Of a stretch of 42,622 nt of DNA, positions 1 through 42,622 are shown piece by piece. A program made the position numbers and the translations under genes. Every line of letters begins with the position of its first letter. The first letter of the stretch is position 1. The notes beneath the pieces are model-generated. The model did no database searches and was not told where the DNA came from. It saw nothing but the letters and a program-made list of their open reading frames with translations. This DNA is from a virus: positions 1-42,622 of the IMG/VR virus record IMGVR_UViG_3300029787_000073; one strand, given 5' to 3'.

Positions 1-24
1 CGATATATATACCTGTCGGGCAAG
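1..24 (+). promoter_or_regulatory. Partial promoter-like module P1 (3' part only)
   Basis: The first bases, CGATATATATACCTGTCGGG, match the 3' half of two longer modules at 3142 and 34657 (CGATA, then TA, then TGTCGGG). The distance from CGATA to the start codon of the first gene is 67 bp here, against 66 and 65 bp in the other copies. Such fixed placement upstream of the first gene suggests a promoter core with an A/T-rich -10-like stretch. The upstream half lies outside the window, so -35-like elements cannot be judged. Confidence 0.5.
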
Positions 25-67
25 GAACCGACGAGCACCACCAACCAACTGAAACGGAGACAATCAA

Positions 68-211
68 ATGCAAACCATCACCTGCAACATCAAAGACCTC
101 GCCACCATCTGCGCCGACCTGACCAAGAACGGCATCGTCTTCGAGGCAAGAACTTGCGACATCCGCGAGGGCAACGACGACGAATACATCATCACCATCA
201 CGGGCTTCTAG
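68..211 (+). CDS. Small hypothetical protein (47 aa)
   Basis: This is a short reading frame starting MQTITCNIKD and ending DDEYIITITGF. It has an excellent ribosome binding site, AAACGGAGACAATCAAATG, nearly identical to that of the next gene at 261. Its acidic middle (EGNDDE) followed by a beta-prone IITIT tail suggests a small folded domain, but I recognise no family. It is the first gene after the promoter-like module at the window start and is followed by an A/C-rich, G-poor spacer like those between its neighbours. The shared leader type and good codon pattern argue that it is real despite its length. Function unknown. Confidence 0.65.
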   Translation: MQTITCNIKDLATICADLTKNGIVFEARTCDIREGNDDEYIITITGF

Positions 212-260
212 TCCACCACTACCAACCAACACCATCACCACTTTCAACGGAGACAATCAA

Positions 261-497
261 ATGAACACACTCAACTACACAGCCAACGATCACAACGGAA
301 CCACTTTCTGCTCTTGCGGATGCAAGTACTGGGACCAGTGGACTTCACAGATAGCAACTAGCAACTACGAGATGCGGTCAGACTTGCACGTCACCTGCGC
401 CTCATGCGGGAAAGATCTCAACGAGACTCTTCCCGGCATCAAGACCGGGACCGTGTACTACGAGAACCTGACAACGACTCCCGATCCCGTCGCATAA
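261..497 (+). CDS. Small zinc-ribbon-like hypothetical protein (78 aa)
   Basis: The protein carries two cysteine clusters, FCSCGCKYWD near residues 16-25 and CASCGK near 46-51, spaced like the two knuckles of a zinc ribbon. A structural zinc-binding role is therefore likely. The rest is polar and shows no membrane segment. The start is fixed by CAACGGAGACAATCAAATG, almost the same leader as the gene at 68, so the two probably belong to one transcript. Zinc-ribbon miniproteins of phage early regions often bind host proteins or nucleic acid, but nothing here identifies a partner. Function unknown; the zinc-binding call is inferred from cysteine spacing only. Confidence 0.7.
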   Translation: MNTLNYTANDHNGTTFCSCGCKYWDQWTSQIATSNYEMRSDLHVTCASCGKDLNETLPGIKTGTVYYENLTTTPDPVA

Positions 498-531
498 CAA
501 TCACCACCACGAACCAACGGAGAACAATCTA

Positions 532-921
532 ATGACAACCTCAATACCCAAGCCTGTCGCCCGTCTCGTGAGCCCTACCGGGAAAGCTCACCTTAGCAAA
601 GCAATCCAACGAGAGAGATCCATAGCTGTGAGAACAGCAAGCCGCAAGAAGGTCAGTCTCATGTCTGAGGTCCAAAGGCGCGACGGTGTTACACAGACCG
701 TGATGAACCGAAAGCACTACCCTTCAGAGATCATCTACACGCAATGGACTGCAATCATCTGCACTCTTCACGATGGTCGCATCGTCAGAACTCAGAAGAC
801 TCGATGCTTCAACACACAAGAGGATGCAACTGCATGGGCTGAAGACGCACTAGACAAGGCTTGCCGTAGGGCATACGAAAGTCAGGGTCGCCGTCGACGC
901 TCAGGTCAACAACTTCACTAG
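532..921 (+). CDS. Hypothetical basic protein (129 aa)
   Basis: I do not recognise this protein. It is strongly basic, with an N-terminal segment rich in Arg and Lys (RERSIAVRTASRKK), a central beta-rich stretch (SEIIYTQWTAIICTLHDGRI), a helix (EDATAWAEDALDKACRRAYE) and an Arg-rich tail (GRRRRSG). The net charge suggests nucleic-acid association, but no named domain is visible. The start follows CAACGGAGAACAATCTAATG, the same leader type as the two preceding genes. It lies 34 bp after the zinc-ribbon gene and 24 bp before the lysozyme-like gene, so it is probably co-transcribed with both. Confidence 0.65.
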   Translation: MTTSIPKPVARLVSPTGKAHLSKAIQRERSIAVRTASRKKVSLMSEVQRRDGVTQTVMNRKHYPSEIIYTQWTAIICTLHDGRIVRTQKTRCFNTQEDATAWAEDALDKACRRAYESQGRRRRSGQQLH

Positions 922-945
922 TCACCACAAACGGAGAACCCAAAG

Positions 946-1386
946 ATGAAACTCATAAAGACATTAGCCTTACTCGTTGCCCTATCTTCTTGCGCCTTCA
1001 GCCAGACCTACACATGGCGACAGACCCTAGACGCCATCCGGCAAGTAGAGACAGGCGGAGAGCCTAACGAAGGAGTCGGCGCAAGAGGCGACAGGGGCAA
1101 CGCGATCGGCCCCTACCAGATTTGGCGCGTGTATCATTTCGATGCAGCAGAGAGAGACACAGGGCTCACCAGCTATGCGAACTGCCTCAATGACAAGGCG
1201 TACAGCGAACGAGTCATGCGCTCCTACATGAATCGGTACAACCGTGCATCGCTTCGAAGGCTAGAGCAGGGCAAAGGCTCTCTCGAAGATGTGATCCGCA
1301 CAGCGCGGATTCACAACGGTGGACCGAAGGGATACCGCAAACAGGCCACACTCAAGTACGCGAAGAAAGTTGAGGCTGCTCTCTAA
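946..1386 (+). CDS. Secreted lysozyme-like muralytic protein, candidate endolysin
   Basis: This 146-aa protein has an N-terminal signal sequence (MKLIKTLALLVALSSCAFSQ). The segment LSSC resembles a lipobox, so it may be a lipoprotein or may be cut by signal peptidase I near AFS. The mature part fits the lysozyme/transglycosylase fold: RQVETGG supplies a candidate catalytic Glu35, NAIGPYQIW (52-60) is the typical substrate-groove motif, and IHNGGPKGYRK near the C-terminus resembles i-type/destabilase-like lysozymes. It would cut peptidoglycan glycan strands in the periplasm. Its own signal would make it less dependent on a holin. It sits in the plus-strand small-gene block, far from the lysis cassette at 7-9.7 kb, so it could instead be an entry-related or accessory enzyme. 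Its TAA stop overlaps the next ATG by one base. Confidence 0.75.
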   Translation: MKLIKTLALLVALSSCAFSQTYTWRQTLDAIRQVETGGEPNEGVGARGDRGNAIGPYQIWRVYHFDAAERDTGLTSYANCLNDKAYSERVMRSYMNRYNRASLRRLEQGKGSLEDVIRTARIHNGGPKGYRKQATLKYAKKVEAAL

Positions 1387-2318
1387 TGCTGTTCGATCAA
1401 TACAAGAAGATGCTGGATCGAAGGAGCGTTCGATACGGAATCGACGAGAACCTCAAAGACTCTATGCACGATGCAGATAACTCACCGCACTTAGACTTCG
1501 GCACTTTGGGTCATTGGGAAGAGAGCGAGTACAACGGTACTCCCCTGAACCCTAAGGAGTTCTTCCTACCGTTTGACAATGTCGCTGCTGAAGCTGCGAT
1601 GATCTTCAAGGGTGGAGAGAAGGGTAGGATGCTGCTCTTGACTGGTCGCCCTAACGGAGATCCAGAAGCCAATCTTGTTGACGATGACTGGTCCATGATG
1701 ATCGGCATGACTTCGAACGAAGCTCCGAACTTGATCAGGATCTACAAGGCGCTTATGAAGGTTCACCGCATCCGCGAAGATCGCCACAGACGAGACGATT
1801 ACAAGTGTGCGCCGTTCTCTGACTGTGTCTACGAGATCAACTCCGGCAAGTGTGTGTACTCTTGGTGCGGAGATCCTGACATTGCCAAGACAGAGAACGA
1901 GAAGACGAAGAAGGAGATTGAGAGCTTAGGCGAACACATGGTCACACTAGCTACGACGATGTTGAGCTTGATTGAAACCGCGAACAGTCCTGCGAACTGG
2001 ATCGTAAGAGTCTCTGATGAACAGGCGCGAGTCGTGAAGCGTCGTGGCAAAAGAACGAAAGAGAATCGCACACGCTACATCGTTGTGCCTGACAGAGATC
2101 TAGACAAAGTCTTGCGTAGATCAAACGACGCGAGCGACTTCATCGAGAAGGCTCCGCACAGAAGACGCGCTCACTACAGAAGGCTTGACTCTCCACGCTA
2201 TCGCTTGAAGCGCGGACAGCGGATCTTCGTCAAGGAGTCTTGGGTCGGACCGAAGGAAGCTGTCATCGGCTCAGAAAAATACACCGTACTTACCTCGCTG
2301 CCTAGCAGCGCCAACTAA
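1386..2318 (+). CDS. Hypothetical phage protein (310 aa)
   Basis: This is a soluble protein of unknown function. The middle has a cysteine cluster (CAPFSDCVYE, then GKCVYSWCGD) that could bind metal. A helical stretch from about residue 165 to 200 follows. The C-terminal third is very basic (APHRRRAHYRRLDSPRYRLK) and ends in a compact RIFVKESWVGPKEAVIG segment; I associate that ending with uncharacterised phage proteins but cannot name a family. The start overlaps the preceding stop (TAATG), which indicates translational coupling to the lysozyme-like gene. It has no membrane segment. The basic C-terminus would suit nucleic-acid binding, which is inference only. Confidence 0.7.
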   Translation: MLFDQYKKMLDRRSVRYGIDENLKDSMHDADNSPHLDFGTLGHWEESEYNGTPLNPKEFFLPFDNVAAEAAMIFKGGEKGRMLLLTGRPNGDPEANLVDDDWSMMIGMTSNEAPNLIRIYKALMKVHRIREDRHRRDDYKCAPFSDCVYEINSGKCVYSWCGDPDIAKTENEKTKKEIESLGEHMVTLATTMLSLIETANSPANWIVRVSDEQARVVKRRGKRTKENRTRYIVVPDRDLDKVLRRSNDASDFIEKAPHRRRAHYRRLDSPRYRLKRGQRIFVKESWVGPKEAVIGSEKYTVLTSLPSSAN

Positions 2319-2346
2319 CCAAACCCAAACCCAAACGGAGAATGAA

Positions 2347-2721
2347 ATGGGAGTAGATATTTACTTGAGATGGAACCTGATCACAGACGAAGAGATCGAA
2401 GCGCAGTACTGCGGATTCGATACAGGCGTTGGAAAGATTGGATACTTGCGAGAGGCTTATCATGGTGAGCCGTACCCCAGCAAGATCTTGATGCCAGAGT
2501 CTTATGAAAGCTCGATGTCGCCGTGCAAGATTCCAGCCGCAACTCTTCGCGAGAGACTACCTGAAACAATCAAGGCTGCGATCAAACGCGAACAGGATCT
2601 GTATCACACAGAAGGTGTCGATGAAAACTACCCTTCGGTCAAGAGCTACACAGACTTCGTTGAGTTGGCTGAGAAGCTTGAAGCTGAAGGACAGGAACCT
2701 GTCATCGTGAACTCTTACTAG
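2347..2721 (+). CDS. Hypothetical phage protein (124 aa), MGVDIYLRW type
   Basis: The N-terminus MGVDIYLRWNLIT and the segment GYLREAYHGEPYPSKIL look like a small phage protein type I have seen in diverse tailed phages, but I know no assigned function. The second half is helical (LRERLPETIKAAIKREQDLY) and ends with a second helix rich in Glu. The protein is acidic and soluble. The start is set by AAACGGAGAATGAAATG after a CCAAACCCAAACCCAAACGG leader, the same style as the other plus-strand genes. It is followed within a few bases by the next gene, so the two are probably co-translated. Confidence 0.75.
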   Translation: MGVDIYLRWNLITDEEIEAQYCGFDTGVGKIGYLREAYHGEPYPSKILMPESYESSMSPCKIPAATLRERLPETIKAAIKREQDLYHTEGVDENYPSVKSYTDFVELAEKLEAEGQEPVIVNSY

Positions 2722-2734
2722 AGGAGAGTTGAGC

Positions 2735-3028
2735 GTGACAAGATTTGCAAAGATGAGCGGAGAGCAACGCTTCACAGAAGATGAAGTGATTGCGCTGCAA
2801 GCGTTAGCCGAGCGCGGATGGACAGAGTTCAAGAAGGACCGTGATCCAGCCAAGCCTTACGGAGCGATCGCGCTAACTCCTCGATGCCGGACAGCGATGA
2901 TCACAGCGATGGACAAGCTAGACCATGCGAAGCGTCGACTTCAGGATGTTCCGAAGACGAATGAAGAGCTTGAAGAAGAGGAGTTCAGGATACGTCCAGA
3001 CTCTTGGGAGGCTGCCCACGGACGTTAA
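2735..3028 (+). CDS. Hypothetical protein (97 aa)
   Basis: This is a small helical protein of unknown function. It contains ALQALAERGWTEFKKD, a segment KPYGAIALTPRCRTAMITAM and an acidic tail (EELEEEEFRIRP). I chose GTG at 2735 because GAGGAGAG lies seven to eight bases upstream. TTG at 2729 lies too close to that ribosome binding site, and the first in-frame ATG (2753) has none. The gene follows the 124-aa gene by 13 bases. It is the last gene of its transcription unit: a long hairpin follows at 3041, then a new promoter-like module at 3091. Confidence 0.65.
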   Translation: MTRFAKMSGEQRFTEDEVIALQALAERGWTEFKKDRDPAKPYGAIALTPRCRTAMITAMDKLDHAKRRLQDVPKTNEELEEEEFRIRPDSWEAAHGR

Positions 3029-3040
3029 ACGAGGCTTCTT

Positions 3041-3097
3041 GAGAACAGGAGGCTGTAAGTGATAGCAAACATATCACTTGCAGCCTCAAAAGTTCTC
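3041..3097 (+). terminator. Long hairpin after the first plus-strand gene block
   Basis: Arms 3049-3064 (GAGGCTGTAAGTGATA) and 3072-3087 form a 16-bp stem with one G-T wobble and a seven-base loop. GAGAAC (3041-3046) and GTTCTC (3092-3097) extend it across a small internal loop. It lies 12 bases after the stop at 3028 and overlaps the start of the promoter-like module. A short T-run (3103-3107) follows a few bases downstream rather than directly, so it may be a weak terminator, an insulator or a processing site. Confidence 0.5.
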
Positions 3098-3160
3098 GCC
3101 TGTTTTTCCCGAAAAGGTCGACCCATCTAAGGGGACATAGTCGATAACTCTAGTGTCGGG
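3091..3160 (+). promoter_or_regulatory. Promoter-like module P2
   Basis: This 70-bp block aligns without gaps to 34606-34675, with 51 of 70 positions identical by my count. Shared boxes are AGTTCTCGC, TTTTCCCG, CGACC, ACATA, CGATA and CTAGTGTCG. CGATA lies 66 bp before the amidoligase ATG, and 65 and 67 bp before the first genes after the other two copies. Position after a hairpin and ahead of a new gene block argues for a promoter. I cannot confidently place sigma70 hexamers, so a phage-specific activator or polymerase is possible. Confidence 0.6.
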
Positions 3161-3207
3161 CAAGCGCCTGACTCACTACCACCACCACTCAAACGGAGAA
3201 CACTCAG

Positions 3208-4275
3208 ATGACCACTCACCACACCACACTCGGCTTCGAGATCGAATTCAAGCGCACCGCTAACCTTGACAATGCTCTTCAGAACATTCGTCAAGCTGGT
3301 CGCGACAACAACAAGCCCGCACTCACTAACGTAGTTGACGAGCGTCACCGCTACAACACTAGCTTCTTCACCGATCGCTGGGTTCAAGGTTACGACTGCT
3401 CTTGCGGATGGGAGATCAAGAGCCATCCCCTTACCGACACTGCAGAAGTTGAAGCAGTCATGAAGGGCATCCGCCAAGCTGGTGGAACAGTTGACCGCTC
3501 TTGCGGTCTTCACGTTCACGTCGGCATTGCTCACCTTAGCCTTGAAGGACATCGCCGTCTTGCCAAGCTCTACGCTCGCTACGAGCTTGCTCTTGACTCT
3601 CTCCTTCCTCGCAGCCGTAGAGGTTCAAGCGCGGGATACGCTCACTCAAACTACACAACGATCACAGGTCTTCAAGGTGTCGAAGGCTTCGACCTTAGCA
3701 CTCACTTCTCAAACCTTGATCGTTGCGGCACTAAGCGACAAGTTCAACGCACAGCCAACCCTCGTGGCAAGTACAGCAAGATGAACCTTCAGGCTTACAA
3801 CTCGAAGACAACAGTCGAGTTCCGTGGTCATCAGGGTACGCTCAACTTCCGCAAGATTGATAGCTGGGTTTCACTTCTTGCCAAGATGGTCAAGCTCGCT
3901 GACGAGTCGAGCCAGATCATTGCTAAGGTCGCTACCTTCTCCGAGATGCTTGACGAGTTGGTCGGCACGACAGCGCAGATCGAAGCTTCTAACATCCGCC
4001 GCCCCAAGGCTGGCACGAAGGGTGCACAGATTTGGGCTGCGATGGATGAGCTTTACTCGAACAGCTTTCGCAACGTCTTCCCTGTTGGCGGTGGAGTCAA
4101 CCACGGAGTCGCCTCTGGAATGCTGATGACACAGCTTGGCTTCGCTCAAGGAACTGTCCGGACAGCCATCACACAATGGAGTCAGCACTTCGGAATGACA
4201 CGCCGTCCTTCCGGAACGCGCTCCGGTCTTCGCAGCTACCTTGAGGGTCGCCGCACGACTCTCGCGAATCGCTAA
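3208..4275 (+). CDS. Amidoligase family enzyme (glutamine synthetase-like COOH-NH2 ligase)
   Basis: This 355-aa protein shows the amidoligase_2 pattern: GFEIEF (9-14) with two metal or ATP-binding glutamates, GWEIKSHPL (67-75), CGLHVHVG (99-106) and TVEFRGHQGTLN (202-213). Family members are predicted to use ATP to join a carboxyl group to an amine, making peptide-like amide bonds. The substrate here is unknown. After about residue 260 comes an extra C-terminal domain ending in a basic, possibly DNA-binding helix region (QWSQHFGMTRRPSGTRSG). It is the first gene after promoter-like module P2 and is followed by a class II glutamine amidotransferase. A cyclotransferase under a matching promoter lies at 36061. 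These three families are the ones predicted to cooperate in phage amidoligase neighbourhoods. Start: AAACGGAGAACACTCAGATG. Confidence 0.85.
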   Translation: MTTHHTTLGFEIEFKRTANLDNALQNIRQAGRDNNKPALTNVVDERHRYNTSFFTDRWVQGYDCSCGWEIKSHPLTDTAEVEAVMKGIRQAGGTVDRSCGLHVHVGIAHLSLEGHRRLAKLYARYELALDSLLPRSRRGSSAGYAHSNYTTITGLQGVEGFDLSTHFSNLDRCGTKRQVQRTANPRGKYSKMNLQAYNSKTTVEFRGHQGTLNFRKIDSWVSLLAKMVKLADESSQIIAKVATFSEMLDELVGTTAQIEASNIRRPKAGTKGAQIWAAMDELYSNSFRNVFPVGGGVNHGVASGMLMTQLGFAQGTVRTAITQWSQHFGMTRRPSGTRSGLRSYLEGRRTTLANR

Positions 4276-4284
4276 CATCTTGAG

Positions 4285-4367
4285 GAGGGGCGGCTGAACA
4301 AGTCGCCTCTCCGAGGTCCGAAGCTGTACCGCTTCGCTGACGAGGATCACGGAGATCCGAAACCTCG
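4285..4367 (+). ncRNA. Structured intergenic RNA between amidoligase and amidotransferase genes
   Basis: An 11-bp hairpin (4285-4295 with 4301-4311, two wobbles, loop GAACA) is followed by what reads as a three-way junction. The closing stem is CGAGGT/ACCTCG (4312-4317 with 4362-4367), with hairpin CGAAGC/GCTTCG (4319-4324 with 4331-4336) and hairpin GGATC/GATCC (4344-4348 with 4354-4358). There is no T-run, so it is not an ordinary terminator. It could tune expression between the two genes or be a processed RNA. Found by eye; no folding energy was calculated. Confidence 0.4.
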
Positions 4368-4409
4368 CAGACATTCACAACATCAACACCACAAACGGAG
4401 AATCACACT

Positions 4410-5222
4410 ATGTGTGTCATCATTACAGGAATCAAAAAGAAGCCGACGCTGGTTGAGCTTCTCGCAGCCGAACTTCAGAACCCTGATGGGGGCGGTCTTG
4501 CATGGACAACGTCGAAGGGTGTCCGCTTCCTCAAGGGAGTTAGCGCGAAGGACATTCACGAACAGCTTCAGAAGCTGCCTAAGTCTGCAAGGTGGGTAGC
4601 TCACTTTCGCTACGCCACAGTCGGAGAACCTCAGGTAGGTCTTTGTCATCCCTTCCCGATTCAGCGAGACACAAGCCTCGACGCTGAAGGAACAGTAGAC
4701 AGAGTTCTCTTCCACAACGGAACAGTTCCGGACTGGAAGCAGAAGCTCAAGGACATCACTCTTGACCCTGCGATCTCGTCAGAGGTTCCCGCTGGAGAAT
4801 GGTCAGACAGTCGTGGAGTCGCTTGGCTTCTTGCTCTCAACGAAAGCACTAGACCGCTCAACTTCATTGAGGGTAAGTTCGTTGTCATGAACAAGAGAGG
4901 CATCAAGATCTATCCGCAAGACTGCACAGGCTGGAACCAGAAAGACGGAGTCATGTACTCGAACTCTTACTGGAGAAGGAGAATCCCTCAAGCCATCGCG
5001 AGCTTGGATTCAACTGACCGCAAGAAGACGCTCGCATCTCTTGACGGAATGAAGGGACACCGATACGGCAAGTCTCTTGTAGACGAAGCTCTTGAGCTTC
5101 TCGAAGATGACAGCGCTGAGAATGCTGCGATGGATCTTGCAGCACCGAAGAAGAAGAAGAAAGCCTCTAAGGCGAAGCCGAAGGTAGCCCGGAAGAACTT
5201 GAGGATCCGTCAAGCCAAGTAA
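4410..5222 (+). CDS. Class II glutamine amidotransferase-like protein
   Basis: This 270-aa protein begins MCVIITG, placing a candidate nucleophile at Cys2, exposed after methionine removal as in Ntn-hydrolase amidotransferases. Supporting motifs in order are NPDGGG (24-29), HFRYATVGEP (65-74), CHPF (79-82), HNGTV (102-106) and a later WSDSRGVAWLLA. The family splits glutamine and passes ammonia or an amine, or hydrolyses gamma-glutamyl amides. No synthase domain is attached, so it probably serves the amidoligase encoded just upstream or edits its product. The C-terminus is Lys-rich (PKKKKKASKAKPKVARK), typical of a flexible nucleic-acid- or protein-binding tail. Start: AAACGGAGAATCACACTATG. 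A structured spacer separates it from the amidoligase gene. Confidence 0.8.
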   Translation: MCVIITGIKKKPTLVELLAAELQNPDGGGLAWTTSKGVRFLKGVSAKDIHEQLQKLPKSARWVAHFRYATVGEPQVGLCHPFPIQRDTSLDAEGTVDRVLFHNGTVPDWKQKLKDITLDPAISSEVPAGEWSDSRGVAWLLALNESTRPLNFIEGKFVVMNKRGIKIYPQDCTGWNQKDGVMYSNSYWRRRIPQAIASLDSTDRKKTLASLDGMKGHRYGKSLVDEALELLEDDSAENAAMDLAAPKKKKKASKAKPKVARKNLRIRQAK

Positions 5223-5248
5223 ACAAACGCCGTCGGATTGCGCGGTAC

Positions 5249-5330
5249 GGTAAGCGAAGCAATCAAGGGTCGTGTCTTTGACCTGAGTCACATTCGCTTG
5301 CCACCCTACACTCTTGAGCGCGGACGCTTG
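5249..5330 (+). ncRNA. Structured intergenic RNA before the DUF932 gene
   Basis: GGTAAGCGAA (5249-5258) pairs with TTCGCTTGCC (5293-5302) over 10 bp with one wobble, enclosing a small GGTC/GACC hairpin. A second small stem, AGCG/CGCT (5317-5320 with 5325-5328), follows. No T-run follows. The 141-bp spacer holds no gene I can support. Possibly a regulatory leader for the next gene; seen by eye only. Confidence 0.3.
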
Positions 5331-5363
5331 AGAGCTTGCACCTAACCAAACTGGAGAAACACA

Positions 5364-6566
5364 ATGTCAACAAACCTAAACCAAGCTTCTCATGAGTGGG
5401 CAACTCGACCTGCCGATCAACGCTTCTGGGATCTAAATGAAATGCAAACAGCGACAGCTTTCCATCGAAGCACCGCAACAGAACGCACCGTAGATTTTTC
5501 AACGGTTCGTCTCGACTCGCCTATCACAGATGATTCGATTCTGTTTGTAGACGATTCGGAAGACGCGCCCATACGAAGGAGCCGAATCGGTCACTACGCT
5601 TTCGGTCAACTCTGTCGGACCTTCGAAGCTCCTGCTTCATACCTTCGCAGTCTTCCGGCTAGTCTTGCTGTGGATTGCTTAGAGAACGGTAGGCGTAGAT
5701 GGGTACAAGATTCATCCAACACAACGCGACAGCTTTTGTATCAAGGAACAAGCGACAGGGAATCTACTCTTCGCGCTGCGACTTCTGAAAGCTACGTTCG
5801 AGTTTGGAACACAGAGATTGTTCAACGCTTGCAAGGGCTTGCCTCTGAAGGCTGGGTAGTTCCCTCGGCAAGACCTGTAGGAGCAATCACCTCTCGGGAT
5901 CGCATCGCAACTGAAGCTGATGTGATTGACTACGGCAAGGAGTCTGCGCTGACTGTAAAGGTTGGAGACATGATCACGCCTTCTGGTCTGTACGCTTCTG
6001 ATCACGATATGTTCGCGTTCATGATTCATCCGGATGTAGTGATCAACGACAATCAAAGTCCGCACGGATTGAGGCGTGGCACGATGATCAGGCAATCGGA
6101 AGTAGGCGACTGTGCAATATGGAAGCTGGACTTTCTGTTCAACACCGTGTGCGGAAACCACATCGTATGGGATGCTTCTCAGATCAAAGAGACTCGCGTA
6201 AGACACATCGGCAAAGGTGTGCAAGAGAACTGGCAAGCTATGGTCAAGTCGATCTCAACTTACGCGCAAGGATCTGCTAACGAGCAAGAGAGCAAGATTC
6301 GAGAAGCGCAAGAATTGATCCTCGGCAACAGCCGCGATGAAGTCTTAGACCTTCTGTTCGGCAAGCGAATTGTCACGAAGAAGGATGCAGGAAGAGCTTA
6401 CGACTTGGCTGAAGAGTTCGAAGCTGTGCATGGCAACCCTCGTTCAATGTGGGGAATGGTTCAGGGCATCACGCGCCTTTCGCAACAGACTGCTTACGCT
6501 GACTCGCGCGCTCGGCTGGACTTTGCCGCAGGTAAGATGCTCGCCGGAGCGATCTCTTTGAACTAG
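5364..6566 (+). CDS. DUF932 family protein (phage/plasmid-like)
   Basis: The 400-aa sequence has the layout of DUF932 proteins found on phages and plasmids. An N-terminal region with YAFGQLCRTFEAPASYLRSL recalls their target-binding segment. Then come repeated beta segments (LLYQGTSDRE; LRAATSESYVRVWNTEIVQR), the block GLYASDHDMFAFMI, and KLDFLFNTVCGNHIVWD followed by a helical C-terminal region. The biochemical role of the family is not established. It is soluble and often abundant in mobile-element early regions. It is the last gene of the plus-strand block, 141 bp after the amidotransferase gene and ahead of a structured RNA and a strong terminator. The start follows AAACTGGAGAAACACAATG. 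Confidence 0.8.
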   Translation: MSTNLNQASHEWATRPADQRFWDLNEMQTATAFHRSTATERTVDFSTVRLDSPITDDSILFVDDSEDAPIRRSRIGHYAFGQLCRTFEAPASYLRSLPASLAVDCLENGRRRWVQDSSNTTRQLLYQGTSDRESTLRAATSESYVRVWNTEIVQRLQGLASEGWVVPSARPVGAITSRDRIATEADVIDYGKESALTVKVGDMITPSGLYASDHDMFAFMIHPDVVINDNQSPHGLRRGTMIRQSEVGDCAIWKLDFLFNTVCGNHIVWDASQIKETRVRHIGKGVQENWQAMVKSISTYAQGSANEQESKIREAQELILGNSRDEVLDLLFGKRIVTKKDAGRAYDLAEEFEAVHGNPRSMWGMVQGITRLSQQTAYADSRARLDFAAGKMLAGAISLN

Positions 6567-6576
6567 AATCTGGACA

Positions 6577-6659
6577 GCAGCGGTACAAGCCTTCTGTGGT
6601 GGAAGGTGCGCTGCGAGGATGAGCCCAGATCCCTCTCTTGGTAGGAGAGGGTCAGCCTC
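6577..6659 (+). ncRNA. Structured RNA in the 3' untranslated region
   Basis: Two nested stem-loops stand in tandem just after the DUF932 stop. The first is GCAGCG/CGCTGC (6577-6582 with 6609-6614), enclosing CCTTC/GAAGG (6590-6594 with 6602-6606). The second is GAGG/CCTC and TGA/TCA enclosing a perfect CCCTCTC/GAGAGGG stem (6631-6637 with 6645-6651). GACAGCA (6573-6580) could instead pair with TGCTGTC (6665-6671), giving a rival closed form. Together with the terminator at 6691 this could be a small stable RNA released from the operon's 3' end. It is not a tRNA: no T-loop or seven-base acceptor arm is present. Confidence 0.45.
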
Positions 6660-6690
6660 ACAATTGCTGTCTCCGGTCTGGACGAATCCG

Positions 6691-6723
6691 GCCCTGTCTC
6701 CTTCACGGGAGATAGGGCTTTTT
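6691..6723 (+). terminator. Rho-independent terminator of the early plus-strand block
   Basis: GCCCTGTCTCC pairs with GGAGATAGGGC across a TTCAC-type loop (11 bp, one G-T wobble) and is followed directly by TTTTTC. This is a textbook intrinsic terminator for rightward transcripts. The 331-bp gap between the convergent stops at 6566 and 6898 holds this element, the structured RNA before it and a hairpin at 6830; I see no gene in it. Confidence 0.85.
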
Positions 6724-6829
6724 CGTAGGCGCTCTCTGAGGCTCTCAGGAGGCGACGAAGGTACTGAGCGCCCGATCTCCCCCGAGAGCAGCTAAAGTGC
6801 AGCAGAGAGCGTTACAGGAGCCCAGAAGG

Positions 6830-6891
6830 GCGAGTCGGGAGGGGTCCAGTCACCTCGGAGGCACGGATGGCTTCGCCCCTACCCAACTCGC
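6830..6891 (-). terminator. Large hairpin at the end of the leftward late block
   Basis: GCGAGTCGGG(A)GGGG (6830-6844) pairs with CCCC(TA)CCCAACTCGC (6876-6891): a 10-bp stem with one wobble, a small internal loop, then four more pairs. It begins six bases beyond the last minus-strand stop codon (6898). No T-run follows on the minus strand, so it may be a factor-dependent terminator or an RNA-stabilising 3' hairpin rather than an intrinsic terminator. Confidence 0.4.
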
Positions 6892-6897
6892 AATAAG

Positions 6898-7203
6898 CTA
6901 GGCTGCATCTTCTGGTGCAGTCTTCTTGCGCTGTCGCGCCTTGCCGAATAAGGCTGCTGCTGCAGCACCGCCAACAGCGGCGAGGGCGGGATTCGCGCCA
7001 AGAAGCGTAGATACCACGCCTTCAGCAGTCCCGGCTTGATCCGCGATGACATCGCCAACAGTAGTTTCAACTTCGACAAGCTCTCCGGTTTCCTCGTCTT
7101 CTTGGAAGACGCTCATCGGAGCAGAGAGCAGCGATCCTACAGCAGCGCACGAAGGTAGAATCGTGATCGCTATGCAGAGGAAAGCGTAAGTAAGGAATCT
7201 CAC
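6898..7203 (-). CDS. Small putative lipoprotein with C-terminal hydrophobic segment
   Basis: This 101-aa protein starts MRFLTYAFLCIAITILPSC, a lipoprotein-type signal with a lipobox-like LPSC at residues 16-19. An acidic linker (FQEDEETGELVEVETT) follows, then a long Ala/Gly/Leu-rich hydrophobic stretch (about 65-92) and a basic tail (KARQRKK). An outer-membrane lipid anchor at one end and a possible inner-membrane helix at the other is the layout of a unimolecular spanin, although it is short and the hydrophobic stretch contains Pro. It might equally be a virion or accessory lipoprotein. It starts at GTG with GGGAGG upstream; the GTGA overlaps the preceding stop, so translation is coupled to the 74-aa gene. 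It is the last gene of the late block. Confidence 0.6.
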   Translation of the reverse strand: MRFLTYAFLCIAITILPSCAAVGSLLSAPMSVFQEDEETGELVEVETTVGDVIADQAGTAEGVVSTLLGANPALAAVGGAAAAALFGKARQRKKTAPEDAA

Positions 7204-7424
7204 TTCTTGCCTCCCTTCACTTCAGCAGACTTCGACAAAGCGCGCGCGATAGCGTAGCAACCAGAGCCGAAGCCGAGAGCGATGAGAGCCCACTTAGCAA
7301 GCTCCGGGTCATCGCCCATGATGACTGTGGTACAGATCCCAAGAAGACCTGTCTGACTCAGACCCTCAGATGAGGACAATAGTGATCCTGTTGAAACAGG
7401 ACCGACGGATAGGGGTTCTTTCAT
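7200..7424 (-). CDS. Small putative membrane protein (74 aa), possible holin-like
   Basis: The N-terminal third is Ser/Gly-rich (SVGPVSTGSLLSSSEGLSQ). It is followed by a moderately hydrophobic stretch (TGLLGICTTVIMG) and then a clearer membrane helix (AKWALIALGFGSGCYAIARAL) with a basic tail (AEVKGGKK). Size and topology are compatible with a small holin or a structural membrane peptide, but there is no family signature. The start has no visible Shine-Dalgarno: the bases before the ATG are pyrimidine-rich (CCTTCCCCTTACTACT), so the start is uncertain or translation depends on context. It overlaps the next gene by four bases (GTGA). Confidence 0.5.
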   Translation of the reverse strand: MKEPLSVGPVSTGSLLSSSEGLSQTGLLGICTTVIMGDDPELAKWALIALGFGSGCYAIARALSKSAEVKGGKK

Positions 7425-7481
7425 AGTAGTAAGGGGAAGGGTTCAGGGTTGAAGCAAGAACGAAAGTGAACTTGCTAAGGA

Positions 7482-7880
7482 TTAACTGTTGCCGATGACA
7501 ACCCAGTTCGTGCCATCGCTGATGATTGTTCTGTAATCGTAGATCGCTGTCATGGTTACAGTTGTCGAGCCGTTGATCGTTTCACTACCGTCGCCGTCTA
7601 GGATGAGATTGTTTGAAGCGTGCATCTTCACAAAGGTCACAACACGACCTCTCGATGCAGCACCAGAAGCAGCCGTAGGAAGAGTCACCGTGATCGAACC
7701 TCCTGTAGTGTTACAGAAGTAAAGGTTCTTCGGACTCCCTGTTGCGTCATCAGCGAAAGCTGTAAAGCTCGCAGTCTTTGCTGCCGTGTTCAACTCAGAC
7801 ACTTGCAGGAAGTTGTTGTTGATCTTTGACGGGACTGACACAGAGAGATCGTCAGTCGATTCTAGTTCTTGATAGGTCAT
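7482..7880 (-). CDS. Putative tail-fibre tip or virion-surface protein (132 aa)
   Basis: The sequence is rich in Thr, Ser and short beta strands, with no helical domain after the first 35 residues: NLYFCNTTGGSITVTLP, RVVTFVKMHASNNLILDGDG, SETINGSTTVTMTAIYDYRT, ISDGTNWVVIGNS. Repeats of this type (short turns, NLILDGDG, a final DGTNWVVIG) are usual in trimeric beta-structured tips of phage fibres. It probably contributes to receptor binding or capsid/tail decoration, with exact location unknown. GAGG lies seven bases before the ATG. It follows the 79-aa membrane gene by nine bases and belongs to the receptor-binding/lysis cassette downstream of the tip protein. Confidence 0.6.
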   Translation of the reverse strand: MTYQELESTDDLSVSVPSKINNNFLQVSELNTAAKTASFTAFADDATGSPKNLYFCNTTGGSITVTLPTAASGAASRGRVVTFVKMHASNNLILDGDGSETINGSTTVTMTAIYDYRTIISDGTNWVVIGNS

Positions 7881-7889
7881 AGGTTGCCT

Positions 7890-8129
7890 CTAGGTTTGGG
7901 ATAGATACCACTCGATGATATTCCAGCCGAGTGTGCCGAAGAGTCCAAGGATGCCGAAGAAGACCCAACGCCGAAGACCTTGAACTTCAATGATGAATCG
8001 TTCGATTGCAGTAACACGCTCACGAAGAACATGGAACTCTGTAAACAATCCTGCGCTTCCGTTTCCACGCAACGAATCGTCTATGCGTTGAACGTGATCT
8101 CTTATCTCTTTGATTGCTTGGTCAGTCAT
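7890..8129 (-). CDS. Coiled-coil protein with C-terminal membrane helix (79 aa), XhlA/holin-like
   Basis: Residues 1-50 form an amphipathic helix or coiled coil (AIKEIRDHVQRIDDSLR; ERVTAIERFIIEVQGLRR). A single hydrophobic helix, WVFFGILGLFGTLGWNII, follows with a short tail. This order (soluble coiled coil, then one transmembrane helix at the end) is that of haemolysin XhlA-type lysis proteins and of several small phage membrane proteins. A role in membrane disruption at lysis is plausible but unproven. Its ATGA start overlaps the stop of the fibre gene upstream, so the two are translationally coupled. Confidence 0.6.
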   Translation of the reverse strand: MTDQAIKEIRDHVQRIDDSLRGNGSAGLFTEFHVLRERVTAIERFIIEVQGLRRWVFFGILGLFGTLGWNIIEWYLSQT

Positions 8130-8767
8130 GCAAGTCTCTGGATGTAAAGAGTGCAGCCTCTCGCGATGGTGTCGACGGCTGCACTCGTTGTACTTTCACG
8201 ATCAACTTTTAGATGAAGCGTGTCAGCAGCAGCGAAAGTGAAAGCGAACATAGGAACTGATAGCGCAGTCTCATCTTGACCGGAAGCTTCACGAAGGTAG
8301 CCGCCGTTACCAAGTCCGCCGATCTCTGTAGCCGTGCTGCTAGTTGTCTTGACGAATCTTAGCTTGCCGTTCCAGCGAGTAGGCGTACTGGAAGTTGCGT
8401 TGACACTAACATTCGCTGACATCGCATAAGTACCTGCCGTGTTGATAGTGATGAGGTGCTTGTTCGAACTGGTCGAGTGTGTGATGTCTTCAGTCGTTCC
8501 GGTGGTCGCTACGCCAAAAGCTGGAGAGTGCAAATTGAACTCGACAAGATTGTCAGTCGCAGATGCGTTGATGTTTTGGGTGGCTGTGTTGTAGAGGGTT
8601 ACACAGACAGGAGGCTTGCAAGCTGGTAAGCCGCCGCCAGTCGATCCGTCTCCAATGAACAGAGTCTTGTCGTCCGTTGTATAGATGGGCTCACCTTGAG
8701 CGGGAGTCCCCAAGGTTCCATCACGACGGTCTTCATCCGTCCCTCTCTTCAGCTTGATCTCAGGCAC
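8126..8767 (-). CDS. Receptor-binding / tail fibre protein with tropism-determinant-type N-terminus
   Basis: The 213-aa protein opens with IKLKRGTDEDRR, then GEPIYTTDDKTLFIGDG. This short beta unit is shared by the N-termini of phage tail fibres, hyaluronidases and major tropism determinants, and usually docks the fibre to the virion. After a small Cys-containing linker (PACKPPVC), the rest (about 55-213) is Thr/Ser-rich and beta-structured with the pattern HLITINTAGTYAMSANVSV, resembling C1q-like jelly-roll heads that form trimers. It most likely recognises the cell surface. It starts at GTG, overlapping the upstream TAG by one base, and the ATGA of the next gene overlaps its stop. Confidence 0.7.
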   Translation of the reverse strand: MPEIKLKRGTDEDRRDGTLGTPAQGEPIYTTDDKTLFIGDGSTGGGLPACKPPVCVTLYNTATQNINASATDNLVEFNLHSPAFGVATTGTTEDITHSTSSNKHLITINTAGTYAMSANVSVNATSSTPTRWNGKLRFVKTTSSTATEIGGLGNGGYLREASGQDETALSVPMFAFTFAAADTLHLKVDRESTTSAAVDTIARGCTLYIQRLA

Positions 8768-9123
8768 TACTTGTCTGCTCCTCCACCGTTGTCGCCGTTC
8801 TTCTCTTTGTCACGCTGTGCAGGATCGCCAACGATCGAGCGCATAATCCCAGCCAGCGACGTGACCACCAAAGTAATGAGGCCACACAAGGAGGCGGTGA
8901 CCTCTGGCTCCAAAAATAAGCAGGAGAACAGGAACAAGCAGACCATCAGCGTCATGTACAAACCTGCCCATACAGACAAGTGTTCAGCAGCCAAATCGCT
9001 TGCGCTCTTCGAGGCTTGAAGTTCCATCATGCGGCTACGAGCCTCAACTTCTTTAAGCAAGACAGCCGCGCGCGTATCTACGATTCTACTTTCTTCTAAG
9101 TCGTTCTTGTTTTGTTCAGCCAT
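8767..9123 (-). CDS. Putative holin-like protein with two membrane helices (118 aa)
   Basis: An N-terminal helical region (about 1-48, KNDLEESRIVDTRAAVLLKE) precedes two membrane helices, around 50-70 (GLYMTLMVCLFLFSCLF) and 76-95 (ASLCGLITLVVTSLAGIM). A charged tail (DPAQRDKEKN) ends the protein. Two helices joined by a short turn and a charged C-terminus fit class II-type holins. The position, directly after a spanin candidate and a small lipoprotein, supports a role in lysis. I chose the ATG at 9123 because AGGAGG stands seven bases upstream; an earlier in-frame start at 9153 lies inside the preceding small gene. Confidence 0.6.
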   Translation of the reverse strand: MAEQNKNDLEESRIVDTRAAVLLKEVEARSRMMELQASKSASDLAAEHLSVWAGLYMTLMVCLFLFSCLFLEPEVTASLCGLITLVVTSLAGIMRSIVGDPAQRDKEKNGDNGGGADK

Positions 9124-9134
9124 GCTGAGTCCTC

Positions 9135-9254
9135 CTAGGATTGCTGCGAACATATCGGACAGGGTTGTGGTGAATTACACTTGCCTAAGCCGACCTGTCC
9201 GCCACCTTCCGTGACGCAAGAACTGAGCAGCATAGTGATGATGAATAACTTCAT
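9135..9254 (-). CDS. Very small lipoprotein (39 aa), possible lysis-accessory protein
   Basis: The frame encodes a peptide beginning MKLFIITMLLSSCVTEGG, a compact lipoprotein signal with a good lipobox LSSC (10-13). Acylation would leave a 27-residue mature peptide with three more cysteines (26, 32, 35; PCPIC). Its ATG overlaps the stop of the spanin candidate as ATGA, indicating translational coupling, and the holin-like gene starts 11 bases after its stop. Size, lipobox and position recall Rz1-like outer-membrane lipoproteins, but it is short and lacks Pro-rich repeats. The coupling and the signal make chance unlikely. Confidence 0.6.
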   Translation of the reverse strand: MKLFIITMLLSSCVTEGGGQVGLGKCNSPQPCPICSQQS

Positions 9255-9733
9255 GACCACGGATCTTTCTTCCGCGACTTGCGGACAACGACGATCATCA
9301 TGATTGCTAAGAAGCCGACCAATCCGTAGATAACAGATGTAGGAGGCTTGCGACCCTTCATCTCAGGCAACTTGAATTCTAAGGGAGAGACTTCAACCGT
9401 AGTTTCTTCAGCATCAGACTCTTCGTCAACTGATGCGTAAAAGTCTCTGATAGCTCTACGCTCATCTCGGCTAAGGTTCTCATCTTCGAAAGAAGGGAGC
9501 GACCAAGTAAGAGCAGCGTAGGTTGATTCAGACTCTCCTTCGTACTCGAACATATTGCTATGCCCGGAGTATCCGCCGTTAGCAACGCCTGTCGTGTTGC
9601 CTTGACCGATCGTTAGCTCATCGGGCATAAGAATGTCGGCTGCTCCACCCCAAGTAGGTGTCTGACAAGATGCACACAGGAGCAGAGCCAGCAGGAGGAT
9701 ACATTGCACGGAGTAAGCTATACGAGTTGTCAT
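9251..9733 (-). CDS. Candidate unimolecular spanin (lipoprotein signal plus C-terminal membrane helix)
   Basis: The 160-aa protein starts MTTRIAYSVQCILLLALLLC and has a lipobox-like CASC ending at Cys23; the -3 position is Cys rather than Leu, so acylation is probable but not certain. A polar periplasmic domain of about 105 residues follows, with an acidic part (SVDEESDAEETTVEVS). Near the end is one strong membrane helix (TSVIYGLVGFLAIMMIVVV) and a basic tail (RKSRKKDPWS). An outer-membrane lipid anchor plus an inner-membrane helix in one chain is the defining topology of u-spanins such as phage T1 gp11, which fuse the two membranes at lysis. The ATG at 9733 lies two bases after the tip-protein stop; a longer frame would overlap that gene. 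Confidence 0.6.
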   Translation of the reverse strand: MTTRIAYSVQCILLLALLLCASCQTPTWGGAADILMPDELTIGQGNTTGVANGGYSGHSNMFEYEGESESTYAALTWSLPSFEDENLSRDERRAIRDFYASVDEESDAEETTVEVSPLEFKLPEMKGRKPPTSVIYGLVGFLAIMMIVVVRKSRKKDPWS

Positions 9734-9735
9734 AG

Positions 9736-12700
9736 TTAGAATGTTCCTCCGTCTACGTCTGCCGGATCGAACTCCGGAGGAACGTAGAGCTTTGCGGTAA
9801 ATCTTGTGACCTTCGCCTGATAGGTAGAGGCTGGCCTTGTGAACACTAGACGGAACTGACACTTCCGGAAGAACACTTCCGAAGATTGGAAGGGGACGTA
9901 TGACACGCCGGACAATGATGAGCCTGAAGTCCAACGCCATTCGATTGCAACATGAGCATTGTTTCTAGTTGCAAGATCATCATCCATCGGACCTTCAATA
10001 GACCACCTTCGACCCTCTTGACTGCCGAGCGTGAAGTCTAGGTCTGCAAGTGTCTCCGGTCTTGCTTGATGTCCTTCGATCATGCAGACGGGTATCGCTC
10101 TCTTTGCTGTTGTCAAATCGAACGCTACCATCTCGCAGTAGATCGGACCTAAGTCACTCACCGGAGAAGTGAAGTTCCATTGAAGCACTCCGCTTGCAAC
10201 CTCTAGTTCAGTCGGAACCCCTGTGATCGAAGCGTAGTCGTTCTCTGCAATCTTTGTCTCTGTACTCTTCGCGTCTACAAATGCTGTCGATGTAGTCGTT
10301 GTGGTTTTAGTCGCCACGCCGTACTTGCCCGTCAACATCTTCGCTCTCGTAAAGATAGGGAAGTTAGTTTCACCTGCGGAGTTAGTAGCGCCTACTACGA
10401 TTGCTTTAGAAGAGAACGCGCCAGCTTCAGGGGGAACGGTGAATCCGGGAGAAGAGATGACCCAGCCACCGATCCGAGATTCCAATTCGTTGACTCGATC
10501 GTCTTGACCAGACGCCACGGTGTACACCTGAGAGAATCCGTCGGTCCCGATCTCTACCGTAGGACCAGAAGGAAGTTGTGCAGTTTGAACAGGCGCAACA
10601 TCGAAGAAAGCTGTGTTCATCACAGGCTCGCTTGTCCCTCTCCATCCGACTCGCTGCGCGCGAACTCGATAAGTCAGGTCTGATCTTAGCTCTTGCGAAG
10701 TGTATCGGTAAGACTGGACAGAGTAAGGCAAGGTCTGAACAAGTTGCGGATTGCTTTCCGCTCCGGCTGATGTCATCTCGGAGACGTACAGCCTGACTTC
10801 CTTGTAAGGCATCGTTCTTTTGGAAGGTCGAAGCGTAATGTCTATCGCTGGAACGGTCAGACCATTAGCGTCTCTGAAGGTTGAGTTCGAACCTTGCAGA
10901 TTGAACGAGTCGCCGTCTGGTCCATCTGATCCGAATCCGTAAAGAGGACCATCGCCACCAACACCGGGAGACTTGAGATCGCTGATTGTTACATCAGGCA
11001 AGGTTCCGAAAGCTGTGTCTGTGTAGACCGCTTCAACGTACTCGATACCTGTCACCTGCCTCTGCATAGTCTCTGCGTCGATGGTGATGTCTGTGACAAC
11101 CATGTCTTCAACAGACTGGTCCGTCTTGCCGAAAGAATAGATGTCGCCTGTTTCAGGAATCATCCCAGTAGGCGCGCTTACATTGAGATTCGTGCGCGCT
11201 GACTTAGTCGTTGAGCCTGATGTTGGAACTTCGTTTTGCGCGACGATCAAAGTGTCTTGAACATTCGCACCCCTTACCATGTCCGTTGATGAAGAAGAAC
11301 GAACGAGGACTTCATAGGTAGAACCAGCAGTTAGCGTGACATCCCTGTCGAGTTGTATGTTACTGCCTTCGGTCCACGCTGTGACTGTGCTGCCGTCTGA
11401 GTCAGGGTTGTACAGCGGTCCCCACAAGAGTGTACCTCTGTGCGTGTTCTTGTTGATGTAGAAGCCCGTAGTGCCAGTCGCACCTTCTCCGTGAAGCCTC
11501 ATTCCCCAGATGTCAACGACAGCATTGCCTGAACCGTCAGTACCTTGAACGATAAATTCAACGTAGAGGTTGTCATAGTCAGCGTCTCCGCTGAATGCGA
11601 CGTCTACCTGATACCAGTTTGAGTCGTTGGTTGTGCTTGTCTGTTTAACTTTTGCGATCTGTGCAAGGTGTGAAGTCCAAGTAGGACTTGATCCTGTAGT
11701 GGCCGCAGAGATTGATCCTGCACCGTTCGGCGTGATCGTGTAGTGAGTCCTTGTTCCACTAAGATGACCATAGGTTCCAGTCGTTGTGGCCGAAGAGAAC
11801 TGCACTTTGACCTGAGCGTTTGCACCTGCTCCGTTAGTTGCATCAGCGCGAACAAAGAAAGTGCAACACACCTTCTCGTTGGTCATGTTTCCAGCACCAC
11901 TCGCTCCGGGCCAATTTGTTGGAAGAGTGAGAGTCTGCTTGATCGAAGGCGTATAGCTCGCCTGATCATTCGTGAACTGCATCACATAGCCACGATTCCC
12001 TGCGCTGGCTCCGGTGTCCCCTGTGTAAAACGGAGGTGCTACGGTCGTGGTGTGGGCGATCAAGTTGTCGCCACCGCCGTATGCGTTGTTGATCTTGGTC
12101 CAAGCTGCGTTCGTTGTTCCTTCGAGGAGTCCGTCAAGGTTGGAAGGATCACCAAACTGAAGAAGGTTGTTTCCTCGTCCTGTCGGGCTCGGCTTCCAAG
12201 TAGAACTTGAGGGTGCGTATGCGTAGTAGATACGCGCTTGAATGTAGTCTCCGACTGCGGCTGCTCCGCCACCTTGAGCGTCTCCGTTGTCGTAGAAGAC
12301 CGTAGCTCTCCACCAACCTGATCCGATCTCTGCGATGTTGTAGGACAGACCATAGGGCGAAGAGGTCACCGATCCGCTGAAAGCATCAAAGACAAGGTCT
12401 CCAGATCCATCCCACTTGAACGAGACTGCGCTTGTCCTTTTTACGTTCGCCCCATCTGCGTCTACGAATCTGTAGATGTTAAGACGAATACCTTCAGAAG
12501 CTCCTGTTGATGGCTCTTTCACATACACAGAGAACTCTTTTTTCTGCGCTGTGTATTCGATGCGATCTAGAGGCGAGATCGCTACGTTGTCGTTGCCGGG
12601 GAACGGATAGAGTCCGTCTGCGGTAGCCACGGTCTGCGCTGCCCAAACATTCGTTCTGTTAAATCCGCTTCGACCAAGTTGGCCTGAAGGGTAGTAGACA

Positions 12701-15700
12701 CCACCGTCCGAATCCGTCGGAAGAGAGTAGGCTAGTGCTGTGTTTGCATAACCTGATATCGGCGTTGCTGTTGAGTCTGCAACGATCAGAGATGTATTAG
12801 TAGCAGTACAGTTTCCTCCGTTTTGCTGCCAAGCGTTGACGAGGCTTGAAGAGCCCGGATGAATGTTGCTGACTGTTGCATCTGCTGCCAGTCTTCCAGA
12901 GTGTCCGTATTGAGGAACGTCATGACTTAGGAGAACACGATCGCCGGGAATCAGATGAAGAGCATCCGGTCCCACCTTGAACTTGAACTGTCTTCTTTGA
13001 AGAGCGTACTTGTTAAGCCTGTAGTAAGCGTCTCTAGTCGCTTGACTTGCTCTCGTTATGCCTAGGCGACTTGTGCGTTCTTTCCTAGTCTGACCGAACG
13101 CTGTTGGGTTCTGGATAGATGAGTGATCAACAAGAATCGTGCGCCTCTCGTAGCCATGGTTCTGATCAAGTATCTCAGACTCGATTGAGTTCGGTTGCGT
13201 CTCTGGAGACAAGTAGGCAATCTCAAGCGAACCCTGAACGACGTTCGCCATTGTGAACAAACCAACAGGATCTCTTGGCCTATCCCAAACAGGTAGAATC
13301 TTTTGACCAACTTTCACAGGCATCGCTCGACCAGCTTGGAACACATCAATCAGCGCATCCCAAAGAGGTCGTTGTTTTTCGTCAAAGACACCGTCGAAGG
13401 TGCAGCGTTTTTCATAGCCGCTAGTCTTTGCAAGAGAACTTAGACCATAAGTGTCTGCGAACTCCGTGTCTGTCGTTGAATGTGATCCCGGCCAAATAGG
13501 ACCGCCAGAAGAGTCCACTCGATTCCAACGGATCTTGAGTGTTAAGTAGCTGCTCCAGCCGTGGAAGCCGCTGAGGTCTTCAACCAAGTCCATAGAGATT
13601 ATCTCAAGAAGACTTGATGCGTTGTTCGTCCCCTCTAAATGATCATCTTGCGTTGACCAGTCAGATGTCACGCCTTTTGCTGTTACATCAGTTAGTGAAA
13701 CGAACGCGCCAACTCGCCAAGACTCTGGAACAGTTTGTTGAGTTACTCCGCTAGTGTCTTCGAGCCCGATGTAGAGGCTGAGTAGAGGAGCATTCCCGAT
13801 CGTCCCCGTGCCAGACAAAGAAGAAACCCAACCAAAGATGTCGAGTTCACCGAAAGCATCCGGCACTCCTTCATCGCAGAATGTAGACCATTCCCTAAAC
13901 TTGTTCAGGTCAAAGTTCTTCCAGTTGCCAGTAGGAGAGAACACCTGCCCCATTCCATAGACGGGATTAGACAACATATCGAGAGCGACCCAAGCAGGGT
14001 TGTTAGACCACTCTTCGTTGAAGATCGGAACATCAACTGAACCGCCCTGCCATACAGGTACTTTCTTGCCCTGACAAAGAAGCGTAATGTTTGGCGTGTT
14101 GCTGTTTACTTGATCACTAGCGCCAACGCTAACCGCTGCGTAAGCAACTCCGGGATAGCTAAACTCTTCAGTCGAGAACGCTGTGATGCTGTCTACTGTC
14201 GTTTCGCCTTCTGCGCCAGACGGAGGACTAGCAGCCTGAAGACGGAAGACTTCAACATTATAATATTCGCGAGTAGCTGTTGCGATTTCGGTTGACCAGA
14301 CTGGACCGTTCGTGGTTATGACGGTCCCGGTGTCTTCGATCTGTAGAGCACCAGTGGCAGCCGTTGTCGCATCCGGATAGGCGAAGTTCTTGTAGAAGTT
14401 AGTCGCTACAACATCGCCGTCATCCAAAGGACAACAGATTCGCAAGTTGTCAGCGTGTTCCGGATCATCGGCAAGAGATCGAATGTCATAGATACGATTT
14501 CCATATCCGTCGACTTGGTTCACTGCGTTGGACGCCCACGCTCGAACAGTCTGCGATGAGCCCCCGATAAGTCCGTCGTACATCAAGATCTGTGCGATGT
14601 TCCCACGACTCTCTTGATCAGTGTTTGACCCGTTATAGTCCAAGAGCGAACCAATGTGCAATCCGCAGTCGCTTGCTGCTGTCTTGAACATCGGAGGCAC
14701 GTGACTATAGGCTGGCATATTTGTAGCAGTTCCACGCCAAGAAAATCCGGCAGCGTTCCCTGTGTATTGGTAGTCAGAGAATCCGCTCATCTGGAAGCCA
14801 GATTCTCCCAACTGGACCTCTCTCTCGACTCCGTTGACATAGAGTCTGAACTTTCCATTGCCTCCAGTTGGAGTCCAAAAAGTTCCGTCGTATGAGACGG
14901 TGATGTGATTCAGGTCATACTGATCTGCTGCGTTGGGCCAAGAGGCTGCGCTGCTGCTTGTTGTGCCGATTGGCGTTGTTGATCTCCACCAACTACCAGC
15001 CCAGTCATTAATGGCTACGTTGCTTTTGTCGTAGGCGTCGATCCTCAAGTAGACATCTCCGACATTTCCCGGCATCCAACTTGCGTAGTTCACGCAAAGC
15101 CGAATGCCGAAGAACATACCGTAATGGCCTAGGAGGTCCGGAGTGTTCAGACCCCAAAAGCCGTTTACGTTGGAGTCCATGTCGCTGATCTGAGACTTGT
15201 CATTTGACCAACTCATCAGCCACATATTCTTGGAATGGCTGAGAGTTCGCATGCTCGCCCAACAGGCGAAGGTGAACTTGAGGTTGGGATCAAAGCCTGA
15301 AGAGCCCGGACGCATCAATGCCATTCCGCTGCTCGTCGTATTGAACAACGTATCGTCTGTATCAGCCGTGCATTGGTAGTATCCCTGACTCGATGGCGCG
15401 GTGTAGTCAACGCTGTCATAAAGAGAGAACGGGATGTCAACGCTAAACGGCGATCTTGTCAGGGCATTCACCGTGAACGGTGGCAACAAGATCACATCGG
15501 AAGTTGCAGAGCCAGCAGAGTCTGTCTTCCAATACTGAACTCTTATCGTTTCAGAGTGCGGATCAAGTGATCCGTCATCGTTCTGAACGAAGAGTCCTTT
15601 TGCGAACAAGATCTGAACATCAGCTACGTCAGCCTTGGATGACAAGAACTGAGAGATGAACTGCGTCGAGTCATCGTCGATGATTCTGTTAGCGTAAGAG

Positions 15701-16545
15701 TAGACTCCCGCAGCTTTGTCTGTTCCAGAGATCGAGAGTGTGCCGTTCGTGAGCTTGAAGTTGAGGCCGTAGACTTGCCCCGGATCGGTAACAGGTAAAC
15801 TTGCAGAGCCTAGTAAACCGTCAAGAGGCTCTTGCGTGTCAAGACCTGTCCGCCATGTGATGATTGAGGGGACATGATTGCCGTCGAGTCCATTAATCTG
15901 GAATCCGACCTTCGATGACAAGCCAGTCTGCCCTTGATTGCCTGTTGCTGTTTCAAAGCTCGCGTCATCATAAACATCTCCAGTCGCTTCACCGAACCCC
16001 TTGATCGGTCCGTGGCTCACCGCATACATGGAGTTCAACCTTTCAGACACACCGATCTGCAAGGAGATGTTGGACCCAGAGTTGAACAGGTGGGGACCTG
16101 TCACCGACTGATTGAAGCACGGAGGAGCGACGCGCATCGTTCCGTACACGACCGGGATCGCGTCACCTTCTGGCCTGTAAGCGTTTCGAAATCCATAGTA
16201 AGAATAAGTCGATCCGCCTAAGTTGTCTACAGGCTGCGGAGGAGTTGGCATCAACGCTCGGAAGATTGCGCCAGCTACTTGCGATACTACAAACGCCCCT
16301 AAGATGTAAGGAATCACAGCAGCAGCCGGACCTGTCGGCGCTGCTCCGAAGGTGACAAAGTCTCCGTCCTGAACAATCGGGTCATCGTTGCGAACAACAG
16401 AACCATTCAGCCAAACAATCGAACCATGCTCTGCGTACTCTTCAGGAGTCAACTCAGATACTTTCGTATCATCTTTGAACTCTAACGAGACTGCATCCGA
16501 GTTTGTCCAGTCGAATACATTGTCAATCTTGATGACTGTAATCAT
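9736..16545 (-). CDS. Giant tail tip / host specificity protein (lambda gpJ-like)
   Basis: At 2269 aa this is the largest gene, about twice lambda J (1132 aa). The N-terminus (1-115) resembles a gpI-like tail assembly part, with a hydrophobic stretch AAVIPYILGAFVVSQVAGAI. GDAIPVVYGTMRV near residue 130 is the gpJ-type entry motif, and GKKVPVWQ and NPAWVALDMLSNPVYGMGQ (about 830-880) are conserved gpJ core motifs. A LamG/concanavalin-like domain is inserted at about 420-660 (KFTFACWASMRTL; GKFRLYVNGVER). Further jelly-roll-like modules occupy about 1290-1690, followed by fibronectin-like segments. The protein forms the central tip that contacts the receptor and the host surface. It is preceded by the L- and K-like genes, with a four-base overlap. 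The inserts likely bind surface glycans. Confidence 0.85.
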   Translation of the reverse strand: MITVIKIDNVFDWTNSDAVSLEFKDDTKVSELTPEEYAEHGSIVWLNGSVVRNDDPIVQDGDFVTFGAAPTGPAAAVIPYILGAFVVSQVAGAIFRALMPTPPQPVDNLGGSTYSYYGFRNAYRPEGDAIPVVYGTMRVAPPCFNQSVTGPHLFNSGSNISLQIGVSERLNSMYAVSHGPIKGFGEATGDVYDDASFETATGNQGQTGLSSKVGFQINGLDGNHVPSIITWRTGLDTQEPLDGLLGSASLPVTDPGQVYGLNFKLTNGTLSISGTDKAAGVYSYANRIIDDDSTQFISQFLSSKADVADVQILFAKGLFVQNDDGSLDPHSETIRVQYWKTDSAGSATSDVILLPPFTVNALTRSPFSVDIPFSLYDSVDYTAPSSQGYYQCTADTDDTLFNTTSSGMALMRPGSSGFDPNLKFTFACWASMRTLSHSKNMWLMSWSNDKSQISDMDSNVNGFWGLNTPDLLGHYGMFFGIRLCVNYASWMPGNVGDVYLRIDAYDKSNVAINDWAGSWWRSTTPIGTTSSSAASWPNAADQYDLNHITVSYDGTFWTPTGGNGKFRLYVNGVEREVQLGESGFQMSGFSDYQYTGNAAGFSWRGTATNMPAYSHVPPMFKTAASDCGLHIGSLLDYNGSNTDQESRGNIAQILMYDGLIGGSSQTVRAWASNAVNQVDGYGNRIYDIRSLADDPEHADNLRICCPLDDGDVVATNFYKNFAYPDATTAATGALQIEDTGTVITTNGPVWSTEIATATREYYNVEVFRLQAASPPSGAEGETTVDSITAFSTEEFSYPGVAYAAVSVGASDQVNSNTPNITLLCQGKKVPVWQGGSVDVPIFNEEWSNNPAWVALDMLSNPVYGMGQVFSPTGNWKNFDLNKFREWSTFCDEGVPDAFGELDIFGWVSSLSGTGTIGNAPLLSLYIGLEDTSGVTQQTVPESWRVGAFVSLTDVTAKGVTSDWSTQDDHLEGTNNASSLLEIISMDLVEDLSGFHGWSSYLTLKIRWNRVDSSGGPIWPGSHSTTDTEFADTYGLSSLAKTSGYEKRCTFDGVFDEKQRPLWDALIDVFQAGRAMPVKVGQKILPVWDRPRDPVGLFTMANVVQGSLEIAYLSPETQPNSIESEILDQNHGYERRTILVDHSSIQNPTAFGQTRKERTSRLGITRASQATRDAYYRLNKYALQRRQFKFKVGPDALHLIPGDRVLLSHDVPQYGHSGRLAADATVSNIHPGSSSLVNAWQQNGGNCTATNTSLIVADSTATPISGYANTALAYSLPTDSDGGVYYPSGQLGRSGFNRTNVWAAQTVATADGLYPFPGNDNVAISPLDRIEYTAQKKEFSVYVKEPSTGASEGIRLNIYRFVDADGANVKRTSAVSFKWDGSGDLVFDAFSGSVTSSPYGLSYNIAEIGSGWWRATVFYDNGDAQGGGAAAVGDYIQARIYYAYAPSSSTWKPSPTGRGNNLLQFGDPSNLDGLLEGTTNAAWTKINNAYGGGDNLIAHTTTVAPPFYTGDTGASAGNRGYVMQFTNDQASYTPSIKQTLTLPTNWPGASGAGNMTNEKVCCTFFVRADATNGAGANAQVKVQFSSATTTGTYGHLSGTRTHYTITPNGAGSISAATTGSSPTWTSHLAQIAKVKQTSTTNDSNWYQVDVAFSGDADYDNLYVEFIVQGTDGSGNAVVDIWGMRLHGEGATGTTGFYINKNTHRGTLLWGPLYNPDSDGSTVTAWTEGSNIQLDRDVTLTAGSTYEVLVRSSSSTDMVRGANVQDTLIVAQNEVPTSGSTTKSARTNLNVSAPTGMIPETGDIYSFGKTDQSVEDMVVTDITIDAETMQRQVTGIEYVEAVYTDTAFGTLPDVTISDLKSPGVGGDGPLYGFGSDGPDGDSFNLQGSNSTFRDANGLTVPAIDITLRPSKRTMPYKEVRLYVSEMTSAGAESNPQLVQTLPYSVQSYRYTSQELRSDLTYRVRAQRVGWRGTSEPVMNTAFFDVAPVQTAQLPSGPTVEIGTDGFSQVYTVASGQDDRVNELESRIGGWVISSPGFTVPPEAGAFSSKAIVVGATNSAGETNFPIFTRAKMLTGKYGVATKTTTTTSTAFVDAKSTETKIAENDYASITGVPTELEVASGVLQWNFTSPVSDLGPIYCEMVAFDLTTAKRAIPVCMIEGHQARPETLADLDFTLGSQEGRRWSIEGPMDDDLATRNNAHVAIEWRWTSGSSLSGVSYVPFQSSEVFFRKCQFRLVFTRPASTYQAKVTRFTAKLYVPPEFDPADVDGGTF

Positions 16546-16964
16546 CGAACATCCTCTCTGATTCTGTACACGCCGCAGACTTGAGTAATCATGTATGGAC
16601 GAACTGCAGCCACGCCTTTGTTGTGTGTGGCTGTCAGGAAGGTCGAACGCTTGGGTTCAACAAGCACATACATATGACGCGCTATGCCAGTCGAGTCTTT
16701 CGCAAGAACAATGTCGCCAACAGATTTTGCGTCTGAAAGTTCAGATCCTATTCTGCTGTAGCTGCTTGTTAAGTCTTCGAAGTAGTTCATCATCTCATCT
16801 CGCGCGCCAGCACTCTCCTGAACACGAAACGGAGAAGTTGCTGGAGGCGTATGACCAAGTCTAATCAGAATCGTTTCTGCTATGGTGGAACAATCCATGC
16901 CAGAACGATCTCTACCGTGAAGCTTCCACGGGATTCCCAACAAGTCATGCCAGAGAACAGCCAC
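16542..16964 (-). CDS. NlpC/P60-type tail peptidase (lambda gpK-like)
   Basis: This 140-aa protein contains the NlpC/P60 catalytic cysteine in SGMDCSTIAE (Cys25) and a candidate catalytic His97 in GIARHMYVLV, preceded by GDIVLAKD. Proteins of this kind in the lambda K position lie at the tail tip, where they may cut peptide cross-links of peptidoglycan during entry or take part in tip assembly. It lacks the N-terminal JAB-type metalloprotease domain that lambda K carries, so only the cysteine peptidase half is present. The start codon shares a base with the end of the gpL-like gene, and its end overlaps the gpJ-like start by four bases. This conserved L-K-J order supports the assignment. Confidence 0.8.
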   Translation of the reverse strand: MAVLWHDLLGIPWKLHGRDRSGMDCSTIAETILIRLGHTPPATSPFRVQESAGARDEMMNYFEDLTSSYSRIGSELSDAKSVGDIVLAKDSTGIARHMYVLVEPKRSTFLTATHNKGVAAVRPYMITQVCGVYRIREDVR

Positions 16965-17650
16965 TAGATTGAACCCTCTGTTGTTGGAGTAGGTATGCCG
17001 GGGAAACCGCCGAAGCGACCGGGGTGAACAACCGCTACACCTGCTGCCGTTTCAGAAGTGCCGTGAACTCGACAACCATTCGGTCCGTCTAAACTCTTGT
17101 CGCAAGTCGAAAGGTAATTCGTCGTGTCCGTGGAAGGTACAGAGTATCCGCATCCGGCGCTTCTGTACTGATGACGGCATGAGTGACGCATCATTCTCTG
17201 AGCAGGGAAGAAGTTCTCATACATTGATACATCTCCAAGTTCAGCCGCAACCGCTTCATCTGTAGCGCTGATAGAAATGATCTTGAAGTCGTGTTCTATG
17301 ACTCCTTGATTGACAGAGATCGCTCTCAAGTTTGTCAAGATCAGACGAACAGGCTGACCGATCAAACCCTCGTAGCTTTCTAAAGTACCAATGATCTCTC
17401 TGCTCACATTCGAGACAGTCATCGTCACAGAAGGCAAGCTGCCGGATTCTGTTTGTTTGATCACCGTGTGTGTGATCGGGAAAGGTGAGTAAGTGTTTCC
17501 CCTAAAGATGACAGGCTTGTTTGTCTTGACAAACCTATAACGAGTCGGAGGACTCGTAGGTACTTCGATCTCATAAAGCCATAGCCATTGACCGTCTGTC
17601 GCCAAGGCGTTCTTCTCAGCCATGAAGAAAGGGTGAAGATTAAGACTCAT
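16964..17650 (-). CDS. Minor tail protein with Fe-S cluster cysteines (lambda gpL-like)
   Basis: The 228-aa sequence follows the gpL family. A beta-rich N-terminal domain contains SVTMTVSNVSREIIG and the segment YEGLIGQPVRLILTN. The C-terminal cysteine domain has HSCRHQYRSAGCGY (Cys158, Cys167), TCDKSLDGPNGCR (Cys183, Cys193) and the closing motif GRFGGFPGIP, which matches the GNFGGF-type ending of lambda L. In lambda these four cysteines hold a 4Fe-4S cluster in the tail tip. The protein connects the distal tail ring with the gpJ-like hub. It overlaps the upstream gpM-like gene by four bases and the peptidase gene by one. Confidence 0.85.
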   Translation of the reverse strand: MSLNLHPFFMAEKNALATDGQWLWLYEIEVPTSPPTRYRFVKTNKPVIFRGNTYSPFPITHTVIKQTESGSLPSVTMTVSNVSREIIGTLESYEGLIGQPVRLILTNLRAISVNQGVIEHDFKIISISATDEAVAAELGDVSMYENFFPAQRMMRHSCRHQYRSAGCGYSVPSTDTTNYLSTCDKSLDGPNGCRVHGTSETAAGVAVVHPGRFGGFPGIPTPTTEGSI

Positions 17651-20316
17651 GCGTTTAGCTCCTCATCTACAGAGAATCCTAGGTCGTAAACTTTTGGACC
17701 AACCTCTCTCACAGATAACTCTGAACTAGAGAACCAAGCTACGACTGACTCCGTTGCGTCTGCGGTGTCGCCGCTAACTGTTCCGTCGTTACTGATTGGA
17801 ACTTGAAAGTTGAACGGTGTCTCGCTGCCAAGGTGCGAGTTGAAGAAGGTCTGCAAAGACTGAAACACAGACAGAGGAGCAGACCGGATCATCACACGCC
17901 ATCTTCTTCTCGCCTCCGAAGTTGCTGGACCTGTGAAGGTATGTCCAGAGTCGAACGGAATGCGATACAAAGGATAGGCACTCTCTACAGTAACTTCCAC
18001 CTCGACCTCCCAAGTGCCTCCACCTGTAATGTCCAAAGCTCCGGAGGTCGCGTTAAGGTTTCCGACTGCGCTACCCTCTCCTGAAACGCTGATTGAAGCC
18101 TGACTGTTGGGGTCATCCGTAACAGGTTCAGCAGTTAGTGTTCCCTCTGTCCAAGCCTTCATCGTGATAGGGTTGTAGATGCGATAAGAACCGCCAGTCT
18201 CTATCTCAGGCACACTTGCGAAGAAGGAGAACATCTCAGTTCTTCCATTGAAGTACATCGGTCCGTTCTCGATGACTTGGTAAGGTGACGAAGTGTCTGA
18301 TTGATACGGTGCTGCTGTAGAGGTCAACTCAACAGGCGAACCGTTAAGCGTAACATGGTAAAGAGCCGCCGCCTGTGGAGTTGAAGCTGAAGGGTATGTC
18401 TCTGCCCTGAATCCTAAAGTCTTAAAGTTGCCATCGTATAAAGCATAGGCCGTGTTGAAGTCAGAGATCGAAGGAGTGGTTGACGCGCTCCAAATTTGCT
18501 GGGCGATGACAACGTCATCAGAAGAAGGGGCTGTCTTGTCGTAGTCGATCGAAGTCCTGTTTACGATCTTCAACACCGCGCCCGTGACGGTGTCTTCTGC
18601 GTTTGTTGTCCATTGCAGCAAAGCCATGACTCCGCTGACTGAGCCGCCGTTCGAAGTACCTCTCAACATGATCCCGACTTCATAGGTCACTGCTGAGTAT
18701 GGAGCAGTTCCGCCGCTTGGGTTTTCATCTCCGGGCTTGAACTGAATCGACCTGTGATGATTGAAGAACTGCGTCGACGGTCGACCGTGAACGAACATTC
18801 GCATTGTGTTGAAGTTCTGGTCAGCAGAAGCTGCTGAGTCATCGCCGTCATAGTCAATCGTCACAAAGTCATTCGGCGCTGTCGTGTCCGTCTGGGAGTC
18901 TGTCCACAACATGAGCCGACGTATCTCGTCGACACCAGATCCATATTCATTCGCAAACGCATCCGAAGTGAACATTCCGTTCGCTTGAGTTCCGGGAGTA
19001 CCGAACTTGCCCGTGATTGGGTTTTGTTGTGGGGTCGCGATCTGCAACGTGTTCGCCGTTCTTTCGAACTCGTCTCGGTACAAGATCGTCGACGCGCTGA
19101 TGTCTTTGACTTCGACAGAGAAGACACCTTCGACGACGCTCATGTATTGAGGGACTGTCGATGTGCTGTCAGGATCAAGGCGTGGCGTCACGTTGACCGT
19201 TCGGTCCTTCCCCATACCCCAACCGAACGTCTTGTCTGCGAAGGTCGCTATCTTGTCGCTGTGTGAGTCTTCGACGTTGCCACTCGCAGCCGTATGGGTG
19301 ACACCACTCGCAGCGACGGTGTAGGTGTTATTCCCAAAGACGTCGTCTTTGAAGCATTGAGCTTCATCAAGATTTTCTAAAGGCCAATCACGCTTGACCT
19401 TTCCGATGAAGCAGTTCATGTCAACGTGACCGCTCCCGTTGTTGTCGCACTTGACTCGCAGGAAGTAAGGTTCAGAGAAGTCGATCTTACTCGCGCCACC
19501 GTCGACCACTTGTTGAATCAGCCTTCTTGCTGTTCCCGCAGTTGATCCTGTTCCGCTGAACTTTACCTGCCAGAGTTCAAGGTATAGGTCGACTCGATTC
19601 TGTCCAGAGTTAACGACGGGATAAGCTGAGAAAGCATAGTGCTGAACATGAGTGCACCACCAAGCTCTTGAGGAAGTTCCTGCAGTAGCGTTGTAAGCGA
19701 CTAGCGGGTATCCACTACCAGCGCGAAAGAACAAGCTGTTACCGTTCCACGATGACCAAAGGTTCACCAAAGTAGGAGAAGCTGAACTCATTGAACCAGA
19801 AGGAACCCAGTTGCCGACTCCCGGTCCAGAACCCATGTTCAGGTGATTGTCATCGGTATCTGTTGTGTCGCCGTCAGGAAATTGTTCGCGACCTGCTGCC
19901 GTCGGTGAAGTTGAACCTGTTCCTCCGAAGGTAGCTCCAAGCTGACCTCCACCTGCACCCATGATTCCGAACTCAACTTTGAAGTCGATGTCCTCAACCG
20001 CAACAGAATCTTCTTCTCGACAAAGAACTGATCTTTGATACAAGTCACCGACTCCAGCAGAATCAGTCATCAGCACAGGCATGACAGGATTCTGCGAGCC
20101 ATTGTCTATGTACAGTTCTTGTCTACCATAAGTCTCAAGCGCGCCGCCAACCTTGAACGGATAGTTAGCGCCGTCTCCCGCAGAAGTACTTACGCCGTCT
20201 GTTGGCTTGAACCCCATGTACCAGAAGAACCAAGGCATCGACTGTGTCGTGCCACCTGCTGGAGTTAACCAGTCCGGCGCTGCAAAGTCTTCGTCTTTGG
20301 GAAGGACTTGCGTCAC
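17647..20316 (-). CDS. Enlarged distal tail protein with gpM-like C-terminus (889 aa)
   Basis: The C-terminal part, from about residue 770 (SEARRRWRVMIRSAPLSVFQ; LQTFFNSHLGSETPFNFQVP; VREVGPKVYDLGFSVDEE), fits the small distal tail proteins of the lambda M / DUF2460 type, which are only about 110-220 aa elsewhere. The preceding 770 residues are rich in Ser, Thr, Gly and Asp and look like several beta-sandwich modules (for example SRAWWCTHVQHYAFSAYP and TYEVGIMLRGTSNGG). I infer carbohydrate-binding inserts, as in evolved Dit proteins, though no single module can be named. It lies between the tape measure gene and the gpL-like gene, exactly where lambda M sits. It probably forms the ring at the distal tail with receptor-binding decorations. 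Confidence 0.65.
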   Translation of the reverse strand: MTQVLPKDEDFAAPDWLTPAGGTTQSMPWFFWYMGFKPTDGVSTSAGDGANYPFKVGGALETYGRQELYIDNGSQNPVMPVLMTDSAGVGDLYQRSVLCREEDSVAVEDIDFKVEFGIMGAGGGQLGATFGGTGSTSPTAAGREQFPDGDTTDTDDNHLNMGSGPGVGNWVPSGSMSSASPTLVNLWSSWNGNSLFFRAGSGYPLVAYNATAGTSSRAWWCTHVQHYAFSAYPVVNSGQNRVDLYLELWQVKFSGTGSTAGTARRLIQQVVDGGASKIDFSEPYFLRVKCDNNGSGHVDMNCFIGKVKRDWPLENLDEAQCFKDDVFGNNTYTVAASGVTHTAASGNVEDSHSDKIATFADKTFGWGMGKDRTVNVTPRLDPDSTSTVPQYMSVVEGVFSVEVKDISASTILYRDEFERTANTLQIATPQQNPITGKFGTPGTQANGMFTSDAFANEYGSGVDEIRRLMLWTDSQTDTTAPNDFVTIDYDGDDSAASADQNFNTMRMFVHGRPSTQFFNHHRSIQFKPGDENPSGGTAPYSAVTYEVGIMLRGTSNGGSVSGVMALLQWTTNAEDTVTGAVLKIVNRTSIDYDKTAPSSDDVVIAQQIWSASTTPSISDFNTAYALYDGNFKTLGFRAETYPSASTPQAAALYHVTLNGSPVELTSTAAPYQSDTSSPYQVIENGPMYFNGRTEMFSFFASVPEIETGGSYRIYNPITMKAWTEGTLTAEPVTDDPNSQASISVSGEGSAVGNLNATSGALDITGGGTWEVEVEVTVESAYPLYRIPFDSGHTFTGPATSEARRRWRVMIRSAPLSVFQSLQTFFNSHLGSETPFNFQVPISNDGTVSGDTADATESVVAWFSSSELSVREVGPKVYDLGFSVDEELNA

Positions 20317-20319
20317 AAC

Positions 20320-23300
20320 CTATCTCCTCTGGAAGGTGCTGCGGAAGACTCTATCTTCCTGCATGGCTGATCGAATCAGGTTTCGGATCGTGTCTTGTCT
20401 CTCAACTAGAAGCTCGTCAACTCCGCGAGCGTCAACCGCTGAGATGTTGAAGGACACATTAGCTTCACCACCGCCGTTCATTTCGACGGGAATGCTTCGA
20501 CCGTCAGGCAACGGCACAACAGCTTCGTTCATCTTGCCCTCACCGATCAAAGCCAAGTGAGGCTCTGAAACGATCGGACCTCCAGTCGCATAGCCACGCA
20601 TCGGCAACGCTCTGCCTAAGCCGCCGCTAACAACGCCGCCGTTAGCAAGAGGCGTGATGTTACTCGCACCGCCTTGAGCCACGCCTCCGTCAGCGAAGCC
20701 GCCTATAGCAGTCTTGATTGCTTGTAGGATCAAAGCCTGAACAATCATCGCAGCAGTCTGCATGATGAACTGTGCAGCAAATTCCTTGAAGGCTTCCGAA
20801 GCACTCTTCGATCCATCTGCCATCGACATGAACGCATCAGTAAGACCTGAAGCGAAGTTGTTCAAGGCTCCCTCTGTTACGTCTGCCATAGCCTCGCCCA
20901 TCGTAGGGATCGAGTTTGTGAAGTTATGGAGTCCAAGTTTTACACCAGCCTCGACTTCTCCAAGCTCTTCGAGAGAACGCTTGAACTCATAGGTCGCCGC
21001 CGCTGCCTCTAACTCTTTTAGTTTGAACTGCTCGACATTCATGATCATGTTGAGCATCTCTTGACTCTGCTCTTCTGTGATCAGACCACCCTCTAGAGCG
21101 TCTCCGATTTGCTCCTTGGACTCAGCAAGTTGACTCTTGAGATTCTCAAGGTTGAACACAGGGCTCATCTCGAAGAATCCACTAATCGCACCTAAGCCGC
21201 CGCCCATAGCGTCAGCCAACTCTGTGCCAAGTTTTCCTTTCACCGCTTGCGCCATTCGCGCCGTCTCATCAAGCGCAGCTTGAGTAGCGAGTTGGAAGCC
21301 AAGCGCAACTGGTCCAGCAAATGCAGCAGCGAAGAAAGGCTCCATCTCTTTCATCACGCGCAGTCTAGCGCGCTCTGCTTTCCTTGCTTCCTTCTCAGTT
21401 TCCTCTGTTGATTTTCTTAGAGCTTCTTTCTCTCGCTCTTCCATTATGGTGCGAGCTTCATTGAATCGCTCGACCTGTACGTTCATCGCGCGCGAGAACT
21501 CAGCAACCCTCTTCTTGATTACTTCGGCATCAACTTCTTCTTCAACAAGTTTAGCCCTAAGAGCTTCAGCCGCAGCTTCCTTCTTGTTAGCGAACTCCTG
21601 CTGCTCAAAGAACGATCGAGCTTCGATCCTTGCAAGCTCTTTGTCGAAGCCGTCCTTCATCGTCATGTCTAGGATCTTCTCGTTCTCTTTCGCTCTCGCA
21701 AGGTAAGCATCGTTAGCTTCTATGCGAGCAGAAGAAAATGCGCGAGCAGAAGAAAGAAGTGGACCGCTCATAGCCTCGGCTACTTCCACAATTTGTGATC
21801 CCGTAGTCTTCAAGCTATCGCCAAGTCCGTCGACCGCTTCGGATGCTTCCTCGACAACCGCCTTCGAAGTCTTGTTCTTGTTGTTGAAGTCAATCAGGGC
21901 ATTGGTCGCTTCCATTGCCTTCGGCTTCAAACCGATCATCTTTCGGCCAAAGTTGCCTGTCGTTTCAGCCGCTGCTGTCATAGCAGTCAGAGTGTCACCG
22001 AAAGCTTCTCTCTGACCCTTGAAGGTCTCATCGGAAACAAGTCCCATAGCGTTCCCGGCTGCTTGCACTAAGAAGACTGCGCTATGCACAGCAGTTCCGA
22101 GTGCAACCACGCCTGTCGCTATCGTGCCAACAACTAGTCCAACTGCGTTAAGAAGAGGCTCAAGGCTCGTGATGACGCTCTTGAAAGTCTCTGCTTGTTC
22201 TGTCGCATCTTCAAACGATTGACCTGAGCCAGTCATAGTCTCAAGTATCGTCGTGCCTAAGACAGCGAAGCCTTGAGTTGCACCCTCTGCCATAACAGAA
22301 AGCCGACGGTCAAGAGTGTTAGACATCTTGTCGAACGCTTGATCAGCGGCTCCAGCAGCTTGACCGATTCCTTCGAGTTGGCTCGTCAGCACCTTACCTT
22401 CGTCGGCTGTTAAAGCCATGATGGCTTTCGCGCCTTCCGCTCTTCCTGTCAACTTGATGAGCGCGTCTTCACTTCCTCCGACAGCTTCCATCAAGTCATT
22501 CATTGCGAGTTGCAGTCCTTTAGTTCGGATTGCGTTCGCGCCCATTACTTCGGACTGCTCACCAAAGGTCTTCTTTGCAAGCTCTCCCTTCTTCAGGAAA
22601 GCCGTGAAGACTGCGTTGAGTTGAGTTGTAGCTTCAGAAGTTGAAAGACCTTTCAAGGTTAGAGAAGCCACAGCAGCAGCCACTTCATCGAAGCTGATAC
22701 CTAGCTGCGAAGCGACCGGAAGGACTTGACCCATAGAAGCAGACAACTCGGGAATCGTTGTCTTACCAAGCTGAACAGTCTTGAAGATCATGTCGGACAT
22801 AGAGCCGACTGCGTCTTCCGTTACGGTCATGCCGTAAGCGTTGAAAGCTGTTGTAAGAAGGTCTACTGATTCTTTTGTCGTTGCCAAGCCAGAGATGCCT
22901 AGCTTGGTTGCGCCTTCGAGCAGAGTCATCGCTTGCGCCGAATCAGTAACTCCAGCAGAAAGAGTCTGATACATACCTGCCGCAACTTCAGGTGCAGGTA
23001 CACCTAGAGACAGAGCAAGGTCTTTAACTTTGTCTGAAGCCTCTCCAATAGAAAGACTGCCTTCCCCCAAGATCGTAGAGACTTCTCCCATCGCTGCGGA
23101 GAACTCTCTTGCGCGTTTCACGCCATCGAACAAACCTTTGAAAGCTGCTGCTGTAAACGCCGCGACAACTGCTGTACCGACTAGCTTGATCGCCTTGCCT
23201 AAACCCCTGAAAGCCTTTCGGGCTCGGCTCGTCTGCTTCTCAGCAGTCTCGCCAATGTTTCTTAGAGCTTGAGAAGCTAAGTCTTTAAGACGGACTTCGT

Positions 23301-23328
23301 ATAGGAGGCGTTGCTTTGCGGTCGACAT
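20320..23328 (-). CDS. Tail tape measure protein (1002 aa)
   Basis: This protein sets tail length and is ejected with the DNA. The N-terminus (LLYEVRLKDLASQALRNIGE) leads into a basic helix and a hydrophobic helix (LVGTAVVAAFTAAAFKGLF). The TP901-type core follows at about 75-330, with AREFSAAMGEVSTILGEG, APEVAAGMYQTLSAGVTDS and a SMGQVLPVASQLGISFDEVA segment. More hydrophobic helices lie around 390-440, and a long charged coiled coil covers about 540-720. The C-terminus has the Gly-rich GYATGGPIV and LIGEGKMNEAVVPLPDG motifs usual in lambda H relatives. If roughly 1.5 angstrom per residue applies, the tail would be about 150 nm. It starts three bases after the upstream stop. Confidence 0.95.
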   Translation of the reverse strand: MSTAKQRLLYEVRLKDLASQALRNIGETAEKQTSRARKAFRGLGKAIKLVGTAVVAAFTAAAFKGLFDGVKRAREFSAAMGEVSTILGEGSLSIGEASDKVKDLALSLGVPAPEVAAGMYQTLSAGVTDSAQAMTLLEGATKLGISGLATTKESVDLLTTAFNAYGMTVTEDAVGSMSDMIFKTVQLGKTTIPELSASMGQVLPVASQLGISFDEVAAAVASLTLKGLSTSEATTQLNAVFTAFLKKGELAKKTFGEQSEVMGANAIRTKGLQLAMNDLMEAVGGSEDALIKLTGRAEGAKAIMALTADEGKVLTSQLEGIGQAAGAADQAFDKMSNTLDRRLSVMAEGATQGFAVLGTTILETMTGSGQSFEDATEQAETFKSVITSLEPLLNAVGLVVGTIATGVVALGTAVHSAVFLVQAAGNAMGLVSDETFKGQREAFGDTLTAMTAAAETTGNFGRKMIGLKPKAMEATNALIDFNNKNKTSKAVVEEASEAVDGLGDSLKTTGSQIVEVAEAMSGPLLSSARAFSSARIEANDAYLARAKENEKILDMTMKDGFDKELARIEARSFFEQQEFANKKEAAAEALRAKLVEEEVDAEVIKKRVAEFSRAMNVQVERFNEARTIMEEREKEALRKSTEETEKEARKAERARLRVMKEMEPFFAAAFAGPVALGFQLATQAALDETARMAQAVKGKLGTELADAMGGGLGAISGFFEMSPVFNLENLKSQLAESKEQIGDALEGGLITEEQSQEMLNMIMNVEQFKLKELEAAAATYEFKRSLEELGEVEAGVKLGLHNFTNSIPTMGEAMADVTEGALNNFASGLTDAFMSMADGSKSASEAFKEFAAQFIMQTAAMIVQALILQAIKTAIGGFADGGVAQGGASNITPLANGGVVSGGLGRALPMRGYATGGPIVSEPHLALIGEGKMNEAVVPLPDGRSIPVEMNGGGEANVSFNISAVDARGVDELLVERQDTIRNLIRSAMQEDRVFRSTFQRR

Positions 23329-23331
23329 TAA

Positions 23332-23829
23332 TCACCTGCCCCTTCTTTGCGCTGCTTGAGATTGCATCTTAGTGCGTTCCATCTCTCTTTCGTTGTGCTC
23401 GCGATGCAGCCCTTCCCAGTAACCACGCTCTGCGTCAATCAAGTCTACGCCAGAAAGAAACGATCGAGACTGATCTAGCCAAGCTCCAGCAACAGGCATC
23501 ACATTGCGCCTGTCGTAATGAGAGTAAGCTCTAAGCAGAAGGTCTATGTGAATCTGTTGTGCTGGATGTGCTTCCTTTATCATCGAGGCTGGACATCGGT
23601 TGTATCCAACCGTGCCCTTGCCTTCACAGCGAACGCAATCAGAATCAGTCCCAGCACATCTCGGGCAAGTCGACTCCCAAACCGTTCGGTTAGACGGAGA
23701 GTCACAACCCCAAGACTTGCGAAGCTCTTCAGAACCCGCGCGACGGCAACGATCACAGTCAGGGAAAGGTTTACCGCAAGCCTTCGCAGTTGCGGCTCCC
23801 CATCCCTGTGCTACCGCCGCGCGGATCAC
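23332..23829 (-). CDS. Cysteine-rich protein in the gpT position, possible frameshift extension of the tail chaperone
   Basis: The 165-aa frame has a zinc-finger-like region with CDRCRRAG, CPRCAG and CVRCEGKG, resembling DnaJ-type CxxCxGxG repeats, then a helical C-terminus (HIDLLLRAYSHYDRR; REHNEREMERTKMQSQ). Its GTG start overlaps the TGA of the gene upstream, and its frame is -1 relative to that gene. A run of five G (23831-23835) lies at the junction. In lambda and many siphophages, the two frames before the tape measure gene are joined by -1 slippage to make a G-GT chaperone. The same may happen here, with simple translational coupling as the alternative. Function otherwise unknown. Confidence 0.6.
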   Translation of the reverse strand: MIRAAVAQGWGAATAKACGKPFPDCDRCRRAGSEELRKSWGCDSPSNRTVWESTCPRCAGTDSDCVRCEGKGTVGYNRCPASMIKEAHPAQQIHIDLLLRAYSHYDRRNVMPVAGAWLDQSRSFLSGVDLIDAERGYWEGLHREHNEREMERTKMQSQAAQRRGR

Positions 23830-24218
23830 TCCCCCTCTTCCTCCGTGACCGCTCCGCGCTCCATAACAACAGAGACAATCTCTTGCCTGTGTCTAGGCAG
23901 AATCCTGTCAAGGCATTCATCCGTAACATGACGAGGATTGCCTCGCGCTGTTTCGAACGGAATGTCTATTCCTTCTGCGTTTTTGAAGTTGCTCCAACCT
24001 CTGAGTCCATGACGGAGAACAGTAAGTTGATGCGTCCCCGAACGGAAGGATAGCTCCTCCTGTCCGGGGATGCTTGAGATCATCGAGTCTGCAACCTTGG
24101 CCTCTTCTGCAACGGTAAGACCGCGCAGAGTGAATACTGTTCGTTGCTCTTCAGGGAGCGAACGATCATCTTCAAGGACATAAGTAAAGGTAGCTTTCGG
24201 GTCGAGTGCAATCGGCAT
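23826..24218 (-). CDS. Putative tail assembly chaperone (gpG-like)
   Basis: The 130-aa acidic protein starts MPIALDPKATFTYVLEDDRS, continues with EEQRTVFTLRGLTVAEEAKV, and has a helical C-terminus (DECLDRILPRHRQEIVSVVM) ending in acidic residues (TEEEGE). A short beta N-terminus followed by a helical body, encoded between the major tail protein and the tape measure, is the usual setting of gpG-type tail assembly chaperones, which coat the tape measure before tube polymerisation. Sequence similarity is too weak for certainty. The assignment rests on position, size and the overlapping downstream -1 frame. It begins 28 bases after the major tail protein stop. Confidence 0.65.
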   Translation of the reverse strand: MPIALDPKATFTYVLEDDRSLPEEQRTVFTLRGLTVAEEAKVADSMISSIPGQEELSFRSGTHQLTVLRHGLRGWSNFKNAEGIDIPFETARGNPRHVTDECLDRILPRHRQEIVSVVMERGAVTEEEGE

Positions 24219-24245
24219 TTCGGGGCCTCCGTAGTTGCCAAGTTT

Positions 24246-25631
24246 CTAGAGTTGATAAAGGACGAACTCGTTGTTAGTTCCGAGTCGCTTGTTAGTTGCC
24301 GCGCCAGCAGCAGTTCCGGTGTTGTCGAAGTCTTCCTGAATTGAAGATCCATAGTCGCCACCAGTCAAGGTACTCGTCGTATCGTAGACAGTAACCTCGT
24401 CTCTGTTGCCGTCAGTCAGTCCAGTAAACTGAACCGCTGGCATCTTGAACTGGAACTTGTTGCCAGCCGTTGTGCCGACGTTCAACTTGGTCCTGCTCGT
24501 CTCTCCAACGAGGAACCTTTCCCAGAAGTCATAAGTGCCAGCCAACACAGCGTCCGGGTTCCAAGTCATCGTTGGAGTCCTGCCCGTGATGTAAGCCGCA
24601 GAGTATCCACTTGCGACTTCGACGTTCTCTCGAACGGTGACTTCGTTGCCCATGTTGATCGTCAAGGCGTTGAAGATCAGACCAGAAACAGCCGCTGCAC
24701 TTGTTGCGCCATAGCTTGAGTCTTGAATGGTCATGTCCACGCCGTCGAAGCTCGGAGGAATCGGACGTCCTTCAGCGACAGGTGTGAAGGTCAAGCCTTC
24801 GGTGTAGCCGTGCAGTCTTCCGGTGAACGTGAAGTTCATCAAGACTCTGTCACCAGCAACGAACACGAACTCAACATTGCCACGACATCCGACTGCGCTG
24901 ATCGCTGTCCCGGTGCTTGCCGTCTGTGAGTTGACGACGAACTCCATCGTGAGAGAAGAGTATGCACCGCCGCCAAGACGTTCGTCGCTTGTCGGGAACC
25001 ACGCGCAGCCACTTGCTGCCGTAGTACCGCTCTGGACTCCGCGAGCAAGGGAGGTAGCTCCGCAGATCGGCTCTGTGTCTTGGGGTACATTCGATGCGCC
25101 AGCCTTGATGTAGAAAAGCTCTCCGTCATCGTATCCCGTATCTCCAATCACTCGCCCGGAACGAGTGCTAGTTCCGTAGGTAGTGTCTGAGCCATTCGCG
25201 CCGATGTTCTCTTTGTGGAACATTGTGTAAGGCGCGTTCGTTCCGGCAAGGTTGCCGATCGCAGACCTGTAGAGTGCTCTCTGTGCATCGGCAGATCCTG
25301 CGTCGTTCAGCCCGTCAGCAGCTTCCATTCCGCAAGCCTTGAGAAGACTACCCCACCGAGGTGCAGTCGCAGCCGTCCCACTCCCGGCCATCTCGACAGA
25401 GAATGAAATCTCGATCGTTGCGCTCGGGGCGGTCTTGCTTGTTCCGGGAGTTTGCATTGGGACCGGAGTGATCGAACCACGAGTTGGGTTGCGATCGAAC
25501 TGTCTGTTCGTGATCGTCCAAGTCGGCTCGGTCGTTTCGATGTATCCTGCAGAGTTGTTGGGCTCGAGATATGTCCCCTCGGTACTTTCGAGGGCGAAGT
25601 AGACCTTGCGGTCAAAGGTGCGGAATGCCAT
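24246..25631 (-). CDS. Major tail (tube) protein (461 aa)
   Basis: The sequence is beta-rich with the features of siphovirus tube proteins: KVYFALESTEGTYLEPN near the N-terminus, PSATIEISFSVEMAGSG followed by WGSLLKACGMEAAD (outer-membrane-tube-like fold), and a repeated F-x-G-x pattern such as RVLMNFTFTGRLHGYTEG and PAVQFTGLTDGNRDEVT. At 461 aa it is longer than lambda V (246 aa), so extra surface domains on the tube are likely. It forms stacked hexameric rings around the tape measure. AGGAG stands seven bases before the ATG, in keeping with strong expression. It lies between the tail terminator candidate and the chaperone gene, as usual. Confidence 0.8.
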   Translation of the reverse strand: MAFRTFDRKVYFALESTEGTYLEPNNSAGYIETTEPTWTITNRQFDRNPTRGSITPVPMQTPGTSKTAPSATIEISFSVEMAGSGTAATAPRWGSLLKACGMEAADGLNDAGSADAQRALYRSAIGNLAGTNAPYTMFHKENIGANGSDTTYGTSTRSGRVIGDTGYDDGELFYIKAGASNVPQDTEPICGATSLARGVQSGTTAASGCAWFPTSDERLGGGAYSSLTMEFVVNSQTASTGTAISAVGCRGNVEFVFVAGDRVLMNFTFTGRLHGYTEGLTFTPVAEGRPIPPSFDGVDMTIQDSSYGATSAAAVSGLIFNALTINMGNEVTVRENVEVASGYSAAYITGRTPTMTWNPDAVLAGTYDFWERFLVGETSRTKLNVGTTAGNKFQFKMPAVQFTGLTDGNRDEVTVYDTTSTLTGGDYGSSIQEDFDNTGTAAGAATNKRLGTNNEFVLYQL

Positions 25632-25652
25632 GAGGGGGCTCCTAGTTCTGGT

Positions 25653-26129
25653 TCAGGTTGGTGAGTTCAAGTCGTTCCACACCGTTCGGTAATCCACTTC
25701 TAGGATTACATTCGCTGTGGTGTAAGGTTCGTCATCTTCTGTGGGGTAGAACACTTCATCGCTAGTCATGCGAGTGTTCAGCGCGTTACCGTTTCTGTAT
25801 CGGTCGATCAGAACGGCTTTGTGTACGTCTCGGATGAATCGTTCAATCTTGCTTGCTGCGTCTGTTCGAGTTCGCAAGAACAAGGTCAGTTGTATTCTGT
25901 AAGCTGCTGCAATCGTAAGAGTGCCCTGCGTTGCTTCTCTGTCGTAATCAGTTGAAAGAGGAACGATCACGATCGCAGGAAACATCTTCAACTCCATCGG
26001 ACCTGCGTCAATCCGTTGGATCTTCTCGACCGTCGTGTAGTAGTCAGAGCCAGCAACCAAAAGAGGAAGAGCAGTATTCTGGAGGTTGTCCAGAATCGCT
26101 TCTTTAACAGGTGATCCGCTAGGGGGCAT
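25653..26129 (-). CDS. Putative tail terminator / completion protein (158 aa)
   Basis: The protein has the helix-then-beta pattern of tail terminators (lambda U, HK97 gp10-neighbour types): KEAILDNLQNTALPLLV, then KMFPAIVIVPLSTDYDR, TIAAAYRIQLTLFLRTR, a helix ASKIERFIRDVHKAVLID and a final strand TTANVILEVDYRTVWND. The central motif of minutely conserved strands around a helix, and the place directly upstream of the major tail protein gene, support the call. It would cap the tail tube and join it to the head. It overlaps the upstream gene by 11 bases. Confidence 0.65.
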   Translation of the reverse strand: MPPSGSPVKEAILDNLQNTALPLLVAGSDYYTTVEKIQRIDAGPMELKMFPAIVIVPLSTDYDREATQGTLTIAAAYRIQLTLFLRTRTDAASKIERFIRDVHKAVLIDRYRNGNALNTRMTSDEVFYPTEDDEPYTTANVILEVDYRTVWNDLNSPT

Positions 26130-26517
26130 GAAGCATCTCCTCCAAGACCACCCTGAAAGAGAATCCGTTGTGCCTAGTCTTCGTCATCACTAAGGGAGCC
26201 GCGACCATTCTTACAATTAGGTTCTCCGTTCCGGAGTAAGCCTCATTGGTTGTCGCATAAGCTAAACCCTGAGAACCGCCCGTCGACTTCTTCCAAAGAG
26301 TCATCGCGCGGTTGTACTGCGTTTTCGTCGCGTTGCGAAAGTTGAGAGTAAACTGACGAACAGCCGCTTGACCTTGGGCTGACTCGCTAGACTGAGTTTG
26401 CCGACGCTGAACTAGCGGACCCTCCCAAGGAGTCCTGACACCCCTGCGATTCACGGCGACACCTACCGGATAAGAGTCCGGAACAATGTCCCAAGTGTCT
26501 ACGGCTGAGTAGGCCAT
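26119..26517 (-). CDS. Putative tail-head joining protein (132 aa)
   Basis: I do not recognise a named family. Visible features are MAYSAVDTWDIVPDSYPVG, a polar segment (QTQSSESAQGQAAVRQF), TLNFRNATKTQYNRAMTLWK, and a final pair of strands (NLIVRMVAAPLVMTKTRH; GFSFRVVLEEML). The strand-turn layout with an aromatic helix FRNATKTQYNRAMTLW resembles small distal tail or joining proteins that dock on a ring. It lies between the HK97 gp10-like gene (start and stop share one base) and the tail terminator candidate, so it probably helps to build the head-tail interface or the tail. The exact role is open. Confidence 0.55.
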   Translation of the reverse strand: MAYSAVDTWDIVPDSYPVGVAVNRRGVRTPWEGPLVQRRQTQSSESAQGQAAVRQFTLNFRNATKTQYNRAMTLWKKSTGGSQGLAYATTNEAYSGTENLIVRMVAAPLVMTKTRHNGFSFRVVLEEMLHAP

Positions 26518-27170
26518 CAGACCGCCCCCTTCGTCTCTACAAGGACTTTAAGGAGCCTGTCCGATAACTCGGGCAACTTCTGTTTGCCGACCACCATGAG
26601 CTTCTCAGAGGCTCCTAGGCGAGGCGGGACTTTGACCGAAGCCTTGAGCTTGTAGAGAGGCTTGACTCTGCCTTTCGGAGTGCGATACATGATGATAGCT
26701 TCTCCGTGTTTCTTCAGGATGAAGGTTGGTCCGAAGCCTGTTGTGTAACCGCCTGCCTCTCTGCGAATAACAGCCTTAGGCTTTAGCGTCCCGGTGCTTG
26801 GCCTAAGAGCATTGCCTAAAGGTATGGTGAGCATTTTGCCCTGAGCCTGAATAGTTCCGCCTTCCTCTTGAAGGCGCGCGTAACCTGCTCTTCCTCCGCC
26901 GACCCTAAGTATGGCCCTCAATGATCCGAGCTTGTTTCCTACAACTCTTCCACCGATCGAAGAACGCAAAGCACCAGATCTTGCTCTTAGTTTTCTGCCG
27001 CGAGTCGGACCCGGATAGTATCCGCTAAACTGCTGCTTCTTCATCCGCTGAACCCAAGTCTCTTGGAGTTCGACGAATCCATCTTTAGCAGCTTTGAACA
27101 GCTTAGGCGCAAGCGAGTCCATAGCTCGCTTGAACTCCGGAGAGTTGCTTATGAAACGAAGATCACTCAT
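26517..27170 (-). CDS. HK97 gp10-like / minor tail completion protein (217 aa)
   Basis: The 217-aa protein has a helix near the N-terminus (FKRAMDSLAPKLFKAAKDGF), then SGALRSSIGGRVV and YARLQEEGGTIQAQGK, which are the recognisable pieces of HK97 gp10-like and lambda Z-like proteins (R-S-G-x-L-R-x-S-I, then a short helix and E-x-G-G). The C-terminal half is basic and strand-rich (LKPKAVIRREAGGYTTGFG), ending in a helix. Family members complete the neck or tail proximal end. It overlaps the connector gene upstream by four bases and the next gene by one, so this set is translated as a unit. Confidence 0.7.
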   Translation of the reverse strand: MSDLRFISNSPEFKRAMDSLAPKLFKAAKDGFVELQETWVQRMKKQQFSGYYPGPTRGRKLRARSGALRSSIGGRVVGNKLGSLRAILRVGGGRAGYARLQEEGGTIQAQGKMLTIPLGNALRPSTGTLKPKAVIRREAGGYTTGFGPTFILKKHGEAIIMYRTPKGRVKPLYKLKASVKVPPRLGASEKLMVVGKQKLPELSDRLLKVLVETKGAV

Positions 27171-27784
27171 ACGCCGAACCGCTGCCTTCGATAGGGAATC
27201 AGCGCCTCGATAACATCAGGCAAGAACTGAACCGGACCTTCTACCGCTGAACCATAGTCGTTGATCTTTGTTGACTTGGTCATTGGCTCATCACGCCTTC
27301 GCCACATCGCGATGACCTGCGTTTCACAGGCTGAAGCAATAGCTGGATAGTTGATGATGATGCCATCAGTAGTTTCTGCGAAGCCTCCGGTGTAAACAAC
27401 CTGAACAGCGCCGGGGGCTGTCAATGTGTTGTTTCCTAAGTAGGAGGTAATCGGGTAGTGGTTGAAGTGAACAGCGCCCGTCTCTAGGTCGGTGTGATAA
27501 TCAGAAGAAGACTCTGCCGCCGCGCTAGAGAAGTTCCAAGCAACATCAATCTTGATTGAGCTAATAGAGTTCTGAGCCGGGATCGGATAGGCGCGCAGAA
27601 AGATCACACGCTGCCTCGGTCGTATGTCGTACTCTTCTGTTCTAGCTTGTTGCTTGAGAGGTCGGTCTATGAAGTTTTCGATGCGTTGCGAGACAACAGC
27701 AATAAGCTGATCCAAGACGGTGTCATGGGTCGTGCTTGTGATCTCAAGAAGAGACTTGATTCGATCTTTTGTTGTCGCGTCCAT
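27167..27784 (-). CDS. Head-tail connector protein (HK97 gp6-like, 205 aa)
   Basis: The N-terminal helices KDRIKSLLEITSTTHDTVLD and QLIAVVSQRIENFIDRPL, the strand LRAYPIPAQNSISSIKI with its Pro, and the later helix ASACETQVIAMWRRRDEPM match gp6-like adaptor proteins of the HK97/SPP1 gp15 class. These assemble a 12- or 13-fold ring under the portal. Here there is an extra beta insertion in the middle (about 75-130, WNFSSAAAESSSDYHTD and GAVHFNHYPITSYLG), as often seen in longer adaptors. The gene precedes the gp10-like gene with a four-base overlap and follows a small Lys-rich gene, which fits the usual connector order. Confidence 0.7.
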   Translation of the reverse strand: MDATTKDRIKSLLEITSTTHDTVLDQLIAVVSQRIENFIDRPLKQQARTEEYDIRPRQRVIFLRAYPIPAQNSISSIKIDVAWNFSSAAAESSSDYHTDLETGAVHFNHYPITSYLGNNTLTAPGAVQVVYTGGFAETTDGIIINYPAIASACETQVIAMWRRRDEPMTKSTKINDYGSAVEGPVQFLPDVIEALIPYRRQRFGV

Positions 27785-27788
27785 CTAC

Positions 27789-28037
27789 CTATGCTTCAGG
27801 AGTTGAGTCCTTCGTCTGATAGGTTGCTTTCTTAGACTTCTTCTTAGGCTTGCTCTCTTTCAAGCCTTCGACTAGCGTGACGCTTGACTGCTTGCCTTTC
27901 AGAAGAGCTTCCGCTTCATGTCGTTTCGTCTTGTCCGGGCTGTCAGTCGCAAGAGCGATAACGTCGCCAGCAACGCCGAGAAGTTCATTCCGATGACCAC
28001 GAAGCTCGTGCCCTTCTTTGATTAGATAGTGCTGCAT
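27789..28037 (-). CDS. Small hypothetical head-region protein (82 aa)
   Basis: The protein begins MQHYLIKEGHELRGHRNELL and continues with a helix (AGDVIALATDSPDKTKRHEA, EALLKGKQ) and a Lys-rich disordered end (KESKPKKKSKKATYQTK). I do not recognise it. Position between the decoration-like genes and the connector suggests a small head or neck accessory. The Lys-rich tail is shared in style with the 83-aa gene upstream. The gene stands after a strong hairpin (28068-28130), so its expression may be tuned separately. It ends four bases before the connector start. Confidence 0.6.
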   Translation of the reverse strand: MQHYLIKEGHELRGHRNELLGVAGDVIALATDSPDKTKRHEAEALLKGKQSSVTLVEGLKESKPKKKSKKATYQTKDSTPEA

Positions 28038-28067
28038 TGTTTTTGTTGTTAGCAGGGTTGAGAGAAA

Positions 28068-28130
28068 GGCTGACGAGTCAGGCAGGAGATCGAACCTGAC
28101 TCGCCAGCGCGAGGGTGGAAGAAGTCAGCC
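28068..28130 (-). ncRNA. Nested RNA hairpin in the head gene region
   Basis: On the minus strand an outer perfect 7-bp stem, GGCTGAC/GTCAGCC (28068-28074 with 28124-28130), encloses an inner perfect 9-bp stem, CGAGTCAGG/CCTGACTCG (28074-28082 with 28095-28103). One base at the junction is shared. Downstream (minus direction) follows TTTCTCTC. The inner loop region reads TTCGATC, recalling a tRNA T-loop, but lengths do not fit a tRNA. It may attenuate transcription between capsid and connector genes or act as an RNA processing site. Confidence 0.5.
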
Positions 28131-28133
28131 CCG

Positions 28134-28385
28134 CTAGGTTTTCTTCTTAGTCTTCTTCTTTGTCGTCTTCTTCTTCGCCTTCTTTGGCGCAGGTTCAGCA
28201 ACAAACTTAGAGACGAGAACAGGGGAGACAGTTGCAGTCCTTTCAGCGCGAACAAAAATTTCAGGCTGTGCAGCAAACGCCTCACGATCATGCGAGAGAT
28301 CCGTGTCGATCACATATCCCAGTTCACCTCGAACGCTTCCGTCCGGGTAAAGCAATACAGCGCGCTTCTTAACTTTGTACTTCAT
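28134..28385 (-). CDS. Small hypothetical protein with Lys-rich tail (83 aa)
   Basis: The sequence starts MKYKVKKRAVLLYPDGSVRG, followed by ELGYVIDTDLSHDREAF, and finishes with a Lys/Thr repeat tail (PKKAKKKTTKKKTKKKT). The N-terminal part is predicted to be a compact beta unit; the basic tail would contact DNA or the capsid lining. I know no family. It lies 9 bases after the 148-aa putative decoration protein and before the hairpin at 28130. It may be a minor head component. The tail also reads as an AAG-rich repeat in the DNA, so its length may vary between relatives. Confidence 0.6.
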   Translation of the reverse strand: MKYKVKKRAVLLYPDGSVRGELGYVIDTDLSHDREAFAAQPEIFVRAERTATVSPVLVSKFVAEPAPKKAKKKTTKKKTKKKT

Positions 28386-28394
28386 CGTTTTGTC

Positions 28395-28841
28395 CTACAC
28401 GTTGAAGAGAGGAGCCGAAGCTGCGTTTGCATCATCGGACACGGTGTTGGTCAGGTAAGGCATCAACACAAGCGACGCGCTGTAAAGGTGCGCGTTGCTT
28501 GCGGAGTGATTAGCTCGCAGACGAATAAACCTCTGCGTGTTGTTGAGGTCGACCGCAATGATCTTAACTTCGTTGTCATTCGCATGAGCGAAGGCAGCCG
28601 TAGTTGCGTCATCAGTCGTGTTCAACTTTTTACAGGCGGTATATGTCCCCCCCGATGTAGTCGCTTGCTCAACATGGAACGTAATGGTTTCACCGCTATA
28701 GATGTCGCCAAGATTGATCAGGATGAACGCATAAGCGTACTTCGCTGTGTCCACGCTGTTGCCGTCTCGGTCTGCCGAGAAAGAAGCAGGTGAGTGCAAA
28801 GAACTTACGACAACACAGTTGCCTACATCGAGGAGGGTCAT
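28395..28841 (-). CDS. Putative capsid decoration protein, copy 2 (148 aa)
   Basis: This protein is a paralogue of the next gene (28853-29305). Both begin MT(L/V)LD(V/L)GN and share spaced blocks: AFILINLG versus AIVVIDCGAK, ITFHVEQAT versus YTFKVEEAS, YTACKKLN versus FTTAKKLVDG, VKIIAVDLNNTQRFIRLR versus YLIAMDARRLKRYVRIA, and a closing VLMPYLTN versus ITMPNYTGD. The sequences are beta-rich with no helix-rich domain. Placement directly after the major capsid protein suggests cement or decoration proteins on the capsid surface; alternatives are fibres or scaffolding-like accessories. The copies have clearly diverged, so they may occupy different capsid sites. Confidence 0.6.
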   Translation of the reverse strand: MTLLDVGNCVVVSSLHSPASFSADRDGNSVDTAKYAYAFILINLGDIYSGETITFHVEQATTSGGTYTACKKLNTTDDATTAAFAHANDNEVKIIAVDLNNTQRFIRLRANHSASNAHLYSASLVLMPYLTNTVSDDANAASAPLFNV

Positions 28842-28852
28842 ATCGCAATCTC

Positions 28853-29305
28853 CTAGACGGTCAGGTCAGGAGTTCCAGCATCGCCCGTGTAGTTGGGCAT
28901 AGTGATGATGCTGCAAGAAACGGGGAAGTTGTCAGAACCGCCACCGGAGAGATCGCAAGCGATTCGGACGTAACGCTTAAGGCGTCTCGCGTCCATCGCA
29001 ATGAGATACTGACGATCGTCAGTTGCTCCGGCAGTTGCTGTGACAGCAATCTCTGCATCTGTCGTGGAGACTTCACCGTCAACGAGTTTCTTCGCTGTAG
29101 TGAACGTCGCGTTGTCAGAAGCCTCTTCAACTTTGAAGGTGTAAGCCGAAGTGGTTCCAGCCTTCGCACCGCAGTCGATGACTACGATAGCGTAGGTTTC
29201 ACCAGCGAGGTCAACAGCCGTAGCGTCTCCGGAAGAAGCAGAAAGCACCTGCGGTGTAATCTGTCGAGTGACGGCAATGTTATTGCCAAGGTCTAATACA
29301 GTCAT
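28853..29305 (-). CDS. Putative capsid decoration protein, copy 1 (150 aa)
   Basis: This is the partner of the 28395 gene, 11 bases upstream of it. It has an N-terminal MTVLDLGNNIAVTRQITPQ, a strand-rich core with GETYAIVVIDCGAKAG, TFKVEEASDN and KKLVDGEVST, and a C-terminal half with RQYLIAMDARRLKRYVRIAC ending in NYTGDAGTPDLTV. The Ile/Val-rich strands and Thr/Gly turns suit a small beta-sandwich protein exposed on the virion. It follows the major capsid protein by 18 bases, the usual place for decoration or cement genes. Function inferred from position and composition only. Confidence 0.6.
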   Translation of the reverse strand: MTVLDLGNNIAVTRQITPQVLSASSGDATAVDLAGETYAIVVIDCGAKAGTTSAYTFKVEEASDNATFTTAKKLVDGEVSTTDAEIAVTATAGATDDRQYLIAMDARRLKRYVRIACDLSGGGSDNFPVSCSIITMPNYTGDAGTPDLTV

Positions 29306-29323
29306 GGGTATAACTCCTGTCGA

Positions 29324-30556
29324 TCAGCTATCGACGCAGTAAGAGAAGGACTCAGGGTGACGAAGAGCCACGTCACACCGCATCGTAGCGCGGATGTGAG
29401 TCTGATCCTTGGAGAAGGCATCGTCCGAAGTGTCGGATGCAAGAAGGCGGAGTCCACCCCAACGCGCGATGAGAACATCATCCCAGTTGCCGAAGCAAAC
29501 AGAGCGCGTCCAAGATCCCGTGCCAGTAGTCGGCGCGGTCATCTGCGTTGAAGTACGGAACTGATAACCGAACAAGGTAGTAGCGAAACCTTCAGCGGTG
29601 TTCACGGCTGTGAGCGGGACTGAAGCACCACCGCCATCAACAGTCATCTGACGGATCTGAGAAAGCATGGTCGGGTGAATCGCCCAGCCGAGGCGACCAC
29701 GAAGAGCGTTCGCTGCGTCAAGGTCAGACAAGAACTCCATCATGATCGCAGGAGTCGGAGGAGTGTCAGCGTCCGGGTCTGTTGAGACAACGGTGCTAAC
29801 TCCGGCAGTCTGCATGATGCCGACAGGCTCACCTGCGCCGCCACCTGCTGAACCGTTAAGAACACCAAGGTCGAGAGCAAGTCCAAGCTGTGAAGCAAGG
29901 TCTTCTTCGATGATGGAGTCAGCGGTAGGAGTCGAAGTCTCAAGGAGAAGGTTCGACAAGATCACGCGACCTGCAACAGTCTTCGGCGTCATGTTGATCT
30001 GCTCGAAGCCAAGATCACTTGCAGTGATCGTTGAGTTCTCGCTGACCCAGTAGCCTGTAGCTGAAGTGGTGAGCTTGGGGATCGTAAGAGGAGTGCTGCT
30101 TGCAGCAAGGTCTCTTGCGCCAAGGTCGTAAGCAACTACGTTAGCCTTGAGCTTCTCAATGACCTGAGTGATCGCCTCCTCGGGTACGATGTAGCCACCG
30201 CTGGGATCTACTCCCGTGCTCATGGCCTTCTCTTTCATCTCAGCGAAGACTTCCTTCTCGTAAGGAGCGTCGCGGAAATCTTTGCGAGCAAGAGCGCGGC
30301 AAGCGCGAGCCATGCTGAAAGAGTCGGTCTTCTGCTCAGAGGTAGCGACCTCAACACCGGGGAGGTGTCCACGTCGCTCTTCAGCAATGTTTGATTTGAC
30401 TTCTTCGATCGCGCCTTCGAGTGACTTGATCTGCTGCTGCAGTTCGTCACGCTTAGACTCTTCGGAAGAGCGCCACTCTGAAATGGTAGACTCTAGGTTG
30501 TCGCCTAGAACTTCCAACTGCTTCTCAAAAGCAGATTCAAGATTCGGTGTATCCAT
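29324..30556 (-). CDS. Major capsid protein, HK97 fold (410 aa)
   Basis: An N-terminal coiled-coil delta domain (about 1-95: LQQQIKSLEGAIEEVKSNIA) acts as an internal scaffold and is probably removed by the protease encoded upstream. The mature capsid part carries HK97 signatures: SGGYIVPEEAITQVIEKL near 120-140, TATGYWVSEN-type (here SATGYWVSENSTI) in the E-loop region, a PKTVAGRVILSNLLLETS stretch leading to the spine helix, GEPVGIMQTAG after the P-domain, and RCDVALRHPESFSYC near the end. It builds the icosahedral head. It lies five bases downstream of the protease gene, the usual HK97 order portal-protease-capsid. Confidence 0.95.
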   Translation of the reverse strand: MDTPNLESAFEKQLEVLGDNLESTISEWRSSEESKRDELQQQIKSLEGAIEEVKSNIAEERRGHLPGVEVATSEQKTDSFSMARACRALARKDFRDAPYEKEVFAEMKEKAMSTGVDPSGGYIVPEEAITQVIEKLKANVVAYDLGARDLAASSTPLTIPKLTTSATGYWVSENSTITASDLGFEQINMTPKTVAGRVILSNLLLETSTPTADSIIEEDLASQLGLALDLGVLNGSAGGGAGEPVGIMQTAGVSTVVSTDPDADTPPTPAIMMEFLSDLDAANALRGRLGWAIHPTMLSQIRQMTVDGGGASVPLTAVNTAEGFATTLFGYQFRTSTQMTAPTTGTGSWTRSVCFGNWDDVLIARWGGLRLLASDTSDDAFSKDQTHIRATMRCDVALRHPESFSYCVDS

Positions 30557-30561
30557 TTGGA

Positions 30562-31854
30562 TCAGTCCATATTGGGTTTGTTGTTTTCTGAAAGTAAGTC
30601 CCGTTTCATCCGTTCCGCGAAACCCCGGACACGGTCATCTACCAACTCTGACAACTTCTCAACTCGTTCGGCATCGGACGCTTTGGCTTCGGACTCTGTT
30701 GCAGGGTCGCCTTCCACGTCACCGATCGAATCTTTTTGAAGAGTCTTCGTAAGGTCGTTCAAGCTATCGACGAGTCCACGGGTCGCTCTCGTCTGTTCAG
30801 CTTGCTGTTCAATCAAGGAAGTCATTGCTTCGACGAGCTTCAACTGAGGACCAACGGTCCAGTCTTCTTCAGCGCTCTTAGCTTCCTCGGGTTCTGTATC
30901 TCCTTCATAAGGAGAACACTTCTTGTCGCAGACTGAATTGGCAACAGCTACGGCTTGTTCTTGATCCATACCTTCCTCAATGAGTTCAGGAATTTTGCGT
31001 TCAACACATTCAGACTTGCTCTCGCCATCCTGCCTACAAGCAGGAGACTTCTCTTCTGTAGCTTTCTCAGAACTGTCTTCCTTATCAACTTCAGGCTGTA
31101 CATCTTCTGCGCTCTTGATCGAGAGCGCGCCGAAGTCAACGAAAGAGCGGATGGCAGCGCGTACTTTGGTCAGCGCTATCTCTTCGTTCGCAGGATAAGT
31201 ATCAAAGAAACGCGCCGCCGCTCCGCTGTTCATAAGACCTTCTGTAGTCAAAGCCTTCACGCCTTCTTGCAGCGCGCTAGGGTTTGCAGGAACAGCGACC
31301 ACAGAGATCTCCATGAGTTCGGCTCCTGTGTACAGTTGTCCATAAGGACCCATGCCAAGCTTCAGACGCTTCTTCTCGTCAACCTCTTCCGAAGCTGTAG
31401 GCATAAAGCCAACGGAAGTTGCTCTTATGAATCCACGCGCTGCAAGCTGATAGATCGTGTCTGCGAACTCGAACGCTTCTTTCGGAGCGAACTCAATGTC
31501 AGCCGTCAATCGCGCTGGTCCGTATCGTCTACGAACATTGGTAGACTTTCCAATCGGAGGAACACTCTTACCATCATGAGCCCAAAGGACTACAGGGTTC
31601 TGCTTGTAGCGGGATATGTCCCATCCTTTGACTTTGATGATGTCGCCCATTCGGTCAACAGTTTCATCAGAGACTAGGTAAGAGATCGAACGCGAGTCTT
31701 CGTTCACAGACAAAGGCTCTTGAGCTTTGACGCGAACCTGCAGAAGTTCCGGATTCGTTTTTATCTGAGCAACGCGATCAGATCCAAGTGAAGCCATGTC
31801 TTGCATAGACGCTTGGCCTGATGCGACTAAAGCCGCGAGTTCGTGGTGAGTCAT
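30562..31854 (-). CDS. HK97-type prohead protease with long Cys-containing C-terminus (430 aa)
   Basis: The protease core (about 40-200) has the U35 pattern: SISYLVSDETVDRMGDII, the catalytic His93 in VVLWAHDG, the nucleophile candidate Ser147 in RATSVGFMP, and ELMEISVVAVPANPSA (179-194). It cuts the delta domain from the capsid protein during head maturation. At 430 aa it is roughly twice the usual length. The additional C-terminal region includes a cysteine module at about 271-320 (ACRQDGESKSECVERKIPEL; CDKKC) and a helical, Gln/Glu-rich end that could serve as a scaffolding domain. It overlaps the portal stop by four bases; AGGAG precedes the ATG. Confidence 0.9.
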   Translation of the reverse strand: MTHHELAALVASGQASMQDMASLGSDRVAQIKTNPELLQVRVKAQEPLSVNEDSRSISYLVSDETVDRMGDIIKVKGWDISRYKQNPVVLWAHDGKSVPPIGKSTNVRRRYGPARLTADIEFAPKEAFEFADTIYQLAARGFIRATSVGFMPTASEEVDEKKRLKLGMGPYGQLYTGAELMEISVVAVPANPSALQEGVKALTTEGLMNSGAAARFFDTYPANEEIALTKVRAAIRSFVDFGALSIKSAEDVQPEVDKEDSSEKATEEKSPACRQDGESKSECVERKIPELIEEGMDQEQAVAVANSVCDKKCSPYEGDTEPEEAKSAEEDWTVGPQLKLVEAMTSLIEQQAEQTRATRGLVDSLNDLTKTLQKDSIGDVEGDPATESEAKASDAERVEKLSELVDDRVRGFAERMKRDLLSENNKPNMD

Positions 31855-34484
31855 CGTCTAGGCTCCTGCTTAACGACTGGAATAGTGGTGCATCTGCAAT
31901 TCACAACCTCACGCGCGGAAGCTGCTCGATCGCCGGGAAAGTTTAAACCGTTATTGAAAGGCTCTCCAACTAAGACAGTTTCTCCGTCTAGTTTTTGATG
32001 AGAGTCTCTTACGGCATTGTCTCGGCTTGACAGCCAAGTGTGTTGTTCGATTCCGTTGTTGCCCATCTCAGCAATACGCGCTCCGTTGTTTGCCTTGATA
32101 GTTTCGGTTCGAGCTATGCGGTCTGCTCTTGCGTCAAGCTGATTCATCTTCAAGTCGATTGCCGCAAGAGATTTGTCTAGCGCAACTCGTATCGCTTCTC
32201 GAAGAGAGTTCACGCTGCCAATGTCAGAAGAGTTGACCGCTGTAAGTACCGACCTTCGAATATCAAACGCAAGGTCAGATGTCGGACCTTCTGCAAGGTA
32301 GACAGGGTAGTCCGCGTAGAAGGCTGCGATGAAAGGATCTTCGATCGTCGTTATCGTAGCGGACAATCCAATCTCAGCAGCAAGACCACTAGCGGCATCA
32401 ACCTGCGAGAACTTGAGAGTGTCGGTGATCTCATCAGCAAGCATCGCTCCCCACTCTTCGACATTGATTGCAAGAAGCCTTTCCATCTCTGCGTCTGTGA
32501 ACGCTTTAGTCTCGATGTTAGCAGCAGCTTCTTTCTTGCCTCCGGCGATAGTCTTGAGCTTCTTTCTGACAGATAGAAGCAGATCGCGGTATACGCGCTT
32601 GGTCCGCTTCTTAACTTTCTCGATCACCTCCTCTTCTTGGCCCGTATACAGCTTCCAGAACTCTACACGTTTCTCTTCTGTGTCAAGATGCTCAGGCCAG
32701 TCACGTTGTTCTCGTTTAGCTTTGTCCGGGTTGAATCCCCAGTTCCTTAACGAGATGTCACGCTTGCTCGGGCATCCCTCTTTCGCTGGTTCGCCTTTCG
32801 GCATACCGCTCATTCTTGAGATGAAGCTGATCGCTCGGTTTGCGTTCCTAACATCTTTAGCAGTCCACTCAGACTTTTTCTTGCGAAGCAAGTTCACGTT
32901 CCGCGTGATCACTGCTCTCGAATCCAAAGATGCTTCACTTGAGCATTCGGTTTCACCCCAACGCTCAAGCTCGCTCGCTCCCATGTTGACGGTCTTCTTC
33001 CACTTGGAGAACACTTCATCCAGAGCTTCGTCTTTGGTTACTAAGTCTTCTTCAACAGAGCGGTCTTCGTTTTCGTCAGGCTGTTGATCATTGGTGTCAG
33101 ACTGCGTTGCGCCAAGCGTTGCAGGGACAAGGCTGCTCGGAACCCATCGCTCGTCAGTTCCTTCAAGCTCCTCTTCCGAAACATCCCAACCTGCAAGATG
33201 TGCTGCTTCTTGAAACGACCTGTGGCCTTCGTTGTAGATCTTGAGAGTGCGTTCGACCTTAGCGTTCATGTCTTCGCGCAGCGCTGAAACGCCTGTGATG
33301 TCGAAGTCTAGAATTAGCTCAGAGTCTTTCGAGTCGATGCGTCGTATGAGCTTGTGCTGCAGTTCATCTCGCAAGAAGTCGAGGTAGGGAAGAACTGATG
33401 ACTCCCAGAAGATTCTGTTCTGCTCTCGCGCTGTTGCGTAGTTGATAGTTTCAAGACCAAGAACAACAGGCGGCACACCGAAGATGGAAAGGATTGTCTG
33501 CCGATCCCAGTCGCGAAGCTTCTCATGCTCCATCGCTTGAGGCGACATACCAATCTCTTTGTAGGTGGTCCCCTGCGGAAGTACCGCTGTCTTCCGATGA
33601 GACTCAGGGCGACCATGGGCTTCATGCCACGCTTCTCTAATCGCGCGCTGGTCCGAATCCGTTAAGGGTCCATCGCAACTAAGGACACCTCCGGGACTGC
33701 CGCCGTTCTGCAGCAGAGCTTCGTCGTACCGATCAATGATGAAGTCCTTTGCAGCCGTGCGGTAGGCTGCTTGCATTGGCCCCATTCCTCGCAAAGGATT
33801 CACAGGGTTGATCTCTGCTACCTGAACAACTGCATGAGCCGGATAGTCAATCCGACCTGCTGAAGTTTCCATCCGCCAGAATGCGGGTAGCTTTGTTTGA
33901 GGATCAATGACAGCTTCGACAAGGTCGCCGCGCACAGGCCAGAATTCTTCAGGCTGTTCGATGCGAGAGGTCATGCCTCTTCCGCCGTTCGTCGCTCTCA
34001 CCGGAACCATCAAGCCGCTGGGATCACGCTTCAGCAAGATGATGAACGTCTCTCCGTACAACATCTGTGAAGTACAAATCGAACGGAAGAACTTCCGCTG
34101 ACTCATGAGAGGGTTGGGCAACTCCAACGATTGCGACAGCGCTGAAGTTGTGTCTTGCTCTACTTCGCCTGAACCTAGCTTGCGATCAAGTCGAGCAGGA
34201 ACGCTTGAGGCTGCTCGGCTCAAAGCTGAGATGCAAGCGTACACCCAAGGGTGCTGTGCGTAGGGGTTTGAAAGGTCAGGCTCACCGCCTAAGCCAACGC
34301 TCCAGCGGTAAGCGTTGTCGCCAAGGTATTGACTCTTCGTGACGCCTTCGAGGTTAGAGTTCTTCCGCCCGAAGGGGTCCGTATAGTCGGTACGCTTTGC
34401 TCCGGGCTCGGGGCGCGCGTCACCTTCGATAGACCGATTGCCTCCGGCTCCAAGCTCGTTAGAAGTGATCACCACCCTTGGCAT
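31851..34484 (-). CDS. Portal protein fused to Mu F-like head morphogenesis domain
   Basis: The first half is an HK97-family portal: HPWVYACISALSRAASSVPA, YGETFIILLKRDPSG, LLQNGGSPGGVLS and IFGVPPVVLGLETINYATAR. The last part (about 770-877) is a Mu F / SPP1 gp7 minor-head domain with DRIARTETIKANNGARI, HTWLSSRDNAVRDSHQ, LDGE and EVVNCRC. These are separate genes in most phages; the fusion would tie the injected head protein to the portal. Between them, about residues 490-600, is an extra module with several cysteines (WGETECSSEASLDSR; KEGCPSKRDISLRNWGF). The ATG at 34484 has GGAGGGG eight bases upstream, better than an upstream TTG (34508). A leftward promoter must lie in 34509-34660 or beyond, but I cannot place one. 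Confidence 0.9.
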   Translation of the reverse strand: MPRVVITSNELGAGGNRSIEGDARPEPGAKRTDYTDPFGRKNSNLEGVTKSQYLGDNAYRWSVGLGGEPDLSNPYAQHPWVYACISALSRAASSVPARLDRKLGSGEVEQDTTSALSQSLELPNPLMSQRKFFRSICTSQMLYGETFIILLKRDPSGLMVPVRATNGGRGMTSRIEQPEEFWPVRGDLVEAVIDPQTKLPAFWRMETSAGRIDYPAHAVVQVAEINPVNPLRGMGPMQAAYRTAAKDFIIDRYDEALLQNGGSPGGVLSCDGPLTDSDQRAIREAWHEAHGRPESHRKTAVLPQGTTYKEIGMSPQAMEHEKLRDWDRQTILSIFGVPPVVLGLETINYATAREQNRIFWESSVLPYLDFLRDELQHKLIRRIDSKDSELILDFDITGVSALREDMNAKVERTLKIYNEGHRSFQEAAHLAGWDVSEEELEGTDERWVPSSLVPATLGATQSDTNDQQPDENEDRSVEEDLVTKDEALDEVFSKWKKTVNMGASELERWGETECSSEASLDSRAVITRNVNLLRKKKSEWTAKDVRNANRAISFISRMSGMPKGEPAKEGCPSKRDISLRNWGFNPDKAKREQRDWPEHLDTEEKRVEFWKLYTGQEEEVIEKVKKRTKRVYRDLLLSVRKKLKTIAGGKKEAAANIETKAFTDAEMERLLAINVEEWGAMLADEITDTLKFSQVDAASGLAAEIGLSATITTIEDPFIAAFYADYPVYLAEGPTSDLAFDIRRSVLTAVNSSDIGSVNSLREAIRVALDKSLAAIDLKMNQLDARADRIARTETIKANNGARIAEMGNNGIEQHTWLSSRDNAVRDSHQKLDGETVLVGEPFNNGLNFPGDRAASAREVVNCRCTTIPVVKQEPRR

Positions 34485-34605
34485 ACCCTGAACCCCTCCA
34501 AATGCCAAGAACTTTCCACGCCGACCCCCATATCTAGTGGTTCCGGGCCTACATCCCCCTAGGGGCCGTCGTAAGTCATATTGGTTTAGGGATTTAGGAA
34601 ATCAA

Positions 34606-34676
34606 AGTTCTCGCAAAGTTTTCCCGGAAAGTACGACCTGTTCAGGGGCACATACCCGATACTACTAGTGTCGAGC
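34606..34676 (+). promoter_or_regulatory. Promoter-like module P3
   Basis: This copy of the module seen at 3091 matches it at 51 of 70 positions without gaps, with the same 51-bp spacing between AGTTCTCGC (34606) and CGATA (34657). CGATA lies 65 bp before the first ATG (34722), against 66 and 67 bp in the other copies. Conserved boxes are TTTTCCCG, CGACC, GGG, ACATA and CTAGTGTCG. It lies in the divergent gap between the portal gene and the four-gene plus-strand island. CCCCTAGGGG (about 34553) is a small palindrome of unknown meaning in the same gap. Confidence 0.6.
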
Positions 34677-34721
34677 GAACGAACGCGCGGCACTCACCAC
34701 CACCTCAAACGGAGACAAGAC

Positions 34722-34985
34722 ATGACCAACTCAAACAACACCCCCCTCGCTGGCGACAAGATCCGCTCATGGGACTCAGCCAAGACAAGCAACCCTGAGC
34801 GCGCCAACTACAGCGAAGGCATCGTAGAGGCCACAAGAGATGGCGAGATCCAGTTCACACTTACGAAGCGCGTGATCGCCAACGAAGACTGCACCGGAGA
34901 CGAGGCTGGACACACCGTCTACACCTACGCTCAAGGCAAGCTCCTCGGAGATCGCTCGATCGTTCGCGTCGAAGTTATCAGCTAA
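34722..34985 (+). CDS. Hypothetical beta-rich protein (87 aa)
   Basis: The protein starts MTNSNNTPLAGDKIRSWDSA and continues with GIVEATRDGEIQFTLTKRVI and YTYAQGKLLGDRSIVRVEVI. Alternating strands and the GDKI...RVEVIS pattern suggest a small beta-barrel such as an SH3-like fold, but I recognise no family. I chose the ATG at 34722 because ACGGAGACAAGAC precedes it; a longer frame from 34668 would start inside the promoter-like module. It is the first gene of the island and carries the same A/C-rich leader (CACTCACCACCACCTCAAAC) as the early plus-strand genes. Function unknown. Confidence 0.65.
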   Translation: MTNSNNTPLAGDKIRSWDSAKTSNPERANYSEGIVEATRDGEIQFTLTKRVIANEDCTGDEAGHTVYTYAQGKLLGDRSIVRVEVIS

Positions 34986-35020
34986 TCACCACCACCAACC
35001 AACCAAAGGAAACCAAAGCC

Positions 35021-35260
35021 ATGACCAATGTCATCCTAATGCAACGCGCAACACCCCCGGTCGAAGTTCGCGTGATCAAGAGCTACCTCGAATCTAAAGG
35101 CTGCGAAGTCTACCTGACAGGACGCCACTCCAAGAGCGGATTCAACGCCTACAGAGAGAACGAGTTGACCGACGAAGAGAGACAGCACCTCAACTCTATC
35201 GAGGAAGAGTACCTCGCTAACCCGGTAGCCTTTCGGCGCAAGCATAGCTCTTCGAACTAG
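35021..35260 (+). CDS. Hypothetical protein (79 aa)
   Basis: This small protein starts MTNVILMQRATPPVEVRVIK, continues SYLESKGCEVYLTGRHSKSG, then a charged helix TDEERQHLNSIEEEYLANP and a basic end. The strand-helix-strand start, with VIKSYLESKGCEVYL, recalls small proteins that bind metabolites or signal peptides (the putative DUF2007-like pattern), but the match is too short to name. The ribosome binding site is weaker (AAAGGAAACCAAAGCCATG) than that of the other genes. The stop (35260) lies 45 bp before the next gene. Function unknown. Confidence 0.6.
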   Translation: MTNVILMQRATPPVEVRVIKSYLESKGCEVYLTGRHSKSGFNAYRENELTDEERQHLNSIEEEYLANPVAFRRKHSSSN

Positions 35261-35305
35261 AACCAACTAATCACCACCAACACCACCAACACCGGAGAAC
35301 ATTCA

Positions 35306-36058
35306 ATGTCACATACCAACACAATCACAGTCACGAAGCGCGATGGATCGACCAAGTCAGTCGAGTCACCCTACACCAACATGGAAGCGATCATTCGCCT
35401 CGACAACCTTTGCTTCAGCGGCTCGATGCCTCTCAACAGAAACAGCTTCGCCGTCTCTTTGGCGAACGGAGCTTCTCAAGGAAACGGTCTTACCCAAAAG
35501 CAACTAGCATGGGTTCACATCATCGTCGTTGAGCATGAGGCTCCGCGCCGACAGCCTGAAGCCGCTGGTCACCTTCTTCAGATTCGCAGCATGATCGACA
35601 AAGCTGCCGAGACTCTCAAGTACCCGAAGGTGAACCTCGTCACTTCTTGCGGACAGAAGGTTCGCTTGCAGCGCGCCGGAGATGCAAGCCGTACTCCCGG
35701 TGTGATCGGTATCACCGATGGTCGCCCCTTCGGTAACAACACTTACTTCGGTCGGATTGATCTGGACGGTACACTTCGTCCTAGCGCCAAGATGACAGAA
35801 GCCGTCAAGAATCTTCTTGTCGCTATCAACGAAGACCCTGCCGCTACCGCTCACGCTTACGGACAGCGCACAGGTAGTTGCTGCTTCTGCGCGCGCGGAC
35901 TTACCACAGGCGAGTCAGTCGCCGTCGGCTACGGTCCTATCTGCGCTAACAAGTTCGGTCTTCCTTGGGGAGAGGATCGCGTCTCTTCCACCGTCGAAGT
36001 CTCAGCGGCTGAACTCGAAGATGCCGAAGTGCGCGCCGCGCGCATGGGAGTGCTATAG
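35306..36058 (+). CDS. Hypothetical protein with C-terminal zinc-binding domain (DUF6011-like, 250 aa)
   Basis: The C-terminal part contains GSCCFCARGLTTGESVAVGY followed by GPICANKFG (about 190-217), with cysteines 192, 193, 195 and 213 placed as in small zinc-binding domains that phages attach to varied proteins (DUF6011-like). The N-terminal two thirds are mixed alpha/beta (AWVHIIVVEHEAPRRQPEAA; a strand GVIGITDGRPFGNNTYFGRI) and unassigned. It might bind DNA, RNA or a protein through the zinc module. The start follows ACCGGAGAACATTCAATG. Its stop is two bases before the cyclotransferase ATG, so they are translated together. Confidence 0.6.
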   Translation: MSHTNTITVTKRDGSTKSVESPYTNMEAIIRLDNLCFSGSMPLNRNSFAVSLANGASQGNGLTQKQLAWVHIIVVEHEAPRRQPEAAGHLLQIRSMIDKAAETLKYPKVNLVTSCGQKVRLQRAGDASRTPGVIGITDGRPFGNNTYFGRIDLDGTLRPSAKMTEAVKNLLVAINEDPAATAHAYGQRTGSCCFCARGLTTGESVAVGYGPICANKFGLPWGEDRVSSTVEVSAAELEDAEVRAARMGVL

Positions 36059-36060
36059 CG

Positions 36061-36459
36061 ATGGACTACTATGTATTCGTCTACGGAACTCTCAAGAAAG
36101 GTGGAGGTCTCCACGGTGCTCTCGCAGGAGAGCAGTCACTCGGAGACGCGAAGCTCGATGGCTTCGGTCTCTACGACCTTGGATGGTTTCCGGGCATCGT
36201 GGAACAAGCTGACTGCAAGCCTGTGCAGGGAGAAGTTTACAGGGTCAGCGCTGAGAAGCTTGCAGAGCTTGACAGCATCGAAGGCTGCCCGTCGCTTTAC
36301 AGGAGAGCGGTCAGAGAGGTTCGCATGGATGACTGCAACGTAGCTTCTCTTCGGTTGCAAGGTTCTGACTTTTGCCAAGTCTACATCTACAACGGTACGC
36401 CTCCTGCAAACAAAAGAATCGTCTCCGGGCTATGGCCCGTGGATGGTGGTGATCGCTAA
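36061..36459 (+). CDS. Gamma-glutamylcyclotransferase-like (AIG2 fold) protein
   Basis: The 132-aa protein has the GGCT/AIG2-like signatures: VFVYGTLKKGGG (5-16) for the substrate-binding loop, GEVYRV (57-62), and LDSIEGCPSLYRR (70-82), in which Glu74 is the candidate catalytic residue and YRR follows. Family members convert gamma-glutamyl amines or peptides to 5-oxoproline plus the free amine, or cleave isopeptide tags. Together with the amidoligase and amidotransferase of the 3.2-5.2 kb block it forms a set predicted to attach, edit and remove gamma-glutamyl-type amides. It is the last gene of the island and starts two bases after the upstream stop. A strong terminator follows. Confidence 0.85.
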   Translation: MDYYVFVYGTLKKGGGLHGALAGEQSLGDAKLDGFGLYDLGWFPGIVEQADCKPVQGEVYRVSAEKLAELDSIEGCPSLYRRAVREVRMDDCNVASLRLQGSDFCQVYIYNGTPPANKRIVSGLWPVDGGDR

Positions 36460-36483
36460 AGCACTGGTACTGCCTTAGCATTG

Positions 36484-36521
36484 AGCCGGGATCTCTAACG
36501 AGACTCCCGGCTTTCTTTTTG
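36484..36521 (+). terminator. Rho-independent terminator of the plus-strand island
   Basis: AGCCGGGA (36484-36491) pairs with TCCCGGCT (36505-36512), with an inner TCTC/GAGA stem, and TTTCTTTTT follows (36512-36520). This is a strong intrinsic terminator for rightward transcripts. It overlaps the last codons of the convergent minus-strand zinc-ribbon gene (stop at 36495), so both strands use the same bases. Confidence 0.85.
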
Positions 36522-36707
36522 TTTGTCGCGCAAGTTGTCTTCGAGCAGAGCAAGTCTGTCTTCGTCAACTTCGAACGTAGTCCATCTGAAGCTGCAAGCT
36601 AGGCACTCTCTTCTTCTGCAAATAGATCCACGCTCGTAGTTGGGTCTTGAGTCGATGACTTTGTTGTTAGTTGCGAGACACTCAGGGCAAGCGATCGCCC
36701 CGCTCAC
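36495..36707 (-). CDS. NrdR-like zinc-ribbon protein lacking the ATP-cone (70 aa)
   Basis: The sequence CPECLATNNKVIDSRPNYER, then RRRECLAC and RWTTFE, is the NrdR zinc-ribbon signature (CPxC ... KVIDSR ... RRRECLxC ... TTFE; cysteines 7, 10, 35, 38). In bacteria this region binds the NrdR box upstream of ribonucleotide reductase genes, but the full protein (about 150 aa) also has an ATP-cone domain. Here the chain ends after about 70 residues with a charged tail (LRDKQKESRESR). It could compete with host NrdR on DNA and thereby relieve reductase repression to supply phage nucleotides; that is inference. It starts at GTG overlapping the SNase stop by four bases, and its end overlaps the terminator stem of the opposite strand. 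Confidence 0.75.
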   Translation of the reverse strand: MSGAIACPECLATNNKVIDSRPNYERGSICRRRECLACSFRWTTFEVDEDRLALLEDNLRDKQKESRESR

Positions 36708-37099
36708 CTGTAGAAAGCTCTCTTGGCTAGACCTCTTTGAACGAGCGTATCGTTCGCTGACATCATCGGACCTTCAGTATCGAACGTAGGGCTGTACCAA
36801 ATGTCAGCAAGCCAACGACCGTACTTTCCTTTCTTGTCTGACTTCGTCGCTACGATGATGTCCGAACCGATCGGACACATCTGCCGCAAGGCATCGCGAG
36901 AGATCCTGCCTTGATCTTTCTCCGGACCTCTCATCTCAGGCGCGTTGATTCCAAACAGCCTTAGCTTTTGCTTCTTCATCCAAACGCCGAAGCCTAAGTC
37001 GATGTCTACTGTAACGGTGTCGCCGTCGTAGATAGAAACGATCCGCGCTCGGTAGGTGTAGTCAGGTGACACGATTCCATTCTCGTCAGGTTCAGGCAT
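36704..37099 (-). CDS. SNase-like (thermonuclease family) nuclease
   Basis: The 131-aa protein shows the SNase pattern YDGDTVTVDIDLG (24-36), RLFGINAPEMRGPE (47-60) and GKYGRWLADIW (91-101). R47, E55 and R95 align with the catalytic Arg35, Glu43 and Arg87 of staphylococcal nuclease. The position of Asp40 is Asn52, common in phage homologues. The enzyme would hydrolyse DNA or RNA; it has no signal peptide and is probably cytoplasmic, perhaps for host DNA or for packaging-related cutting. I took the ATG at 37099 (GAGGAA nine bases upstream), not the TTG further up that overlaps terL. It lies 17 bases after terL. Confidence 0.8.
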   Translation of the reverse strand: MPEPDENGIVSPDYTYRARIVSIYDGDTVTVDIDLGFGVWMKKQKLRLFGINAPEMRGPEKDQGRISRDALRQMCPIGSDIIVATKSDKKGKYGRWLADIWYSPTFDTEGPMMSANDTLVQRGLAKRAFYR

Positions 37100-37116
37100 A
37101 GCAGAGTTCCTCGAAG

Positions 37117-38559
37117 TTAGATAACGAACACGCGCGGTCCCCCTCGCGAACGCGAGAGACAAAGAAAGAACGCATCAGCGTGGTCAGGTGATGATCCGTA
37201 GCGCGCGCGGATCTTGTCTTTAGCTTCCATCTTCAGGAAGCCGCGCTCATTGTATTCGTAGTTCGTCCAGCCGAGTTGTCTCCAAAGTGTTCTCTTCCAT
37301 TCGCGCGGTACGCAAAGGTGTCCGTTCATCAAAGCCATGCGTCCGACCCAATGAAGTTCGGCGCGACGATTCAACAGCTTCATGTCATGACCTAAGAGCC
37401 ATGCCCAGTCGCTGATAGCTTTTGAACCGAAGTCGACAGCGTCTGCGATGAAGCCTTCCTCTCTCATGCGGTCAATGACTCCAGCGCCTAAGCCGTCGAG
37501 GTCTACATGAACTTGCCCTTCGGGAATGTTCCACTCTCGCGCCATACGCATAGCGCGCTTGGCTGTGTCCATCAGGTCATCGGATTGCCACGAAAGCATT
37601 GACTCAACTTTGCCGTCGATCATCACGCAAGCAACTGTGTAGTCGCTGCCGCTACGAGCTACGTCTAGACCCATGTGTCGACCGCGCTCTACCTCTGGTT
37701 TGTTCTCTGCGTTTTCTTCAAGCAGCCACTCGGGTATCAGTTGGTAGTCGCCGCCCTTCGGAGGGAACTTGCCAAGCACACGAACGAAGTACTGCGGACT
37801 GTCTTCACCGTAGAAGTCTCCTTGCTCTGCGATCCAGTCACGCGAGATGATGTCAGCCGGAACGTCGTGCGCGCTGATTGAAAACCTTGCCCACTCTCCG
37901 CGCTGGTGTGATTCGTAGAACGCGCCGTCTGCCCTGTTGCCGTTTCCGATTGCTAGGACGTAGCAGTTCGGACTCGTTAGGTATCCGCGCATAGCATCCC
38001 AGATCGGGTCAGCAACACCGGACGCCTCATCGACGATGACCATCAGTCCTCCCGGTCCTCCGGGCTGTGAACCTTGCGCGTGGAAACCTTGGAAGCGTTC
38101 CTCTCTGTCAGTTGACAATCCCATCGCGTACCAGCTTGGACCGATGTCAAGTCGAGTCTGCATGAGGTCGCCTTTGAGCGAGAACCTAGCCGCGCTGTAA
38201 GCTGAACGAACTTCTCTCCAAAGCAAGTTCACCTGATGCCAAGTCGGAGCAGTCGTAACAACGATCGCGTCCGTCCGCGTCATCACAAACCAAAGCAACA
38301 GCCTCGCAGCCCATGTCGTCTTGCCAGCGCCGTTGCAACTGACCGCAGTCACTCGTTGCTTTTGAACGAGAGCTTCACCGATCTCTTTCTGCTTTGACCA
38401 AGGCTCCCAACCTAGGATGTCTTTCGCGAAGCCTACCGGATCATCGACGTACTCCGGGAACGGTGATTCAAGTTGCGTCCCCAACTTCGAGTCCAACTGC
38501 CGCCGGACCTGTGCCCAAGACCTCGCTGTCAATCCGTCGAATGACTCTTGCTGCTGCAT
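37117..38559 (-). CDS. terL: Terminase large subunit
   Basis: This is the DNA-packaging motor: an N-terminal ATPase with Walker A SCNGAGKTT (about 75-82) following LGWEPWSKQKEIGEAL, a Walker B LMVIVDEASG near 170, and a C-terminal RNase H-like nuclease with MGLDVARSGSDYT near 293 and DGLGAGVIDRM further on. It cuts concatemeric DNA and drives it into the prohead. The start is uncertain. The ATG at 38559 (AGGAAG nine bases upstream) overlaps terS by 92 bp; an ATG at 38643 would overlap by 176 bp with a weaker site, and TTG codons at 38496 or 38484 would nearly remove the overlap. All share the motifs. Confidence 0.9.
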   Translation of the reverse strand: MQQQESFDGLTARSWAQVRRQLDSKLGTQLESPFPEYVDDPVGFAKDILGWEPWSKQKEIGEALVQKQRVTAVSCNGAGKTTWAARLLLWFVMTRTDAIVVTTAPTWHQVNLLWREVRSAYSAARFSLKGDLMQTRLDIGPSWYAMGLSTDREERFQGFHAQGSQPGGPGGLMVIVDEASGVADPIWDAMRGYLTSPNCYVLAIGNGNRADGAFYESHQRGEWARFSISAHDVPADIISRDWIAEQGDFYGEDSPQYFVRVLGKFPPKGGDYQLIPEWLLEENAENKPEVERGRHMGLDVARSGSDYTVACVMIDGKVESMLSWQSDDLMDTAKRAMRMAREWNIPEGQVHVDLDGLGAGVIDRMREEGFIADAVDFGSKAISDWAWLLGHDMKLLNRRAELHWVGRMALMNGHLCVPREWKRTLWRQLGWTNYEYNERGFLKMEAKDKIRARYGSSPDHADAFFLCLSRSRGGPRVFVI

Positions 38560-39148
38560 CCTTTGGTACTTCCTCCAGTACGATATCTGCGAACCTAGCC
38601 AAGACCGCCGTAAGGTCTCGCGCGTTGAGAGCGACCGCTGCATCTAGCTTAATGCTCCAAGCCTTCTCTTGTCTTCTGGAAAGTCTCTCCGCAGCTTTCG
38701 CCATGTGATCGAGAGCTTCATCATCCTTGACCCCAGCGCGCAAAAGCTCGCCAAGCCTGTTCAACAAACGAGCCGCCTCTTCAGGATTAGCCGCTACCCG
38801 GATCCGATCAAACAGGTCAAGCGCCTGTTGCCTGAAGTCAGGAATGTCACCTTCGGCTGCTCTCTGTGCAGCGCGCTGTACTGCAACATCCAACAAGGCT
38901 AAGGTCTCGCGCAAGTCAAGCAGCGAAGGATCAGAGCGCGCCTCTTGGTAAGCCTCTCGGAACCTGCCTACACTCTGTGAGTACCTGCCGTGTTTGACAG
39001 GCGCTCCTCCAAGTCCGCCGTGGTATCGGCAAACCTTGCGACCCGGAACTACAGAACGCTTGCATCTGTCACCTGAAGTCTTGCTCTTGGCGCAGCAGCG
39101 ATTCGGTTCATCTCCGGGCTCATACGTCGTGGAAGATTGTCTAGGCAT
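38468..39148 (-). CDS. terS: Terminase small subunit (226 aa)
   Basis: The N-terminal zinc-like segment CCAKSKTSGDRCKRSVVPG followed by RKVCRYHGGLGGAP is the motif found at the start of many phage terminase small subunits (C-x2-G-x-R-C-K-R ... C-x-x-H-G-G). The remainder is helical (LRETLALLDVAVQRAAQRA; RIRVAANPEEAARLLNRL) and would form an oligomeric ring that recognises the packaging site and hands DNA to the large subunit. It lies directly downstream of a phased repeat field at 39253-39636, a candidate recognition site. The ATG at 39148 follows AGGGAATTCCTAA and overlaps the end of the preceding frame by eight bases. Confidence 0.85.
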   Translation of the reverse strand: MPRQSSTTYEPGDEPNRCCAKSKTSGDRCKRSVVPGRKVCRYHGGLGGAPVKHGRYSQSVGRFREAYQEARSDPSLLDLRETLALLDVAVQRAAQRAAEGDIPDFRQQALDLFDRIRVAANPEEAARLLNRLGELLRAGVKDDEALDHMAKAAERLSRRQEKAWSIKLDAAVALNARDLTAVLARFADIVLEEVPKDAAARVIRRIDSEVLGTGPAAVGLEVGDAT

Positions 39149-39842
39149 TTAGGAATTCCCTTTTGAATTTACTAACAAAATTAAGGCGAACAAAATAGGT
39201 AGGTAAGCTACCTACTTTTGCACGCTTCAAAAATCTTCTTCGTTGCTCGGCTCGTGCCTGACCGTGCTTCGCCGTGCTCGCTCGTGCCTTTCCGTGCCTT
39301 TCCGTGCTGGACCGTGCCAGACCGTGCCACACCGTGCTAGCGCCGTGCTGCATCGTGCTGAACCGTGCCTGATCGTGCCTGACCCTGCCGACCGTCACCC
39401 GATGAGGTCCGACTCTGTTCGGGTGAGGTCCGACTCTCGTAGACTCTCGTCGGTCGAGGTCCGACTCTCGTTCATCGACGTCCGACTCTCGTCGGAGCAG
39501 GTCCGACTCTCGTGCTTCGAGGTCCGGCTCTCGTCCGATGAGAGTCGACTCTAATCCTTTGATTTGCATTCGTAGGAAGTCTGATTGAAAGGATAATCCT
39601 TTCATTTGGATTCGTAGGAAGTCCGATTGAAAGGATATGTAAGCACTAGTGCTGCGTCGTGCTCCCTCGTGCCTACCCCTCTGACGCGCTGATATTGGCG
39701 TAACTGTCTCGTGCCGAGTCGTGCCGAATGGGGCTGATGATCGCGTCATCTGCATATCGTCGATTTGCAAATGAAAGGATTCATCCGCCTTGTGTCCGTG
39801 TCGATTGACCCGGATTCCGCGTCGATTGCCCCGGCTCCTCAC
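39141..39842 (-). CDS. Repeat-built reading frame upstream of terS (233 aa), coding status uncertain
   Basis: The frame is open through the entire repeat field. It starts at GTG (GTGA overlapping the upstream stop by four bases) and overlaps the terS start by eight, the pattern of a translationally coupled gene. Its protein is itself built of repeats: two copies of a 14-residue unit (SFQSDFLRIQMKGL), heptads of the type RESDLLR (about 97-146), and a 10-residue repeat with HGKARASTAK (151-197). Residues 1-60 are basic and unremarkable. The 10-bp repeat is not a multiple of three, which suggests selection at the DNA level, so the open frame may be incidental. No conserved domain; treat it as a doubtful gene. 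Confidence 0.4.
   Translation of the reverse strand: MRSRGNRRGIRVNRHGHKADESFHLQIDDMQMTRSSAPFGTTRHETVTPISARQRGRHEGARRSTSAYISFQSDFLRIQMKGLSFQSDFLRMQIKGLESTLIGREPDLEARESDLLRRESDVDERESDLDRRESTRVGPHPNRVGPHRVTVGRVRHDQARFSTMQHGASTVWHGLARSSTERHGKARASTAKHGQARAEQRRRFLKRAKVGSLPTYFVRLNFVSKFKREFLNA
39253..39388. repeat. Phased CGTGC repeat array, 10-bp spacing
   Basis: CGTGC occurs at 39253, 39263, 39273, 39283, 39293, 39303, 39313, 39323, 39333, 39344, 39354, 39364 and 39374, followed by a degenerate CCTGC at 39384. Thirteen exact boxes thus stand at 10-bp steps with a single 11-bp step. Two further pairs, also 10 bp apart, occur at 39658/39668 and 39710/39720. The variable five bases between boxes show that the repeat is a protein-site array rather than a recent slippage product. 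One box per helical turn puts all boxes on one face of the DNA. Confidence 0.85.
39405..39552. repeat. 21-bp direct repeat array (core AGGTCCGACTCT)
   Basis: Copies of the 12-bp core AGGTCCGACTCT start at 39405, 39426, 39457, 39478 (A-C-G variant), 39499, 39520 (GGCTCT variant) and 39541 (AGAGTCGACTCT). Steps are 21, 31, 21, 21, 21 and 21 bp; the single long step is 21 plus 10, so helical phase is kept. The copies begin 31 bp after the last box of the 10-bp array. The 21-bp step is also divisible by three and keeps both reading strands open. Confidence 0.85.
39553..39636. repeat. Tandem 42-bp duplication with inverted ends
   Basis: Two adjacent 42-bp units, 39553-39594 and 39595-39636, differ at only a few positions (CTTTGATTTGCATTCG versus CTTTCATTTGGATTCG; GAAGTCTGATTG versus GAAGTCCGATTG). 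Each begins AATCCTTT and ends AAAGGAT, so each unit is bounded by inverted repeats and can fold on itself. A degenerate third end, GATTTGCAAATGAAAGGATT, occurs near 39761. The length is twice the neighbouring 21-bp repeat. Confidence 0.8.
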
Positions 39843-40087
39843 TGGTCCCGCTCCTCTCTGAGCGCCTCAGCAAGCGCAAGCAGCCTCTTCTCCAGCAGCG
39901 TACAACGACTCGAAAGCATCGTCGATACCTTGCTGTGCAGCTTCAGGCGCGTCGCTAGCTGTGCGATAGCATGGAGAGCTTCGTCTAGCAGATCAGCTTG
40001 GATCGCCACCTGTACTCTCAACTCCTCTAGCTCCTCAGGTCCCGGCTCATCCGGGAACAAGCCTCGGTTGTTAGGCGACCAGATCAA
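39839..40087 (-). CDS. Small coiled-coil hypothetical protein (82 aa)
   Basis: The protein consists mostly of one long helix with a heptad pattern (ELRVQVAIQADLLDEALHAI; LEKRLLALAEALREERD) after a short N-terminal MIWSPNNRGLFPDEPG. It would form an oligomeric coiled coil. The TTG start overlaps the upstream stop as TTGA, and the GTGA at its end overlaps the next frame, so it is one link in a chain of coupled genes leading to terS. No family known; a packaging accessory is a guess based on place. A plus-strand frame of similar length covers the same bases, but its Ser-rich product looks like a shadow. Confidence 0.5.
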   Translation of the reverse strand: MIWSPNNRGLFPDEPGPEELEELRVQVAIQADLLDEALHAIAQLATRLKLHSKVSTMLSSRCTLLEKRLLALAEALREERDQ

Positions 40088-40269
40088 GCTCCAGCCCCCA
40101 GCCCAGCCGGAAAGTTGAGAACCCCTTGGGCGGGGGGGCGCTGCGTAGTTCGTACCGCCCTTCTTGCTCTAGCCAGAGTTGTTCTGTACCCGCCTCTGGT
40201 TGGCCTAGCGGTAGTGCCCATGAGGTTCCCCCCTGACCCATGGGGCTCTCTAGAAGTCAGTCTGTTCAT
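40084..40269 (-). CDS. Small basic hypothetical protein (61 aa)
   Basis: This short frame encodes a Gly/Arg/Thr-rich peptide (MNRLTSREPHGSGGNLMGTT; GGYRTTLARARRAVRTTQRP) ending GLGAGA, probably disordered. AAAGGAA lies five bases before the ATG, a reasonable ribosome binding site, and TTGA overlap couples it to the next gene. It starts 18 bases after the dioxygenase-methyltransferase stop. The composition is that expected of GC-rich noncoding DNA, so its protein status is uncertain; it may serve only to carry ribosomes onward. Confidence 0.35.
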   Translation of the reverse strand: MNRLTSREPHGSGGNLMGTTARPTRGGYRTTLARARRAVRTTQRPPAQGVLNFPAGLGAGA

Positions 40270-40287
40270 TCAGTTCCTTTCATCCAG

Positions 40288-41895
40288 TCAATGACTGTCG
40301 GTTGTCCTGTCACGCCAAGCAAACACCAGCACTTGAGGAGGGAAGAAGTCGAAGGTCTCTGCGCTGAAGTCAAGCTTCCTCGACAGGACCACATTAGGGT
40401 AAGCCGCCTCAACTCTGTCCAGTACTTCTCTCAACACAGAGAGCTTACGTTCAACATCGAACGACCACTCGAACGCTAACTTCCTGATGCGACTGAAGGG
40501 GAACGATTGCTCACAGAGCATGGGTATCTCTGCCCCTTCAATGTCCAGCTTGACACAGTCCGCACCGGACTCATCGAGCGCGTCTGAGATCCTGATGGCT
40601 GGCACTTGCACAGCAGTAGACTTGCGCCTCTCCCATTGAGTCGAGTGCCTCCACTCCTTGCCCTTCTCATCACACTTGAACAACGTCACGCTGTCCCCCT
40701 CATGTGAGTCAGGCATGATCGCTGCATGACGGATCTCGAAGGGTACACCGTTCCTGTCAAGGTTGGCTTGAGCAGCAATGTAGTTCGCTTCCTCTGCCTC
40801 GAAGCCAACGACTTCATTCACTCCAAGCCGATGAGCCCAGCAAGTGAACGCGCCGATGTTCACGCCTCCATCTAGCCAACGGTCGCCCGGATCAATGGTG
40901 AATCCCTTCTTGGGTTTCTGGTAGCCGTTGCCCTCGATGACTTCCTTCAAGGTCTTCTCATCGCTGGTCCCTGCACGACACAAGAAGGTGAGTGGAGCAT
41001 TTGCGATCTCCTTCCTATTCGGTTGGTAGATGTAATCCACCTCGCTCGATTCACCGTCCCTAACCATGCGCGCTTCAGCGTCAGTAGTCGCACTAGCCTT
41101 GGCTCTCTTAAGCTCTTCTTCGCTCGCCCCTGTATTGGCGAACCTCGCCTTGGCATACCACACGATTGTGTATCTCTTGGCATCCGGTCGCTCTGGCCTA
41201 AGAGGCGTAACGCCATGCATCAGGCTCTGTCCGTTGAAGACCGCAAGCGTCATGTCTTCGCAAGCGATGTAGCAGTCAAGCTCTGGGATGTGCAGGTAGC
41301 CACCGCTCACATTCTCCCGCATGGTTAGCATGGCTGACCATGAGCCTGATGTGTTGCCTTGGTCTTTGTGGTAGTTGAGTGGAGAGGTGTCGTTGATGAT
41401 CCCGGATGTCCACGGGCTGTCGCCTAGTCTCCAGTTGCTTGGAGTGTCCGCCATAAGCTGCAACTGCTCCTCAGCGATCTCAGGCGCATAAGTTTGTAGC
41501 TGTCTCCATGCGCTCTCGGCTGCCATGTTGAGTACAGCGGCTGCTGTTGGGTAAGCCTGATTGAAGCTAGAGATGCGCGGACCATAACGCCGCCTAGCCT
41601 CTTGAGGAGCAACGAACCCAAAGGTTCGAGAGCGATAGTCGATACCGCTAAGTCGAGCGTTGCCATCCCATGTATCGAGCTTGTCTATCCAACGCCTAAG
41701 CGCGTTTAGATTGCCTCGCTCATCTTCAGGGACAGGACAAACGAAGCCGACGATCTCATCTCCCTGAGAAGGTGATTCAGGATCGCCTACAACAAGCAAT
41801 CCCTCTTTGATGATGAGCGCTCCTTCAGGAGGAGCTTCTACAACCTCTCGCGTCTTCGCGTTAGTGCTTACGCGCTGCAGATGATGAACCTTCAT
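40288..41895 (-). CDS. Fusion of TET/JBP-like Fe(II)/2-oxoglutarate dioxygenase and FkbM-type methyltransferase
   Basis: The N-terminal half (about 110-255) has a double-stranded beta-helix dioxygenase pattern: SPLNYHKDQGN with the HxD pair His176/Asp178, SGGYLHIPELD (198-207), then FNGQSLMHGVTP with the distal His227, and KRYTIVWYAKARF with Arg241 for 2-oxoglutarate. The arrangement and the G-x-L-x-x-P strand resemble phage TET/JBP enzymes, which oxidise methyl groups of 5-methylpyrimidines in DNA. The C-terminal half (about 315-530) is FkbM-like: RWLDGGVNIGAFTC (339-352), VVGFEAEEANY, and CVKLDIEGAEIPML (447-460). FkbM enzymes methylate hydroxyls using S-adenosylmethionine. A single chain could oxidise and then cap a substrate. 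Its ATGA overlaps the ParB-like stop, so the pair is coupled. Substrate unproven; a non-DNA substrate is possible. Confidence 0.75.
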   Translation of the reverse strand: MKVHHLQRVSTNAKTREVVEAPPEGALIIKEGLLVVGDPESPSQGDEIVGFVCPVPEDERGNLNALRRWIDKLDTWDGNARLSGIDYRSRTFGFVAPQEARRRYGPRISSFNQAYPTAAAVLNMAAESAWRQLQTYAPEIAEEQLQLMADTPSNWRLGDSPWTSGIINDTSPLNYHKDQGNTSGSWSAMLTMRENVSGGYLHIPELDCYIACEDMTLAVFNGQSLMHGVTPLRPERPDAKRYTIVWYAKARFANTGASEEELKRAKASATTDAEARMVRDGESSEVDYIYQPNRKEIANAPLTFLCRAGTSDEKTLKEVIEGNGYQKPKKGFTIDPGDRWLDGGVNIGAFTCWAHRLGVNEVVGFEAEEANYIAAQANLDRNGVPFEIRHAAIMPDSHEGDSVTLFKCDEKGKEWRHSTQWERRKSTAVQVPAIRISDALDESGADCVKLDIEGAEIPMLCEQSFPFSRIRKLAFEWSFDVERKLSVLREVLDRVEAAYPNVVLSRKLDFSAETFDFFPPQVLVFAWRDRTTDSH

Positions 41896-42563
41896 GACTG
41901 CTCATCCGGCAAGACCACAAGGTTGCCCATCACTTCAGCGATCTCTTCGTTGCGAGTCATCTCTAGTAGCAGATCAGAGTTCGACTCCACGCCGAACACT
42001 TCCCTCCACTCCTTCAGCGTCTCAACGACTTCTTCATACTGCTCCATCGAAAAGGGAAAGACCAGCGAACGCAATCCACTCTGCTGCCAAGCATCCATCT
42101 GTTCAGTAACTGAATCAGACAACTCAACCCCTGCTAAGTCTGCGTTCAAGTCACTACCTCGCTCGCCTAGGATCGAAGCAACATCGCTAGGCTCAAAGCC
42201 CATCGCTTCAATGACTTCATCGCTGTCAGGCATATCGCGAAGCGATGTCAAGGTCGCCTTCAATACATCGTTGTCCCATGAAGCCAGTTCAGCAGTACGA
42301 TTGTCTGCAATCGCATACGCCGTCATCTCAGGACCAACCAAGTTAGAACGCACCGCGCTAACCTCTTCCCAATCCAAAGCGCGAGCAGCTTCAATCGTTC
42401 CGTTCCCTGCTCTAACTACGTTGTTCTCGTCAATGACGATAGGCTTCTGCTGACCGAACCGCTCAAGGCTTTGCTTGATAGCTTCTAGGTTCTTGTCTGA
42501 GTGCTTCCTAGCGTTGCTAGGGTCTAGCGTAAGTTCTTCCAGCTTGATCATCTCAGTTTGCAT
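41892..42563 (-). CDS. ParB/Srx-fold nuclease-domain protein (ParB-like)
   Basis: The 223-aa protein has a ParB N-domain: IKLEELTLDPSNARKHSDKN, AIKQSLERFGQQKPIVIDEN and VVRAGNGTIEAARAL (50-63), where AGNGT replaces the usual GERR/GxHR box, followed by MTAYAIADNRTAELASWD. The C-terminal part holds LVFPFSMEQYEEVVETLKEW, a tail often seen on phage ParB-like proteins. Phage members act as DNA-binding or DNA-modifying partners and sometimes as nucleases. The ATG at 42563 has AAAGGAGAC at the right distance; a longer frame from 42608 lacks one. The ATGA overlap with the fusion gene suggests a working pair. Upstream sequence ends at the window edge. Confidence 0.8.
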   Translation of the reverse strand: MQTEMIKLEELTLDPSNARKHSDKNLEAIKQSLERFGQQKPIVIDENNVVRAGNGTIEAARALDWEEVSAVRSNLVGPEMTAYAIADNRTAELASWDNDVLKATLTSLRDMPDSDEVIEAMGFEPSDVASILGERGSDLNADLAGVELSDSVTEQMDAWQQSGLRSLVFPFSMEQYEEVVETLKEWREVFGVESNSDLLLEMTRNEEIAEVMGNLVVLPDEQS

Positions 42564-42622
42564 CTTTGTCTCCTTTGGTTTGGGGCCATGCCCACAAGTC
42601 TTGATCATTCGAAGTCGGGCTC

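What the first reader, a model, noticed from the sequence alone, without database searches (positions are those of the whole stretch)
40288..42563. ParB-like gene coupled to a dioxygenase-methyltransferase fusion: possible new DNA (or other) modification route
Seen: one 535-aa chain with a TET/JBP-type dioxygenase pattern (His176, Asp178, His227, Arg241) and a complete FkbM-like methyltransferase pattern, translated by ATGA overlap from a ParB-like gene. Known: phage TET/JBP enzymes hydroxylate 5-methylpyrimidines, ParB-like domains occur beside such genes, and FkbM enzymes usually make O-methyl ethers. Inference: the chain may hydroxylate a methylated base and then methylate the new hydroxyl, giving a methoxymethyl-type base that resists restriction. 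No DNA cytosine methylase is visible in the window, so a methylated substrate would need another gene or the host. I am not aware of a characterised TET-FkbM fusion, but cannot search.
Basis: partly seen in the sequence, partly recalled or inferred. Interest (0 to 1): 0.85.

Follow-up and report, generated by a model that had tools for sequence, protein, structure and literature searches.

The report
Phage TET–FkbM DNA base-modifying fusion
A bacterial virus carries one protein that fuses a TET-type DNA-base hydroxylase to a methyltransferase, and the same pair, with a ParB-like gene, sits together in dozens of other phages, so these phages probably decorate their DNA bases (most likely thymine) with a methyl-capped hydroxymethyl group, a base I have not found described.

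Summary
The 535-aa ORF (40288-41895, minus strand) joins a TET/JBP oxygenase to an FkbM methyltransferase and overlaps the upstream ParB-like gene by ATGA. Profile, predicted-structure and residue tests all place the N-terminal half in TET/JBP (26 best PDB chains all TET/JBP; H176, D178, H227, R241 kept in at least 167 of 168 relatives).

The finding is wider than reported. This FkbM clade is tied to TET: 79 of the 80 best-matching IMG/VR contigs carry a TET gene, nearly always next to FkbM and ParB. Three arrangements occur (ParB-TET-FkbM, ParB-FkbM-TET, fused), in several separate branches of the TET tree, including cultured Prochlorococcus and Pelagibacter phages. FkbM takes the place that 5-hmU kinase + ADDT, or a glycosyltransferase, holds in sister ParB-TET cassettes.

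Cytosine-C5 methylases are rare (7 of 47 FkbM records; none in the window's record), so thymine is the likelier substrate, not 5-methylcytosine.

Best reading: thymine hydroxylation in DNA, then methylation of the new hydroxyl, giving 5-methoxymethyluracil. DNA-base modification is well supported; substrate and product are inferred. No TET-FkbM cassette was found described in the held open-access library (key papers not held). New variant of a known kind.

The parts
40288..41895 (-). TET/JBP-FkbM fusion gene, 535 aa
   Evidence: same fusion in L005
41044..41895 (-). N-terminal TET/JBP-type Fe(II)/2OG oxygenase region (residues 1-284)
   Evidence: Pfam; PDB profile; AF2 pLDDT mostly above 90; Foldseek/VIA
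41362..41370 (-). HxD metal motif (H176-K-D178)
   Evidence: H 167/168, D 168/168 relatives
41215..41217 (-). distal metal ligand H227
   Evidence: 167/168
41173..41175 (-). 2OG-binding R241
   Evidence: 168/168
40312..41013 (-). C-terminal FkbM-type SAM methyltransferase domain (about residues 295-528; SAM motif 340-350 WLDGGVNIGAF, KLDIEGAE 449-456, EWSFD 476-480)
   Evidence: Pfam; alignment; AF2 pLDDT 93.9, pTM 0.91; conservation
41892..41895 (-). ATGA stop/start overlap between ParB-like gene and fusion
   Evidence: sequence; overlaps of about 4 nt are typical of the cassette
41892..42563 (-). ParB-like gene (223 aa from the ATG with a Shine-Dalgarno site; 238 aa from the upstream ATG at 42608)
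   Evidence: alignment
42570..42574 (-). Shine-Dalgarno-like AGGAG before the ParB-like gene
   Evidence: sequence
37117..38643 (-). terminase large subunit, the usual downstream landmark of ParB-TET cassettes (context, not part of the system)
   Evidence: PHROG 2, E 1.4e-36

Best explanation
The ParB-like gene and the fusion form a phage DNA base-hypermodification cassette that acts on DNA after replication. The TET/JBP domain hydroxylates the 5-methyl group of a pyrimidine in DNA, most likely thymine (T to 5-hydroxymethyluracil, as in trypanosome JBP), and the FkbM domain transfers a methyl group from SAM to the new hydroxyl, giving a 5-methoxymethyl pyrimidine. The ParB-like protein probably brings the enzymes to DNA or spaces them along it. 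The capped base would shield phage DNA from host nucleases. Step estimates: nucleic-acid oxygenase of the TET/JBP type 0.9; DNA-base modification cassette 0.85; FkbM acts on the TET product 0.75; product is an O-methyl ether 0.6; substrate is thymine 0.7; ParB as a loader is a guess. Shown: family membership, intact catalytic residues, conserved gene coupling, exchange with known hypermodification enzymes. Inferred: substrate, product, purpose.
For: TET/JBP: a profile of 11 homologues finds TET2, CMD1 and NgTET1 as the best real PDB matches, though weakly (E 0.005-0.04); the model matches 26 TET/JBP chains at E 1e-9 to 1e-12, next families (AlkB and other 2OG oxygenases) about 1e-5; VIA Z 15.8-20.5 for TET/JBP against at most 14.7 for FTO. 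Coupling: 79 of 80 best FkbM contigs carry TET, 76 of those 79 also ParB in range, in orders P-T-F, P-F-T and fused; cassette genes overlap or abut; 0 of 59 FkbM loci from cellular genomes have TET or ParB. Repeated pairing: at least 8 changes of the FkbM label forced by well-supported branches of the TET tree. Same slot: kinase PF18751 0/47 FkbM records over cut-off against 19/50 TET-selected records (20/50 at E 0.001), ADDT 1/47 against 18/50, TAGT 0/47 against 9/50 (Fisher tests). Thymine: C5 methylase only 7/47 and 7/50, none in the phage genomes MED4-117 and HTVC112P, which carry TET-FkbM; sister cassettes are published as putative thymidine hypermodification systems (PMC11955845, PMC9302106). 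FkbM has no invariant Cys, so it is unlikely to be the C5 methyl writer.
Against: No biochemical data. Foldseek places the FkbM model only among generic class I methyltransferases, so acceptor and atom are not fixed. Within the 77 TET-selected loci alone FkbM exclusion is not significant, and 3 of 9 FkbM loci there also have ADDT and kinase. The contrasts ignore relatedness. One lineage (L034, L038, L040) has a C5 methylase about 2 kb upstream of ParB by position, so 5mC may be the substrate there. Conserved N181 is shared with TET2 and does not tell T from 5mC (own knowledge of TET2).
Confidence: 0.5

Rival explanations
1. Cytosine route: host or another gene makes 5mC, TET oxidises it to 5hmC, and FkbM O-methylates it to 5-methoxymethylcytosine.
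For: Solved TET relatives act on 5mC. L034, L038 and L040 have a C5 methylase about 2 kb upstream of ParB by position. TAGT-type glycosyltransferases, named for TETs, occur in sister cassettes.
Against: C5 methylase in only 7 of 47 FkbM records and absent from phages MED4-117 and HTVC112P and from the window's record; the frequency equals that of other TET records (7 of 50).
Confidence: 0.22
2. The TET domain oxidises further to a 5-carboxyl base and FkbM makes its methyl ester, or FkbM methylates some other part of the decoration.
For: TET enzymes can oxidise to carboxyl (own knowledge). ALKBH8 joins a 2OG oxygenase to a methyltransferase that makes a methyl ester on a uridine side chain (PMC4682802). 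In L103, L133, L134 and L068 FkbM accompanies ADDT, where an added amino acid could be the acceptor.
Against: FkbM-family enzymes are mostly O-methyltransferases on hydroxyls (own knowledge); sister cassettes decorate the hydroxymethyl stage (kinase, glycosyltransferase), which implies that TET stops there.
Confidence: 0.15
3. The pair modifies RNA (for example host tRNA uridines), as ALKBH8 does, rather than phage DNA.
For: Domain logic parallels ALKBH8; some relatives of the methyltransferase fold are RNA enzymes.
Against: The oxygenase is TET/JBP by fold and residues, clearly nearer than AlkB or FTO; it lies beside ParB and near terminase, in the slot of DNA hypermodification enzymes.
Confidence: 0.07
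4. FkbM is a separate moron (glycan or other methylation) that happens to be linked or fused to TET.
For: General FkbM enzymes serve sugars and polyketides (own knowledge; no tool result supports this for the present clade).
Against: 79 of 80 clade members with TET, three arrangements, two fusions, clade-specific WRxS and EWSFD motifs, no TET near 59 cellular FkbMs.
Confidence: 0.04

Closest known systems
ParB-TET-aGPT/ADDT-5hmU kinase cassettes of actinophages (Acadian group, Gordonia DR cluster, Rhodococcus phage Tonitrus)
   Same: Homologous ParB-like and TET genes in the same order, overlapping, before the terminase (PMC11955845, PMC9302106); probably the same first step on thymine.
   Different: They activate 5hmU with a kinase and attach an amino acid; the window's record has neither gene and has FkbM instead, fused to TET.
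Phage TET + C5 methylase + TET-associated glycosyltransferase cytosine pathway (from own knowledge; paper not held)
   Same: Phage TET-family oxygenase followed by an enzyme that decorates the hydroxymethyl group.
   Different: No C5 methylase and no TAGT in the window's record.
JBP1/JBP2 and base J synthesis in kinetoplastids (own knowledge)
   Same: TET/JBP oxygenase hydroxylating thymine in DNA, then capping of the hydroxyl.
   Different: The cap there is glucose added by a separate transferase; here a predicted methyl added by a fused FkbM domain.
ALKBH8 (eukaryotic tRNA)
   Same: One chain with a 2OG oxygenase and a SAM methyltransferase acting on a uridine 5-substituent (PMC4682802).
   Different: AlkB-type oxygenase, tRNA substrate, methylation before hydroxylation.
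CmoX carboxymethylcytosine cassette of Synechococcus phage S-B43 (PMC12783734)
   Same: Phage base hypermodification with a ParBc-domain gene often in the same contig.
   Different: Starts with a C5-carboxymethyltransferase, not an oxygenase.

Membership tests
TET/JBP 2OG-Fe(II) dioxygenases | Sequence profile match | tested here: inconclusive
   Tet_JBP 32.9 bits, E 4.7e-8, 2 bits under the Pfam cut-off; relative HTVC112P gp18 with the same neighbours scores 103 bits
TET/JBP 2OG-Fe(II) dioxygenases | HxD...H metal triad and 2OG Arg | tested here: met
   H176, D178, H227, R241; 167-168 of 168 relatives
TET/JBP 2OG-Fe(II) dioxygenases | Nearest solved folds are TET/JBP, not AlkB, FTO or protein hydroxylases | tested here: met
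TET/JBP 2OG-Fe(II) dioxygenases | Oxidises 5-methylpyrimidine in DNA | not testable with these tools
   needs enzyme assay
FkbM methyltransferases (PF05050) | Profile above curated cut-off | tested here: met
   30.8 against 22.7 bits
FkbM methyltransferases (PF05050) | SAM-binding fold and motifs | tested here: met
   invariant D342, G344, G348, E366, D451, E453, E456 in 91 of 91; class I MTase fold, pLDDT 94
FkbM methyltransferases (PF05050) | O-methyl transfer to a hydroxyl | not testable with these tools
   needs assay
ParB-like (ParB/Srx fold) proteins | ParB_N domain | tested here: inconclusive
   Pfam 18.5 bits, under 26.3; PHROG 620 E 3e-36
ParABS partition systems | ParA partner and parS site | not tested
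   no search made
ADDT/5hmU-kinase thymidine hypermodification | 5hmU kinase (PF18751) in the genome | tested here: not met
   none in the window's record (record may be incomplete)
ADDT/5hmU-kinase thymidine hypermodification | ADDT/aGPT transferase (PF18724) | tested here: not met
   none in the window's record (record may be incomplete)
TET-5mC-TAGT cytosine hypermodification | C5 cytosine methylase (PF00145) | tested here: not met
   none in the window's record (record may be incomplete)
TET-5mC-TAGT cytosine hypermodification | TAGT (PF20691) | tested here: not met
   none in the window's record (record may be incomplete)
ALKBH8-type fusion | AlkB-type oxygenase domain | tested here: inconclusive
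   nearest folds are TET/JBP, AlkB clearly weaker

The most novel reading that the evidence does not exclude
A widespread phage cassette (ParB, TET/JBP, FkbM), here with TET and FkbM fused, makes a DNA base not yet described: 5-methoxymethyluracil, made from thymine in two steps on the DNA, without any modified nucleotide pool, kinase or glycosyltransferase.
Probability: 0.42. Interest if true: 0.85.

Novelty: new variant of a known kind. Interest (0 to 1): 0.68.

Why it matters
It would add methyl capping to the known ways in which phages decorate 5-hydroxymethyl pyrimidines (phosphorylation and amino acids, sugars), and a new natural DNA base. It predicts a definite product in phages already in culture (Prochlorococcus phages MED4-117, MED4-184 and P-HS2, Pelagibacter phage HTVC112P), so it can be tested directly. 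Phages of two very abundant marine bacteria would then carry methyl-capped DNA. A small fused hydroxylase-methyltransferase could also be a tool for marking or protecting DNA bases.

Tried and rejected
The name 'queuine tRNA-ribosyltransferase' attached to PHROG 6059 and many RefSeq relatives: Pfam finds only Tet_JBP in three relatives tested, so a TGT reading was rejected. FkbM as the writer of 5mC: no invariant Cys in 39 aligned sequences. Fusion as an artefact: rejected by L005. My GT model was contaminated by off-frame ORFs (it hit the TET gene of the window), so its counts are not used; clusters and Pfam counts replace it. Full-length folding gave a good TET domain but a poor FkbM domain, probably because single-domain rows misaligned; FkbM was refolded alone. 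Iyer 2013 (10.1093/nar/gkt573) and two further papers on thymidine hypermodification and phage TETs, looked up by DOI from memory, are not held, so prior mention of FkbM there cannot be excluded. The paper searches found none describing a TET-FkbM cassette. No control set of TETs known to work with C5 methylases was available to calibrate the thymine argument.

Full report
OBSERVATION. The window is the first 42,622 bases of a 52,737-base virus record with siphophage genes: terminase, portal, major head, tape measure. The minus-strand ORF 40288-41895 encodes 535 aa. Pfam finds Tet_JBP at residues 133-249 (E 4.7e-8, 2 bits under the curated cut-off) and FkbM at 342-479 (above cut-off). PHROG 6059 matches 44-278 at E 6e-38. 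The upstream ParB-like gene overlaps the ATG by ATGA and has a plausible Shine-Dalgarno site at 42570-42574. An independent contig, L005, has the same fusion at 63% identity, again after a ParB-like gene and before the terminase.

IS THE N-TERMINAL HALF TET/JBP? A profile from 11 homologues, searched against PDB sequences, gives TET2, CMD1 and NgTET1 as the best real matches, at weak E-values of 0.005-0.04. The predicted structure of residues 1-282 is confident (mostly above 90). Its 26 best Foldseek matches are all TET/JBP (CMD1, CcTet, TET2, NgTET1; E 7e-12 to 3e-9); AlkB-type and other 2OG enzymes follow at about 1e-5. VIA-align gives Z 15.8-20.5 for TET/JBP and at most 14.7 for FTO. H176, D178, H227 and R241 are invariant in 11 of 11 and kept in 167-168 of 168 relatives. 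I take membership as well supported; activity is untested.

THE FkbM HALF. Folded alone it is confident (pLDDT 93.9, pTM 0.91) and is a class I SAM methyltransferase with no specific PDB neighbour. The SAM motif and KxDxEGxE residues checked are kept in 90-91 of 91 clade members; WRxS and EWSFD are clade signatures. No Cys is invariant (best column 79%), which argues against a C5-pyrimidine methylase.

THE CASSETTE IS WIDESPREAD. Of the 80 IMG/VR contigs that best match the FkbM domain, 79 also encode TET, and 76 of those have ParB in range; gene orders are ParB-TET-FkbM (23, one of them fused), ParB-FkbM-TET (53), and 3 without a detected ParB, two of them with FkbM at the contig's very start. 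Genes overlap or abut (median -4 nt for TET-FkbM and ParB-FkbM). Cultured examples: Prochlorococcus phages MED4-117, MED4-184 and P-HS2 (ParB-FkbM-TET-terminase) and Pelagibacter phage HTVC112P (ParB-TET-FkbM; its gp18 is Tet_JBP at E 1e-29). As a control, 59 FkbM loci from cellular genomes contain no TET and no ParB of this kind. On a tree of 80 TET proteins, FkbM partnership needs at least 8 changes on well-supported branches, so the pairing arose or was lost repeatedly; the window's TET and L005 group together inside a branch rich in glycosyltransferase partners. Near-duplicates and the pattern-based search (best 80 kept) limit the counts.

WHAT FkbM REPLACES. TET-selected loci show a modular slot after ParB-TET: a kinase (PF18751) with ADDT (PF18724), a TAGT-like glycosyltransferase, FkbM, or nothing recognised. 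By Pfam, the kinase is in 0 of 47 FkbM records over cut-off (one weak match) against 20 of 50 TET-selected records at E 0.001; ADDT 1 of 47 against 18 of 50; TAGT 0 of 47 against 9 of 50; Fisher p 2e-7, 2e-5, 0.003 without correction for relatedness. The 50 TET-selected records include a few that also hold FkbM. Within the 77 TET-selected loci alone FkbM exclusion is not significant and three loci hold FkbM with ADDT and kinase. So FkbM looks like an alternative decorator of the same hydroxymethyl product, occasionally combined with the amino-acid route.

THYMINE OR CYTOSINE? C5 methylase (PF00145) occurs in 7 of 47 FkbM records and 7 of 50 TET-selected records, not in the window's record, MED4-117 or HTVC112P. 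The kinase/ADDT sister cassettes have been called thymidine hypermodification or nucleotide-modification systems by their annotators (PMC11955845, PMC9302106). Thymine, which needs no prior methylase, is therefore the simpler substrate. Against a universal answer, the related contigs L034, L038 and L040 have a C5 methylase about 2 kb upstream of ParB (positions; circular wrap assumed for L040). Host methylation cannot be excluded.

MECHANISM. Best reading: TET hydroxylates the methyl of T in DNA; FkbM methylates the hydroxyl to 5-methoxymethyluracil; the fusion passes the product between domains; ParB guides the enzymes on DNA. Steps after family assignment are inference. Rivals are the 5mC route, a methyl ester of an over-oxidised base (ALKBH8 gives a chemical parallel), RNA modification, and accidental linkage.

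NOVELTY. Phage TET cassettes with ParB, glycosyltransferases, kinases and ADDT are known or named in databases and papers; ParB-like genes also sit with the CmoX base-modification genes (PMC12783734). I found no paper in the held library that joins TET and FkbM, but the main TET/JBP genomics papers are not held. I file it as a new variant of a known kind, with an untested but specific and novel predicted base.

Noticed in passing
L004:807-1670 (Reprobate gp2), L003:8669-9454, L013 gp2 and other PHROG 6059 members: TET/JBP-like oxygenases are labelled 'queuine tRNA-ribosyltransferase' in PHROG 6059 and RefSeq; Pfam finds only Tet_JBP in the relatives tested.
   Followed up: yes
L003:7330-7971 and L014:5091-5999: Cyanophage ParB-like gene is annotated 'DNA methylase' and the HTVC112P TET gene 'DnaJ chaperone/SNF2 repair protein'; Pfam says ParB_N and Tet_JBP.
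   Followed up: yes
L103:5409-9527, L133:5234-9400, L134:117-4283, L068:3867-7944: Larger cassettes combine ParB, TET, ADDT, FkbM and a P-loop kinase (weak kinase match in L068), suggesting a methylated amino-acid-linked base.
   Followed up: partly
L095:6741-7547 and about 21 other TET-selected loci: ParB-TET followed by a TAGT-like glycosyltransferase, mostly without a C5 methylase in the record: possibly a phage counterpart of base J (glucosylated 5hmU).
   Followed up: partly
L142:7423-7905 and four similar loci: A GNAT acetyltransferase and a DAO-type FAD oxidoreductase follow ADDT in some TET cassettes, implying further processing of the attached amino acid.
   Followed up: no
L034, L038, L040: A C5 cytosine methylase lies about 2 kb upstream of ParB-TET-FkbM in this lineage, which may use 5mC.
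   Followed up: no
record position just beyond 42622 (L002 about 806-870): A short run of N sits just past the window end, upstream of the ParB-like gene; L005 has a gene similar to the one beyond it (188 aa, RuvC-like by eye) directly upstream of ParB, so the scaffold join looks right.
   Followed up: partly
window 39141-39842: GTG-start ORF with repeated RESD- and RHGKAR-like segments between the cassette and the terminase; only chance-level Pfam matches; possibly a repeat tract rather than a gene.
   Followed up: no
L015:5959-8056: A more distant phage FkbM gene sits between a DNA polymerase and a HaeIII-type C5 methylase, without a recognisable TET gene.
   Followed up: no
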